NCBI RefSeq assembly: GCF_025698545.1
Contig: NC_068567.1
Location: forward strand, 59,277,371 to 59,341,370
Reading direction: 5' to 3'
Length of the DNA: 64,000 nt
DNA from: Gossypium raimondii
Taxonomy: Eukaryota; Streptophyta; Magnoliopsida; Malvales; Malvaceae
Part shown: positions 1 through 64,000 of the stretch, piece by piece
How the letters are laid out: every line of letters begins with the position of its first letter
Numbering within the stretch: the stretch's first letter is position 1
Notes under the pieces: generated by a model
Told to the model about the DNA's origin: nothing
The model's input: only the letters and a program-made list of their open reading frames with translations
Database searches by the model: none
Program-made: the position numbers and the translations under genes

Positions 1-516
1 TCCAAGCCCATACCATTTCAAGAGAAGCAACAGAAATCTGAAAGCCATTTGGAGACCATGAAAGTAAACCCAAATTGAACGGTGTTATGATAATGGCATA
101 CATCAGACATTTAATATATACACATATTTAATTTGATCAATTCTAGCTATCTCTCATACTATATTCTTCTGATCAATTCTATCATTTCATCTATCGCAAC
201 AACCTCCCAAATATCAAATTTTAAGTTTAAATTGTTACTAAGATGCAAATTGCTCCCATTTCTTATTAGAAAAAGAGAAAACTACGTTTTCATTTATAAT
301 TACAAGGCAAGATCATTCTACGAAGTTGTCAAGTACCAAAACTATCCTGGCAATAAATGGGACACAACTCATTTGTATTATTGTCTATAGTACACACTCT
401 TGTCAAAAATGGTAACAGTAATTAACCATAACAAAGGCCAAGAAAATTAACACCTTAGCAGTGTGAACAAAATAGACACAGAAAGAAAGCGGATGTAGGA
501 AAAGAATCTGCCACAC
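1..516. other. Window edge; intron or downstream part of the OM64 gene
   Basis: The last OM64 exon I can place ends at 517 with a GT donor, so this stretch should be the next intron (on the minus strand) and possibly part of a later exon. The first 60 bases read on the minus strand contain a short peptide resembling the ISVSLL-type segment of OM64 proteins, but the match is too weak to call an exon. The TPR-coding end of the gene must lie left of the window. Confidence 0.4.
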
Positions 517-2638
517 CTTTAGAAGACTTTGCGTTGCAGCCCGCATCTCAGTCCTGACTTTGTACAAACTTTTTACATTCTCGTATGTATTGTTGATTGC
601 AGCAAGAACACAACGAGAAACTTCAGGTCCTAGTCTTGGTTTAACATCTTTAAGCCATTCTTCATGGTTTGTTTTAAATTCATATCTAAAAAGTATAAGT
701 ACTAGATATTAGGTAAATAGGTCGTCTACAAAGCCAGAAACAAAATTCTGCACAACAATGATGATCATTATATCCCAATTGAAGGGTTGCAGCAACTGAA
801 GCAGGTGCAAGAGGTATATGGTCCTGCATGTAATGACAGTATTCTTAGATACCTTTGTAATGACACCATTGCAGATGAAAGGGCTTGCAAAGCAGAAATT
901 CCATTTTGCAGGTTTGTGGAATGTTGAAAAAAACCCTTTAGACTGGGTACATTCGAAGCAATAAACTGACAAAAGTTGACATGCTTTGGCAGCTGATCTG
1001 TGCAATTAGCAAGAGGTCGACACATCAAGAAGCAAGATTCACATCATTGTGACAGAAGAGGTAGCAGTAGACTATAATTAAGATTTTCAAACCAGAAAAT
1101 AGAAACTGATATGAATAAAATTGAAGGCCATACAACTTACAGCCAGAAAGCTTTTCAACTGCTTTGCTAATAACATGCACTGTCTTTTGCTTGGGAACCT
1201 TTGAAAGCTGGAATAAGTCATCAGCAAAGACAAGGTGCCTTCCCCTTCTGGGTTCCACTGCTTTTAGTTGCAATAAAACATTCCCAACACGATGTAGAAT
1301 AGATGGATCACGAGCAAACCATCCTTAGATATAATAATTTGACAAAATCAGTAAAAAGAAACAAAGGAACTCTAGAAAACAGCAATGTGAACTCTCCAGA
1401 ATTTTAATGCTAAGCAAGAAATTAGAATATTAAATGCCTACTAAATATATGAAACTGGGCATTCTTATAACAAAATAACACATATGCTACAAAAACCTAG
1501 AGGAAACTGCTCTGTTTATCGGAGCAGTATCCATCCATTAATATATCGTGAACAGTTACGCCACACTTTAGTAAAAAGATAAAGTAGGTCAAGGCAAAGC
1601 GAGTTGGTAATAATAATTCATACTAGCTAAAGATATCAACACCTATAATCTGCAGGGAAAGGCAACAAAATATTACAAACAAGAATGCCACATTACAATA
1701 CCAATAGCATCCAAGCTTTGTGAATTTGGAAGAACTCCAATCGTAGATACAGCTCCATGAGATGGACGGAACCCAAGAATACCACAAAATGATGCAGGAA
1801 CTCTCACACAACCAATTGTATCAGTACCTACAAAGTCATCAAAATAGTGTTATATGTTTATAGATAACACTAGGAAGAAAACAACCCGTAAATCAACAAG
1901 ATTCAGCAGCAAAAGTTACCTAGAGCAAAGTCCACAAGTTCAGCAGCAACTGCAACAGCAGAACCACTTGAAGAACCTCCTGGAACATTTGACGGCATGT
2001 TTGGATTTGTAGGTGTCCCATAGTGCTTATTTTCCCCAGTTATTCTATTAACATTAACAAAAAGAAAAATATTACATTGTACTAGATACATTCTTCCAAG
2101 AAAGAAATGGGAAATACGAAAGGACGAAATAAAAGGTTACCCGAAAGCCAGTTCGTCCATAACTGTCTTGCCAACACATTTAGCCCCGTTTTTCAACAAA
2201 GCAGTGACCACAACCGCCGTCTTGTCAGCAACCTCGTGTGTTCTTTGCCAATCGGGATTCCCAAACCCCGTCGCGTGACCCTTCACATCAAATCTGTTAC
2301 GATCATTAAAAAATAAATAAATAAACGATTAAAAAAATATGATAGAAAGTATTAACTAAGGGGGAAAGACATAGTGATGGAATTACGAACATGTCCTTGA
2401 TGGCAAACGTAAGGCCCAATAGTGGAAGTTTGGCGGCGGGCGGCGGAGGCTGAGGAAAAGGAATCAATTCGAAGCGTTCCATGAAAGCGCCAAAATCTTC
2501 TCTTTTGATGATCATCGCTTTTTTCCTCCTTCTACGGGTCTCCGCGACCACTATAATTCCGGCCACCGTTATTCCCGCCACAATCCATACCTTGGGGTTG
2601 GAAGCGTTGGTTTTTATTAGATTCAGCGTTTTTGACAT
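517..2638 (-). CDS. OM64: OM64-like outer envelope/mitochondrial outer membrane protein (amidase-like domain), 3' part outside window
   Basis: Seven exons on the minus strand: 2391-2638, 2141-2293, 1920-2044, 1702-1827, 1141-1323, 853-997 and 517-685. All have GT-AG borders and phases that join without a frameshift (1149 nt, 383 residues so far). The protein starts MSKTLNLIKTNASNPKVW, a hydrophobic segment follows (residues about 17-32), then a basic stretch, a proline-rich linker and an amidase-signature domain. This layout matches plant OM64 (mtOM64/Toc64-V), a tail-exposed receptor whose C-terminal TPR repeats bind Hsp90/Hsp70-bound precursors. In active amidases the nucleophile sits in DTGGSxR; here the motif reads DTIGCVRVPA, with Cys at the Ser position, so I infer a catalytically dead scaffold, as known for this family. 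The TPR exons are not in the window. Confidence 0.88.
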
Positions 2639-2916
2639 GATCGGTTCGGAAAAAGAAAATGAAGGTAAATAAGAATGGCGGAGCAGCTAAAAGGGTTTTG
2701 GGAGGGTTTTAACCAAGGATTGTTTATTTGATCAAAGAGGAATGAAATTTGCTACAGTAAGGCGCAAGCAGGGATTAATGGTTAAGCAGCGCGTAAATAA
2801 TACGCGCCGGGCTTCGGGCTTTGGTAGGTATGGGAATTTTGCGTGCCGTATTGCTGATGTTTATTTTGTTGACTGATCCGAATTTCTTAGTTTTGACCTC
2901 TACTAATTAAAATTAG
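2639..2916. other. 5' flank of OM64
   Basis: This is the upstream region of the minus-strand OM64 gene and should hold its promoter and 5' UTR. I see no sharply defined TATA box or other element that I would call. Confidence 0.4.
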
Positions 2917-4052
2917 GGTAAACTACCTACTTAGTCAATCAACGTTTAGAAAGCTTTCATTTTGGTCACTTAAAATGAAATCCTTGCAATTTGGTCACCA
3001 ACTTTTAGAAAAATTTCATTTTAGTCACCTATGCATTGAATCTCCAATGGCAGATAATTGTACATATCACGTCATGTTTGCTCTTTCGTTTTAGTCACCC
3101 AACTTTAGGTCATTTTCATTTTGGTCACCAAAAACCTAGCTTTTTTAAGTCTTGATTGGGGTAAAAAAATCAAGGATTGAAATGAAAAAACGGTAGAAAC
3201 TAAAATAATACACAAAATTGTCAACTTGTACATGTTTACCACATTTCAAAAAATTTAAAATTTGGGTTTTGAAATATAAATTTTTAAATATTAAGATTCA
3301 AAATTATAGTAGCAAACCAGTAGACATTATCAATGGATAAAAAATCTCAACAATTTATTTAATTTTATTTTATTATTTTGAAATTATTTTAAAAATTATC
3401 AATGAAAGTATTGTCTTTAATAGTTGTCTCTGAAACTCAATTTTCTTTTGATTATATGATTTTTAAATCTTTCATGCTAAAATAAAAGCAAAAAAAATCC
3501 TTACAATTAATTAACTTAATTAATTTTATCTTCCATTCAAACAAAATTTATAAATTTTTCATCTCTTCTTTACCCAAACGACAATACAAGCAATTAATTT
3601 AATTAATTGCAAATAATTTTCTTTACTTTTAGCTTAGTATGAAAGACTCGAGATTATATAATCAAAAAATTAAAATTTTGTAGACAATTATTAAATATGA
3701 GTTATTTTAATTGATGATCTGAAAACATAAAATTAAAATTTTAAATTAAATTAATTAATTAATTATAATATTATAGTAAAAATCGTTTAGCATTACTAAT
3801 GGATAAAAATTCAACAATTTATTCAATTTATTTTGATATTTTGAAATATAAAATTTCAATATTAAAGAAAAATTTAGAATTTCAACTTTGGGATAAAGAA
3901 GTACCGTCTGAAAATTTTTATGTATTATTTTAGTTTCTATCTCTTTTCACTTTAATTCTTAATTTTTTACTCCAATCAATACTTAAAAATATTTTTCAAG
4001 TGACCAAAATAAAAACATAATGTGGCATGTACATTAAATATTGTTAGAGATT
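2917..4052. mobile_element. Long fold-back (palindromic) element, copy 1
   Basis: The left half contains repeated GGTCAC-type motifs, then TTGATTGGGGTAAAAAATCA, and ends near TTTCATGCTAAAATAAAAGC. The right half repeats these in reverse complement and reverse order (TTTTAGCTTAGTATGAAA near 3630-3650, TTTTTTACTCCAATCAATAC near 3965-3985, GTGACCAAAATAAAAACA near 4000-4017). The middle is an AATTAATT-rich loop near 3505-3605. It has the structure of a non-autonomous fold-back/MITE-like element; no coding capacity is visible. The left arm extends about 120 bp beyond the recognisable right arm. Confidence 0.65.
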
Positions 4053-4328
4053 TAACTTTTTTATAGTGCCGCGCATGGTAAGAGCAATTACTCCCAATGA
4101 GAGAAATTTTTTTTTTTCGGTAATAGATGAGAGCAATTGCTCTCAAGTTAAAGAGAAAGTTATTTTCTCTAAGACAAAAAGGATGGGCGAAACTTCAGTG
4201 TCCTGGAAATCTTTTTTATTAGAGAAAGAAAAATATTTTAAGAACTACATGACTTGGGAAGGTCAACTTTGAAAAGTTAATTGGCTAAGAAGGCAAAGTA
4301 TTACGTGACATAGAAAATAATTTTAAAA

Positions 4329-4765
4329 AGATCAACGCCAGACGAGGGAAAGTGTATCTCTGTGACCTAAAAATATCAAAAGCTTTAGAAAACTTGACAC
4401 CTCTTCTCATAAGAGATACAATACCATAAAATGTATGCAACCTGAAAAGGTCAATAGCTTTGAAAAGATCAACACCTGATAAGCTGAGGTGTATCTTAAG
4501 AGATAACACCTTAAGAGATATACAACATGAAAAAAATCAAGAGCTCTAGAAAGATTGGCACTTGATGAGATAATGTGTATTTTAAGAGATATGATACTTT
4601 AAGAGGTACATGACTTAAAAAAGCCAATGACTTCAGATAGCTCGACGCCTAGTGAGGTGAGGTGTATCTTAAAGTATAAGATACCTTAAGAGATATGCAA
4701 CCTGAAAAGATCAAGAGCTTTGGAAAGCTCAACACTAGATGAAGCGATGTGTATCTTAAAATACC
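4329..4765. repeat. Degenerate tandem repeat (about 63-88 bp units)
   Basis: At least five to six degenerate units recur, each with the order GATCAACxCC, a GAGGTGTATCTTAAGAGAT-like block, a CCTTAAGAGATATxCAAC block and an AAGAGCTTT block. Unit starts are near 4329, 4392, 4467, 4552, 4638 and 4726. Spacing is 63-75 bp for the first units and about 86 bp for the last ones. No gene is visible. Confidence 0.6.
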
Positions 4766-5460
4766 ATGCTCACTACACCAACAATTAATACAAGCTTTAG
4801 ATTGAGAGTTTAGAAATGATTCACCCTAAAAAGGAGGGGAGCCATAAAGACGAATGATCTCGAAAGGATGGTGAAAAAAAGGGAGAGAACCTACACTTCA
4901 TGAAATATCTAAAATGGGGTTCTCATGTGAGAGAAGGTGAGAGAAATGGTAGGGAATTCTCATTTTTCTTTTGTCCTTTGAGGGTATGTATACAGCGCTT
5001 TTTTATGAGACCCGCACAATAATATCTACTATGAAGAGGATAGTTATAATGCATAAAGGGTGTGATTAATGATATCTAAAAGATACTTATATATTACAAA
5101 GTTCAATTGATAATACTGTTAATAAATTTTCGTTAAATTTGACCATTAATATTTAAGTTTCTGATTAAAAAAATTAAAATTCAATTTATAAAACATATTT
5201 AAATTTAACAAAAATTAGTTATCACTGTATCGACCAAGTAGACGGACTAAATTGCAAAAATCTGAAAAGTATAAGGACTGAAGACATAATTAGACTTCAA
5301 AAAATCTGAAGAGTTGAAGCTATTTCAACAGATTTGAGCTTTTCCATCTTCAATGCCTTAAAGAGGTGCAATGCAAAATTATACATAAAATGATGGAAAT
5401 GAATCTACAATGAAGAATTCAACCAAATACCAAAGCCGGCAAGCCGCCGCTTGCCGCCAC
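4766..5460. other. Intergenic, no gene recognised
   Basis: This stretch between the minisatellite and the PP2C 3' flank holds no recognisable exon or RNA gene. The 4800-5030 part is less AT-rich and could be an old transposon remnant, but I cannot assign it. Confidence 0.3.
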
Positions 5461-5461
5461 A

Positions 5462-5627
5462 AACACTAACACTCTGTTTGGTAAGAAGGAAAGTAAAGGA
5501 AAATTGAAAGGAACACGTCTAATCTAATGACTCGACCAAGAACATATAGCATACATCGATATGATCATATGCATGAATTTCAACCATTAGATTACTACTC
5601 TTTTACTTTCTTTCCTATCAAATGGGG
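5462..5627. mobile_element. Small MITE-like element in the PP2C 3' flank
   Basis: CTCTGTTTGGTAAGAAGGAA at the left end and the reverse complement of TTTCTTTCCTATCAAATGGG at the right end form imperfect inverted repeats of about 28 bp (roughly 22 matching by eye) around a 165-bp non-coding element. It sits about 140 bp downstream of the PP2C stop codon, so it may lie in the 3' UTR. Confidence 0.45.
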
Positions 5628-5766
5628 TACCTTAACGATAATGAAATCTACTACAAACTTTCAGCATTATGCATTTTTAATGAGATTGCTAGTTGGTGTT
5701 TACCCTTTTGAATCGTATCTCATTCGATCGAGGAACTGTTCTTCCATTGCATTTTTGGTTTTGCAA

Positions 5767-8319
5767 TTAACCCTTGAAACGAACTACAATACAGGAGATA
5801 TCATCCTTACTGTCTCGGTTCAGTGACTCGGTTATTAGCCTTTTAGCTGCTCGAAGCGGGTCCTTGGTCTTTTTCGCAATATCAACGGCTTCTTGATTGG
5901 ACATGACCTGGATTAAATTTGCATACAAAAATGAGAACAAAATAAACTATAAATTAGACATTGTTGGTCTTCACAAAGAGAGACATGGATCACCTTCCAT
6001 AGTCCATCACTTGCAAGGATGAGAAGTTCGGTATCCGAGTCAATATCGACAGTTTTCATGTCGGGATCGGATCGGAGGTGTGACTTAAGATTCTTATCTC
6101 CAAATGCGCGAGAAACAGCAAGTTGGCCATTCACTCTTGCCACATCCCCTGGGGAAAAATATGCCCCAACAAGATTGATTATCAATGAGTAACAGTACAA
6201 GTCATCATCATACAAAATTTTAGTGCTGATTAGTTTGCATTCGGAGGCAATAACTAAACCGATATAGTCCGATAGATTAGCAATCTCAATCAATAAGCTT
6301 TCTATTAAGTTTAGAGAAATTATTTGCTTTCAATCTGTAAACAAATTTTCCTTAAACAGAAAATCATACATATGCACGGGGGAGATGTGAAATAATAACC
6401 TGGCATGTTTGAGACAAAGCCACCTCTGTTCTCGATGCTGCCACGCTCTGTGTTCGGCTCATGATCGATACTCATCTGTATCGCCTGCCCTTCCTTTGAG
6501 AGAACAGCACGTGAATCTCCAATATTGGCAACCCATAATTTCAGCCCATCTATCAAAATTGCAGTGACAGCAGTGGATCCCCCTCGACCCAAGTCGGGAG
6601 TGTGTGTGAGAATTGCTTGGTCTGTCTGCTCATAAGCTTTAGAGATGGACCCCCTGGGATTGGTCCAAAACTCCTCCTGCAAGTTATTACATAACACAAG
6701 GACATACTTTAACAGCCAATAAATGCAGCCGGGGAGTTGGGGCTATAACAATAAGAATCAAAGCACCATCATTTCAACGCCGATTAAAAAATTTATAGCT
6801 TCGCCTTTCATTTTCGAAGAAAATTTTAAACAGCAATCACCATTGCTAGATCAATAAAGACACTCTTTTTCGAGTGTAGCATTTAACTGACAAGAATTAT
6901 TCTGTTTGACTGTGGTATCTGATGCCCCTAAGCCCTAATGTATTATTCATATTGGATTAATCAAGAACTCACATCCTTCAAGATGTTGGAAAACAAATGC
7001 TTTTGCAGATAGGCTGGTACGCTATCTCCCAAATGGCCATCATATATGGCAAAAAGTCCGAGCTCATGTCCCCGATGCTGAGCAAACTTTGCAACATGAT
7101 AATCCTCCATGGGATGATTTGCTTTTCCTTTCACCAAGGTGAAGCCATACTTGACAAGCCCCTGATGGCTTCTACCCTTTCCAGAGCTACACGAAGAACG
7201 TCTTCCCTAAAAGATAAAAACTTTTATGATATTAAATAATGGACTGCAGCCAAAAACAAATTGAAAGAAAGCAAAGGAGAAGAAGAAACAGCAACCAAGC
7301 TCTATCTAGGTATCATCTTTCTAATTACCAACAAACCGTAACAGTGAAAAGTTTCATAGGATCGTGTTTCCACATTGGCAACATCAAATTCAAAACTGAA
7401 TAGTATATAAGAGAACTTTGTTAACTGATTCCTGAAAACCAAGAACCAGGGAGATCATGATGACCACTTTCGCAGGGTAAAACCATTGCCTCGATTCCTC
7501 TAGTTGTTAACCAAACAACAGAACAGAGAATCTGCCCTGAAGCTTTCAAAAAGACTAAGAAAAAAAACCGAGTAAAGCTAAAACGAAGATATGTTTATTA
7601 GTATACAAGCAAAAAACTAGCGATATTTTTCAATGCTTTCAAGATCCAACACAAACTATAAAAGGAATAAAAATGCAGATATCAACAACCCTAAATGAAT
7701 CATAAATAGAAAAACCAGTACGGTATATCTTCCGTATTTCGCATATAACATCAGAATAAATCAAAACACCACAGATAAAATGCATTAAAACTGTTTCAAA
7801 CTTATTTTTCAGTGTCCTCGCTAAAACAAAGGTATCCTGTTTTATTGAAATAACTCAATTTCAGGATTCTAGTGCTCTGCAATCATCTAAGCCCCAAATA
7901 TTCCCATAATTTAAAGGTAGCATTTCAAATCTCAAAAAATACTTTCATGTTTCATTTGTTTCTTTTGAACCCCTCACCCCCACCCCCCAAAAAAAAAAAA
8001 ACCAAAAAAAGGCTTTGGCACTGAGCTACAATAGCCTATGCACTCAAAGTGAAAGAAACATAGAATCTGGCATAAAGTCAAAGCTGCCACTAAACTAGAT
8101 CATGGCCTTACAAGAATCTAATTGAAATCACCAACCAAATATATACAGGTATATACATAAACATATGATGAGAACAACTAGGAAACATATGATGAGAACA
8201 ACTAGGAAACTGATATATAGACTTGGATAATTCAAATATTCAAAGTTAAATCGAAAAGATTGAACTGAATATATGCTGACCTGAGAATAGACTGAGTTGA
8301 AGCAACATAGATTATCCAT
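5767..8319 (-). CDS. Protein phosphatase 2C (PP2C), complete gene
   Basis: Five exons on the minus strand: 8281-8319, 6973-7206, 6400-6676, 5994-6148 and 5767-5907. They total 846 nt and encode 281 residues with matching phases. The first exon encodes only 13 residues ([13 protein letters not shown]) and is followed by a 1.07-kb intron; the next exon starts [12 protein letters not shown] and leads into the phosphatase domain. Metal-binding motifs of PP2C Ser/Thr phosphatases are present: [36 protein letters not shown] and [10 protein letters not shown]. Length and motifs match the small plant PP2C group that includes Arabidopsis At1g34750 and At4g28400. The start is chosen because that group begins with a similar short Cys-containing segment. 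The biological substrate cannot be told from sequence. Confidence 0.92.
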
Positions 8320-9445
8320 AAAATTCAATTCCCCCTCCACACTTCTCACTTCTTTATCTATTATCACTCAACATCTAAAAGAAAATAATTTTCCCCCCAA
8401 GAATTTCTCAACCTGCATAATCAAAGAACATTAAACAGGCAAAAACAAAAAAACCCAGCAACAAAAACAACTTTAAACACCCCCAGGCCTAAATTTTCCT
8501 ATATAAACAGAAAATCAAAACAAAATCATGAAATGGGCATGTTAGAATTTTCCTTACCGATCCACCAAAACACCCAATTCACAAGAAGAAGAAAAAAAAA
8601 TACTAAGAACAAACAAACCACAGCTGTACAAGACTTGAATTTCCCCAATTGTTGACTATCCTTCCCTTGTTCTCAATAGAGAAAAGTAACAAATATATGT
8701 AAAAGAATTAAATGCTTACAAAATAAGGACAAAAAAACCTTAGAATAGTATATTGACTGATAAAGAAACGCAAAATAAAGTCTTTGGAGGGGCAAAAGGA
8801 AAAAGAAAGAAAATAAATAGGGTACCCTTATTGACTTTTCTCTATGTCTGGGTTTGGTTTTTTCATTGTTTACTGAGTACTAAGAAAGGTAATATTTTTT
8901 ACCATTTTTTTCTTTTCTTTTTCATTATTTTATCAATCTCCATTAATTAGTGCTTGAGAAACTGTAAATTGGGAATTCTTGGATCATTCACCAAAGGAAG
9001 TGGAAGGCTCTTTAAAGTCAGCTCATTTGTTTAATCTTCAAGTGCCAACTGGCAAACCATCTTTATTTATTCCTTTTTTTGGTTATATATTTATTATTTA
9101 ATTTTAATTTATTATTATAGTTCATCTTTGTCTCCAGATAAATGATTTTATAAGCTTTTTCCATCAGATTATTTATTTTCTTTTTTAATTATTTACTGAT
9201 ATTTTAGTACATTTATTCATTTTATTGATATATAATTTTGATTTTTTACCTTAAACCCTAAATTTAGACATTTTAAGATTAGAATTTAGAGGTTAGAGTT
9301 TAGGGTTTGAGATTTAGGTTAAAAAATTAGCAAAATTATGTATAAATGACATGGAATAAATTGTAATTGGAAAGGAGGATGGATAATGTGGTGGGAAAAA
9401 TAATTTCTCTCGTGTATGTAGTTATATAGTCTTTCATAAATTCTA
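8320..9445. other. 5' flank of PP2C; no other gene
   Basis: This region upstream of the minus-strand PP2C gene should contain its 5' UTR and promoter. It is AT-rich and includes pyrimidine-rich tracts at 8900-8925. I see no second gene. Confidence 0.4.
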
Positions 9446-10410
9446 AATTTTATAGGATAACTTACTTAATTGGTTACCCAACTTTTAAGGTATTTTCATT
9501 TTAGTCATTGAAGTTTTAAATCTCTAAAGACGGTTAATTGAACATGCAATATCATGTTTGTACTTTCATTTTGGTCACTCAATTTTTAAGTCGCTTTCAT
9601 TTTAGTCACCCAAAAATAGATTTTAAGTATTGATCGAGGTAAAAAATCAAGCATTAAAGTGAAAAAGAAATAGAAATTAAACTAATATACAAAATTGTCA
9701 AATTGTACTTGTTTATCCTAAAGTCAAAATTTTAAAAAATTTAACATTAAAATTTTAAATTTCAAAACATCAAAATAAATTTAATAAATTGTTGAAATTG
9801 CTTTTAGTAATTGATAATATCAACCGATTTATTTCTATAATATTAAAATTAATTTTTTAAAAACTTTTAAATTTTACTTTGTGTTTCCAGATTATTTCTA
9901 ATGAAATAAACTCAAATTTAATAATTGACTATGAAACTTAAATTTCTTTTGATTATATAATCTCGAATCTTTCCATGCTAAGCTAAAAGTAAAGGGAAAA
10001 AAACATACTTGCAATTAATTAAATTATTGCTTGTTTTTGTTTGGAATGAAAGATAAAATTAATGAATTCAATTAATTGAAAGGATTTTTCTTTGTTTTTA
10101 TTTTAATACCAAGATTCAAGACCATATAATCAAATGAAAATTGAGTTTTGCATACAACTATTAAAATCGATACTTTTCAAAAATAATTTTTGAAAATAAT
10201 TTCAAAACATTAAAATAAATTATGAAATTTTTTTATCCATTGAAAATATCTACTGATTTGCCACTATAATTTTGAGTCTTAATATTTAAAACTTATATTT
10301 AAAAATCGAAAGTTAGAATTTTAGCAATGGGATAAATAACTACAAGACAAGTTTTGTGTATTATTTAATTTTTACCGTCTTTTCAATTTAATCCTTGATT
10401 TTTAAGCATG
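9446..10410. mobile_element. Long fold-back element, copy 2
   Basis: This has the same order of motifs as the element at 2917-4052: GGTTACCCAAC, a TCATTTTGGTCACTCAA block, GATCGAGGTAAAAAATCAAG, a CATGCTAAGCTAAAAGTAAA block, an AATTAATT-rich loop near 10010-10080, and then the blocks in reverse complement (GTGTATTATTTAATTTTTAC, TTTAATCCTTGATTTTTAAG). The right arm stops early, so this copy is truncated or worn at its right end. It is in the same orientation as copy 1. Confidence 0.6.
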
Positions 10411-10735
10411 ATTTATACTAACTTGTTTGTTTTTAAACATGTTTATCTCTAGTTCATATTTATTAATAATTTCAAAATTGCATTCGTCTTTGTTTAAAGT
10501 TATATGTGTTGATGTTCATTTATTTAAGTTATATTAGTTTATTAGCCAACATTAAACAAGCATGCTCTTAAAATTAAACGAATCTGTTTAACAAAACATA
10601 TAATTGTACATGTTCACAAAAATGTTTATAAATAATAAGCAAACAAACAAACAGTAAATATATATTATTTTTAGACATAAAATAATCAAATAAATATATT
10701 ATAAATGAATAAAATATAGGATTATTATCATGTAC
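10411..10735. other. AT-rich intergenic DNA
   Basis: Very AT-rich sequence with no recognisable gene or repeat boundary. Confidence 0.3.
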
Positions 10736-10740
10736 ACCAT

Positions 10741-11285
10741 TAGAGGTGTTCATGGGTCGGGTCGGGACAGGTTTAGGTCGAGCTTAAGTATGATATTAGC
10801 ATATTTTATTTTGCCCAAGCCTGACCTAACCCAAAATATAGGTTTAAAATTTTGTTCAAACCTGCTCATATTTGCAAAAGACTAACTCAAGCCCATACTA
10901 TTTTTAATTGTTTTAAAATATTTATATTATATTATTTTAATATTTAATAATTTTACACATTTTTATTTATTGAATTTTTTTATAACATTATTTTAATGTT
11001 TACATTAGAGTAATATTATATATTTTGTATAAGTTTATTTTTTTAATGTGTTCTAAATTACCTAGTATATGTAAAAATAAAATAATAAAAAGTATTATAA
11101 ACTTAAAAACGAGTTGGGTCGGGCTTGAGGCTCAGACCTTGAATATTCAAGCCCGAGCCCAGACCATATTTTAAACGAATCTATTTTTTTTGCCCAAGTC
11201 CATTTTTTGGGTCTAATTTTTTTTACTCAAACCCTTCTAAATTTTAGGCGGGCCTTCGGGTCTGGGCAAGTAGCACCATCAATGG
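10741..11285. repeat. GGGTCGGG/CCCGAGCCC-bordered dispersed repeat, MITE-like
   Basis: The left end (AGGTGTTCATGGGTCGGG) and right part (a reverse-complement-like CGGGCCTTCGGGTCTGGGC) are GC-rich blocks around an AT-rich core. The core also holds GGCTTGAGGCTCAGACC and CAAGCCCGAGCCCAGACC. This organisation is common in dispersed non-autonomous plant repeats. Ends and target duplication are not clear. Confidence 0.45.
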
Positions 11286-12189
11286 AGTAAAAAAAATTCC
11301 ACAAGTAGGTTTAAAATGATATCACTTTTTAACGTGTAGTAAAATAATAATAAAATAATTAAAAGCGACACTTGATGTCATTCTAGACTAGCTTGTGGAG
11401 CTTTTCTTATCCCACTAGCATTGAACAGAATAATTTCCCAATAAAATAAGGACACAAATAAGGGTTATTATTATAAACTCGACAAGTAGCTTTTAGTAAC
11501 TGATATGTATTTGTTTTAAATTTTTTTTGTTAATATTCCCTAAAAGCGCATGCCAGGATTTCAGGGAGTTTTAACTCCACTGATAATGCCCCAAATAATT
11601 TTTTCCCACAAACAATAATGATATTATTACTTATATACAATTAAACAATAAACAACTTGTATAAGAGCTTCAATAAAATTTAAATGAGTTTGTTTATGAA
11701 CACAAATAAACAAAATAAACTTTGTTTGTATTTAATTCGTTTAAATTGTTTATAAACTATTTTATCAAACGCTCTTTCCGATATTATCATTTAGCGAACT
11801 TAATTTATAATATTATTTTAGATAAAGAAAAATATGTTATTTAATAAATTAAAATAATCACATAAATCAAATATAAAAATATATAATATTAAGAATTGGG
11901 TAAAGAAAAGAGGAAAATTCCTTAGTAATTATGAAAGGAAAATATCCTTAGATTTTTCATGATTTAATCTCATTCAATAAGAAGCATTAGATAACACTAT
12001 ATAATGTGTAATTTGGATTGGATATCCACCATGAATATCTAACAAGTGCCATTACATGATTTATACTACAATGTATTAAATACTTTGTAAGTTTAGAGTT
12101 ATTTTATTTTAATTGTTTCTACTATATAATTTTTAATTAATTTTCATTAACAACATATAAACCATATATAATTTAATAAATAAAATTAA
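11286..12189. other. AT-rich intergenic DNA
   Basis: No gene, RNA or clear element is recognisable. Confidence 0.3.
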
Positions 12190-13478
12190 AAATGTTTGAT
12201 CACACCACTAGAGTGCAAATTATATGTTAGTGTGAGCCTACAAGTCAATCGTGATTCGTTTGTAAAGATTAAACAATATTTAATTGTATTGATATGACAT
12301 TTAACACTTGTATATATAAAGCTCATGGAACACATTAGGCTATACAAGAAAATTATAATGAATTATAATTATGAGATCTCTCTGCATTAAAGTTATTATT
12401 CCTAAATTGATTTTGGCTGTTGTATTCTCGAGATAGGACATTGATAATGCTCAAAGGTCAACTCATGTTAAGACTTCATGCACACAATGCATGCAACTAA
12501 TTTCATAAGTTGAAATATAGGTTACTTGAGGATAATATGTAGGTGCTTGTTATAAGAACAAATACATTGAACATGACTTGTTATAAGAGTTCCATTTGGT
12601 ATTTCACTTACGTGCCTATGGAAATACTCTCATGTGTCAATAGTGTAAATAATCCTTAGACTTGTGGCACTAACTCATCTTGTACGTTGAGTGTCATACT
12701 TTGATTCATCATGAAATAGGTCCCTATTAACAAATGCTTAAGGTAATTTTGGATATGACATAAGGCATACGAAGGTGGTAGAGCGGTCCAGAGATGATCC
12801 ATCACTCCAACTAATATGAGGGGACATATCCTATATGCTTTTGACTTATAAAAGCCACAAGTCTTTGGCCAAGACAAGACAATTAGGCAGAGTTAATATG
12901 AGTTGTAGACTAACATGAATAAGCAAAGGTAGACACTGTGCCATGACTTTTAGCTTATTTGGGATATATGATGAAATGTTCAAATTACAAATAAATACCG
13001 AACGCTAAAAGACTTTGTCGAAAATATATTTAGACTATTCCAATAATTAGGGGTCATCATGGGTTGCTAGATATCGCTCATGAATCTACAAATATAATTA
13101 TTTACAGATTGAAATAAATTATATTTCTTGCTAACATAATTGGAAGCCTAATGGGTCGCACACGATAATTGAATTTGAAAACTAAAATAAAAAAATATTA
13201 AATTGAATAATTCAACAAAATTCAAGGGTTAAAATACAATTAATCAAAAGTTGATTAAAACCCTAGCGACATATCTCTGGTAGTTTTTTTTCTCTTTTTT
13301 TTTTCAGAATAAACAAAAAGAAAATAGGCCAAAATTATTCTTTAAATTTATGTTTTCAGTTTTCTTTTCGATATTGAGATTGAAACTGGAAAAGATGTGG
13401 ATCCGCGTGATTAGATTGCTAACACTATCTTCACAAAGTGAATCTCTACCTTATAAATGTTTTCTAAATTCCTAGTGT
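12190..13478. other. Unassigned, possible LTR-derived sequence, target of the CACTA insertion
   Basis: The base composition is more even than in its neighbours, and the stretch contains phrases such as TGATTAAAACCCTAGCGACA that resemble retrotransposon LTR or leader DNA. I cannot find paired LTRs. The CACTA element begins at 13479, and the flank resumes after 20841. Confidence 0.25.
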
Positions 13479-13790
13479 CACTATAGCAAAACAGGCTTTT
13501 AGCGGCATGTTTAGCGGTGTTTGGAAAAAAAACGCCCCTAAAGATCGAGCATTAGCGGCGTTTTTCCAAAAAACGCCGCAAAAAACCTAAGCCTAACGGC
13601 ACCGTTTTCTACCTTTCAGGGCTTTAGCAGCGTTTCTAAAAAAAACACCGCTAATGCTCAGATATTTAGCGGCATTTTTTAAGAAGTGCCGCTAATGCTC
13701 AGATCTTTAGCGGCGTTTTTCAAGAAGCGCCGCTAATGCTCGGGGCTTTAGTGCCGTTTTTGAAAAAGCGCCGCAAAAACATTTTATCTG
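13479..13790 (+). repeat. CACTA left terminal inverted repeat and subterminal array
   Basis: The CACTA terminus is followed by repeated short palindromes built from TTTAGCGGCGTTTTT and AAAAACGCCGCTAA, about ten occurrences in 300 bp. Such subterminal arrays are the transposase-binding region in CACTA elements. Confidence 0.8.
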
Positions 13791-13984
13791 TCTATTTACT
13801 ATTTAATTTGTTTATTTATATTAATTAAAATTCAATTTATTTTTAATTGAATATTTGTTAAAATGGATAAATTTGAAATAATGACACGTAGAAATAATTT
13901 GAAATAAAAATATAGAAAATATTTGTTAAAAATGGAAAAAGTAAAATACTATTATTTAAAATAATTTTAAAATTTTTGGGTACA

Positions 13985-14545
13985 TGATTGATTGATTTTA
14001 ATTTATATATTAAATAATTTCAAATATAATTGTAAAAGATACGATAGTATTAATTTTAAAATATTTAATTTAATTATCATTATAGTTTAGGGTTTAATAT
14101 ATATGGTTTAGGGTATATATATGGTTAATTTAGGATTTAGGGCCGGTTTAAGAGTTACAATTATAAGGTTTATAGATTATGGAATTTGGGATTATGGATT
14201 AAGGATTCTGATTTAATGGTTGTGATTTAAGGTTTATGGGTTAGGGGTTAGAGGTTAATAATTAGGGATTTAGGGTTTATGGATTCAGTTCAAGTTAAGG
14301 TTTAGGGTTTAAATTAATTAGTGTGTTTTAATTTATATATTAAACAATGTTTAGGGGTTAGGGGTTAGGGATTCGAGGTTGGGTTAGGGTTTATGGTTTA
14401 GATTAATTAGTGTTTTTAATTTATATATTAAATAAGGTTTAGGGGTTAGTGGTTAGAGGTTTGGGGTTAAGAGTTAGTGATTTAGGGTTTAGAGATTTAG
14501 GGTCAGGTTAGGGTTTAAGGTTTAGATTAATTAATATTTTTTAAT
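13985..14545 (+). repeat. Tandem units with telomere-like TTTAGGG phrases inside the CACTA element
   Basis: A TTTTAATTTATATATTAAA block recurs near 13995, 14328, 14418 and 14540. It alternates with stretches rich in GGGTTAGGG, TTTAGGG and GGGTTTA phrases (14085-14530). The heptamers are interrupted and not in a perfect array, so this is a local satellite-like expansion and not a telomere. Confidence 0.5.
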
Positions 14546-15760
14546 TTATATATTAAATAAGTTCTTATGTAATTGTAAAAGAGATAATAATAAATTGTAA
14601 ATATTATTAATTTAAAATTGATATGCAATATACAATAATTGAATATAAAAAATTGTAAAATATGAAAGCTTTGGCGGCATTTATAGCCAAAACGCTGCTA
14701 ATATGTATTAGAATTTTCCAAAACGGTGTCATTTCATCACAAGAATTTAATTTATTAGTGGCGTTTCTTCTGTAAACTCCGGAAAAGGTAATATTAGCGG
14801 TGTTTATGACTAAAAAATATTTAATCTAAACCATTTGATGTATTTAAATATTAGATTTTAAAAAATAAATAAATAAATAAATAAATGTAACAAATTGATA
14901 CGGATAGGTAACTATCTATTTTGGATATATAGGACCAAATTATAACAAATAAAACAAAATACAAAAACTAAAATCATTCCACATCGAACATCTAGCAAAA
15001 TAATTATATTTTAGTTAGGAAGAAATATCTCTAATAAAATGGAGATTAGATCGAAAATGAATAATATAAGATCATGATTAACGTCTCAATCTTTAATAGA
15101 AATTTGATATGTGAGAGATTAATTGCTTACATTGGATAATTCTAACTTAATAATTAATTACAGTCATTTAATCATTTTTCTTATTAAAATATACGATATT
15201 TATTTTGAGAGTACTTGATTTTTTTATAAAAATTCAATTTATAAAAATAATAATAAATGTTTTATAAAATCACTTAACTAATAATTTTAATGAGACAAAA
15301 TAAAATATTTTAACATAGCAAAACAATATCGTTTTATTCCAAATGAAATAATTTTTTGCGGCATTTTTATGAAAAACGCCGCAAAAGATAAGCAATAGCG
15401 ACGTTTTTAAAAAAAAGCACAAAAAATAATTTTACTTTAAAAAATAACGACATTTTATATAGTAAAACAATATCGTTTTATTCCAAATAAAATAATTTTC
15501 TATGGTATTTTTATGAAAAATACCACAAAAGATAAGCAATATAAAAACGTCACAAAAAATAATTTTACTTTGAAAAAAAAATCCCATTTTATAAAATCCC
15601 TTCCCCCCTCAAACCCCAACTTTCCCCCTTGAAACCCCCAACTTTACAAACATACCGTCCTTAAAAACTTTTAACTCCATGCTCATTGCTATCTTTTCTT
15701 CCTCAGCCCCAATTTTTAAACGCCCAAACTTTCCAAGGACTTGACTTCAATTTTCTCCAG

Positions 15761-16060
15761 GGACGAACTTATAGAGCTTGATGCGCGTGCTTATTCTAAT
15801 TGTAATGAGCCAATTACTTGTATGGCAGCGTCTTTTGCTTGGGAGAAATGATGGATCTGTTACTTGCTTCCAACTTGGCTTGCTTCACCAAACTGTTTCT
15901 GGTATCTAATCTTTTTACAACTCATTCTTATTTTGTTATGTTATGGTTGTTATCGCATGTAAAACTTTCTGACTCTTAACTTTCCCAATTTAGGTTTTGT
16001 ATCTGAACTGCGTGATGATTCAGGGGTTAGCCTAGGTCGCTTGTGGGGTTTCATGTCAAG
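15761..16060 (+). pseudogene. NUP160: Captured NUP160-like (nucleoporin) fragment, two exons
   Basis: Exon A (15761-15901) includes GRNDGSVTCFQLG and exon B (15994-16060) encodes FVSELRDDSG then RLWGFMSR; the intron between them has GT-AG borders. These peptides match my recollection of plant nucleoporin NUP160/SAR1, where a GRxDGSxxCFQLG segment precedes an ELRDDSG...LWGFMSR segment. The upstream part of exon A (DARAYSNCNEPITCMAASFAW) is open in a different frame from GRNDGS, so the fragment carries a frameshift. It is a captured piece of a very large gene and is not functional as a nucleoporin. Confidence 0.6.
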
Positions 16061-17559
16061 GTATCTTTTTTTCTACATTGAGTAATAAATATATGTCCAT
16101 TGTGCAAAAAGTATTGTACTCATCTGGGAATGTATATTTACTAAACTTGCCTGTTTTAATGATCTATATTTGGCAAAAATTCAGTATAAGTCATCAAAAT
16201 GTGCTTTAGGCTGTCTTTGAAATTTTGAATCATGGGAAAAATGTGAAGACATTGAAATGTATTAAATGTGAAAGAATTGAAAGTATAATATATGGGAGAA
16301 AACATTTTCCAATCTTGTTTGAGTGTGAAGGGAAAATGAGAGGATAAACTAAGAGACCAATTAAAGGAAAAGGATTCCAGTTTTTTCTTTTAAAATACTG
16401 TTTCCATCTTGTTTTCTTGTTCATTTTCCTTCACTTTTTTTCTAACATCTAAATTAGCATTAATTTTCTTTATCAAGTGTGATTTGGCTTATGTAGTGTT
16501 CGTTTGCATGTTGTCTGAAAAGCTTAAAATTATGGTTGGACAAGATGAATAGGTCTAGTGTTTTGCTGTTTACCTGCTATAGTTATAAATGGTTTACTCT
16601 CTGTACCTCCAAAAAACTTCTTCTGAATCAACTTTCGTATTGGTTCTTGTTCCATCTCATTGATGGTGGCAGCTACTAGAGTTGTCTACTAACTTCCATA
16701 CCACAAGTCTTAGGATCTTGGTGGATGCCCAAGGATTGCGTTGGAGAGAGGTTTGGAGTGAGAACGTTTTCTTCTAATTGATATTCTCAGTAAGTTAATT
16801 TTCACTGGTATTAGGATTCAATATAGTGCGTATGATAGTCCTGTTAGGAATAGGTTTCTTACTAAACTCTAACCAGGAGTTAGATACATGCGAGTGTGTA
16901 TAGATGAATGGATTTGACACGATTTGACCTAACCTATAATCCAACATAGCTGGAAATGGTTAAACTTATGTTTTGAATTTTATGCTTGATTTGATTATAT
17001 CTGTGTCACAATCATTGTTTTCTCTTCTAATGGGTCAACAAAGAGGTAAAATGTCCACCTTTATTTAATCAATCTTTGTCGTCACTTTTTTTAAGAAATA
17101 TGTAAATTCTTTAAGAGTTCTCTCCGGGTAAAATTGGATTTAAAGGTATTTTTTACTCGATTTAAATTCAAATTTTAGATAAAATAAAATAAAATTGGAA
17201 TAGAATTGAGTCGAACTCGAATACAGAGAAATGCTCTAAACTTGATTGAGTGCTATTATAAAAGTTAAACCGCAGGTGCAGAGTCGTTGAAGTCTGGGTC
17301 TATTGATGAAAGAGGCGACAAGGAGGTTAGTATATCTTCTAAAACCACTGTTGAGTATCAAATTTGTCAACTTGTTGGGAAATCTTGGACTATGAGGTTA
17401 AGCTTTACGAGATGGTCTTTTGCCGGTTGAGTATGAAATAAGTTAGACCCTTTGTTACATTTCGCAGTATCATAGCTTTAATTGAAATAGAAATAGTTAA
17501 TTAGTTACTTTAGTATTACTCTGAATTGTGTGACATCTATCGTTTACTTAACTTCAAAG

Positions 17560-17708
17560 CACTTGATGAAATGGGAGACCGTATAAATGAGCTGGAGCAG
17601 AGCATCAATGACCTAAAAGCAGAGATAGGAATGGAGGGCTCTCCATCCCCTTTAGCCCCACCTAAGCAAAAGTCAGACGGAGCGAATCAAGAGGATGACT
17701 CTGCATAA
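17560..17708 (+). pseudogene. HSBP: Captured HSBP (heat shock factor-binding protein) last exon
   Basis: After an AG acceptor (17558-17559) the reading frame gives LDEMGDRINELEQSINDLKA, followed by EIGMEGSPSP and a hydrophilic tail ending at TAA (17706-17708). This is the heptad-repeat C-terminal half of plant HSBP, a small coiled-coil protein that binds heat-shock factors. The upstream HSBP exons are not visible, so only the 3' exon was captured. The frame is intact. Confidence 0.8.
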
Positions 17709-18102
17709 AACTTGGCCAAAGATTGTATTTAGCGGTTAATTGTGAATGCAATTCATTCTAATTTGGTGATATCTTGTTTTGGGTTTAGATGATTTCGATC
17801 TTAGCTTTCAGTTGTTTTTAATTTGGGTTCTGAGGTTTATTTATTGCGTGTGGTTTTAGATCATTAGGGACACAGTTCACTTCAGAGTTATGTTAATTTG
17901 GTTTTGAGTTAAATTTTGTATGATCCAATTGAGTTGAGTTAAAAAAGGGTTTTCTGGGTTTTATAATTTGCTTCTTTAATAACTGCTTTTCTTTTTTTGT
18001 TCATTTATATTCTTATGTTTTCCATGTGTTTGTTTTAATGCCTGTTTGGTATTTAATATATATATATGTTTTGTTGGCTTTGAAGGTACGAAGATCCTCA
18101 TC

Positions 18103-19610
18103 ATGGTGAGGGGAAAAGCACAAATGAGGCGCATAGAGAACGATACGAGCAGGCAAGTTACATTCTCAAAACGACGAAATGGGCTACTAAAGAAAGCTTT
18201 TGAACTATCAGTTCTTTGTGATGCTGAAGTTGCTTTAATCATCTTCTCTCCTAAAGGCAAGCTCTTTGAATTTGCAAGCTGTAGGTAAATAATATTTTTC
18301 TTTAAACCCCCCATCCTTTTCAATTAATTTGCTGTTCAGCACCAATTTTCATACTTAGGGTTGTTTGATTCTGCCATAAAAACTCTCACTTACGCAGATC
18401 ATTACTCTCCACAACATTGTTCTTTCATGTGGGGTTTTTTCAAGAACCAAAATTAAACTATATTTTATGACTAATCCCTAATTACTATAACAACTTCGTG
18501 ACTAGAATGATGCCGGTTTATAGGACTAACCAAAAGTGAAACCAAAAATATTTAAACTGTACCTTGTCCTAAAAGATAAACTTGAAAATTTTCCTTGTAT
18601 ATGGTGGTGGCTTGAAAAATAATGTTTATTTGAAAGAAAGGGTACAATTTTCTGATAACCTTGTAGTACTATCCCTTTCATCATGTACTGGTATTATTGC
18701 GGTATAAAACAATGTTTTTTCTTAAACTATATTTCTAAAATAAAAGGGTGTCTTGGAAGTATCATATGGAAATGGTTATTTTATTTGTAGGTCTTTTTTA
18801 ATCTATTTATGTAGTATTAGTCTTATTAGAAAAATATATAATTGGATGTTATTCATGTTTAAATCCAATAATTTCTTCAGAGAAAAGACCGCAACATTAG
18901 TCAACTTTGTTTACCTAATGTCTGAATGATCTACAGATGATTTCATATATGACTCTGATCATTGTTTGAAAATGTTTATGTCATGTTTTATATGTACATA
19001 GATATTTTCTTTCATCTTTGAAATTCATTGTGGAAATGCTTAATGATACTGTTTAGTTAATCATTTTTTTTTTCATTTGAGGTTTTTATTGCATTTATGC
19101 CTATATACATGTAGCTTCTGTCCCAATTAAAACATTGTTTGGTTTTTAATTACAAGCTTTTCCATGCATTGATTTGTGTTGCTATTTGGATATATCATTT
19201 ATTTAGCATGCAGCAAACTATAGAACGTTATAGGTGGCATACAAAGGATAACAAAACCAATAAGCCAATTGAACAAAACCTGCAGGTTAGCATGTCTTTT
19301 GTTTTTGATGTCTTAATGCAATTAATTATAGATTTATTTATGATTTTCATCTCTTTACTTTATATAGATTCTCCTCCATTTGTTAGTAAACACATGAATT
19401 TGAATCGCTTGTTTTTGTTAATTGTCACCTATAAATTGGTAAGGTTTAACATTATTGTCCTATTGGATTAATTTCATGTAAATATAAATTATATATATAC
19501 CCAGGTTATTAATTTCATGTTTTTATGGTGCATATTGACTGAGAATGGCAGCATCTAAAGGCTGAATCAGCAAACATGTTGAAGACAGAGGATCTTGAAG
19601 TTTCAAGAAG
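18103..19610 (+). pseudogene. Captured MADS-box gene fragment (SOC1/AGL42-type), exons 1-3
   Basis: Exon 1 (18103-18284) starts with ATG and encodes a full MADS domain: [53 protein letters not shown]. Exon 2 (19207-19285) encodes SMQQTIERYRWHTKDNKTNK plus IEQNLQ. Exon 3 (19552-19610) encodes HLKAESANMLKTEDLEVSRR. All borders are GT-AG and the phases join, so 107 codons are open. This is the M, I and start of the K region of a SOC1-clade type II MADS factor. The next K-box exons are not found; the sequence after 19611 does not resemble them. DNA-binding residues look intact. I call it a fragment because it is truncated and lies inside the CACTA element. Confidence 0.85.
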
Positions 19611-20015
19611 GTATTGGTCTTTTTATAAGATTCAACCCCCCACCAAAATATATATTGGGGTTAAAATATAAGGTAAGTCCATGTACTCTTAAAAATTTTG
19701 ATCCATCTGGACATTAAAGGCTTTCTGCCATGCAGCAATAAGCTCCAGTTGCAGGCTTTTTGGCATATGTAGAATTATCTCGGCACTCACAAATGCTTTT
19801 GCTTGCCAAGGATGTTTCTGGTCTACTTAGATGAACAATGCTTATTTGTTTTTTTGTTTTCTTTTAACTATAAATGATAAGAATGGAGTCTTAATGACAA
19901 TTATTATCAATGCTCTTTTACTCAGTTTCTAGTGCTGCAAGTGTGAGCTAAGAAGAAAAGCTATTTTTTTTTCTTGTTTGTAAAATTGCTAAAACGTGTG
20001 TGCTTATGATAGAAA

Positions 20016-20190
20016 CGTGTGTGCTAAAACTGACTACTGCAAATATGACAACCAGCTCCTCACACTTTTTAAGTCTTCGCTCTACTTCGCAGGCCTTGTT
20101 TCTACATTTGGAGCCTCCTATGTTACTAGAAACAAAGGACGTCGAGCCAGCATCCTTGTTGGTGCAATCAGCATCCTTGTAGGAAAATAG
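20016..20190 (+). pseudogene. Captured STP-type monosaccharide transporter fragment
   Basis: The frame contains DYCKYDNQLLTLFKSSLYFA, GLVSTFGASYVTRN and GRRASILVGAISILVG. This is the segment around transmembrane helix 2 and the GRR motif of plant STP hexose/H+ symporters (STP7/STP14-like ASxxTRxxGRRASI). Only one exon part is present, ending at a TAG (20188-20190). Upstream a 13-bp phrase (AAACGTGTGTGCT) is duplicated in tandem, a possible capture scar. Confidence 0.75.
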
Positions 20191-20191
20191 A

Positions 20192-20515
20192 GGGAGAAGT
20201 AGAAGATAATGGAAAATAATGAAAAAAAAGATAGTTAAAAGAACATAAAAGAAAAAATTAAATTGTTCAAAATGAAAAAAAATATGGGGACCAATTATAT
20301 AATTTAACCTGATTTTTTTGTTTGAAATGATGATTTAATGCGCCACATTAGCTTACCATTATACCGTTAACGACAATTAATGGCTCAATGACTAAAATGT
20401 TACAATACGATAATATAAGTGACTAAAACATAACATTTCAAACATAAGTGACTAAAACGTAATCTGAAGTAAACAAAAGTGACTATGGGTGTAATTTATC
20501 CTATTTTTTATCCTT
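20192..20515 (-). repeat. Dispersed GTGACTAAAA repeat, copy A (inside the CACTA element)
   Basis: The reverse complement of this stretch matches 34040-34360 over about 320 bp in order: TTAGTCACTTATGTTTGAAA, a TTAGTCATTGAG block, GGTATAATGGTAAGCTA, ATTAAATCATCATTTCAAAC, AAATTATATAATTGGTCC and a pyrimidine-rich tail. It is non-coding and probably a non-autonomous element that inserted into the CACTA or was picked up with it. Confidence 0.6.
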
Positions 20516-20609
20516 AAAAGTATATAGTTTAAGGTTTAAATTTCAAAAACATAATATAATATTTATCATAGAAATAAATATTATTTAATTAAAATATTTT
20601 TTAAAAAGT

Positions 20610-20841
20610 CATGTTTTTAGCTGCGTTTGTCAAAAAGCGCCGTTAAAAATCATTTTTATAGTGGCGTTTGTAGTATAAGCGTCGCTAAAGGTCATGTTAG
20701 CGGCGTTTATTCTTTAAAACGCCTCAAGCATTAGTGGCGTTGTCAACAGCAGCGTTTTTTGGGCACTTTTACTTTTAGCGGCGTTAAAAAGCGACGCTAA
20801 AGGCCTAAAAAACGCTGCTAAAAGTCTATTTTGGTGTAGTG
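20610..20841 (-). repeat. CACTA right terminal inverted repeat and subterminal array
   Basis: Repeated AGCGGCGTTTxT/AAAACGC motifs run up to the terminal TTTTGGTGTAGTG. This is the inverted counterpart of the left end. Confidence 0.8.
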
Positions 20842-21378
20842 TGTAGATTACTCATAGTTCTTGATAACCGAACCTAGTACTCATACGAAAACGAAGAAAG
20901 AATTGAACAAGGATGACAACCACCTTTGCTCAAGGTATAAATTCTTCTAGTATATTTTGAATACGATAACATGATAAAATTATTTAAACTAGTTCTAAAT
21001 GGAATCTGATTCGTTGTATATTTTAATTTCCACTAAATTCCTTGATTGTTTCGATTCTATAATGAGATTAACTAAGATATGTTTCAACCCAACAGACGAC
21101 ATTAAAGCATTTATTATTAATTTGGAAGCATTGTACATTGTACATTGTTCATCATACAGAGAGAATACACAGTGCATTAATAATAAAAATGTTTTAGGTA
21201 CACTCCAGAGATCACCTAATGACGATGATCCAACCTTTTATTTTTCTTCAACCTTTTTATTGATTGTGGGTAATAACGATCTTTGTTCAGCCAACATCTC
21301 ACGGCTCTGAATCAATCAGCGATATATATATACATACATATATGTATACATATATAATGTTGCAGCAATATAATTTGT
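20842..21378. other. Spacer between CACTA element and metacaspase 3' end
   Basis: No gene is recognisable. The right CACTA terminus lies only about 540 bp from the metacaspase stop codon, and plus-strand transcription from the captured fragments would converge on that gene. Confidence 0.4.
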
Positions 21379-22969
21379 TTACAGGAACAAATGCTTTTTG
21401 TAAACGTCGAACTCTGCCGAAGACGAAAGAAGTGGTGTCTACATACTCCCAATAAGAAATCAAAAACAAGGAATTAAGCCATGCATATTGAAATGTAATG
21501 TTAAACAAGAAATGGATTAAGTGTATAGTAAATGACCTGTGAGAAATTGGAGTTGAAGAGTCTCCTCAAGAATCTTGTATTAGCAAGGCAACTAGATTGG
21601 TTAACGTTATCAAGGGTTTCTTTAATTAAATCGAATAAGTCTCCATACGTCGGGCCTGGTAATTTCTTCAGAATCTCCGCCAATATGTAGGTCAGTGCAC
21701 CGTTCATCTTGCCGGCGGTAAATGCCTGCACCAGTATTCATGTGTTGTAAATTCATTATGAGAATTTAAGTTCTATATTCATCATCATCATCATCCATGG
21801 ATAGTTAATATTTGAAAAAATGAAAAAAAATTTACACTTACAGAGGTATCGGCAGCGGCTTGGTGATCAAGACAAGCACCAATAGAAATAGCTAATCCAC
21901 CATTTGTACGTTTCTCCGCACCCGACGGAGGACTGCTGTTTACCCATTTTTTCCTGTTTAATGAGGATGATGATAAAGTAAGGGTATAATGAAGAGGTTG
22001 TTTGAGTACTGCCTCTCACTTTCAAATGGGAAAAAAGGTTCAGTTCGTTGAACTTAGAGAATAGAATATCTGTTTATCTGATATTCTTACTTATCATCGA
22101 AAGGCAAAAAAAATTCTTTGGGAATATGAGAAGCTTACTCTTTACTCATATAAACTTTGGGAAGATCTAAAATGGTTCCGCTATGGCAAGCGTCAACAAT
22201 GGCATGAAGCGTAACGCCAGGGGTGAGTGGCCGAACGATGAGGGTATTAAGATCATTATCCACTATCATCCCCGCTTCTTGGAAATCAACCGGACATATA
22301 GTTTCATCGAATCCATCATCCTCATCGTTGTTAAAATCCGGTTGCCGTAACCCATGACCGGAGTAGAAAAACACCAACGAATCTCCCTGCCGGCTGTCAC
22401 TCACCAACCATCTCAATGAATCCTCGATGTTTTTCCTCGTCGGTATAAACCGTGGGTCCGACTCCTCTTCTGCAGTTTTTCTTTTTCCATTAATCATCAC
22501 AACGAAAATGGTAAAACATTAAACAAATATAACTGAAGAACATACCGGTGAGAACCCGAATGAAATGTCCAGGGTACCCGAAATTGTTAATCAACAAATC
22601 TCTCATGTTTCTGACGTCGTTAATGGTTCCTTTAAGTCTATACTGCTTCAAGTTGTTGTAAGTGATTCCGCAAAGCACAGCTCGCTTGCTTGATCTGATC
22701 TTCATCGAGTTGAAAGCCGAGGGGTCGGGATTTAAGGAAGGAGTTACCGTACTTTGATGCACTTTTCCTCTGATTTGGCTATAAAAGCATCTCATTCGGC
22801 TGCGTAGCCCATACTGCTGCTGCTGGCTCGAAGAATATTGTTCATCGGCTGGAATGGGAAGATAGTTAGGTTTGCATGAAGGGCATTCAACATCTGCACC
22901 TTTGGTCACTGATTTCGCCATAAATCTTTGCCTGCATCGTGAGCAAGGTGTGCTTCTTCGCATATCCAT
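21379..22969 (-). CDS. Type I metacaspase (metacaspase-1-like), complete gene
   Basis: Five exons on the minus strand: 22546-22969, 22139-22469, 21842-21953, 21537-21725 and 21379-21438. They total 1116 nt and encode 371 residues with consistent phases. The N-terminus has a CSRC...CPSC zinc-finger-like prodomain (residues about 9-34, the LSD1-type position), then a Gln-rich stretch. The caspase-like p20 region starts SSKRAVLCGITYNN. The catalytic pair is present: His in FFYSGHG and Cys in DACHSGT. The p10 part includes GGLAISIGACLDHQAAADTS and NGALTYILAEIL, ending FDVYKKHLFL. Length is close to Arabidopsis AtMC1 (367). Type I metacaspases are Arg/Lys-specific cysteine proteases acting in cell death and proteostasis. 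It looks intact. Confidence 0.93.
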
Positions 22970-24560
22970 GCTTGCCGATGGATGCTTTCTCAGATGTTGG
23001 CGAGAAGAAAAAAGAGGGTTTTACAAATTGTTACTTATAACTAAATAATTTTGTAATCCACGGATTATGAGGCGACTGATCTTTGGGTTTTATAAGCATC
23101 GATGATGAAGATTAGTGTAAAGAAATGGTGAAATTATTTACATATTACTCACTAAAATTTTAGGTAACACATGAATAATATAATTTAACCAAAATTTCAA
23201 AATCCAAAAGTTCAAGGATTAAAATTGAATAATTTATAAAATACAAAGGTTAAAATTAATCAAATTAAAATATAGAAACTAAATCTACGACTTTCATAAA
23301 ATATAAAAACTAATAGTAAATTTTAACTTTAAATCTAATTCGAGTATTGTGAAAAAAAAGAGAGTACTAATTCACAGTATCCGTAAAGTACTTTTCGAGT
23401 TAAGTTATAATTCGATTCTTGCAAAACAAAAATTAATTAGAACTACTGTGATTTGACAATCAAAAGAATAATGCCTAAAAGGAAGATTTATGATAGGTAC
23501 CATACTAATGCCTAAAAGGAATCTAACGTAAAATGATTAAATTAATTTTGAAAAAATAATTAAATAAACACCTTCTATATTATGAGTAGGGAATGATTCT
23601 ACGACAAATAATTTTATTACCTTTTATTTTTGATAGTGTTTCAAAATAAAATTCTAAACATTTTGTAAAATTAATTTTAATTTTTTCAAATATAAATAAA
23701 CTTTAAATTACTAATATTACAATATTTTTAAACATTAATTTCATTATAGGTTCATTTTTTAACATTTAAATTAGATGATAATGCGTTTCAGTGTAGTTGA
23801 ATCTAAGTTTGTATTGATAACAATACTGATATCAATCGAGTTAAGACACAATCGGCGGTTACAATAATTTTAAAGATGGTAGTAATTGCACATTTAAGAA
23901 AAAAAAAGATGAAACCCTTTCTTTTTTTTCTAGAAGTTTTGACTTATTTTATTCTCAGAAATTAAGCTTAGTCGTTCTTTAGTAGTGGAGAAGCTTTAAT
24001 AGGTGAAGGTACATATGCTTCGCATTAAGCGGCTTTTAAGAGTCGGGGGAAGGAAATTTGTTATTAATTTTCGTAAATTTGAATTTGGATTTTATTTTTA
24101 GGAATTTATCTCTTTATAGTTTTTTTTTAAAATCCATAAACAGGAAAGAAACTCAAATTTGGTCAGCATTCAAAGTCAACTTAGATTTTTACGTGGCATC
24201 AACGAAAACATGATATTTTACTGTCCTCGTTTTCGTAAAATCACGTTATTTGCCAACAAACTATTTCCACTTCAACATATGTTGTAGTGAATGGATTACC
24301 GCGTTTGATGAATGCTCTTTGTCTACTTTGTCAATGAAATTAATAGCTGTTAAGCTGTCCATATTGAGAATCAAATTTTTAGTCTCCACCATGCCATATT
24401 TAGACTATCTTATCTAAATATAAATTTAATATAAAAAAATATTAAAATAATATGTTTAAATTCAATAAGTAGAAGATTATTATGGGTTTTTTACATGAAT
24501 AATATAAAATAAGTTAATATATACGAAAGTAGGATAACAGGAATAATATTTATGAGAATA
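22970..24560. other. Metacaspase 5' flank and AT-rich intergenic DNA
   Basis: The first few hundred bases should hold the metacaspase promoter. A single arm of the fold-back family seen at 25735-26225 is recognisable at about 23160-23340. A short SINE relic lies near 23770-23870. I see no gene. Confidence 0.4.
23770..23870 (-). mobile_element. SINE relic (minus strand)
   Basis: Reading the minus strand gives GTCTTAACTCGATTGATATC, a TAGATTCAACTAC box-B-like block and GAAACGCATTATCATC. This is the same order as in the better copies at 27395-27545 and 28030-28195. It is worn and short. Confidence 0.45.
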
Positions 24561-24564
24561 GGTA

Positions 24565-24775
24565 AAATACACAGTAAAATATGGGTGTCGCTTAACCAAC
24601 GACAGCACCACTTTATTTCTAATAAAAATTTCATTTTCCTGGGTGCAGTCGGATCAATCGGTAGCACCCATATTTTGTATGATACATATAATTTTTTTTA
24701 GTATATAGGAAAAAAAAATATTTTTTTAATTTGGTGCAGCCGATGTGTCAGGCAGCACCCAAAAACTTTTAAAAA
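24565..24775. repeat. Three spaced GGTGC...GCACC imperfect palindromes
   Basis: Three 28-30-bp imperfect palindromes begin near 24587, 24643 and 24734. They have the forms GGTGTCG...GACAGCACC, GGGTGCAGTCGG...GGTAGCACCC and TGGTGCAGCCG...GGCAGCACCCA, separated by AT-rich DNA. Function unknown; possibly subterminal motifs of a transposon. Confidence 0.45.
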
Positions 24776-25094
24776 AATTAGCTGAAAAAAGGAACTCGTG
24801 TTTTAAATGATTTTTTTATATTAAAAACATGAACTCGTGACCGAATGATTGCTATTATTCTAGAAAAAGAAATAAGTAGAATAGGGCAAATTTTTATGAA
24901 GAATAAAAAACTTCAATTTAAAAAAAAAAGAGCATTTATATTTTAATTTAATATTTTTGTACTTTGAAAAAGTTATTTTCCATTTTACTAAATGCAAAAG
25001 ATTTACTTACCAAAAATACTCTCAAACTAGTATAGTAAGTTTTTATGATTTTTATCACAAAACTTCTTGTATTATATTATATATTGTTTTTTTG

Positions 25095-25592
25095 TTTTTT
25101 ATTGAAAAAAATGGGGACAAATTAATCCTTGTATGTTTGACGAGCGAGCAAAACAACCTCTTCGTTAAAATTGCATGGTTAAATGTTTATTTTGGTGTTT
25201 ATAAGGTATAATAACAAATTTAACCTCAACCTTTACAATTTTATTTAATTTGACCACTACTCTTTTATTGGATCGGTATTGTTGTTTTTAATAAAAAATT
25301 TATAACTTTTAATAAATTTTGTTTATACTTTTATGATTTTTAATAATTTTAAAATTTTAAAAGGGCTTAATTGATTTTTTTCAATTTGTTACTAAGACCT
25401 TTTGACCCTTTAGCCTTATTAGTTTCAAAAATTTCTAGTTTATAGAGTTAAATTAAATAAATCAGAAGATTGAGGGCTAAATTTGTTATTATATCTTATA
25501 TATAAACACCAAATTTTAACAAAGGAATTGTTTTGCTCACTCATACAAAAGCTAATTTGTCCAATTTTTCAATAGAAAAATTAAAATACAAT
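25095..25592. mobile_element. Fold-back MITE-like element with about 140-bp inverted repeats
   Basis: The left arm holds ATGGGGACAAATTAATCCTT, GAGCGAGCAAAACAA, TTTGGTGTTTATAAGGTAT and AATAACAAATTTAACCTC. The right arm read on the minus strand gives TTGGACAAATTAGCTTTTG, GAGTGAGCAAAACAATTC, TTTGGTGTTTATATATAAG and AATAACAAATTTAGCCCTC. About 200 bp of non-coding loop lies between. The plus-strand open frame at 24957-25211 is a chance frame across the left arm. Confidence 0.65.
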
Positions 25593-25734
25593 CTAAAATA
25601 TAGTACAAAAGATTTTATGATGCTTTTACAATAAATCCTTTTCATGAAAATACTTAATTTTCTTTACTTTTATTTTTTAAAACATCTCTGGACAAACACA
25701 TTTTACTTTACTATGTATAATTTATAAATTTAAT

Positions 25735-26225
25735 CATTTTACTTTAATTTGGTCATTTGTAGACCTTATACTTTTGAATTTTGAAATTTCAGTGTAGTAG
25801 TTAAATTTTCTAGGTCAAATTATGTTATTAATCTTGTAGTATGCATAAGTTGTGAATTTAGTCCATATTCTTTATATAGTTTGATCAATTTTAATCCCTA
25901 TGCTATACTTTTCAAATCTTGAAATTTCAATCATGATACAAACGATGGCTCGTTAAATGTATTAACTAAAATGACATGCTTTATGTTTATGTGAGTATAA
26001 TGTGGAAATAGGAAGTTGACATGGTATTGCGTATGTGATAATATGTTTGTCGCATAAAATTTTGAAAATAGTATAATTTAAATTGTGAATCGACGACTAC
26101 CATACTATCGGACTGAAATTTCAAAATAAAAAACTACATAGATTAAAATAAACCAAATTAAAATATGGGTACTAAATTTGTAAACTATGCATAAAATATA
26201 GTGATAAACATTAAATTTTAACTTG
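25735..26225. mobile_element. Second fold-back element, different family
   Basis: The left arm (TGCATAAGTTGTGAATTTAG, CAATTTTAATCCCTATGC, GAAATTTCAATCATG) recurs in reverse complement on the right (TATGCATAGTTTACAAATTT, TTTTAATCTATGTAG, GAAATTTCAGTCCG) around a loop near 25950-26080. A single arm of the same family is present near 23160-23340. Confidence 0.6.
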
Positions 26226-27390
26226 AGTATCAGATTTCTCCCAAAGGTATTTATACTTTTAGTTCAATCAAGGGCTTTAATTAACAAAAATCAAAGAATA
26301 GTGTTCATTTAATTAATAAAACACTAAATTTTAGTTAAACGATGTGTTTTGAATTAACACCCATCTCAAATTCGATATTTGAATAATTTCTATCTGGTAA
26401 ATCTCAAAATTATACGTGAATTTTAATTTAACGTGCAATTATGTACATGAACTGTAATTTGGTGCAATTATACACGTGAAGCTCTAATTTTGGTTCAAAT
26501 GTATACTTGAAACTTTAATTTTGATTTAATCATATACATTTAAAAAATAAATACATCAATTTATTTTTATATTAGATAAATATAATTATTTTGTGTATGC
26601 AATATATAAATATAAAATGATATTATATCAATAATTATATTAATAATTTACGAGAATCGAATCGAATCAAATTAAAATTTCATATATACAACTACAAATT
26701 AAATCATAGCTCATGAATAGTTTTAATATTTATCTCTAAAAAATTGTACAAATCTAATAATATAAAGGTAATACGTAAATTCTAGCCTCGTGACACTAAT
26801 AGATACACTGTATATATATATAATATAAGGATAAATAAAAACACATTATTGTCCTAAAATAATTAATAAGTTAAAAGTAGCATTAAAGTTTATGATTTAT
26901 TCAATAATAAAAATAAATAAATCAATAAGTCTAGAGATTATATTCCATGTAGGCTTGTAGCACTGAAAATCCATTTAAAAGGTGAAATTCTTTGCCACTC
27001 CCCATATAATTGATACCTTACAATTTTGTATCTGATCCGATTCTTCTTTATAATCTTTATGTACTAATATTTTTACAATTATAATTTCAAATTTTATGTA
27101 CGGATCCGATAACAACATTTTATGTTTACGTATCACGTACATGATTAATTGTATTTATTCAATATAAAATAAATTGATGTATTTATTTAAACGTCTATGT
27201 TTAAATAAAACCGAGTGTTTTATGTTTACATTTGAGCCACAATTTAAATTCCATGTGTATGATGATACGGATCAGTATTCATGTGCCAAATTACATGTTA
27301 AATCAAAATTGTGTATATTTTTAAAATTTATTTTTACATTTTATACTTACTTCTAAAATAAATTTATTATATGTTTTGATTATATGTATT
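26226..27390. other. AT-rich intergenic DNA
   Basis: Strongly AT-rich. A loose tandem repetition of ACGTGAAxTTTAATTTxG phrases is seen at 26405-26530. No gene is recognised. Confidence 0.35.
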
Positions 27391-27394
27391 TTTT

Positions 27395-27545
27395 TTAGAC
27401 AATACCTAGAACTACTCATAATTCCTCTCGAACCCATAAATAGGAGGATAATGTTTTTCAGCGCATTCGAATCCATGTCCTTCTACATTGACAACAATAC
27501 TCATACCAATTGAGTTAAGACTCGATCAATATTTTTTACTCATTT
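27395..27545 (-). mobile_element. SINE, minus strand (best copy)
   Basis: On the minus strand: TCTTAACTCAATTGGTATGA (pol III A-box-like), then GTCAATGTAGAAGGACATGG, GATTCGAATGCGCTG (B-box-like), CATTATCCTCCTATTTATGG, and a tail ending GTCTAAAAAAAA near 27395. Length about 150 bp, no coding capacity. This fits a tRNA-derived SINE. Confidence 0.6.
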
Positions 27546-28029
27546 TTAAGAAACTATCACTTAAAATTATTACACATTTTCATATTCTGTTTTTGTATTT
27601 TTCAAAATTGTGTAGAGTTCTAGTAAAGTCGTCGTACAATTCTTTTTTTTTTTAATGTATTTTTCCTTTTTCTTTTTTCTAGTACAGATGAGATGTATGT
27701 ATGTGTATATATATATATGTATATAGTTTATGCTTTCATTTTGAACCATTTCTTTACGCAAAGGACAAAGCTGTAGCATCTTCTGGGATTTTCACTTTTT
27801 CTTTTTGCCAGAACCTGCAAATCAATTTGCTATACATAAGATTGTGTGTGAGTCATGGTGCACCTGTCTTAAAAGGTTTTGTCTTCTCAATCTTGTCCTA
27901 TTAATTAATATAGATTTTACATATGCTCCTCAATAAATTAAGTTGGATCGTATAACACATTCATCATGAGTCTATATTAGTTTGCTGCGTGATTAAGCCA
28001 CGTATTTTATTTTATTTTTTGTTTAGAAA
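27546..28029. other. Intergenic, no gene recognised
   Basis: AT-rich sequence between two SINE copies in opposite orientation, with a short TATATA tract near 27705-27725. Confidence 0.3.
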
Positions 28030-28195
28030 GAAAAGATAAGTTTATTCTTAACTTGATTGGCATGAACATTGTTACCAGTATAGAAGGACATGGATTCGAG
28101 TGTACTGAAGCGCATTATCCTCCTATTTAAGACATTATGTTAAAAAGAGTAAATATAATCAGAACTTATAATTAGATTGTTCAAAAAAGCAAACT
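28030..28195 (+). mobile_element. SINE, plus strand
   Basis: TTCTTAACTTGATTGGCATG, then GTATAGAAGGACATGGATTC, GAGTGTACTGAAGCGC, ATTATCCTCCTATTTAAG and a tail AATATAATCAGAACTTATAA followed by TTAGATTGTTCAAAAAA. Same family as 27395-27545 in the opposite orientation. Confidence 0.6.
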
Positions 28196-28339
28196 TGAAA
28201 AGCAAAACTCCTCCCCTACAGGGAGACTTGTTGATATACGATCTATGATAACTATCTCGAATTATTTTATGCAATTTTGAATGCTATTTAGTTGGGTTCT
28301 TAATCAATTTAATCAAATGAATCGAGATTTTCTCTCAAG

Positions 28340-29655
28340 AGAGAGAGATGATGGAAACTCATTAAGGGGAAGGATACTTTTTGAGCTAAGACTTTGCTAG
28401 CAAAATATGTTCAGGACCCAAGAAACCTTTAAGCAATAGGTAATACTTCAATGACTTGAAAGTCACTCAAGAAAATAAGTCATATCGTTGCATCAGGCCT
28501 TAGATAGGTGATAAGGGATGGACAAAAAGTGAATTCTGGCACAAAAACTGGTCTGAATTAGGTGCATTCAAAGATATTCTCCAGGAAGACTTTCGAGGGA
28601 TGAAGGCTTTAGGATCTTCCACTAAGAGAAAATTGGGAAGTGTTAGGACACCCAAGTATTTCGGTCCAACTACCTCAAGAACTTTTAGAGGCTTTCCTGA
28701 GCACACCAATTATTAATTCCCCTAATAGTAATGATATTTTATGCTAGGGTCTCTCCTGCAATGGTTGCTTTACTAGTTTAAGTGCATATTTTCTCGTTGC
28801 AAGCAAAAATTCATGTGGAGCTCATGGAGAAATTGAACTACGGAGATTTATCTAGGAAGCTAAAATTCCTCCCAAATTAAAGAACTTACGGAAATGTGGT
28901 CATAAGGCTATCCCTACTAAGGCTTTTCTCCCACTCAAGAAATCTAAATGTGGAGGCTCTTTGTCCTTTCTACTCTAGTTCCCAAGAGGACATCGATCAT
29001 CTCTTTAGAGAATTCTCTGTCACAAAACGTCTCTAGGGGAATCTATCCAAGTTTGATTCCATTCAATTCATACTTTCGACCTCTCTCAGTTGGGAAGATT
29101 GGATATTTATGAATCTTTCGTCTAATACTTGGATTTACAAGCCAAAGTTATCCCTGAATACCATATTTGTATTTGTTCAATGGGAAATTTGGTTGGTTAG
29201 GAATGCCTGTATATTTAGTAATTCTCGTCCTATAGAGAGTTTCATTACTAGGGTCCTTTCAACTATAGGGGAACAAAAATGGGAATAAAAATCTAAACAA
29301 ATCCGCTTTAGGGTCTTTAAAAGTAGTTTCTAAAAAACCAGAACATTTTCAACATAATCTTAAAGAACACATGGCTGCCACTAGGTCTTTTTGGACCAAC
29401 CACCAACAGTGTCGCTACATTTCTGGGCTCTTAATTTTAGTGTTCCTATATGTTTTCTTTCTTAAGAGAGAAGCTTGTTAAATTCTCCATGGTGGAATTA
29501 TAGAATTTCTTTACGTTCAGAGGAATGGTAAAGAAAATGTTATTAACTGGCACCAAGTAACCCAAAGCTCTCAAACCCAAGCTAGAGTTAGGATTATTGA
29601 TTGCCATTTTTCTTTCACAACTAGGATTTTTAAATCTAAAGGATTAAATTTATTG
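28340..29655 (+). pseudogene. LINE (non-LTR retrotransposon) 3' relic: RT C-terminal/zf-RVT region
   Basis: Across frames the plus strand gives VIRDG near 28510, a KYFGPTTSRTFRGFPEHTN segment, then NLRKCGHKAIPTKAFLPLKK (near 28890), a CGGSLS/QEDIDHLFREFS segment, LSWEDWIFMNLSSNTW and VQWEIWLVRNACIFSNSRP (near 29180-29220). This is the zinc-finger-like (zf-RVT) end and spacer found after reverse transcriptase in plant LINEs. Several frameshifts and stops separate the pieces. The reverse transcriptase core is not recognisable, so it is a 5'-truncated dead copy. Confidence 0.7.
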
Positions 29656-30513
29656 AAATATTTATAATTATGAGAATTAAGGTTAATTTGATAAAATGTT
29701 CAAACGTTGATGACTAAATATGTTATTATACACCACCTCACCATTTCTGTTAGGGTGATCAAAACAAAAATGAACGATTTAAAATGACCCAAAACAAAAC
29801 ACACTAATAGTTGAGTGTTGTATATTTTACTCAAAATCTAAATAAAAGAAAAATCAAGTGATGACATGATAGCAATCCAAATTCAGAGACAAAAAAACTG
29901 TCAAGACTAATATGAACAAAAAAAAAATTTCAAAAATCCAAAATTAGGGATTAAATGTTATTTTATCCCTCAAATTAAAGGGAGCCATCTATTTTATAAT
30001 AGCAACAACAAAGCAGTGGCTGTTACATCGAGGTGAAACCAGGACAATATTACTTTTATCTATGACAACCTGGTCCAAGGTAGCAAGGTTCGATGTGGTA
30101 CACAAGAAAATGGCAAATTACGTTACGTGAACTCGGTAGGAATATACTATGACCACATTATATATAACACAATCTTTTACATCAATTTTGAAAGATCAAA
30201 GTGTCAGTCCTACGTAGTCTGGATGGCATAAAGAACTAATCTAGCATAAGATAATATTCCAAAATATGCTACCATAGAGGAAAAGATACATCAAGCACCA
30301 CATAAGCCATAGGAAAAAAAAATTACTAGGATTAAAAAATAATAACAGAGGTAGGCTCTGCAATAGACTAATATAAATTTAATTTAAGTTACCAACATTA
30401 GGGGGTTCTAGCTCTGTAACTTTGTACATGAAAGGCTTACCAAAGCTGGAGATCATTCATAGCTGAATCACTGTTGTTTTTATCCTTTTATACATGGCAA
30501 ATGAACTGCATGA
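29656..30513. other. Spacer, 3' flank of the MBD8-like gene
   Basis: No gene is visible. The part next to 30513 should contain the MBD8 3' UTR (minus strand). Confidence 0.4.
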
Positions 30514-33500
30514 TTATTGTAGTGAGTTGCCTAGAAATTTGGCCTTGCAGGTTGGACACATATAACCAACTGAATCTGATTGTATTTCAGAATCGACGGC
30601 CTCCTGGTTGAACTCCGTCCCACACCATACACACAGAGTTGTAAGCTGAGGCTTGCCAGCCATATTTAACAAGACTTCTGATCCAAACTGAACCGACGAA
30701 GTGTAATCACCTTCTATATTAGCCAACTCTACTGGAACCTCTGGCAACGAGGAAGATACTTGCACACCGCCGATGCTCAAATTGATCGCCTCTGTTTCAA
30801 CCAACTTCGGCTCGTCAAATCCTGTAATGTTGTCAAGCCTCTCGTTGATGCTGCATAAACCATCTTCTCCCTGCTGTTACACATAGAGAACATGAATATT
30901 AAAGTAATTTCTTGAATGAAACCACTTCTCCTCGATGGCCCCCAAATGCCAGGATTTACAGGCAAATGATATAGCATATTAAGTAAACCATCAATAGGTC
31001 ACATTGCACAACCTTTCTTCTGTGCACAAAGAAGAATTTAACATAAAATAAAAAGTTAATAACCTTATTTCGATTCTATGGATGTAAATATTTCTGTTTA
31101 GTTAAGAAAGTTGGTAAAAATTCTGAAACTACTCGTAAAGGAAGAAATGAGGAACCATCTAAACTTTTTTTTGATGAACTAGGCCAAACAATGTAAGCAA
31201 TCAATGAGGAAAGCTTACTGATGGCAACTATACAACCAAACTGAGGCAAAGTGCACTCCAAAAGAAAAAGTTGAATGATAACATCGATAAATGGAAAGGA
31301 ACAATGATACAAGAGCTCTAGTAAGCAGAACAATAATCTCAAACTGTTTACATCACATTGTACTGATAAAGCAACAAAAATAGAACAGTAGCTTTATACC
31401 TTGTCCGAGATAGAATTTGCAACCAATGGACCATCGACTGGTAACAATAGGGGCATTGATGATTCAGGGACTTCAGCCTGAAGTACATTTTCTCCAGATG
31501 GTTGACGTATAGTCTCTGGTGAAACATCTTTAGCTGGCTCACAACTATTCCCTAAACCAACAACTAACTCAGAATTGGTACTGATATCCACTTCTTCAGG
31601 TTTAGGATTCTCCTTTGTGCCCGCACCAACTAAATTGACTTCATTCTCAACATCACAGACACCCTGATCGGTGGAGGGAACAAGTAAGTTTCTTTCAGGA
31701 CCTCTATGTTGCTCAATGCCAGACTTGTCAGCTTCTTCAGCATGAATTGTTAAGCCATCTTTTCTGACTACAGTTTCAGATGTACTACCATTTTGCTCGT
31801 CCATACAATCAGAAATTGTAGCATCAAAAAGAGAATCCATATTTGCAACACTGATAGCTTCATCAATCTTCTTCATCTTCTCATCAATGACCATAGGCTC
31901 ACTGGTTTTTTGACATAAATCTTGATCTAGCGTTCTATCAGTCACTTCATCCTCTGTTCCAGAATCACTTGAAGGCGAATCAGAATTCATTTCATGATCA
32001 GAAGTAGAAGCAGGAATATCTGGAATTGGAACTGCATTCAATTTATCAGGACTCGATCCATCATTGAGTTCATATCTAGGCACAGCAGTACTAGTTTCAA
32101 GAATAGAATTCTGCGCAATTTCAATTAAAGCATCCATTTTGGAAATCCTCGCGGGCAACTCTTGCTTAGTTGCAATCTCAGTTCTCCTGGGAAGCGTCAG
32201 TAAACCAGGTGAATCTTCAATTCCTCTCACAAAGTTCCTAACATGGATCCCTACATGGCCATTGTACCTACGTCGTTCATGAAATACCTTATGGCAGAAT
32301 TGGCATTCAAATTTCCCATCTCTAAGTATCACACCATCTCCAACAGAAGAACCAAGCCTGTACCTCCTTGTAGTCCTTTGGTGAAATGATAAAAGATGTT
32401 GTAAATATGCATCCTTCTCATCAAAAGTCATATTGCATTTATGACATTCGAAAAGATCATGTATTTGAACTTCTGCCAGGTTATCCATTCCCAGTAAGTT
32501 GACTTCCTTCCCACGTTCAGTCCGCCTTTGATCATCCCCTTTCTGGATTGCACCTTCCTGCCATTGCATGAACATAAACACTGTTAAGTATTTCTTCTTC
32601 TTTCACGAGTTAAATAAATGTTCCCCGCAAACATCACTTACATTTTCAGAAGCCATTTGATAAATATGCTGAGCAATGTCGCCATCATTATCCATTGTCA
32701 AGGGTGCATCATGGAGACCGAAGCAGGATTGCAAGTATGCAGCGACTTCTTTACATGATATAAAATGCCGCCCACCGGGACTGAAAACAAAAAGAAATAA
32801 TGATGATGTCTATGATATATACATGCAAAGGAAAAATATTGTTAACAATAAAGTGTCTTTGATTAACTAAAATATAACCCAAATTCAGAAAAACTATAAA
32901 ATTATGATTTGTTCTTATGCACTCGCAATAAAACTACGAGAATCTACAAATAAACTAACGAAGAAATCACCTAATATATCTCCGGCAATATACAGAAGCA
33001 CGACCTTCCTTCCTCTTTAACCCTAACAAAAGCTTCCACCCTATCGGCAAGACATCTCCGAAGATGCTAGCATCAACAATCTTCCTCTTCCTTCTCCTGC
33101 TACACCACTGCCCACCCAAATCCCTCATAAACCCTAGCAAAGCCTCCTCACTTCCCGCCATTCCATCGGTCCTCCTTTTCAATTCCTCCGCATAAGGATC
33201 CTCCAAACCGCCCAATGCGACCAAATCGACGGCAACTCCATTATTGTTCACAATCTCTAAACCCCGCTCTCGCTCTTCCTCGGAATTAACAGCCTGCACA
33301 TTGGGCTTCGTCCCTCTCTTCCTCTTCCCAAGGCTGATCATTGCATCTTTAATCTCAAAATCCACCATGGTATCCCTCATCCCGTAACTTACAATGGCGT
33401 CCCTAGGGGAGGAAGGAGGGGTAGTGAAATCGAGATGCTGGAATTCGGGGTGGGATTTGAGGGAGACCTTGAGGGAAGATATTATGGATCGGTTCTCTAG

Positions 33501-33827
33501 GGCTTCGGGGTCATGTAGAGGAGGGAAAGGAGGGGCTGGTTTGGGGGCAGGGAGAAGGCCGGGGATGCGGTGGCGGAGAGGGTGGTGATGGGAGGAATGA
33601 TGGTTGTTAGGGGAAAGACGGGCGAATGTCTGGCGACGGGAGCCGGCGGATTCATTGAAGCTGGAACGGTCGATGGAAGGGATTACGAGGTTGTCGGAGC
33701 AGTGAAGGTCGAAGGCGGTTGGGGAACAAAGGGAGAGGGAGAGGAGCTCGGATTGGGTTAGGGTAGTTAAGTCTACGGAAGGGAGAGAATCCAGGGTTAG
33801 AGGCTGGTCGGCGGTGAGAGTGGCCAT
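30514..33827 (-). CDS. MBD8: MBD8-like methyl-CpG-binding domain protein with C2H2 zinc fingers
   Basis: Four exons on the minus strand: 32971-33827, 32642-32780, 31400-32557 and 30514-30873. They total 2514 nt (about 837 residues) and phases agree. The N-terminal part is proline-, serine- and histidine-rich and has a KRKRGTK basic patch. The MBD-like fold spans the exon 1-2 junction (LPIGWKLLLGLKRKEGRASV then YCRRYISPGGRHFISCKEVA). Exon 3 has two C2H2-type fingers (CHKC...HLLSFH and CQFCHKVF...HVGIH) and a long acidic tail. Exon 4 ends with CVWC...CPTC. The layout matches plant MBD8-type nuclear proteins. Exon 4 has a tandem CAGCAG acceptor (30871-30876), so two proteins differing by one residue are possible; the count above uses the upstream AG. 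Confidence 0.85.
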
Positions 33828-33974
33828 TACGGTGGTTCAAATGGCGGCGATCACCTAAGATGATTTGGATGATTAACTGCCTAATGCCCTAAAACCTGAA
33901 TGCAGCATTTCGGTACAAATTGAATTGAATTGGGGCTTAGTGCTTACCTATTCGTGCTAACAAAGGAAAGAGTA

Positions 33975-34011
<37 letters not shown>

Positions 34012-34039
34012 GTAAGTGTAAACTATTAAAATAATTACT
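33828..34039. other. MBD8 5' flank with (AAT)n microsatellite
   Basis: A perfect (AAT)n tract of about 12 units lies at 33975-34011, some 150 bp upstream of the MBD8 start codon. It could fall in the 5' UTR or promoter. Confidence 0.7.
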
Positions 34040-34360
34040 TTTGTTTATTTTGGGTTAAATTTTAGTCATTTATGTTTAAAATATTATGTTTTTGTTACTT
34101 ACATTATTGTGTTGTAATATTTTAGTCACTGAACGTTAATTTTCCTTAACGATGTAACGGTAAGCTGGCGTCGCATATTAAATCATCATTTCAAACAAAA
34201 ATTTTAGTTAAATTATACAATTGGTCCTTATATCTTTTTGTTTTGAGCAATTTAATTTTTTTCTTTTATGTTCTTTGAAGTTTCCTTTTCTTTTCTTTTC
34301 TTTTCTTTATTTTCCATTATCTTCTCTTCTTTCTCTATTTTCTCCCTTCTCCATTTCTTT
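34040..34360 (+). repeat. Dispersed GTGACTAAAA repeat, copy B
   Basis: This matches the reverse complement of 20192-20515: TTAGTCATTTATGTTTAAAA, ATTTTAGTCACTGAACG, GTAACGGTAAGCTGGCGTCG, ATTAAATCATCATTTCAAAC, TTATACAATTGGTCC, then a TTTTC-rich tail (34255-34350). Confidence 0.6.
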
Positions 34361-35424
34361 TAATGTAGTTTTTTTTTATATTTTCATTTGTTATTTATTA
34401 AAACTAGTCCTGTACTTTTATTTTTTTGAACAATTTAATTTTTCTTTTCTTCTTCCCTTTATTTTCTCTCTTCTCATATTCTTCATTGCATAAACATAAT
34501 CTTTTCCCACCAAACAAACCCAGGTCATAGTTTCTTTCACATGATTCCTAAATTGAATTTCATCGAAAACCGAATATCAATCATTCTTAATCAAATCTCA
34601 ATTTGAATATAACCTAAATTTGAAACTAAAATTGGATCTAACTAATCAATATAAAAAATTATATCCTTAATCAAATCTAAACAAAATTGAATTCTTTATA
34701 TTCAAAATAATTTTTCCGTTTCCAAACTTTTACAAAATTATGTAGGTTATTCATTTTCTTTTCTTTTTCTTTTTTGACGAATAAAATTAAGCAAACAATA
34801 AAATTAATCTAAACCTTCTTGGATACTCTCAAGCAATCTTGATTGGAAGATAAGCATGGATGAATCGAAGAGAGAAAGGGAGCATGGAACCAAACTAGTT
34901 TAGGTAAAGTTGATGGTAAGTTTCGTATGGTGATCGTTTTAGTCATTGAGAGTGTAGAGCTTGTTCGAAAAATCCATGAAACAACGTAGTTTCAAGAGGG
35001 TAAGAATGTTGTAGGTAAGATAGATAAAGTGGTCATGGGGGTTGGTTAGGTGGTTAAGGTAACGGGTTTAGAAACTTTGTTGAGGGTAGACTGCCATAAG
35101 TCACAACTGACGAGGTTTTTGAGTAAGACGAGCTTGTAGGCTAGGTAATTAAGAGATCCAATTTGGTTCGCTAAAGCAATGATTGACGATGAGTGCTTGT
35201 AATTATTGGGTGAGAATATGCGAAGCAAATTTTATTTTGATTTTAGTTTTTTCTGAGATTGAGAAAGTTTGGTTTGGATCTTCTTTGAGTTTGAGAATAA
35301 GAATGTTTGATAGTGTACGGGATTAGGGATTGGTTACTATTTTTTAAGATAAAAGTAAAACATTATGAGATTAAGAATTCATAGTTGAGATTAAGAATAA
35401 AGAGAAGTGCTTTGCCAGGTGAAA
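34361..35424. other. Intergenic, no gene recognised
   Basis: Pyrimidine-rich on the plus strand at first, then AT-rich. The short frames here do not resemble any family I know. Confidence 0.3.
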
Positions 35425-35990
35425 GTTATTTCAATTTTATTTATATTCGAAAAGTTCTATATCAATACAAGGGATGTGGGTTTGAGTGTGTTAAAGAGCA
35501 TTATTTTTTTATTTATTCCAACTCAATGATTCATCAATCATTTAGCCAAAATCATGGAACTATTCATACGCTCTTGAACAGAAATAAGGAATCCCAATCT
35601 TTGATAATTTTGTCATCATCTAATTGTTTTTGCATGGGTCCATTTAACGATGTAAAATATCACAATGTGATAAAACAATCAATTAAAAAAGATCCTCTAA
35701 TTCCAATTAAGAATTTATTGGGTCCTTTAGGAACAATCCTCAAAATTGTGAATTTTTATTCATCATTTTACCCTTTAATAACTCATAATCGGACCTCGGT
35801 AGCGAAATATTTGGAGCTTGACAATTTAAAACAGGCTTTTCAAGTACTTAACTATTATTTAATAGCTGAAAATGGGAGAATTTATAATTTCGATCCATGC
35901 CGTAACTCGGGAGAGGTTATGGATAATTTTAAACATTGTATCAAAAAGAATAGATGTGATCAGAATCTATAATTAGATTGTTAAAAAAAT
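35425..35990 (+). mobile_element. SINE split by a chloroplast DNA insertion
   Basis: The left part (35425-35518) has ATCAATACAAGGGATGTGGG, TTTGAGTGTGTTAAAGAGCA and TTATTTTTTTATTTA. The right part (35906-35990) has GGGAGAGGTTATGGATAATT, CATTGTATCAAAAAGAATAG and GATCAGAATCTATAATTAGA followed by TTGTTAAAAAAA. Put side by side, these follow the SINE order seen at 28030-28195, including the same tail. The 387 bp between are rpoC2. Confidence 0.6.
35519..35905 (+). pseudogene. rpoC2: Nuclear copy of chloroplast rpoC2 (NUPT fragment)
   Basis: An uninterrupted frame encodes [74 protein letters not shown] and [20 protein letters not shown]. This is an internal segment of plastid RNA polymerase subunit beta'' (rpoC2). 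It lacks start and end and is flanked by SINE halves, so it is plastid DNA inserted into the nucleus. The frame is still open over about 125 codons, suggesting a fairly young transfer. Confidence 0.88.
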
Positions 35991-36012
35991 AATAATAATC
36001 TACATTATTGGA

Positions 36013-38498
36013 TGTACAAGCCCAATTTTTTCATGCCCGGGCCCAACAAATCCTTAACCCAAGACCTACCCAAAACAACTGCCTAATTACAAACCAACCC
36101 ACCTAAACACTAACCCACAACTTACAGGCCCAATAACCTAACCCTAGCCCAAAAAGAGAAAACAAATTAGAAACAATGTCAAACCCTAGGTGCGCCGCAC
36201 CTAGGGTTCTAACTTTACCACCGCACATTGCGCCTCGACGCCGCACCACCAACCCCTCACCGCTCCATCAAGCGTCAAATACCTACAAGAAGGAAGAACA
36301 CGAAAGAAACAGCAGCAAACAGAAACAAAAATAGAAAAGAAATCGTGTAAAAAGGCTATATAAAGCCGAAACAGATTATCAAAAAGGGGGGATGATTTTC
36401 GGTACAAAACCGATTGAAAAACCATTGTAGAGGGTTTTTTATTCTATTTTCCTTTTCCTTTTGTAACGTTTTTCACAGAAATAAGAAACAAAAAAATCAA
36501 AGGTGATTTCCGACCCTTTTCGTTTTTACATATTTTACCATTTTTATCTTACTTTTTCTTTTTTTGTTCATCTATTTATATACATATAATATAAATAATA
36601 ATAAAAAGAGAAACTCACGAGGAGAGGCGATTCGTGAAAAAGGAAACTTTTGGTCTCCTCTTGCAGTGCAGTGGCAATGGCCGTGGCGAGGCGATCGGCG
36701 GCGGTGTAACGATCGATGGCCGGACCTCGACCGCCTCGGAAAAGGAGAGAGACTTGAGAGAAATTTTTGGTTTTTTCGGAGAAGAAGAAGAATGAAAATT
36801 TTGAAAAAAATAGTTTAAATAGGCTTCCAAAAGCGTCGTTTTGGGCGGTCTGCTTCGAGCATCAAAATGACGCCGCTTTTGACTGACCGTTGGCCGACCC
36901 GACCCGATCCAGGGGATCCAGCGTGTTTTTGACGGAAGGGCTAATTGCACGTTTAGCCCTTCCGATTTTTAATGCTTTTAAAATTAGGTTCTTTTGATCT
37001 TTTGAATTTTACCGGAAATATTTTGCGTTTTCAATTTAATCCTTACCGAACTACGTCATTTTAATGGAAGGGCAATTTGCTTTACTAGTCCCTCCATGTT
37101 TTATGAATGTTCGAGTAGTCCCCCGCTTTTGTTTATTTGCGTTTTGAGCCCGAATCTTGTTTTAATGTTTAATTTAGTCCTTTTGTTATTTTGTTTGTTT
37201 TCTTAATAAATTTCATATTATTACTATTATTATTACTATTATTATTATTAGTTTTATTTTTCTTTTATTTATTCGTTATTATTGTGATAATATTAATTAG
37301 TTTTATATTATTTTTAGTTTTAATTTTATTTCATATATATATATATACATATAGGTATTATGCCCGTACATATATATTTTTATTATATAGTATTTTCACA
37401 TACTGCATATATGTTTATATATATATATTTCATTTTCATAAATATACATATATATACTTACATAAACTTTTATATCTAATAATTTTACAACATATATATT
37501 TTTCATATTTTATAATCTTATGTATATACATACATATATATTTCCCTTATATGTACAAACATATTTTCATATTTTATGATTTTATCTATTTTCCTTTATT
37601 GTTATTATTATTTTATTTATTTTATTTTACTTTATGTTCATTTATTTATTTATTTATATATCCATTTTTTATGTTTTAGTTTATTTATTTATTTATTTGT
37701 TGTTGTATATACATGATGGATTTGTTCTTTTTATTTATTGTTAGTTTTTGCTCATATAATTTTTAGTCACATTACTTTATTTATTATTCCATTATGCACA
37801 TAAATACCATATTTCAAAAAAAAAAAGAAAATTTTTCTAAATGAGGCAATATTTAGCTTTTGGAAATTCGAGAAAACATGCCCTAAGGTGCTGAGTATCG
37901 ATTTTTCTCGTTCAACCAAATAGTTAAATATCCTTTCAAAAATTTCAAAATAAGGCAATGTTTTGCGTTTGGAAATTCGAGGAACGTGCCCTAAGGTGCT
38001 GGGTTTCGATTTCTCGCTCAACCAAATAGCTAAATATCCTTTCAAAAATTACAAAATAACGCAATGTTTTGCGTTTGGAAATTCGAGGAACGTGCCCTAA
38101 GGTGATGGGTTTCGATTTCTCGTTTAACCAAATTGCCAAATATCCTTTTTAATTTTAATATATGCTATTCGAGTTTTTTTAAGGATCGTATTTTAAATCT
38201 CTTTAAAGTTTTTAATTTTTCGACACTAAGACATTAAGTAATCAACTAGGTACCAATTTTGGGCGTATCGAGGGTGCTAATCCTTCCTCGTGCATAACCG
38301 ACTCCCGAACCCGTTTTTCTGAATTTCGTGGACCAAACTTGTTGTTTTAATAAAATCAAATCGTTTATTAAAAACAACCACTTTTCGAGGTGATCCGATC
38401 ACACCTCATAAAAAAGGATCGATGGCGACTCCCATTTTCGTTTTCATTTTCCAAAACCCAAGTCGACCCCGTTTTCCATCCAAAAAATGGTGTCAACA
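36013..38498 (+). mobile_element. 5' LTR of a Ty3-gypsy retrotransposon
   Basis: It starts TGTACAAGCCCAA and ends GGTGTCAACA, directly before a primer-binding-like site. It shares order and motifs with the solo LTR at 42989-48692 (CCCGGGCCC near the start, AT-rich middle, about 108-bp tandem units, CTTCCTCGTGCxTAACxGAC and CGGTGGCGACTCC-like blocks near the end). About 2.49 kb long. The open frames at 36564-37679 are chance frames in GC-skewed or AT-rich LTR sequence. Confidence 0.75.
37843..38155 (+). repeat. Three tandem units of about 108 bp in the gypsy LTR
   Basis: Units start near 37843, 37952 and 38059. Each contains GGCAATxTTT, GCGTTTGGAAATTCGAGGAA, GTGCCCTAAGGTGCTGGGTT and TCGATTTCTCG...CAACCAAATAG. 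Related units with CCCTAACGTATTGGG are present in the solo LTR at 48120-48420. Confidence 0.75.
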
Positions 38499-38500
38499 GC

Positions 38501-38520
38501 TTGGCGACTCCGCTGGGGAC
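38501..38520 (+). other. Putative primer-binding site
   Basis: TTGGCGACTCCGCTGGGGAC follows the LTR end after two bases, where the tRNA primer pairs. I do not assign the tRNA. Confidence 0.5.
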
Positions 38521-39700
38521 TTTAAATAAGAGAGTCAAGCCACGAGTTGATTATTTCTTGTCTTTTTGTCGAAAGTTGAAAATTTGATTTAAATATACGA
38601 TCCTCTCATTGCATTTCATTTGTTTTGAGTTATAGTTTTCATCATGTTTTGTATTTTAAATTTTTATATCTTTCTGCATTGCAATGCTTGACCGTTGGTC
38701 ACACCCTTTAAGTGAGAGTGAGAAGCTAGTCCTTCGTGAGGTTTTCACCTCCGTGCAGGATAGTGGATCGCTTTCGGGATACATCCGTACCTATGTCTTC
38801 GTGAGATTTTCATCTCCGTGCAGCCATAGGGAAATGTATTCCCCTGAACCGAACTCGGTCTGTATGAGCCTATAATGAATGAAGATCGAGGAATCTGCTG
38901 GTTCGGGTACCCTTACTTTAGAGCCAAACCTCATGTAGTGAACCTTAGGGGCCCACCCTAGGTAGAACCACTTCAAACCCCTAGTAGTCACCCGAATAGG
39001 TGTTCTAATTATTCTTGCTTTCTTTTGCTTTGTACTAACCTATTTTCTTTTCTGTTTTGATTGCATTGCATTTTCATCATTAAAAGAGGTGTTGATTCAT
39101 GTTCGGTTGCTAAATAGAGAGCTTGTCATAAGAAAATAGGTCTTTTGATGAAGTGGAAAATAATACGGTTGCCCTAATATGTTCTGAGAAAACACAACAA
39201 GAGAAAGATGATAACTTAATAGAGGACAACACAACTATTGCTCCGTTGCCCGAGGACTAAAGATGACAAGGATTATTCGAGAACCGCTGAACTTTCTTAA
39301 AGAGGAGCCAACGAGCATCATGAGGATAAACGAGTAACGAGCTGAGGCTTGGATCAAGCAAAAAGGAGATAAAAGAGAAGTCTCTTTCGAAGAGTTCGTG
39401 AGATTCATCTAACGCGCGAATAAAGAAAAGGATCGTTGTCTTGGAATATAAGGGCAAGGCCGTATGTATATCCGCTTTATGTAAAGAGATTTGTTTTCTA
39501 GTAAAGTTCTTCTAATATAATTGAATCAAAAATCAACGTCTCTTTTTGCATTCATTTCATGCATTTTCATTGCATTGCATCATATGCATTAATTTTTCAC
39601 AAAGTAACCCTAATTTGGTAAAATTATTTCAGTTACCCTGGAAATCAACAAAAATCTGCCAATTAGATATCATTACGGTACTCGCCGGAGAACCAAAGAA
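38521..39700 (+). other. Gypsy leader region (untranslated)
   Basis: About 1.2 kb lies between the primer-binding site and the gag start, with no long frame. Long leaders are usual in the Tat-type Ty3-gypsy lineage. Confidence 0.5.
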
Positions 39701-41203
39701 ATGGATCAAAAACTAGAGAAATTAGAGCAATTGCAAGAACAGATTCAAGCTCAGATGCAAGAAAAACTAGCCAAACTGTAGCAAGATATGGAAGCATCCC
39801 AAAGAGAATTATTGAATCAATTAAAACAGTTAACGGCTGGGGGGCACGATAAGGGGAAGAGCCCCGAGGTAAATTTTGGGGATGATCACGAAGACCCTGC
39901 CTACCCTCCAGGTTTCGCCCCAACTAATGCCCAGACACAACCAAGGGTGTACCCACAGAGGGTACCTGTCACCATTAGATCCCAATACCAAGTTGGTGCC
40001 CCAGCATCGATGAACTTCCCAACAGGTTCGGGTTCTAATCTCAGGGATAATCTTGTTATTCCTGTAGTTCCGGATCTCGACGACGCAGCAGAAATAGAGA
40101 AGACAAGAGTAGACCTGCCAAAACAATTAGAAGATCGATGTAAATGGTTAGAGGAGAAGTTTCAAGCTATGGAAAATGCCGAATACCATCGAGGAATAGA
40201 CGCTAAAGATTTGAGCCTGGTACCTGATTTGGTGTTCCCTCCCAAATTTAAAGTGTCGGAGTTTGAGAAGTACAATGGGACCAGTTGCCCCGAGGTCCAT
40301 ATCACTATGTTCTGTAGGAGAATGACCGGATACATCAACAATGACCCATTGTTGATTCATTGCTTCCAGGACAGTTTGATCGGGTCAGCGGCTAGATGGT
40401 ACAACCAATTAAGTCGGGCCAACATTCATTCATGGAAAGATTTGGCGCAAGCCTTTATGAAGCAGTATAGACATGTGATGGATATAGCACCCGATCGAAT
40501 TGTATTGCAAAACATGGAAAAGAAGCCTAATGAGAGCTTTCGACAATATGCTCAGAGATGGAGAGAAGTGGCTGTGCAAGTTCAACCACCACTTTTAGAG
40601 AAAGAAATAACTATGCTTTTTATCAATACTTTAAAAGCTCTATTTCTCAATCACATGTTGGGCAGTGCCACTAAAAGCTTTTCAGACATAGTGATGTCTG
40701 GAGAAATGATAGAGAACGCCATAAGGTGCGGCAAGATAGAAGCGGGAGAAAGCGCCAAGAGGTCAGCCCCAATGAAGAAAGAGCACAAGATAAACAATGC
40801 AAGCGTGTTTAACAAGAGCTATTCTAAACCAATCACGGTGGGACAAGCAAGAGCAGTAACCACTAACCATCAAGGTTCTTCAAGGCAGGAATCCAATCTA
40901 AGGTCAAATGAAGAAATATCCCAATTTACACCAATCCCAATGACATATAAAGAGCTGTACCAGAACTTATATGATGCACATATGGTATCTCCTTCTTATC
41001 TAAAACCCATGCAACCTCCATATCCTAAATGGTACGATACGAATGCCCAATGCGAGTATCATGCGGGAATTACGGGGCACTCGATTGAAAAGTGTACTAC
41101 GTTCAAGAAGTTAGTTGAGAGATTTATTAAGATGGGGATCTTAAAATTTGACGACCCGTCAAGAAAAAACGTAGTAGGGGATCCGCTACCTAATCATGAT
41201 TGA
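39701..41203 (+). pseudogene. Ty3-gypsy gag with an early in-frame stop
   Basis: The natural ATG appears to be 39701 (MDQKLEKLEQLQEQIQAQMQ); a TAG at 39779-39781 interrupts it where CAG would be expected, and the same frame resumes with ATG at 39788 for 471 codons. It contains the retrotransposon gag fold: FPPKFKVSEFEKYNG, MTGYINNDPLLIHCFQDSL, GSAARWYNQLS, SWKDLAQAFMKQY, RQYAQRWREVA. A CEYHAGITGHSIEKC zinc-binding-like motif lies near the end. Gag packages the element RNA into virus-like particles. Either the stop is inactivating or translation uses the second ATG. Confidence 0.8.
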
Positions 41204-41602
41204 TAATGGGGTGACTACAATGCATGAAGAAGTTGGGGAATGTTCACATCTGAAGAAGGGACCTTGATAGACATTTGCTGGGAGTTTTTCTAAGCAATAG
41301 GACTGTGGAGGAAATCCCTGTAGTATTTAGAGCCTACTTAGAGTAATATTCAAAACACACTTGTTGCTTTCAGCCTAGAGGCAACAAGAAGTCTTTTGTG
41401 AAATAGGCTCATTATTTTAATGGAATGCATCTTTGCGATCTTTTGAACCAATATTCTTTCATTTCTTGAATGATTATTCTTTTATTCTTTCATCTAGATC
41501 ATTCTTTCATTCATAATCATACTGTGCAGTTAATTATTCTTAAATTCATACATTCTTTGTATACTCTATTGTACCTACAATAGGTCCCCAGATATCAACG
41601 AC

Positions 41603-41869
41603 ATGAATGATACTGCTACAAACTTAGAATCTCCTTTTGAGCGAGACATATGTTTAGAGGGATCTCACGACTTTGAAGATGACATAGATTATAGCCTATC
41701 TCCGGACTTGTTGAGGATGGTAGAACAAGAGGATAAACAGATCCTACCTCTTAATGAATCATTAGAAATTGTGAGCTTGGTGAAGACTAGAATTGACCTG
41801 ACTGCAAAGACGAAGCGAGACCTCAGGAATTCAATGATCATACCAGGATATGCCCGGGTTAACCGTTAA
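41603..41869 (+). pseudogene. Gypsy gag-pol junction fragment
   Basis: An open frame of 88 codons (MNDTATNLESPFERDICLEG, then SPDLLRMVEQEDKQILPL) resembles the acidic linker before reverse transcriptase in this gypsy lineage. The reverse transcriptase that should follow is missing. Confidence 0.5.
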
Positions 41870-41914
41870 TAATGAATCATGTACAACAGCGCGATGTCAG
41901 AAATTTGCAGTAAG

Positions 41915-42210
41915 AATGATGCAATTCTTTGCCGGGGCAATGCCTTTCTCGTTGACTCGTCATAGCTTTGCCCATTGGAAGTCGAGCTTCCATCTCTTTA
42001 AGTTTTTTGTTGGATTTTATCCTAATTGAAGAGGAAGATCCAAAGTTTTTTGTCGTAGTTTCACCCCGGAAGGCTCTATGAAAGAAATCTAATACCAAAG
42101 AAGGTTTTTCGCATACAAGATGAAAGTGGAAGATCTTATGTGGAAGACTTTCGCCCCTATTCACATGTACTTCATGTTGACATAGTATTATTTGTCTTAT
42201 ATGCCATGTC
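41915..42210 (+). pseudogene. Gypsy pol 3' remnant after a large internal deletion
   Basis: In mixed frames the plus strand reads GAMPFSLTR, then LPIGSRASIS and FHPGRLYE. These match the end of gypsy integrases (GATPFSLVYG...LPIEVEIPS... and the FxPGxLVL segment). It lies within 60 bp of the linker at 41869, so reverse transcriptase, RNase H and most of integrase are gone. No 3' LTR follows. Confidence 0.5.
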
Positions 42211-42983
42211 AAAAAATAATTTAAAATTATAAAAATTTAAAAAAAGTTATAAAAAAATTAGCATGAATTAGACGTGGATTGCTATACAAGCTGCCATGTT
42301 TAAAAAGTTAATATTATAATCAATAGTTCTATTAAAAATAACAATACGACTCTTTTTAAAATGGTGGTGGTCAAATTCATTGTTTTCAATTGATTGAGGC
42401 CAAATTTAGCTAAATAAAATAATAAGAGCCAAATTGTCAAAATATTCAAATTTCATTTTTGGGTTTAGAATTTCAAATTTGATGTTTTGTATTTATTTAT
42501 ATTTAATAACCATAATTTATATTTACCTTTAAAATAAATTCATTTATTTTTATTTTTAAACCCTTTATCATCTTATTAACTATTCGTGTATGAAATTTAT
42601 GTAGCGACACTACATCAAATATTCTCCAAAATTATTATATATATATTTTAAAAATAACAAGATAAATAAAAGGATTATGTTGCGCTTTTATTTTAATTTT
42701 AGCTACGGAGTTAAAAATTTTATTATCGAATAATCCATTTAACTTGAATTCTGATCTAAAAAATTTATAATCTTGCTACTTTGATTTGAAACACTTCCAT
42801 TAACAATTAATTGTATTTAATTAATTTATGATATATATTTAAAAATTTTGAACCAACAATAATATCCTTTATTTTTTACCATATTATTAAATTGGTGTTT
42901 AAAAATATTTATAATTTAAAAATAATTCGTGAAAATTTTATTGATTCTAAAAATAGAATTATAAAATGAATAAAAGTATAAGC
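42211..42983. other. AT-rich spacer
   Basis: No gene is recognised. It lies between the truncated gypsy element and the target site of the solo LTR. Confidence 0.35.
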
Positions 42984-43226
42984 ACATTTGTAATACCCAA
43001 TTATTGCCCGGGGCCCAAAATCCTGAAGCCCAATGACCCAATGAACCAATACACCAAACCCTAACCTACTAGCCCAAAATATTGAACAGGAGCAGAAAAT
43101 TGGAACCCTAGCAGCAGTTTTTTTTTCCCTTCCTAGGCGCCACAGATCGCACCGCTCGTCCACACGTCTCTCGCCCATACGCACGTCGCACGCTGCGCAC
43201 GTTCTCTTCCAGTATGCACCTGCAAT

Positions 43227-43860
43227 TGTCACGGGGCTAGACCTTTCTTCTCGCAAACCGTGCGGCCTTAGGCGATCCGTTTGCTCCAAACTCGCCTAAG
43301 TCAGCCTTAACTCAAATGAGGATTCCTTAAGAACTCCTCCAAGGCACCAATTGAAGAGCGGAAGCGATTTAAGCCAAAAGAAGCTAAGCCAAAGAACAAC
43401 AGAAAGTCACAGAAAAGAATGCACACAAGGTGTTTGAGTAAATGCTCTCAGAACTCTATTACTCTTAAGAATTCAGAATACAATGGAATGAGTACAAATG
43501 AGGGGGAGGCTCTCTATTTATAGTTGAGTTCCCCCAAAACCGACGGTCAAGATATATTTACATCGACAGACGAGATTAACATATCCCTTAATTTTAGGGA
43601 TTTACAAGATATGCCATATCAAATCTAATCTAATCTTTACAAGATATGATTCCCTCTATCTTCTAAGATTAGTTACCATATTAGCCTAAGTTGCCATGTC
43701 TTCATCATTGGGCCAACTAGGCTTCAATTTGATAGGCTTCTCCAATATTTCTCTGAATCGGGCCAACTCTCGTGGGCTAAATGTTCCCCATCTTATCGAT
43801 AGACCTCCATGGGGCGCATCTTGTGCCATGGTCACGGGATTTGCACTTTGACCCGTGGCA
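43227..43860 (-). repeat. 3' LTR of the nested element
   Basis: 634 bp, from TGTCACGGGG to CCGTGGCA on the plus strand. On the minus strand it begins TGCCACGGGTC, preceded by a polypurine tract (GGTGGGGGAGAA, 43861-43872). Confidence 0.8.
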
Positions 43861-43901
43861 TTCTCCCCCACCCATTCTCGCAACGCCCTCGTTGCGACTT
43901 C

Positions 43902-44834
43902 CTAATGGCACTGACTTGATTCAACTTTGAACCCTCTTGTTGCCTTGGCTTCTTCCCGACTTGTCTTGCAATCAGGTTGTCCCTTCCTGTGGAACCTTTG
44001 CCTTGGCTTCCGTCGCATCTTTACATGAACCGTTGCACTCGTTGGTACATCTCGTTGGCAAGAAGTCTCCGTACTAACTTGCCCAAATTTTGACTTGCTT
44101 CCTTTTGAATCATCTCGATTCTCACACCTTGGCTTCGTATTGCCCACAGTCCCTTGGCCTCCTTGCTCATGAACTTTGAAAGGGCCCCTACGACCTTGCC
44201 AAGCCAACAAGTCAGAATTCAAAGCCGACTGTTTTTGCATCGCTCCCTTTTTTTGAATGCCCGATGCACAACCCACCTTTCCCAAAGGTGTCAGCTTTAC
44301 AGTCGAATCTGCAGGCTTCATATCGAACTCTTGCGCCACTAACACTTCTGAAGGAGCTTTCGTAACTTCCCGTTCTATCGAGTCAATGTTCCCCCCATAC
44401 GAAACATCCTCGACTAGTTGGATTGACGACAACACCTTTGCCCCCACCTTCATATCTCGATGCACCGGCACAACAAGTTTTGTTAACGGACCAGTGCAAA
44501 TATGAATTTGATCGACGCATGGATACAGAACTATTTTAATCCTGTCAAGGAAGTTTAAGCCAAGTACATAATCGTAATCATCTAATTCGATTACCTCAAA
44601 GTCCTCCTTGCCCTTCCATTCACCGATTTGTAGTTCTACATTCTGAACTACTCCCAAAGTTGGGGCCTCCTCAGAATTTACTGTCTTGATCTTCCTATTC
44701 GATTTCCTAATCGACAGACCAAGCTTTTTTGCGGCCTTCTCCGATATGAACAAGTCTGATGCTCTCGTATCAATAAGAGCACTCCGCTTCGACCATGAAT
44801 GTTGATGTCTACAAACATCAACCCTTCTTTCCAT
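43902..44834 (-). pseudogene. Retropepsin-like frame of the nested element (active-site motif altered)
   Basis: 310 codons. The protease part reads ALIDTRASDLFISEKAAKKL, then LGLNFLDRI. Retroviral-type aspartic proteases need D-T/S-G-A; here Gly is Arg (DTRAS), which should disable the enzyme. Upstream the frame is shifted against a conserved GLMFVDINIHGRS segment that is readable in another frame near 44800, so there is also a frameshift. The remaining 190 residues are hydrophilic and low in conserved motifs. No reverse transcriptase follows. Confidence 0.65.
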
Positions 44835-44858
44835 TCCTTTCCTTAGGAATGAGCACCA

Positions 44859-46040
44859 TCAATTGACCTCGATGGCTTTCCTCAATAAACCGCCTCTTAG
44901 GCTCATCATTTCTCTTGATAGTGGCGAAGATACCTTTGGGCAGTCCCTCTTCATGTGCGGTCCCTTGCAAAAGTAGTATCGTAACTTTCCCTTCTTTTCT
45001 TTCGGGCTATTAGGTCTCCACTTCCCATTTCGTGGTTTCCTATCATCACCATCGCTACTACTACCGTTGCCATCATAGCTTTGTCCCTCTTCATCCTCCT
45101 TATGGTACCCACCATTGCCCCTCCTGTTGGGCTTGGAAGATTCAAACCTGTCTCTTCTCGGAGCAAGTTCCACTATAGACTCCGCTACCATCATGGCATT
45201 GGTGAGTTCTTTAACTCCTCGACGTTGCAATTCTTGCCTCGCCCATTGTTTCAGCCCATCCGTAAAGGAGAAAAATGCTTCTTTCTCGCTCAAATCAGAA
45301 ATCTGAAGCATGAGTTCACTGAACTCTCGCACATACTCCCTAACCGTGCCTCGTTGCGTTAGCCGCCGCAACTTTGCTCGAGCTTCATCCTCGGCATACT
45401 CGGGGTAAAACTGTACTTTAAATTCATCTTGGAACTCCTTCCAAGTCCCAATCTCAGTACCACAACGTCTCACATCAGTGGACCTACGTCTCCACCATAA
45501 CAAAGCAACGTCAGTGAAATACATAGCAGCAGTGTTTACCTTTGTAACATCATCCTCGATGTTCATCGCACGGAAGTATTGCTCCATGGCCCAAAGAAAG
45601 TTGTCCACCTCACTTGCAGACCTTGCCCCTTTGAACGCCTTCGGCTTGGGCACATCCATCGCTTGTGGCTTCGGCTTTGAAGCTAACATTCCATTCCCTA
45701 TGGCAGCCTTGAAAATCTTGAGCGCCCCCTTAAGCTCATTGATCTCCTCCTTCAAAGCTGTCACCATAGCCTCGAGAGCATCGTTCTTTTCAGCCAGCTT
45801 ATTCTCCGAGGAACCGATAGTATCCCACACAAATTCCCTGAGTTGTCCTTGCAATGTTCGTAACCCATCATTGTGTCTATCATCGACATCGTCGATCCTC
45901 TCCTTGACGTCCCCTATGGACTCCTCGAGAGTGACGACTTGATCCTTCAAAGTTGAAATTAAGTCCCTTGATCGACTCGCTTTTCTGGCCCTTCCTCGAG
46001 TCTCCATTGGCTCATTCTGGCCAACAACTTCTTTCGACAT
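44859..46040 (-). CDS. Gag of the nested element
   Basis: 393 codons, beginning MSKEVVGQNEPMETRGRARK. The N-terminal third is coiled-coil-like (STLKDQVVTLEESIGDVKER). The gag core has EVDNFLWAMEQYFRAMNIED, ALLWWRRRSTDVRRCG, EFKVQFYPEYAEDEARAKLR and GTVREYVREFSELMLQI. Near the end is a zinc knuckle YYFCKGPHMKRDCPK in which the first Cys of the CCHC motif is replaced by Tyr. The start is chosen as the first ATG after the primer-binding site. This protein could still assemble particles and allow movement by machinery from other elements; that is an inference. Confidence 0.8.
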   Translation of the reverse strand: MSKEVVGQNEPMETRGRARKASRSRDLISTLKDQVVTLEESIGDVKERIDDVDDRHNDGLRTLQGQLREFVWDTIGSSENKLAEKNDALEAMVTALKEEINELKGALKIFKAAIGNGMLASKPKPQAMDVPKPKAFKGARSASEVDNFLWAMEQYFRAMNIEDDVTKVNTAAMYFTDVALLWWRRRSTDVRRCGTEIGTWKEFQDEFKVQFYPEYAEDEARAKLRRLTQRGTVREYVREFSELMLQISDLSEKEAFFSFTDGLKQWARQELQRRGVKELTNAMMVAESIVELAPRRDRFESSKPNRRGNGGYHKEDEEGQSYDGNGSSSDGDDRKPRNGKWRPNSPKEKKGKLRYYFCKGPHMKRDCPKVSSPLSREMMSLRGGLLRKAIEVN

Positions 46041-46064
46041 CCCAACAGTGCCTTCGAACCAAAA

Positions 46065-46076
46065 GCTCTGATACCA
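46065..46076 (-). other. Primer-binding site (initiator Met tRNA type)
   Basis: TGGTATCAGAGC on the minus strand, two bases inside the 5' LTR end at 46079. Confidence 0.8.
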
Positions 46077-46078
46077 AC

Positions 46079-46707
46079 TGTCACGGGGCTAGACCTTTCG
46101 TCTCGCAAACCGTGCGGCCTTAGGCGATCCGTTTGCTCCAAACTCGCCTAAGTCAGCCTTAACTCAAATGAGGATTCCTTAAGAACTCCTCCAAGGCACC
46201 AATTGAAGAGCGGAAGCGATTTAAGCCAAAAGAAGCTAAGCCAAAGAACAACAGAAAGCCACAGAAAAGAATGCACACAAGGTGTTTGAGTAAATGCTCT
46301 CAGAACTCTATTACTCTTAAGAATTCAGAATACAATGGAATGAGTACAAATGAGGGGGAGGCTTTCTATTTATAGTTGAGTTCCCCCAAAACCGACGGTC
46401 AAGATATATTTACATCGACGGACGAGATTAACATATCCCTTAATTTTAGAGATTTACAAGATATGCCATATCAAATCTAATCTAATCTTTATAAGATATG
46501 ATTCCCTCTATCTTCTAAGATTAGTGACCATATTAGCCTAAGTTGCCATGTCTTCATCATTGGGCCAACTAGGCTTCAATCTGATAGGCTTCTCCAATAT
46601 TTCTCTGAATCGGGCCAGCTCTCGTGGGCTAAATGTTCCCCATCTTATAGACCTCCATGGGGCGCATCTTGTTCCATGGTCACGGGCTTTGCACTTTGAT
46701 CCGTGAC
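46079..46707 (-). repeat. 5' LTR of the nested element
   Basis: About 629 bp, nearly identical to 43227-43860. A 4-bp deletion (CGAT) relative to the other LTR lies near 46650. Confidence 0.8.
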
Positions 46708-48834
46708 TCAATGAACCACCAACAACGGCAATAGAAGGGAGCACTAGAATAACAGAGAAAAGGGCAAAAGAGAAAAGGGGGAAATAGTTTTCGGTAATAT
46801 TTGGGGGCGATATAAAAACCAATTACAGCATTTGTAATGGGGGGTTAGACGATCCTTGTATTGAAAATACTGAAATACGAAAAGAAAGAAAAAATTTGAG
46901 AGGTGATTAATTTGCTCCGTTTTTCTTTTTCTTTTTGCAGTTTTTTTCCTTCATTTGTTTTCTGGCTTGTTTCTTAAAATAAATAAATGAAAAAAAGAAT
47001 AGAGGAGGTTCTTACCAGCAGAGGCGCGCCGTCGGCATCGTTTGCTTCGTTTTGTCCAAATCGAAGTTAAAGGGGAGGGGGGTTTTGGCGTGAAGAGTTG
47101 GGAAGAAGATGAAACAGTTTTTGCGGCTATTGCTGCTGCAGAATAGCGTTTAAATTTGAGATTGAAAAGGGTTTTAAGCACTGATGGGGTATTTGCGATT
47201 TTAATCCTTCCATTTTATCCCATCATTTCAAAATCATTGTTGTTTGTTTTCAAAGTTTTCCATGAAATGCTGAATTTGTTTTATTTTAATCCATTGTTGC
47301 GTGGAGTTTTGGGAGGTTTGGATTAATTTCACTTTCGGTCCTCTACTGTTAACTGCGTGTTCTATTTGATCCATTGGTGTTTTATTTATTTCAGATTTTC
47401 CCCTGAAACTTCAGTTATTTTCAATTTAATCCATGATCTTTCGTTTTAAGTTTTTTTTAGTTTATTTTATTAATATAGTGGTTATAATTATTATAATTAT
47501 AATTATTATTATTATCATTATTATATTATTATTATACTTACATATATACACGCATGAGTATTTTATAATATATATGTATATATATTTTTATGTTTTTAAA
47601 TACCTATACATAATTTTTTATTTTTTATTATTTTATTTTCATAGTTTTTATATATATGTATATACATTTATATTTAATAACATTTATACGTTTCCCATGT
47701 TTTATAATTTATATATGTTTATACATTTTTATAATATGTACATATATATTTTATACTCTATTCAAAGCTATTATAAATATTTTCCATGTTTTTATATTTA
47801 CTAATATATTATATTTATACTTTTTTAAAAAATGTATAAATATATTTTATATGTGTTTTATTATTGTTTTATTCTTATGACTTATGTATTCATATAGATA
47901 TATGCATTAACATTTTATAATGCTTATGCATTTCTCTCATATCCATATACATATTTGCAAAATTCATTTATATATCATACTCATGTATACATATAATTTA
48001 AATTTAAATTTTTGTTTCATATTGCATTCACATTTTTAACATATCTTTTAAAAATATATTTTGATTTTGTCAAAACATTAAAATCATTTTTTTATCCAAA
48101 GGCTTTTAAAATATAAACGATATTCAAAGTTAGGGATTTTCGAGAAAATTGAGCCCTAACGTATTGAGTTCCGATTTTCTTTGTTAATTTCAAATAACCG
48201 AGAATATTCGTTATTCAAAATGCATAAGTTTAAAAATCATTTACGGGAACTTAATTTATGGTGTCCTAACGTATTGGGCATGACATATTACTTTCTCGAA
48301 ATGAAGATTTTCTTTAAAAAACTAAAAAGCGATATTCAAAGTTCGGGGGTTTTGAGAAATTGTACCCTAACGTATTGGGTCTCGATTTCTTTATCTAACT
48401 TGAACAATTGATTATCCTTTTCAAGTTTTATCATTTGAGTTTTAAAAAATCTTTTTAATCCTCGACATTAAGACATTAAATAATTAATTTGGTACCGATT
48501 TTTAGGCGTTACGAGGGTGCTAACCCTTCCTCGTGCGTAACTGACTCCCGAACCCATTTTCTCAAATTTCGTAGACCAAATTTGTTTTTAAGGTGGGCCG
48601 ATCACACCTAAATCACAGATCGGTGGCGACTCCAGTTTTATTTTAAAAAGTCGACAACTAAATTTTTGTTTTCAAAAAAAAGGTTTCGACAACATTCATT
48701 ACAATAAATCAAAATAATTAATAATTAAGGTTAAATATTAATTTAAAAATTCTTAATAATTTTTATATTTTATAATTAATTTTTATATTTTCATATTTAT
48801 TAACGTAATAAAATAAAGTTATAATTTTTCTTTT

Positions 48835-48955
48835 TAGTGAATTACAAGAGGAGGGCAAAGCCCTAATCGGGGAGCGACTAGTGCAACCTGAACCCAGCCC
48901 ACAGTTGGGGCGATGAACACCCTAACTATCAGACCAATACACAGGGTTCAAATAA
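48835..48955 (-). mobile_element. Possible second SINE type
   Basis: On the minus strand: GAACCCTGTGTATTGGTCTG, ATAGTTAGGGTGTTC (A-box-like), GGGCTGGGTTCAGGTTGC (B-box-like), then GGGCTTTGCCCTCCTCTTG. It is GC-richer than its surroundings. Without copies in this window I cannot confirm it. Confidence 0.35.
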
Positions 48956-49743
48956 AAGCTATAATTTGAATATAAGTCTAGTATAAAAATAGAAATTGAT
49001 TTTACCTTTTAGTTATCACTTAATAAGTGTTAGAGTTATATATCAATTAAAATTAGAATTTAGATCTATAAATAGCATCCATTAGTAGTAATTAAGAAAA
49101 ATCATCGATAAAAAGGATGAAATTACACTAGAGAACATCAAAGAGATATTCAAATGATAATGACACGGAGAACATGAGAGAGATATTAAGATCATTAGAT
49201 AGACATGTAAGATCATTTAAAAAAATATTATAAGTTGTTTCTTATGTGAGAAGCTAATACTTGTTTATACTTTCTTTTTATTTTATTTTATTAAAACTCA
49301 CATGAGAACTTGTCAATAAAACACCCATATACTATGACTACTCTACTTGATTAAGGGTCCATTTAATATTATTTCTAGAAAGCACTTTTAAGATAAAAAA
49401 CACTTTTGAAATAAAAGTATTGTTAAATAAGATACTTTCAGGGGGCCAAAAGTAAAAGCAAAAGCAAATATTTTTAACTTTTACTCAAAAGTGTTTTTGG
49501 GGTCAAAAACACCTTTGAAAAACATTGCTAAAATTAGTGCTAAACCCTCAAACCAGCTAGCTTCCAATCACCGTTGATCTACGATTCAACCAATATGCTA
49601 TGAATTTGAAACCTAAAATCATACAAAGCTATGATCATTAATTAACATATTTTATAACATAATTACATTGAGCCCTTTTCGTAGCCGAGGCCATCTACAA
49701 GCCCTTGAACAAGCACTTCTACTTTACAATATAGCTTACATGA
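48956..49743. other. Intergenic, with a possible MITE arm
   Basis: No gene is recognised. At 49360-49545, AAAGCACTTTTAAGATAAAA and the later AAAAGTGTTTTTGGGGTC/AAACACCTTTGAAAAAC phrases form weak inverted repeats typical of small hAT-like MITEs. Confidence 0.35.
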
Positions 49744-49749
49744 TTAATA

Positions 49750-49823
49750 TTGATACACACTAACTACTTGCATTGTCTCTTATCCACACACATAGGCATG
49801 GCTGATGAATTCATCGTGACCTG
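49750..49823 (-). pseudogene. Displaced ancestral 3' coding end of the ABCG gene
   Basis: On the minus strand the frame QVTMNSSAMPMC then VDKRQCK and a stop aligns with the C-terminus of the neighbouring ABCG paralogue (QVTVNPSATPSATPYCADKR then QWQ and stop, 58532-58600). Flanking non-coding bases match as well (TATTGATACAC after the stop; TTCATCGTGACCTG against TTCACCGTGACCTG). So this is the former last part of the ABCG coding sequence, now cut off from 51702 by an insertion. Confidence 0.8.
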
Positions 49824-51701
49824 TAGCGGTGAGTAAAACTTGATTCGATTAAAAAAATTAATTTTTTTCAATTTTCGAGTTAATCAAATCGAGTTGTTCG
49901 AATCATTTGAGCTAACATAAGTGATTTGATTTTCGAGTTCGAATTGAGTTGAATTTTACAATTCAAATAACAAATTGGTGTAAAAACCTTTTTAGTTCTT
50001 GTCAAGTTTGAAAATGAGCAAATTGGGCTCTCTTAACAAAAATTACAAAAAAAATTTCAAAAATCAAAATAATTTTAAAATCTAAAATATTTATAAAAAT
50101 TCAAAAAATCCTGAAAATATATAAAGGAATTTGAAAAATTAAAAATTTCGAATAATAATTTTGGGACAAAAATAAGTTAATTAATGATTCAAGTTTATCA
50201 TACTAAAGTATTTTTTATTATTTTCCTTTGAAAAAGTTTTCAAATATATTTCAAATATATGTGCTATAACATGAAATTAGTTATATTGTAATAATATTTT
50301 AATTTGCATATTTAATTTTTTAATTTAACTCGAATAATTTCACTCAATTCGACTGATTCGAATTTCACTTCATTCGACTCGATTTGAAAATTTTCAAATT
50401 GAGTTAGGATGATAAAATATGACTCGTCAAATCGATTAACTCGAAATTATTCACTTGATTCAATTGAACGCTTGATGCCCACGAAACCAACTAAAAATTC
50501 GACTAAGGCAAGTGTACATATCAATTAATAGTATAGCTATGGTGACCAAAGGTATCGTTCTCACAAAAAAACTAAAAGTACTAGTAATTACCGTCTTTTT
50601 ATTATTTAATTGATAAATTAGAGTGATTAATTAAAGTAAAAAGCAACTAAACTAATTGATTACGAACGCGACAAAGAACAAATCAAAAAAATAACCGATT
50701 AACAACCAATAATTAAAACAATATTAAGGAAAGAATTCACCTAGACTTCATTTGTCACTATCAATCTAAATTACGCAATTTATTTACTTAGTATCTTGAT
50801 CTATAGAAATCTCTAAATTATGCTAATATCTCTTTCAAGAGCAATTGACTTTAGGTTGATTAATTAATTTTTTAAAATTAAAACCCTATTATTACCTTAA
50901 CTCAATTTATGGATTTCTCTATTAGGTTTGACTCTAATTCGGAGATTTATGTTGTCCTATTTTTAGAATTGCATGCAACTTCACTCAATTATGCTAAATC
51001 TACTATTAAACATGGTGTATTGCTCCTCCGATTTAAGCACATAAAAATGAATCAATAATCTAAAAATATTAAACCAAGATTTAAACTGCATAATTAAGAA
51101 CAAGATCTAAGTTTTTATTATGTAAAATAAAAATTAAAAGACAAAATTCACCACTAGGTTGATCTCCTTAGTTATTTAGAAAATTAGTTCATACTTACAA
51201 ATAAAAATCCCGGAGACAATATATCTGAAGGAAAAAAAACTCATTACAATCTCCTTATAAATCAATTGAATGTCTTTAATCTTGACGGAAATATGCTTTA
51301 ATGGTGTTTTTTTGAGTTGTTTTCTTGAATATCCTATGATGACTTTCTTCTATCTTCTTATATTTTTGTCATATATATGTCCTAAAATGCCTAAAAACCT
51401 AAAAATTACGTTTTTTCGCTGTTCAGAGTGTAAATTCGTGCAATCGACAAGACCTGCCACACGGCCGTATGGCAGGCCGTGTCGAATGGGTTAGCCCATG
51501 TGACTCTTGTACCTTACTTCGATTTTTCGATTTTCGCTCATTTTGCTCTCAAATGTTCTTTAATATAAAAACATAAATTTAAATGATTAAAAGTATAAAA
51601 TTTATGGTTAAGATCGAATAATCACAAAAAATATATATATATATATATTAAAAATAAGATTAAAATATGTTACTTTTAATATTTATCATCGCTCACCCCT
51701 A
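49824..51701. mobile_element. hAT-like insertion in the ABCG 3' coding end (with further nested DNA)
   Basis: Ends: TAGCGGTGAG at the left and, as reverse complement, TAGGGGTGAG at the right, a near-perfect 10-bp terminal inverted repeat. It is flanked by 8-bp repeats GTGACCTG (49816-49823) and CTGACCGG (51702-51709), six of eight matching, the hAT target size. The paralogue at 58532 has one copy, GTGACCTG, at the same place, i.e. the empty site. Bases 49824-50480 form a fold-back rich in TCGAGTT/AACTCGA phrases. Bases 50480-51640 are unassigned, contain no gene, and are probably a second insertion. Confidence 0.75.
51450..51485. repeat. CACGGCCGT...GGCCGTGT palindromic motif
   Basis: CCACACGGCCGTATGGCAGG followed by CCGTGTCG forms an imperfect palindrome in AT-rich DNA. 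Similar phrases are frequent in cotton repeats as far as I recall, so it is a weak taxonomic hint. Confidence 0.4.
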
Positions 51702-54068
51702 CTGACCGGGGCTTTGTCCTTCCAAGTTGCCGACATGAATTTTCCGATCACCGCTTTTTCCTTCTCAGTTGTCTTGTTGATGATCAAGAACAATACCCGA
51801 TAAAGCACAATCATTGCAAACAAGATAGCAAGATCAACCCACTTAGAGTATGCCATTTCAAAACGCCAAGTTCGCTTCAAAATGTCTTCACCAGTAATGG
51901 TTGGGGAGCTTCCATTTCCAGCTTGAACATTGGGAAAAGTCAGGCCTACAAACTCGTTCTTAAACAGTCCCTGATATGCATACTTGTGGAAAGCGATGTA
52001 GTACAAGGGAAATTTAAACACTGGCTTGGGAAGATCAGAGGGTAATCGGAAGAAACCGCCAACCAAGATCATTAGCCCTTGAATTCCAGCACCCACTATG
52101 ATTCCCATCAGGAAATTGGGTACCACACTAGCTACAATCATCATTAAGCTCTCTACCAACATCATGCAAGCGAATAATATGATGACGAAGAACAAGAAAT
52201 GTTGATATCCATGGTGAAGTCCTGGAAGGAAATATGTAATTGCGCCTGGAATGAGTGCTACCATTGCCAAGAATGGCAGAGAAGATAACGTATTTCCGAT
52301 GACGAAGGGAGTGACACCGTAGTGCCCATTTAGTCTTTCACGTTCGAATACCTTCATTTCCTCTACAAAAGAAGGGAATCCACCAATGGCCATGAAGGTT
52401 AGAAATGTTGCCACAAACATCAACAGTGAACCTCTAGCCTGAAAAAAAAAACCCCTTATATGATCACTTGCAGTGTTGAAATCGGTCAATCAATATTATG
52501 TATTCATTTACGAACCTGGATTGATCCATTGTCCAGCCCGATGTGGCTAAACACAGAGCCAAGTACAATAGCAAGTGAAATATAGATACCTAGACGCAAC
52601 CAATAGTAGCCAAGGTCACGAGACATGTTAATGAAAGATCTTCTGGTAAGGACATGGCATTGGGTGAAGAGCCCAGACCGCCTTTTACTTTTCTGCAATG
52701 CTCCACCACCCTGACAGGCACCATAATCACATATCCAATATATATGTTCAATCCCTTTATATTATCCATTTTAGATCTACTCGGAGAGGGAAAAAAATAA
52801 TGAGCTGCTATCAACTAACCTGTTTACAAATCTGAGCAATCTCTTTCTGAACCATTTGGTATATATCTGAAGACTTATATGACTTCACTAGGATATCAAT
52901 AACTTCCTCTGTGGGGATTCCATTAGCAAACCCTAGCTCAATATCCTGTTTAAAATTGCAAAACGTCAGACTGGATACTTTATTTACGTTGGGAAATATT
53001 TGTAAACTAGTTTCTGAAGAGGGAGAATATATACCTTGCCAAAATCCTTGTTAATGGTTTTGAGGAAGTGATCAGATGGGTTCTGGAAACTCGGGCAAGG
53101 GAATCCATTTAAAGCAAAAAACTACATATTATTTAGAAAAATAGGAGGGATTAGATGTTTTGCCATGTATATAATATTATATTATGCTAGTGAAAAAGAT
53201 CATACTTCGTTTGCTGCAGAAACAGGACCAAAGTACACAGTTTTGCCTGAAGATAAAAGGTAAAGATTGGTGAATAGTTGAAATACTTCAGCACTAGGCT
53301 GATGCATGGATGCAATGATTGTTATTCCAATATTATCTTTCTGATTCAGGCTTGCGATTCTGCTCATCACATAATATGAAGCAGCGCTGTCAAGCCCACT
53401 AGTGGGTTCATCCAAGAACAAAAGCATAGGGTGTGTCAATATTTCAATGCAAATGCTAACTCTCCTCTTTTGGCCACCGCTTAATCCCTTAGCACCCCAC
53501 CCACCAATCCGAGTATCCATGGCGTCTTGCAAACCCATTTCTCTGATCGTTTTTTCGGCTCTCTCCTTCTTCTCAGATTTGGCCATTGTATCTGGTAACT
53601 GAAGCTGAGCAGAGGAGTAAACAGCTTCTCTTACAGTCAGTGTTGTAATCAACGCATCGTCTTGGGTTACATATGCCTGCACGGCAGTAATTAATTTTAT
53701 TTGCATGAAAAGGGTGATAACTTTTTAATGAAATTCCTTACAGATGTTCCATAAGCCAAGGCTTGTTTACGTCCGTTGAAAAGAATATCTCCTTCTTGCC
53801 TTGTTTTGGGACTCCGTCTCCCTGCTAAGGTATCAAGAAGTGTGGACTTGCCACACCCCGAAGGACCCATTACGGCCAACAGCTCACCAGGGTGGGCGTA
53901 GCCAGCCAGGCCCTGAAGGATCGGTCTTCCACCAGCAACCGTGACCCACAAATCGTCCCAAGTCAAGAACACTCCATCCTCCATGAAGATGTTACTTCGG
54001 CTACCTGTGTTACTCCCTGGCATTGGATTAAGGTTTTCAGCCTTGCAGATTTCTGGTCCACCCTGCAT
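51686..54068 (-). CDS. Half-size ABC transporter, ABCG (WBC) family
   Basis: Six exons on the minus strand: 53742-54068, 53206-53676, 53035-53121, 52820-52945, 52516-52710 and 51686-52438. They total 1959 nt (652 residues) and phases agree. The N-terminal ATPase has Walker [11 protein letters not shown]-loop VTQDD, signature LSGGQKRR and Walker [22 protein letters not shown] follows. The C-terminal half has six predicted membrane helices, e.g. [20 protein letters not shown] and [16 protein letters not shown]. Such half-transporters dimerise and export lipids, hormones or other small molecules; the substrate cannot be told here. The start (54068) is the most plausible ATG but is not certain. 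The last codons (part of SRGER and TGA) come from a transposon insertion that removed the ancestral tail of about 20 residues. Confidence 0.9.
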
Positions 54069-55184
54069 TACTGGTTCTAATATACGAAAAGAAGTTACCG
54101 TAGTTAATGTAACTAAGATAAAAATGTTATGGGGCAAACGAGAAATATATATACTGTATTTATAATGGGATCTTAGTGTGGAACTGTGGATTTACATATA
54201 TATATTCAATGTTAAATTACTTTCTTCGACCACAAATCAAAACAGCCATGGACTATACAAGATATTTGGAGGAGCATATGTTTCACTGTACGAGATTCCT
54301 TTAGTACGAAAACAAAAATCAGTTCATGTCAAACAGTTAAAATAAATAGACTGGTGGTGATTATTGATTAACCCATCACATTATCCCTGGTGGGTTGTTG
54401 ACGCTTTCAAAGAAAAAAAGCAGTATCTACTGTTAGTACCAAAAAAAAAAAAAAAAAAGCAAGCGTCCCGTGCTTCTTATGGTGATTTTTCTCATTGAGA
54501 GGAACCGCCGAGCTGGCTGAGAATAACGCCAAAGGAGGCGGGTTCACTGTTAGTGTGTAATTATAATATCCAGAAACTTCATCAGGTAGTCAATACCTTC
54601 TGCGGAAAATAATGTTATTCAATTTTGAAGGATTTACGCATTATTCTCTTATTTAATGATTAATAAAAAATTATAGATAGTTCAGTATTATATTAAAAGA
54701 ATAAATAGATAAGAATTTATAATGAGATTAATGTTAAATTTTTTAAGTATTACATATACATTTATATTTCTGTATTTTTTAACTATTTATTTTATTGTGC
54801 AAGTATGATTGAATTAATATCACGAGTTTGTTAACACCAACTCATTTTAAAAATTACTAAAATAATTCTTTATATATTTTAAATAAGTTATATGATTACT
54901 AGAGTACTTTTATATTTTTCTTATTTTAAAAACAATAAAAAAGTTGCAAATATTGAGCATTAAACTTACATCAACGTTTATATGATCTTTTTTATCACTT
55001 AAACCAAAGTGATATTTTAATATTTTAAACATTTTAATTTTATTAAATAAATTGTTTCACCTATATATACACATATTATTATTTAAGTGTGTGAGTCAAT
55101 TGGTGGAATGAAGTCAACTTAACATCAACTTAGTTAAGGAAATTACTAAAATAACTTTATCTATCATACTATTATTTAGGGAAA
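54069..55184. other. ABCG 5' flank and AT-rich spacer
   Basis: Contains the presumed ABCG promoter/5' UTR. An A-tract of about 17 lies near 54440-54458. No other gene is recognised. Confidence 0.4.
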
Positions 55185-55345
55185 CTATATAAATAGTCAC
55201 CCAACTATGCCTACGTTCCTGTTTTGGTCACCCGACTTTAAAATTTTTCAATTTAGGCACTAATACTTGAATTTGTTCTTGTTTTGGTCACCCGCCATTA
55301 AATTGATGACAAAAAGCCATTTTCTAATTGGTATAATAACACAAT
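55185..55345. repeat. Single arm with GGTCACCCGAC motifs
   Basis: ATAAATAGTCACCCAACTAT, TTGGTCACCCGACTTTAAA and TTGGTCACCCGCCATTAAA resemble the ends of the fold-back elements at 2917 and 9446. Only one arm is seen. Confidence 0.4.
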
Positions 55346-55639
55346 TAGTCCTCAATACTTATATATTTTATCAATTTGATCCTAATTCTAAAATAATTCA
55401 ATAAATTTAACCCTTCACATTTACAAATTCTATCAATTTGATCCTTAAAATTCTTAACCAAATTTTTCAGCTTTTAAAACAACGGCATTCCTCAACTATT
55501 AATTGTTTTATTTATGGTTGAAATCATCCAATTTGATAAATAACCCTTTTTTGTTTATATTTTTAAGAAGTTAGTGCTAGAAATTAACTAAACACCATTA
55601 AAATAATAGAAAATAATATAATATATAATAAAAATATAT

Positions 55640-56300
55640 ATAATTTACTATTCTACAGTGTATCCCTCAACCACCTTGAGACTTTCCTTTATATCACCAA
55701 TGAAATCCTCAAGTTTGACAACCCTACCTTCCAAAGTTGACAACATATCCATTGATCTTCCTGCATTCCTGATCCTCTCACGGGTCTCTAGTGGGACATT
55801 TCGATCCTTTGCTTCTTTCTCCATCTCAACTTGACACCTTACGAAACTTGACTCATGATAGTAACTGTACGGCCATAGGCAATAACTTTGCTTCAAATCC
55901 ATCTAAGCCAGCCTAATTCTAAAAAAAAAAATTCTCAAAAAAAAATATTACAAATGAGGGGGCACACCTCTATTTATAGTTGAGCTCCCTTAGATCCAAC
56001 GATACATTTTAAATTATATCTACAACTGATATTAAAATCTATTTACAAGATGAGAGTCCTAAGAGATTTAAACACTCCATAATATTATCCTTTAGGATTA
56101 CAAAACAACTACCTTGGTAACTCTAAATTATTGGTGTGTTTCATCGGGCCACCAAATTTCAAGTAGATGAGTTTCCTTTGATGTTCCAATCAAACCAGTC
56201 CAAATGGGTTAAATGCATCCAATTTAATCAATTGACTTCATTATGCAGTTTTATGTTCTATAGTCACAAACTTTAATTCGCGGCCCATGACAAATACATG
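55640..56300 (-). pseudogene. Relic of the gag-protease-only retrotransposon family (gag start and 5' LTR)
   Basis: On the minus strand 55648-55800 encodes PLETRERIRNAGRSMDMLST followed by LEGRVVKLEDFIGDIKESL, which parallels METRGRARKASRSRDLISTL and KDQVVTLEESIGDVKE of the nested element. Upstream (55850-56300) the DNA resembles its LTR: ACGGCCATAGGCAATA, ATGAGGGGGCACACCTCTAT then TTATAGTTGAG, ATCGGGCCACCAAATTTCAA. It is strongly diverged and truncated inside gag. Confidence 0.6.
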
Positions 56301-56684
56301 TTTGATAAATATTCTAGTTATTATAATTTATTTGACTGAGTTAGGTGTGATGAGTTAAATGACACTAACTCAACTAGCTCAAGTATAACAAAAACTAATG
56401 AAATTTAAAAATAGGACAAAGGAAAATTATTTAACTAAACCATTTTATGTGTATTTGATAGGAAAAATTATATTTCATGGTACGTGATAACACAAGATTA
56501 TCAATTAGATGTACGTTCTAAAATTTGAATTGAATTTAACATGTTATACACTTGACAATTAATAATACTAGAGGTGCATGGTATACGTTAATTTAATAAA
56601 ATCAAATATTATGGAGATTAATATGATTAATCTTTAAAATGTCGTCATAAATTTTGTTGATTGAATTTTAGTTGAATTAATATG
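56301..56684. other. AT-rich spacer
   Basis: No gene is recognised. Confidence 0.3.
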
Positions 56685-56830
56685 GGTATTATTGTCAATG
56701 CAGAATATAGGGGTTCGAGTGCGTTGAAGTACATTATCTTCTTATTTACGAGTTGATGAAATACTATGAATTATAAACATTGTGTCAAATAAAATAAATA
56801 TAATTAAAAAAATACCATTAAATTTTGGAA
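56685..56830 (+). mobile_element. SINE, plus strand
   Basis: GAATTAATATGGGTATTATT, GTCAATGCAGAATATAGGGG, TTCGAGTGCGTTGAAGTACA, TTATCTTCTTATTTACGAG and a tail ATTGTGTCAAATAAAATAAA. Same order as the other copies. Confidence 0.55.
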
Positions 56831-57879
56831 CTCGTATAATTCTTTGAATACCATAGGAATTTGGAAATGACCCTTTTTCTTTTCTGAAAGCGAAATTCGA
56901 AAATGACTTCTTTTTTTCTCTTAATTCACGAAAATGACCAAATGAGTGATAAAGGGGGATGAATCAAAAGTTCTTCAATTCACGAAAATGACCAAATGAG
57001 TGATAAAAGGGGAATAAATCAAAAGTTCTTCACTGATAATATATATATATATATATATTTGATAAAACAAAAACTGAAAGTACTCAAATTGTTCCTACAA
57101 TATCAAAGGCATCATTTGTTTTGTCTCTATAAATGAGTTCTTATAAAGAGTGTTGAGATGCTGAGAATTGTGACACTAGGCATGGAGATTGTACATTCAT
57201 AAATTATGGTTGGTTGGGTTCATGTAGGCCATTCGCCATTGAAACTCGAGGTTAAAAACGAGCGTACACTTTGAGAATTATTGGAAAAATTATAATTTTT
57301 TAAAAAAATTGAGACATATTCTTGATTGGTAAAGGTGGATAGTTCAATCATAAAATCATAGTATTATATTCTACTTCATGAGACATTTATAACGGTATAT
57401 CATATGCTCAAAATGATTGAGAGATGAATGAGAGATTTATGCTCAAAATAAGGTACTTGGAAATATTTGTTCAGGAAAAAAAAAACTTAGATCTCACATT
57501 GGTTAAATACCAAGTATGAGATATGTATATATGAGAGAATCCACTTGAAAGATGATTGAATAACTAAGTTTGAAACTTTGTCTTATGTGTAGGGGGTATA
57601 GATCCAAACCCATTGGGGTTGGCACCACATGTATAGCATGGGTGATGCGAAATGTTTGGATTAGTTGGGCCTAAAGTAGTTTTAAATTTTAAATTTTGAA
57701 AAGGAAAGTAACCAAATTATTGAAATTAAAAGTACAAAAAAAGAAGAAGCAAATTCCTATTTTATGAAGAGTACGAGAACTTATGACATATTTTAACCCC
57801 AATGATGAATAAACAATGCAACTATAATAATACTGTTAACCCTTAAATAGGAAGATAAAAAGAAGATGTTCCATACTAA
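56831..57879. other. Intergenic, no gene recognised
   Basis: A 46-bp phrase containing TTCACGAAAATGACCAAATG and GAGTGATAAA is repeated in direct order (starts near 56926 and 56981). An (AT)n tract is at 57037-57057. No gene is recognised. Confidence 0.4.
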
Positions 57880-57884
57880 TGGAT

Positions 57885-58455
57885 TCGGGTTTCAATGCAC
57901 GAGATCTTGTAGCACTTACTAATGAGTCCTATCAATTAGTATTACATAGACACTAATACAATTATAGACACTAATACAATTAGATAGGTAGGGGATTCTT
58001 ATTTGTACAAATGGTACTTCGAGCTTGGAACGAGCATGAAGAAATTAACGATACTTCTTTATCTTTTGAGTTGTTCTGCCGAATTGGTCGCTCAAGACCT
58101 TTGGTCTCTACTCGGACCCGATGAAAAAATAGGATCACTTCTTATGGGTTCGTTGAGAATAATTCTGATTTAGTTCATGGCCTATTAGAAATAGAAGATG
58201 CTCTGGTGGGATCCTCACGGACAGAAAAAGATTATGGTCAGTTTGATAATGCTCGAGTGACATTGCTTCTTCGGTCCGAGCCGAGGAACCCCCTATATAT
58301 GATGCAAAACGGATCTTGTTCTATCATTGATCAAAGAAATTTCTATAAAAAATACGAATCGGAGTTTGAAGAAGGGAAGGAGAAGGAGTACTCGACCCGT
58401 AACAAATAGAGGAAGATTTATTCAATCACATAGTTTGGACTCCTAAGATATGATA
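57885..58455 (+). pseudogene. ycf2: Nuclear copy of chloroplast ycf2 with an internal deletion
   Basis: The plus strand gives, in order, an ARDLVALTNE-like segment (57897-57925) and DTNTI repeats (57950-57985). After a jump come [39 protein letters not shown] and [40 protein letters not shown] and [15 protein letters not shown]. This is the C-terminal third of plastid Ycf2. The piece between DTNTIR and GDSYLY is deleted, and a short ACACTAATACAATTA phrase is duplicated at the joint. Frameshifts and stops are present. Confidence 0.85.
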
Positions 58456-58531
58456 ATTTCAACCAAACTAAAACTTGGTTAGCAACTATATTTGTTGTAA
58501 CGTATGAAAAAAAACTATTGATACACCCTGA

Positions 58532-59755
58532 TTACTGCCACTGTCTCTTATCCGCACAATAAGGCGTCGCCGAAGGTGTGGCCGATGGATTCACCGTGAC
58601 CTGCGTTCTTTCCTTTCGAGTTGCGGACATGAATTTCACCATCACCAGTTTTACCTTCTCCGTAGTCTTCATGACAATCAAGAATAATACTCGATAAAAA
58701 ACAACCATTGCAAATAAGATAGCAAGATCAACCCACTTAGAGTATGCCGTTTCAAAATGCCAAGTTTGCTTCAAAATTTCTTCACCAGTAATGGTTGGCG
58801 ACCCTCCATTTCCAGCTTCAGCATTGGGAGAAGTCAAGCCTAGAAACTCGTTCTTAAACAGTCCCTGATAGGCATATTTGTGGAACACAATGTGGTAGAA
58901 GGGATATTTCAACAACGGCTTAGGAAGATCAGTGGGTAGTCGGAAGAATCCGCAGACCAAGATCATTATACCTTGAATTCCATCACCTACTATGATTCCC
59001 ATCAGGATATTGGGTACCACACTTGCCACAATCATCATTAAGCTCTCCACCAACATCATGCAAGCGAATAATATGATGACGAAGAACAAGAAATGTTGAT
59101 ATCTATGGTGAAGTCCTGGAAGGAAATATGTAATTGCGTCTGGAATAAGTGCGACGAGTGCCAAGAATGGCAGAGCAGATAACGTATTTCCGATGCCAAA
59201 AGGAGTGACACCGTAGTGCCCATTTAGTCTTTCACGTTCGAATACCTTCATTTCCTCTACAAAAGAAGGGAATCCAACAATGGCCATGAAGGTTAGAAAT
59301 GATGCCACAAACATCATCAGTGAGCCTCAAGCCTGAAAAAAAAACCCTTATATGATCACTTGCAGTGTTGAAATCGATCAATCAGTATTATGTATTCATA
59401 TTACGAACCTGGATTGTTCCATTGTCCACCCCGATGTGGCTAAACATAGAGCCAAGTACAATAGAAAGTGAAATGTAGATACCTAGACGCAACCAATAGT
59501 AGCCAAGGTCACGAGACATGTTTGTGAAAGATCTTCTGGTAAGGACATGGCATTGGGTGAAGAACCCAGACTGCCTATTATTTTTCTACAATGCTCCACC
59601 ACCCTGACATGAAAATCCAACATCCAATATGTTTAATGCCTTTTGGATTATCTATTTTAAATTCATTAGAGAAAAAATAATGAGTCATTATAAACGACGA
59701 CAAATCTGAGCTACCTCTTTCTGAGCCATTTGGTATATATCTGAAGACTCATATG
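58532..59755 (-). pseudogene. ABCG transporter pseudogene, tandem paralogue, truncated
   Basis: It matches exons 6, 5 and part of 4 of the gene at 51686-54068, in the same order and orientation. Exon 6 (58532-59332) has a TGA at 59327-59329 where the intact gene has AGA; the rest of the exon is open to a tail ending QVTVNPSATP...QWQ. Exon 5 (about 59410-59604) has TAG for CAG in GGGAL-stop. Exon 4 keeps SSDIYQMAQKEVAQIC but has lost its splice donor, and it is cut at 59755 by a copia LTR. Upstream exons are not in the window. Its intact 3' end serves as the reference for the altered end of the functional gene. Confidence 0.85.
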
Positions 59756-60043
59756 TGTTGAAAAAAAGGCTGCTGCTAAAAAAAACAGAACAAAGAACTG
59801 CAACGGAAGTAATGGGAATTTAGAGAAATTGATAACAGTGATACAAAACACTTTATTCCATGAAGAGTTTAAATCTTGAAATAGCTAACAACTTAGAGAT
59901 ATATTAGGACTCTAATAGAATCTTGATACATCTCCTAAATAAAAGAAACACTCTGGAATTAAAAAGCAGACTTACAACAGACTTTGGTGACTCAACGTCT
60001 AAATTATTCAATCAAGAAATAATTTCTACATTACCCATTAACA
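59756..60043 (-). repeat. 3' LTR of a Ty1-copia element
   Basis: Starts TGTTGAAAAAAAGGC and ends CCCATTAACA, i.e. TGTT/AACA ends, about 288 bp. On the minus strand it is preceded by a polypurine tract TTAAGGGGAG (60044-60053). Inserted in exon 4 of the ABCG pseudogene; the left flank ATATG should recur at the other end outside the window. Confidence 0.7.
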
Positions 60044-60059
60044 CTCCCCTTAAGGTAGA

Positions 60060-63000
60060 AACTCTCCAACACCTAACAATTCTCTCAAATAAATGAACTT
60101 CTTGGTGGAAGTGGCTTTGTGAACAAATCAAGAACTTGTTCTTGATTACAACAATGCTCCAACTTGATATATCCCTTTGCAACCACTCTCTTATGAAATG
60201 ATGACGTGTTTCAATGTGTCTGTTCTATTGTGATAAATGGGGTTTTTGTCATTGCAATTGTTGGTGATTATCACAATAGATGGTAGTTACCTCCACTTGT
60301 GTTTGCTTTAAATCACCAAGAATTCTTCAGTATCCGAACAACTTGACACGCAGCAGCGATATGACCATATATTCACCTCAAGCGATGATAACGCAATTCT
60401 TGGTTGCTTCTTTGAGCTCCATGAAACAACTCACTACCCATAGTAAAAACGTAACCGGTTGTACTCTTGCGATCTTCAATGCAACCACCCAAATCACTAT
60501 CTGAAAAACCATACGCTTTTTGATTGTTAGAGAATTTATACCATATTCCAAATGAGCTTGTCCCTTCAAATAGCGCAAGATTAAGCTTGGCGACTCAAAG
60601 TGATGCTTGCTTGGACTCTGCATATATCTAGACAAGAGACTTGTTGCTTGCAAAATATCAGTCTACTATTTGTTAGATACAACAGACTCCCAATCAAACT
60701 TCGAAACAATTGACAATCAATTTTCTCTCCCCCATCATCTAAGCAAAATTTTTGATTGGTGCACATTGGAGTACTCACGAGATTGCAGTCCTTCAAGTTA
60801 AACTTTTCAAGGAGATCATTCACATATTTTTCTTGAGACATAAAAATACCTCTGCACATTGTTTAATTTCAAGCCCCAGAAAGAAACTCATCAACCCCAA
60901 ATCGGTCATTTCAAATTAAATCATCATCGACTTTTTAAACTCATTCAACAAAGCACTACTATTGCTAGTATAAATCAAATCATCAACATAAAGGCAAATA
61001 ATGAGAATCTCAAAAGTACCTTTACTTTTCACATATAGATTTGGCTCACTGGGACTTCTTTGAAAGCCATTATTGCTGAAATGTCCATCAATTCTTCCAT
61101 ACCAGGCTCGCGGCGCTTGCTTTAAGCCATATAGAGCCTTTTTCAACCTATACACTTTCTCTTCTTGATTTGTAACCTCGTAACCTTTTGGTTGCTGCAC
61201 ATATACTTCTTTTTCTAAGATCCCATTTAAAAAGGCCGACTTGACATCGAACTGATAAATTTCCCAACTTAATTGAGTTGCAATTGACAAAATAACACGT
61301 ATGGTGTCAAATCTTGCTACCGGAGAGAAAGTTTCTTGGAAATCTAACCCTTCACGCTGCATGTACCCTCGTGCTACCAGTCTTGCTTTATGCTTTTGAA
61401 TGGAACCATCAGCCAGGAATTTAGTTTTGAAAATCTATTTTAACCCAACAGCTTCTTTTCCATTTGGAAGATCTACTAATTCCCACGTCTTGTTCCTTTC
61501 CAAGGCTTTCATTTCATCATCCATTGCATCTCGCCATTCCTTGGATTTGATTGCTTGTTCAAAGACAATTGGATCTTCAATTTGGGTGAATTGGCATTGT
61601 TCAGTGCTTGCATAAATTTCTGCCAATGATCTCCATTTTCTAGGTGGTGATTCTGATAAAGAAGAGCTTGATGAAGTGGTATTTGGAATTACTGAAGGAC
61701 TGTTTGGTGCTGATGAGAAAGAACTTCCATCTTCATTTTCTTGACTCGGATGAGTGTCGAGACATTCACCAACTTCAAGTAATGCTTCTGAACCTGCTTG
61801 TAATTCCTTCCAATTCCAAGAGCTTTTCTCATCAAAAACAACATCACGACTAATTAATAGCTTCTTAGATAAAAGATTATACAATCGATATCCTTTAGTT
61901 TCAGAACTATACCCAACAAAGATACATTTAGTGCTATTATCATCTAACTTTCCTCTCTTTTGAGATGGAATATGCCCAAATGTAATGCAACCAAAAATTC
62001 TCATATGAGTTACCTCAGGTTTCCACCCATGCCAAGCTTCAAATGGTGTTTTTTGTTCTAGAGCTGCTGTTGGAGATCGGTTGAGGATGTACACTGCTGT
62101 GTGAATTGCTTCTGCCCAGAAACTTTTTGGAAGATTTTTAGCTTTAAGTAAGCATTTTCCCATCTCAACAAGACTTCGATTCTTCCTCTCAGAGACTCTA
62201 TTTTGTTGAGGAGTGTAGCTTGCTGTTAGCTGGCGTTGAATGCCAGATTCTTCACAGAATTTGTTGAATTCAGTAGAGAGAAATTCTCCACCACGATCTG
62301 TCCGTAAGGTCTTTATAGGCTGGCCACTTTGTTTCTCAATACTTACTTTAAACTTCTTGAAAACTGAAAGAGCCTCTGATTTTTCTTTGACAAAGTACAC
62401 CCATGTCATTCTACTATAGTCATCAACAAAGACTAAAAAGTACCTGTTGTTATTGAGAGAAAGTGTTCTCATCGGCCCGTAAAGATCAGTATGAATAAGT
62501 TCAGCAAGTTAGGAAGCTTTCCTTGCCTTGCCCTTTGGAAATGAATCTCGATGTTGTTTCCCAAATATACAGCTCTCACACACATCACCAACATTTTTTA
62601 TTAGAGGTAAACCATCAACTAAATTCTTTTCAAACATGAGTTTTAAACTACCAAAATTTAAGTGCCCATATCTGTGATGCCACAACCAATTTTCATCAAA
62701 TGATTTCGCCTTCAAAGTAAGCTTTTCATCAATTGCGAGATTATAAGGAAAAATCTTATTTTTTGCCATTGGAACACTCGCTAACAGGTGCTTTTTCGAT
62801 TTATCCTTAAAAATGCAGCAATTGAATTCCTCAAAGACAAGTGAATACCCATCCACCATAAATTGCCCAACACTTAGCAAATTAGAATCTAAGTCTGGAA
62901 CATACAAAACATTATGAACGCAATTAAGACCTAGGGAATTCATCTGTACCGTACCTTTTCCCTTTGCTACACGAACAGTTCCATCACCAAGCGTTATTCG

Positions 63001-64000
63001 ACTAGTTACTGACTTATCTAAGTTGCTGAAGAGACTTAATTCACTCGTCATATGATTGCTACAACCACTATCTATGTACCAAACCTCAGGAGAACACTTC
63101 TTAGCACTAAAGCATGCAACGAACAAGCTCTCTGTCTCATCTTCTTCACTATCTTCATGAGCCAAGTTAGCCTGCTTCTCTTTAAGCTTGCAAAACCTCT
63201 CAATGTGCCCGAACCTTTTGCAATAGTAGCATTGTTTTGGACTACTATTTTCTCCTTTATCGTCATCTCTATACCGTTGGTTCTGTCCATTGAATCGTCT
63301 ACCAGCCCTACCTCTTATTCTCCCACGAGATGAATTTCCTCCACGCTAGTCATTGAAGTTTGTTTCGTTGGTGCCCTTTCCACCACGAGAGTATTGCGAC
63401 CTACTATAAAAGGCATTCTCAACAGACACATTATCATACCTTTTCATCCTATCATCATGAGAATAAAGAGAGCCTTGCAACTCATCAATTGTTAACACAC
63501 TCAAATCTTTTGATTCTTCTATAGCTGCAACTACATGATCATATTTCCTCGGTAAACTCCTAAGAATCTTCTCAACTACCCTTTGCTCACTTAAATCCTC
63601 ACCATTTTTTCGAATTTGATTCACAACATCAATTATTTTTGACACATAATCATCCAGAACATCATCATCTTCCATAATAAAATTATCAAACTTCCTACGC
63701 AGAGTTTGAAGTTTGACAGTCATCACCTTTGCAGTACCTTGATATGCCGTTCGCAGCGTGTCCCATACTTCTTTCGAACGCGTCACCGCTTCAATGCGAG
63801 GAAAAATTGATTCATCTACAGCTTGTTGGATAAAAAACAAAGCTTTAGCACCCCTCTTTCTTATATCTTTGAGAGTCTCAACTGCTGCCTCCTCTTCATC
63901 GTATCCATTTTCCACCAAGTCCCATAGGTCTTGGGACAAAAACAAAGTATTCATCTTAGTGCTCAAAACTCCATAGTTGCTGCCTTGAAAAATTGGAACC
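60060..64000 (-). pseudogene. Ty1-copia gag-pol polyprotein, degraded, runs off the window
   Basis: Minus-strand order: gag (63346-64000, DLWDLVENGYDEEEAA, LPRKYDHVVAAIEESKDL), zinc knuckle CYYCKRFGHIERFC (near 63195-63235), protease WYIDSGCSNHMT (63080), pre-integrase WLWHHRYGHLNFGS and CESCIFGKQH, integrase core LVFVDDYSRMTWVYF, LRTDRGGEF and SYTPQQNRVSERKNR, reverse transcriptase SAFLNGILEKEVYV and CLYVDDLIYTSNS, then an RNase H remnant (60378-60700). In-frame stops at 62509, 61435 and near 60913, plus frameshifts after 60860, make it inactive. The first gag residues lie at the window end. Confidence 0.88.

Follow-up and report, generated by a model that had tools for sequence, protein, structure and literature searches.

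What is the unit at positions 13479–20841 of this stretch of cotton DNA, and how did pieces of unrelated host genes come to lie in it in a single orientation? The stretch analysed (the window, to which positions refer) is 64,000 nt of Gossypium raimondii contig NC_068567.1 (GCF_025698545.1). The unit (7,363 bp, plus strand) starts with CACTATAGCAAAACAG at 13479 and ends with CTATTTTGGTGTAGTG at 20841. It has the terminal inverted repeats (TIRs) of CACTA/En-Spm elements, GCGGCGTTTTT-type subterminal repeats near each end and, by direct reading of the sequence, a TGT target-site duplication (13476–13478 and 20842–20844). An exact 3-bp match is by itself weak evidence for a duplication (1 in 64). 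We therefore rely on five complete relatives, drawn from 20 10-kb loci (16 family loci and four ordinary gene loci). Their ends are closely similar to those of the window element, and each has a different exact 3-bp duplication (CAA, ATA, CAT, GAA and CTA), which rules out a chance origin of the CACTA ends. None of the remaining 15 loci displayed the two ends together with matching flanks in the scan, some being cut by the locus edge. Pack-MULEs have long Mutator TIRs and a longer duplication, and Helitrons have neither TIR nor target duplication; an element with CACTA ends and a 3-bp duplication fits neither class. The ends, the duplication and the five relatives thus bear out the initial annotation, which had proposed a complete CACTA element with matched termini and a TGT duplication.

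The same annotation saw no transposase, and we agree. Since no stop-to-stop frame overlapping the element exceeds 128 aa, which is short of transposase size, we regard the element as non-autonomous; the Pfam scan of the element covered six chosen frames. Transposase coding is a trait of autonomous CACTA members only and is not required of non-autonomous ones. A transposase source does exist elsewhere in the genome, where Transposase_21 is abundant (at least 150 matches scored, of 964 candidates). Among the matches listed, comparison by eye of 5′ module copies with Transposase_21 gave no close pair of the sort that an autonomous partner carrying this module would show. No gene spanning the insertion site was identified with Pfam in six frames of either flank: 9001–13475 contains no Pfam domain and 20845–25319 one caspase-type domain (∼ 22138–22443, minus strand).

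The interior of the element is a mosaic, and every gene piece in it reads on the plus strand. First comes a NUP160-like fragment (15726–17031; exon parts 15732–15901 and 15994–16060, plus introns), 97% identical to C11:7030542-7031860, the sole other match to that part; the donor exon there matches solved NUP160 (E 1.7e-11). It is followed by an exon tail and intron of a PAN-domain gene (17029–17269), 92% identical to C1:2604956-2605196, where the donor has a PAN_2 domain (E 1.5e-19); by eye and from general knowledge we take this gene to be of the receptor-kinase type. The next segment (17270–17350) contains an exon-like piece (17275–17325) bordered by AG and GT, with no donor assigned (closest relative 81%, C5:17766439). 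The HSBP fragment (17351–17943) comprises the last coding exon, with its stop at 17706–17708, and 3′ flank; ∼ 400 bp are deleted at 17776–17779 relative to the donor. Its 17351–17779 part shares 98% identity with a locus on C8 in which three further HSBP exons are recognizable upstream, but not the ATG exon; the Pfam HSBP1 match to the fragment (E 7.2e-6) is below its cut-off. A SOC1-type MADS fragment (17942–19701; exons 18103–18284, 19207–19285 and 19552–19610; SRF-TF, E 9.1e-29) derives from C12:35203234-35205311. The piece at 19708–20012, probably intron only, is 97% identical to C11:58228419-58228721, and the donor exon downstream encodes Abhydrolase_6 (E 8e-6); we take this alpha/beta-hydrolase gene to be of the methylesterase type. 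The reading frames of the piece had suggested antisense coding, a possibility that was dropped once the donor gene proved to have the same orientation. The last gene piece (20027–20184) is an STP sugar-transporter exon fragment, 95% identical to the STP gene at C6:10542731 (Sugar_tr in the donor, E 9.1e-59). One arm of an abundant palindromic repeat also lies inside the element (20179–20502); 26 of its genomic copies among those listed have the opposite arm nearby.

At least six unrelated genes have thus contributed, with donors elsewhere in the same genome, as is characteristic of Pack-CACTA elements. BLAST identities of the pieces to the six donors are 85–98% with gaps counted. Donors were found for all four fragments named initially (NUP160, HSBP, SOC1-type MADS and STP), but the total of four was too low: it missed the receptor-kinase-type, methylesterase-type and exon-like pieces and the repeat arm. 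Instead of captured cargo, the pieces might be what is left of an ordinary chimeric gene or of insertions nested within one another, and the presence of at least one arm of another repeat inside the element is in keeping with such a history. We consider this very improbable: each of the six donors has its own locus, the six being spread over five contigs (C1, C6, C8, C11 twice and C12) rather than contiguous in an ordinary locus, and the same joins are seen again in other complete elements, each flanked by its own duplication. Of the six listed junctions that adjoin at least one donor-assigned piece, four have 2–6 nt in common, in keeping with the capture model given below; the SOC1/methylesterase and methylesterase/STP junctions, which count against it, have 6 and 14 extra bases instead.

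The search for further copies placed the window element as one mosaic in a family sharing a 5′ module. The five complete relatives have in common with it this 2.25-kb module (13479–15731, plus strand; TIR, subterminal repeats and promoter-like leader) and a short 3′ module of subterminal repeats and TIR (20492–20841, plus strand), with reshuffled host pieces between; several copies therefore share ends at different sites, as Pack-CACTA elements do. The leader contains TATAAAA (15590–15596, plus strand), a candidate TATA box; TATAAA is kept in 13 of the 15 family sequences looked at and altered in L032 and L035. The leader pattern occurs at 15 places and the reversed pattern at none. Across 21 loci, at least five different sequences stand directly behind the leader. 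The receptor-kinase-type piece is not among them, as ∼ 165 bp of unassigned DNA separates it from the leader in L049.

The order and orientation of host pieces are constant in the window and the 16 family loci. The SOC1, HSBP, methylesterase-type and STP pieces are common to relatives in fixed order, the STP piece being found at 17 other places at ≥ 92% identity (one of them the donor gene). The receptor-kinase-type piece occurs in four elements (window, L033, L036 and L049) and the NUP160 piece in no other element found. Relatives also carry pieces of Pescadillo, Vps35, ORC2 and cap methyltransferase genes, the last three as matches below Pfam cut-offs. TMEM141 matches in two relatives were discounted, being below cut-off and within HSBP-derived DNA.

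The claim that all four fragments lie on the plus strand is upheld by the donor alignments, and it extends to the family. All ten host genes (the six window donors plus Pescadillo, Vps35, ORC2 and cap methyltransferase) are sense to the 5′ module. Counted by donor gene, and with three genes resting on sub-cut-off Pfam matches, this would arise by chance ∼ 1 time in 500 (two-sided sign test, ∼ 0.002); with those three left out, seven of seven firm donors are sense (1 in 64, two-sided sign test, ∼ 0.016). We regard this uniform sense orientation as the interesting and testable part of the cotton family. It could lack selective meaning if a few early captures were sense by luck and were inherited through descent and exchange. 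The elements are indeed not independent, because the SOC1, HSBP, methylesterase-type and STP pieces are shared in fixed order. However, the count above is by donor gene and not by element, and the NUP160 piece and the receptor-kinase-type piece, with their narrow distribution, are sense too; we therefore judge luck and descent to be a somewhat unlikely explanation.

The reading we prefer, and hold with considerable confidence, is a non-autonomous Pack-CACTA (CACTA/En-Spm) family that is mobilized in trans and captures host DNA behind its leader, with sense pieces tolerated. Transposase from autonomous CACTA elements elsewhere would move the element. Host DNA would be gained mostly just behind the 5′ leader, either by gap repair or when neighbouring insertions give rise to hybrid elements, and copies would diversify through internal deletion and exchange between family members. 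The leader is probably a promoter, from which transcription is predicted to run on through the captured DNA. Pieces in sense, with introns that can be spliced out, would probably be tolerated; antisense pieces, whose RNA would be complementary to host genes, would be purged.

Capture behind the leader could have left a stepwise record, with the youngest piece beside the leader and the oldest near the 3′ end. The NUP160 piece beside the leader is the least diverged from its donor (0.017) and has no copy except that donor, and the STP piece near the 3′ end shows greater divergence (0.052) and is widespread. The trend is not monotonic, however, since the methylesterase-type piece (0.024) lies between SOC1 (0.037) and STP; the error ranges overlap, the sites compared include both exon and intron positions, and the value for the receptor-kinase-type piece (0.074) comes from an uncertain donor copy. 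Divergence from the donors thus does not support a clean age order along the element, and we put a stepwise record at slightly under an even chance.

Usable splice sites had been ascribed to all four named fragments. Several are intact, but the STP piece is an exon interior without native splice sites, and the NUP160-like fragment has a broken coding frame. The three consecutive SOC1-type exons keep their splice sites and, spliced in silico, are open for 106 codons; starting exon 3 at 19544 gives a stop, and the acceptor at 19552 was used instead. Comparison of the MADS exon with its donor (two synonymous and three non-synonymous differences) gave no sign of constraint. From the sequence, a chimeric message joining captured pieces is possible, and a truncated MADS-domain product might come from the SOC1-type part; the remaining cargo looks neutral. 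We speculate that the family acts as a promoter-driven natural exon trap, in which host DNA repeatedly gained in one region behind a conserved TATA leader survives only in sense, giving spliced, host-like RNA that avoids silencing; one of the products, a truncated MADS protein of SOC1 type, might disturb the control of flowering. Taken as a whole, we consider this reading unlikely.

The window element is a member of a Pack-CACTA family of the Tgm-Express/Tpn1 kind, and elements of this general kind have been described before in soybean, morning glory and Arabidopsis. Tgm-Express1, in the soybean wp allele, is a 5.7-kb CACTA element that holds exon-intron pieces from five unrelated genes, and all five were incorporated as additional exons into chimeric transcripts (PMC1947982). 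By our reasoning this implies that the five pieces are co-oriented with the interrupted gene. Element class, similar size and cargo match the cotton element, but Tgm-Express1 sits in an expressed gene and its isolated transcripts start at that gene's promoter, whereas the cotton element has its promoter-like leader inside and no gene identified across its site; splicing is shown by transcripts for Tgm-Express1, and would be possible in the cotton element from its splice sites. Tpn1 of Ipomoea nil is a large family of non-autonomous CACTA elements (average 7,081 bp) that likewise have ends in common, are flanked by 3-bp duplications and contain host sequences in place of internal parts (PMC5105172). 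A putative autonomous partner was identified for Tpn1, in contrast to the cotton family among the matches listed, and the portion of the Tpn1 account used here contains no report of captured-gene orientation (PMC5105172). In Arabidopsis, rice and maize, Pack-CACTA and other Pack-TYPE elements are similarly non-autonomous and enclose host coding DNA between their TIRs; as in cotton, a single element can draw on several donor loci, and fused copies occur (PMC8903248). The corresponding part of that account reports no orientation bias, and the cotton family differs in keeping a 5′ module of 2.25 kb that includes a TATA-like leader. In Chenopodium CACTA-like elements, the 5′ region ahead of ORF1 holds the captured fragments; the authors suggest that this region is capture-prone and also mention such fragments as a camouflage that protects against silencing (PMC8978399). 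Transposase domains are retained in those elements, whereas the cotton element has none and carries several pieces behind its 5′ module. Sequential capture of several gene fragments is also seen in maize Helitrons (PMC3288121).

With its many copies, shared modules, traceable donors, recurrent capture region behind the leader and ten of ten donors in sense, the cotton family offers a way to test directly whether orientation is under selection, in what order pieces were captured and whether the promoter-trap idea holds, and bears on why gene-capturing transposons retain their pieces and whether capture is oriented. A 65-aa 'hypothetical protein' of Gossypium turneri resembles the captured MADS exon, which may serve as a warning to annotators.

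The initial annotation of a gene-carrying CACTA element is sound, and understated. At 13479-20841 we read CACTA ends (CACTATAGCAAAACAG from 13479 on the left, CTATTTTGGTGTAGTG to 20841 on the right) with TGT on both sides, and repeats of the GCGGCGTTTTT type lie subterminally near both ends. The annotation's failure to see a transposase holds: no transposase-size frame overlaps the element, and the longest overlapping frame has 128 aa. The 5′ module (13479-15731), common to relatives, contains degenerate telomere-like (TTTAGGG-like) stretches at 14083-14520. A Peptidase_C14 (caspase-type) domain, probably a metacaspase gene, adjoins the insertion on the minus strand (∼ 22138-22443).

Donors, i.e. 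ordinary gene loci matching the captured pieces, were placed by whole-genome DNA searches with element pieces (750.8 Mb, 281 contigs; the window is C3:59277371-59341370). The NUP160 piece (15726-17031) is 97% identical to C11:7030542-7031860, the only other genomic match to that part; the donor exon matches solved NUP160 (9sob_R, E 1.7e-11) and, below the Pfam cut-off, the Nup120/160 propeller. Next come a receptor-kinase-type piece (17029-17269, 92% to C1:2604956-2605196), whose donor gene has a PAN_2 domain and a kinase part judged by eye, and an open, AG/GT-bordered exon-like piece (17270-17350, best relative 81%). The HSBP piece (17351-17943) corresponds to a C8 gene (40341-40342 kb) in which three more exons are recognisable, the SOC1-type piece (17942-19701) derives from C12:35203234-35205311, the methylesterase-type piece (19708-20012), probably intron only, from C11:58228419-58228721, and the STP piece (20027-20184) from C6:10542731. 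The NUP160, HSBP, SOC1-type and STP fragments first proposed are thus all real, each with a donor (C11, C8, C12 and C6), but a count of four was too low: the genome-wide alignment suggested at the time located six donors, plus further copies of the element family. Also inside the element, at 20179-20502, is a lone arm of a highly abundant palindromic repeat, whereas genomic copies have the opposite arm ∼ 150 bp off; the same repeat recurs at 34031-34342. Within the SOC1 intron piece, ∼ 150 bp (19017-19169) match at least seven genomic places at 98–99% and are probably a short repeat. SOC1-derived pieces corresponding to 18200-18496 and 18834-19055 recur on one strand in swapped order at three places (G000; C12:16498164-16499071, C9:29427424-29428327 and C8:54641469-54642239), which looks like another arrangement or another mobile family.

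All six donors in the window are sense to the 5′ module, as the single-strand claim had it, and this extends to relatives. Twenty 10-kb loci were set against the element, a sample drawn from search matches and hence biased towards the HSBP–SOC1 part; 16 are family loci and four ordinary gene loci (L022, L027, L030, L031). Both ends with identical 3-bp flanks occur in 5 of the 20, and these five were re-read. In a mosaic map of 18 records (window, 16 family loci, HSBP donor; pieces ≥ 50 bp, ≥ 80% identity; direction of L040 set from weak module matches only), every donor piece is sense and the order constant. Probably ∼ 1.7 kb of HSBP was captured originally and then trimmed differently among copies. 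At L028:7087 a second CACTA element starts in opposite orientation, exactly where the family member's 5′ module stops; this may reflect adjacency or simple insertion of the second into the first.

A six-frame Pfam scan between the modules (E ≤ 0.01) covered L037, L034, L026, L024, L021 and L025, and L032 and L033 over part of their length; L023, L028, L029, L035, L036, L038-L040, L049-L054 and the window element lie outside it. Host matches in these eight relatives (MADS, HSBP1, PAN_2, Pescadillo, Vps35, ORC2, cap methyltransferase) are all sense, with no antisense host domain at this threshold. Pescadillo passes the curated cut-off in L021 and L025; ORC2 (E ∼ 0.004), cap methyltransferase (∼ 5e-5) and Vps35 (1.4e-7) fall below it. 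Splice-like sites border the ORC2, cap methyltransferase and Pescadillo pieces. A TMEM141 match, also sense, was below cut-off and dropped. Counted per donor gene, 10/10 are sense (six in the window, four new in relatives), or 7/7 without the three sub-cut-off genes.

The 5′ module carries TATAAAA at 15590-15596. Of 15 family sequences, L032 and L035 have a changed TATAAA and the other 13 retain it. In relatives the leader runs on to CTATTTTTTCTTTCTCTGCAGAACTT (15 places at ≤ 2 mismatches versus none for the reversed control). What follows the leader was compared in 21 sequences (15 + 6): NUP160 in one (the window); HSBP in five (L021, L023, L024, L025, L028); ∼ 165 bp without a named donor, then the receptor-kinase-type piece, in three (L033, L036, L049); a second piece without a named donor in nine (L032, L037-L039, L050-L054), which diverge further on; downstream DNA of L037-L039, joined earlier, in two (L034, L035); and yet another sequence in L026. 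Leader junctions are scattered across ∼ 110 bp of leader. It is the uniform sense orientation behind a common leader, together with this recurrent capture region, that deserves follow-up.

The genome is rich in Transposase_21 (150 matches were scored among 964 candidates), so mobilization of the family in trans is plausible. Capture could proceed via tandem insertions, new DNA entering between two elements' 5′ and 3′ parts. The consulted portion of a review describes such a model for Pack-CACTA, predicting that the captured sequence is flanked by the 5′ part of one element and the 3′ part of a second (PMC13317346); new DNA directly behind the 5′ module fits this prediction. Four junctions share 2–6 bases and two carry extra bases. 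Gene-capturing CACTA elements as a kind are already known; comparison systems, from the portions consulted, are Tgm-Express1 (PMC1947982), Tpn1 (PMC5105172), Pack-TYPE (PMC8903248), capture by wheat CACTA elements (PMC4290129), Chenopodium CACTA elements (PMC8978399) and Helitrons (PMC3288121). For cotton CACTA elements, no description of captured genes appeared by title or abstract start among the matches listed, and the portion consulted of GrTEdb for G. raimondii (275 CACTAs; PMC5467567) lacks the word 'captur'.

The NUP160 frame in the window is broken. In-silico splicing of the SOC1-type exons (18103-18284, 19207-19285, 19552-19610) yields an open 106-codon frame, with a 3-bp deletion in exon 3 relative to the donor. 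The MADS exon differs from its donor by two synonymous and three non-synonymous changes; constraint is therefore not visible. Jukes–Cantor divergence from the donor is lowest in NUP160 (0.017), and the other pieces show no clean order: methylesterase type 0.024, STP 0.052, HSBP 0.024 and 0.051, SOC1 0.037 and 0.037, receptor-kinase type 0.074 (donor copy uncertain). Among proteins, the MADS exon is matched best by a record from Gossypium turneri. The predicted G. turneri protein P0001 (65 aa) has alanine at MADS residue 6, like most family copies, where the donor has threonine; its annotation may stem from an exon that this transposon family captured.
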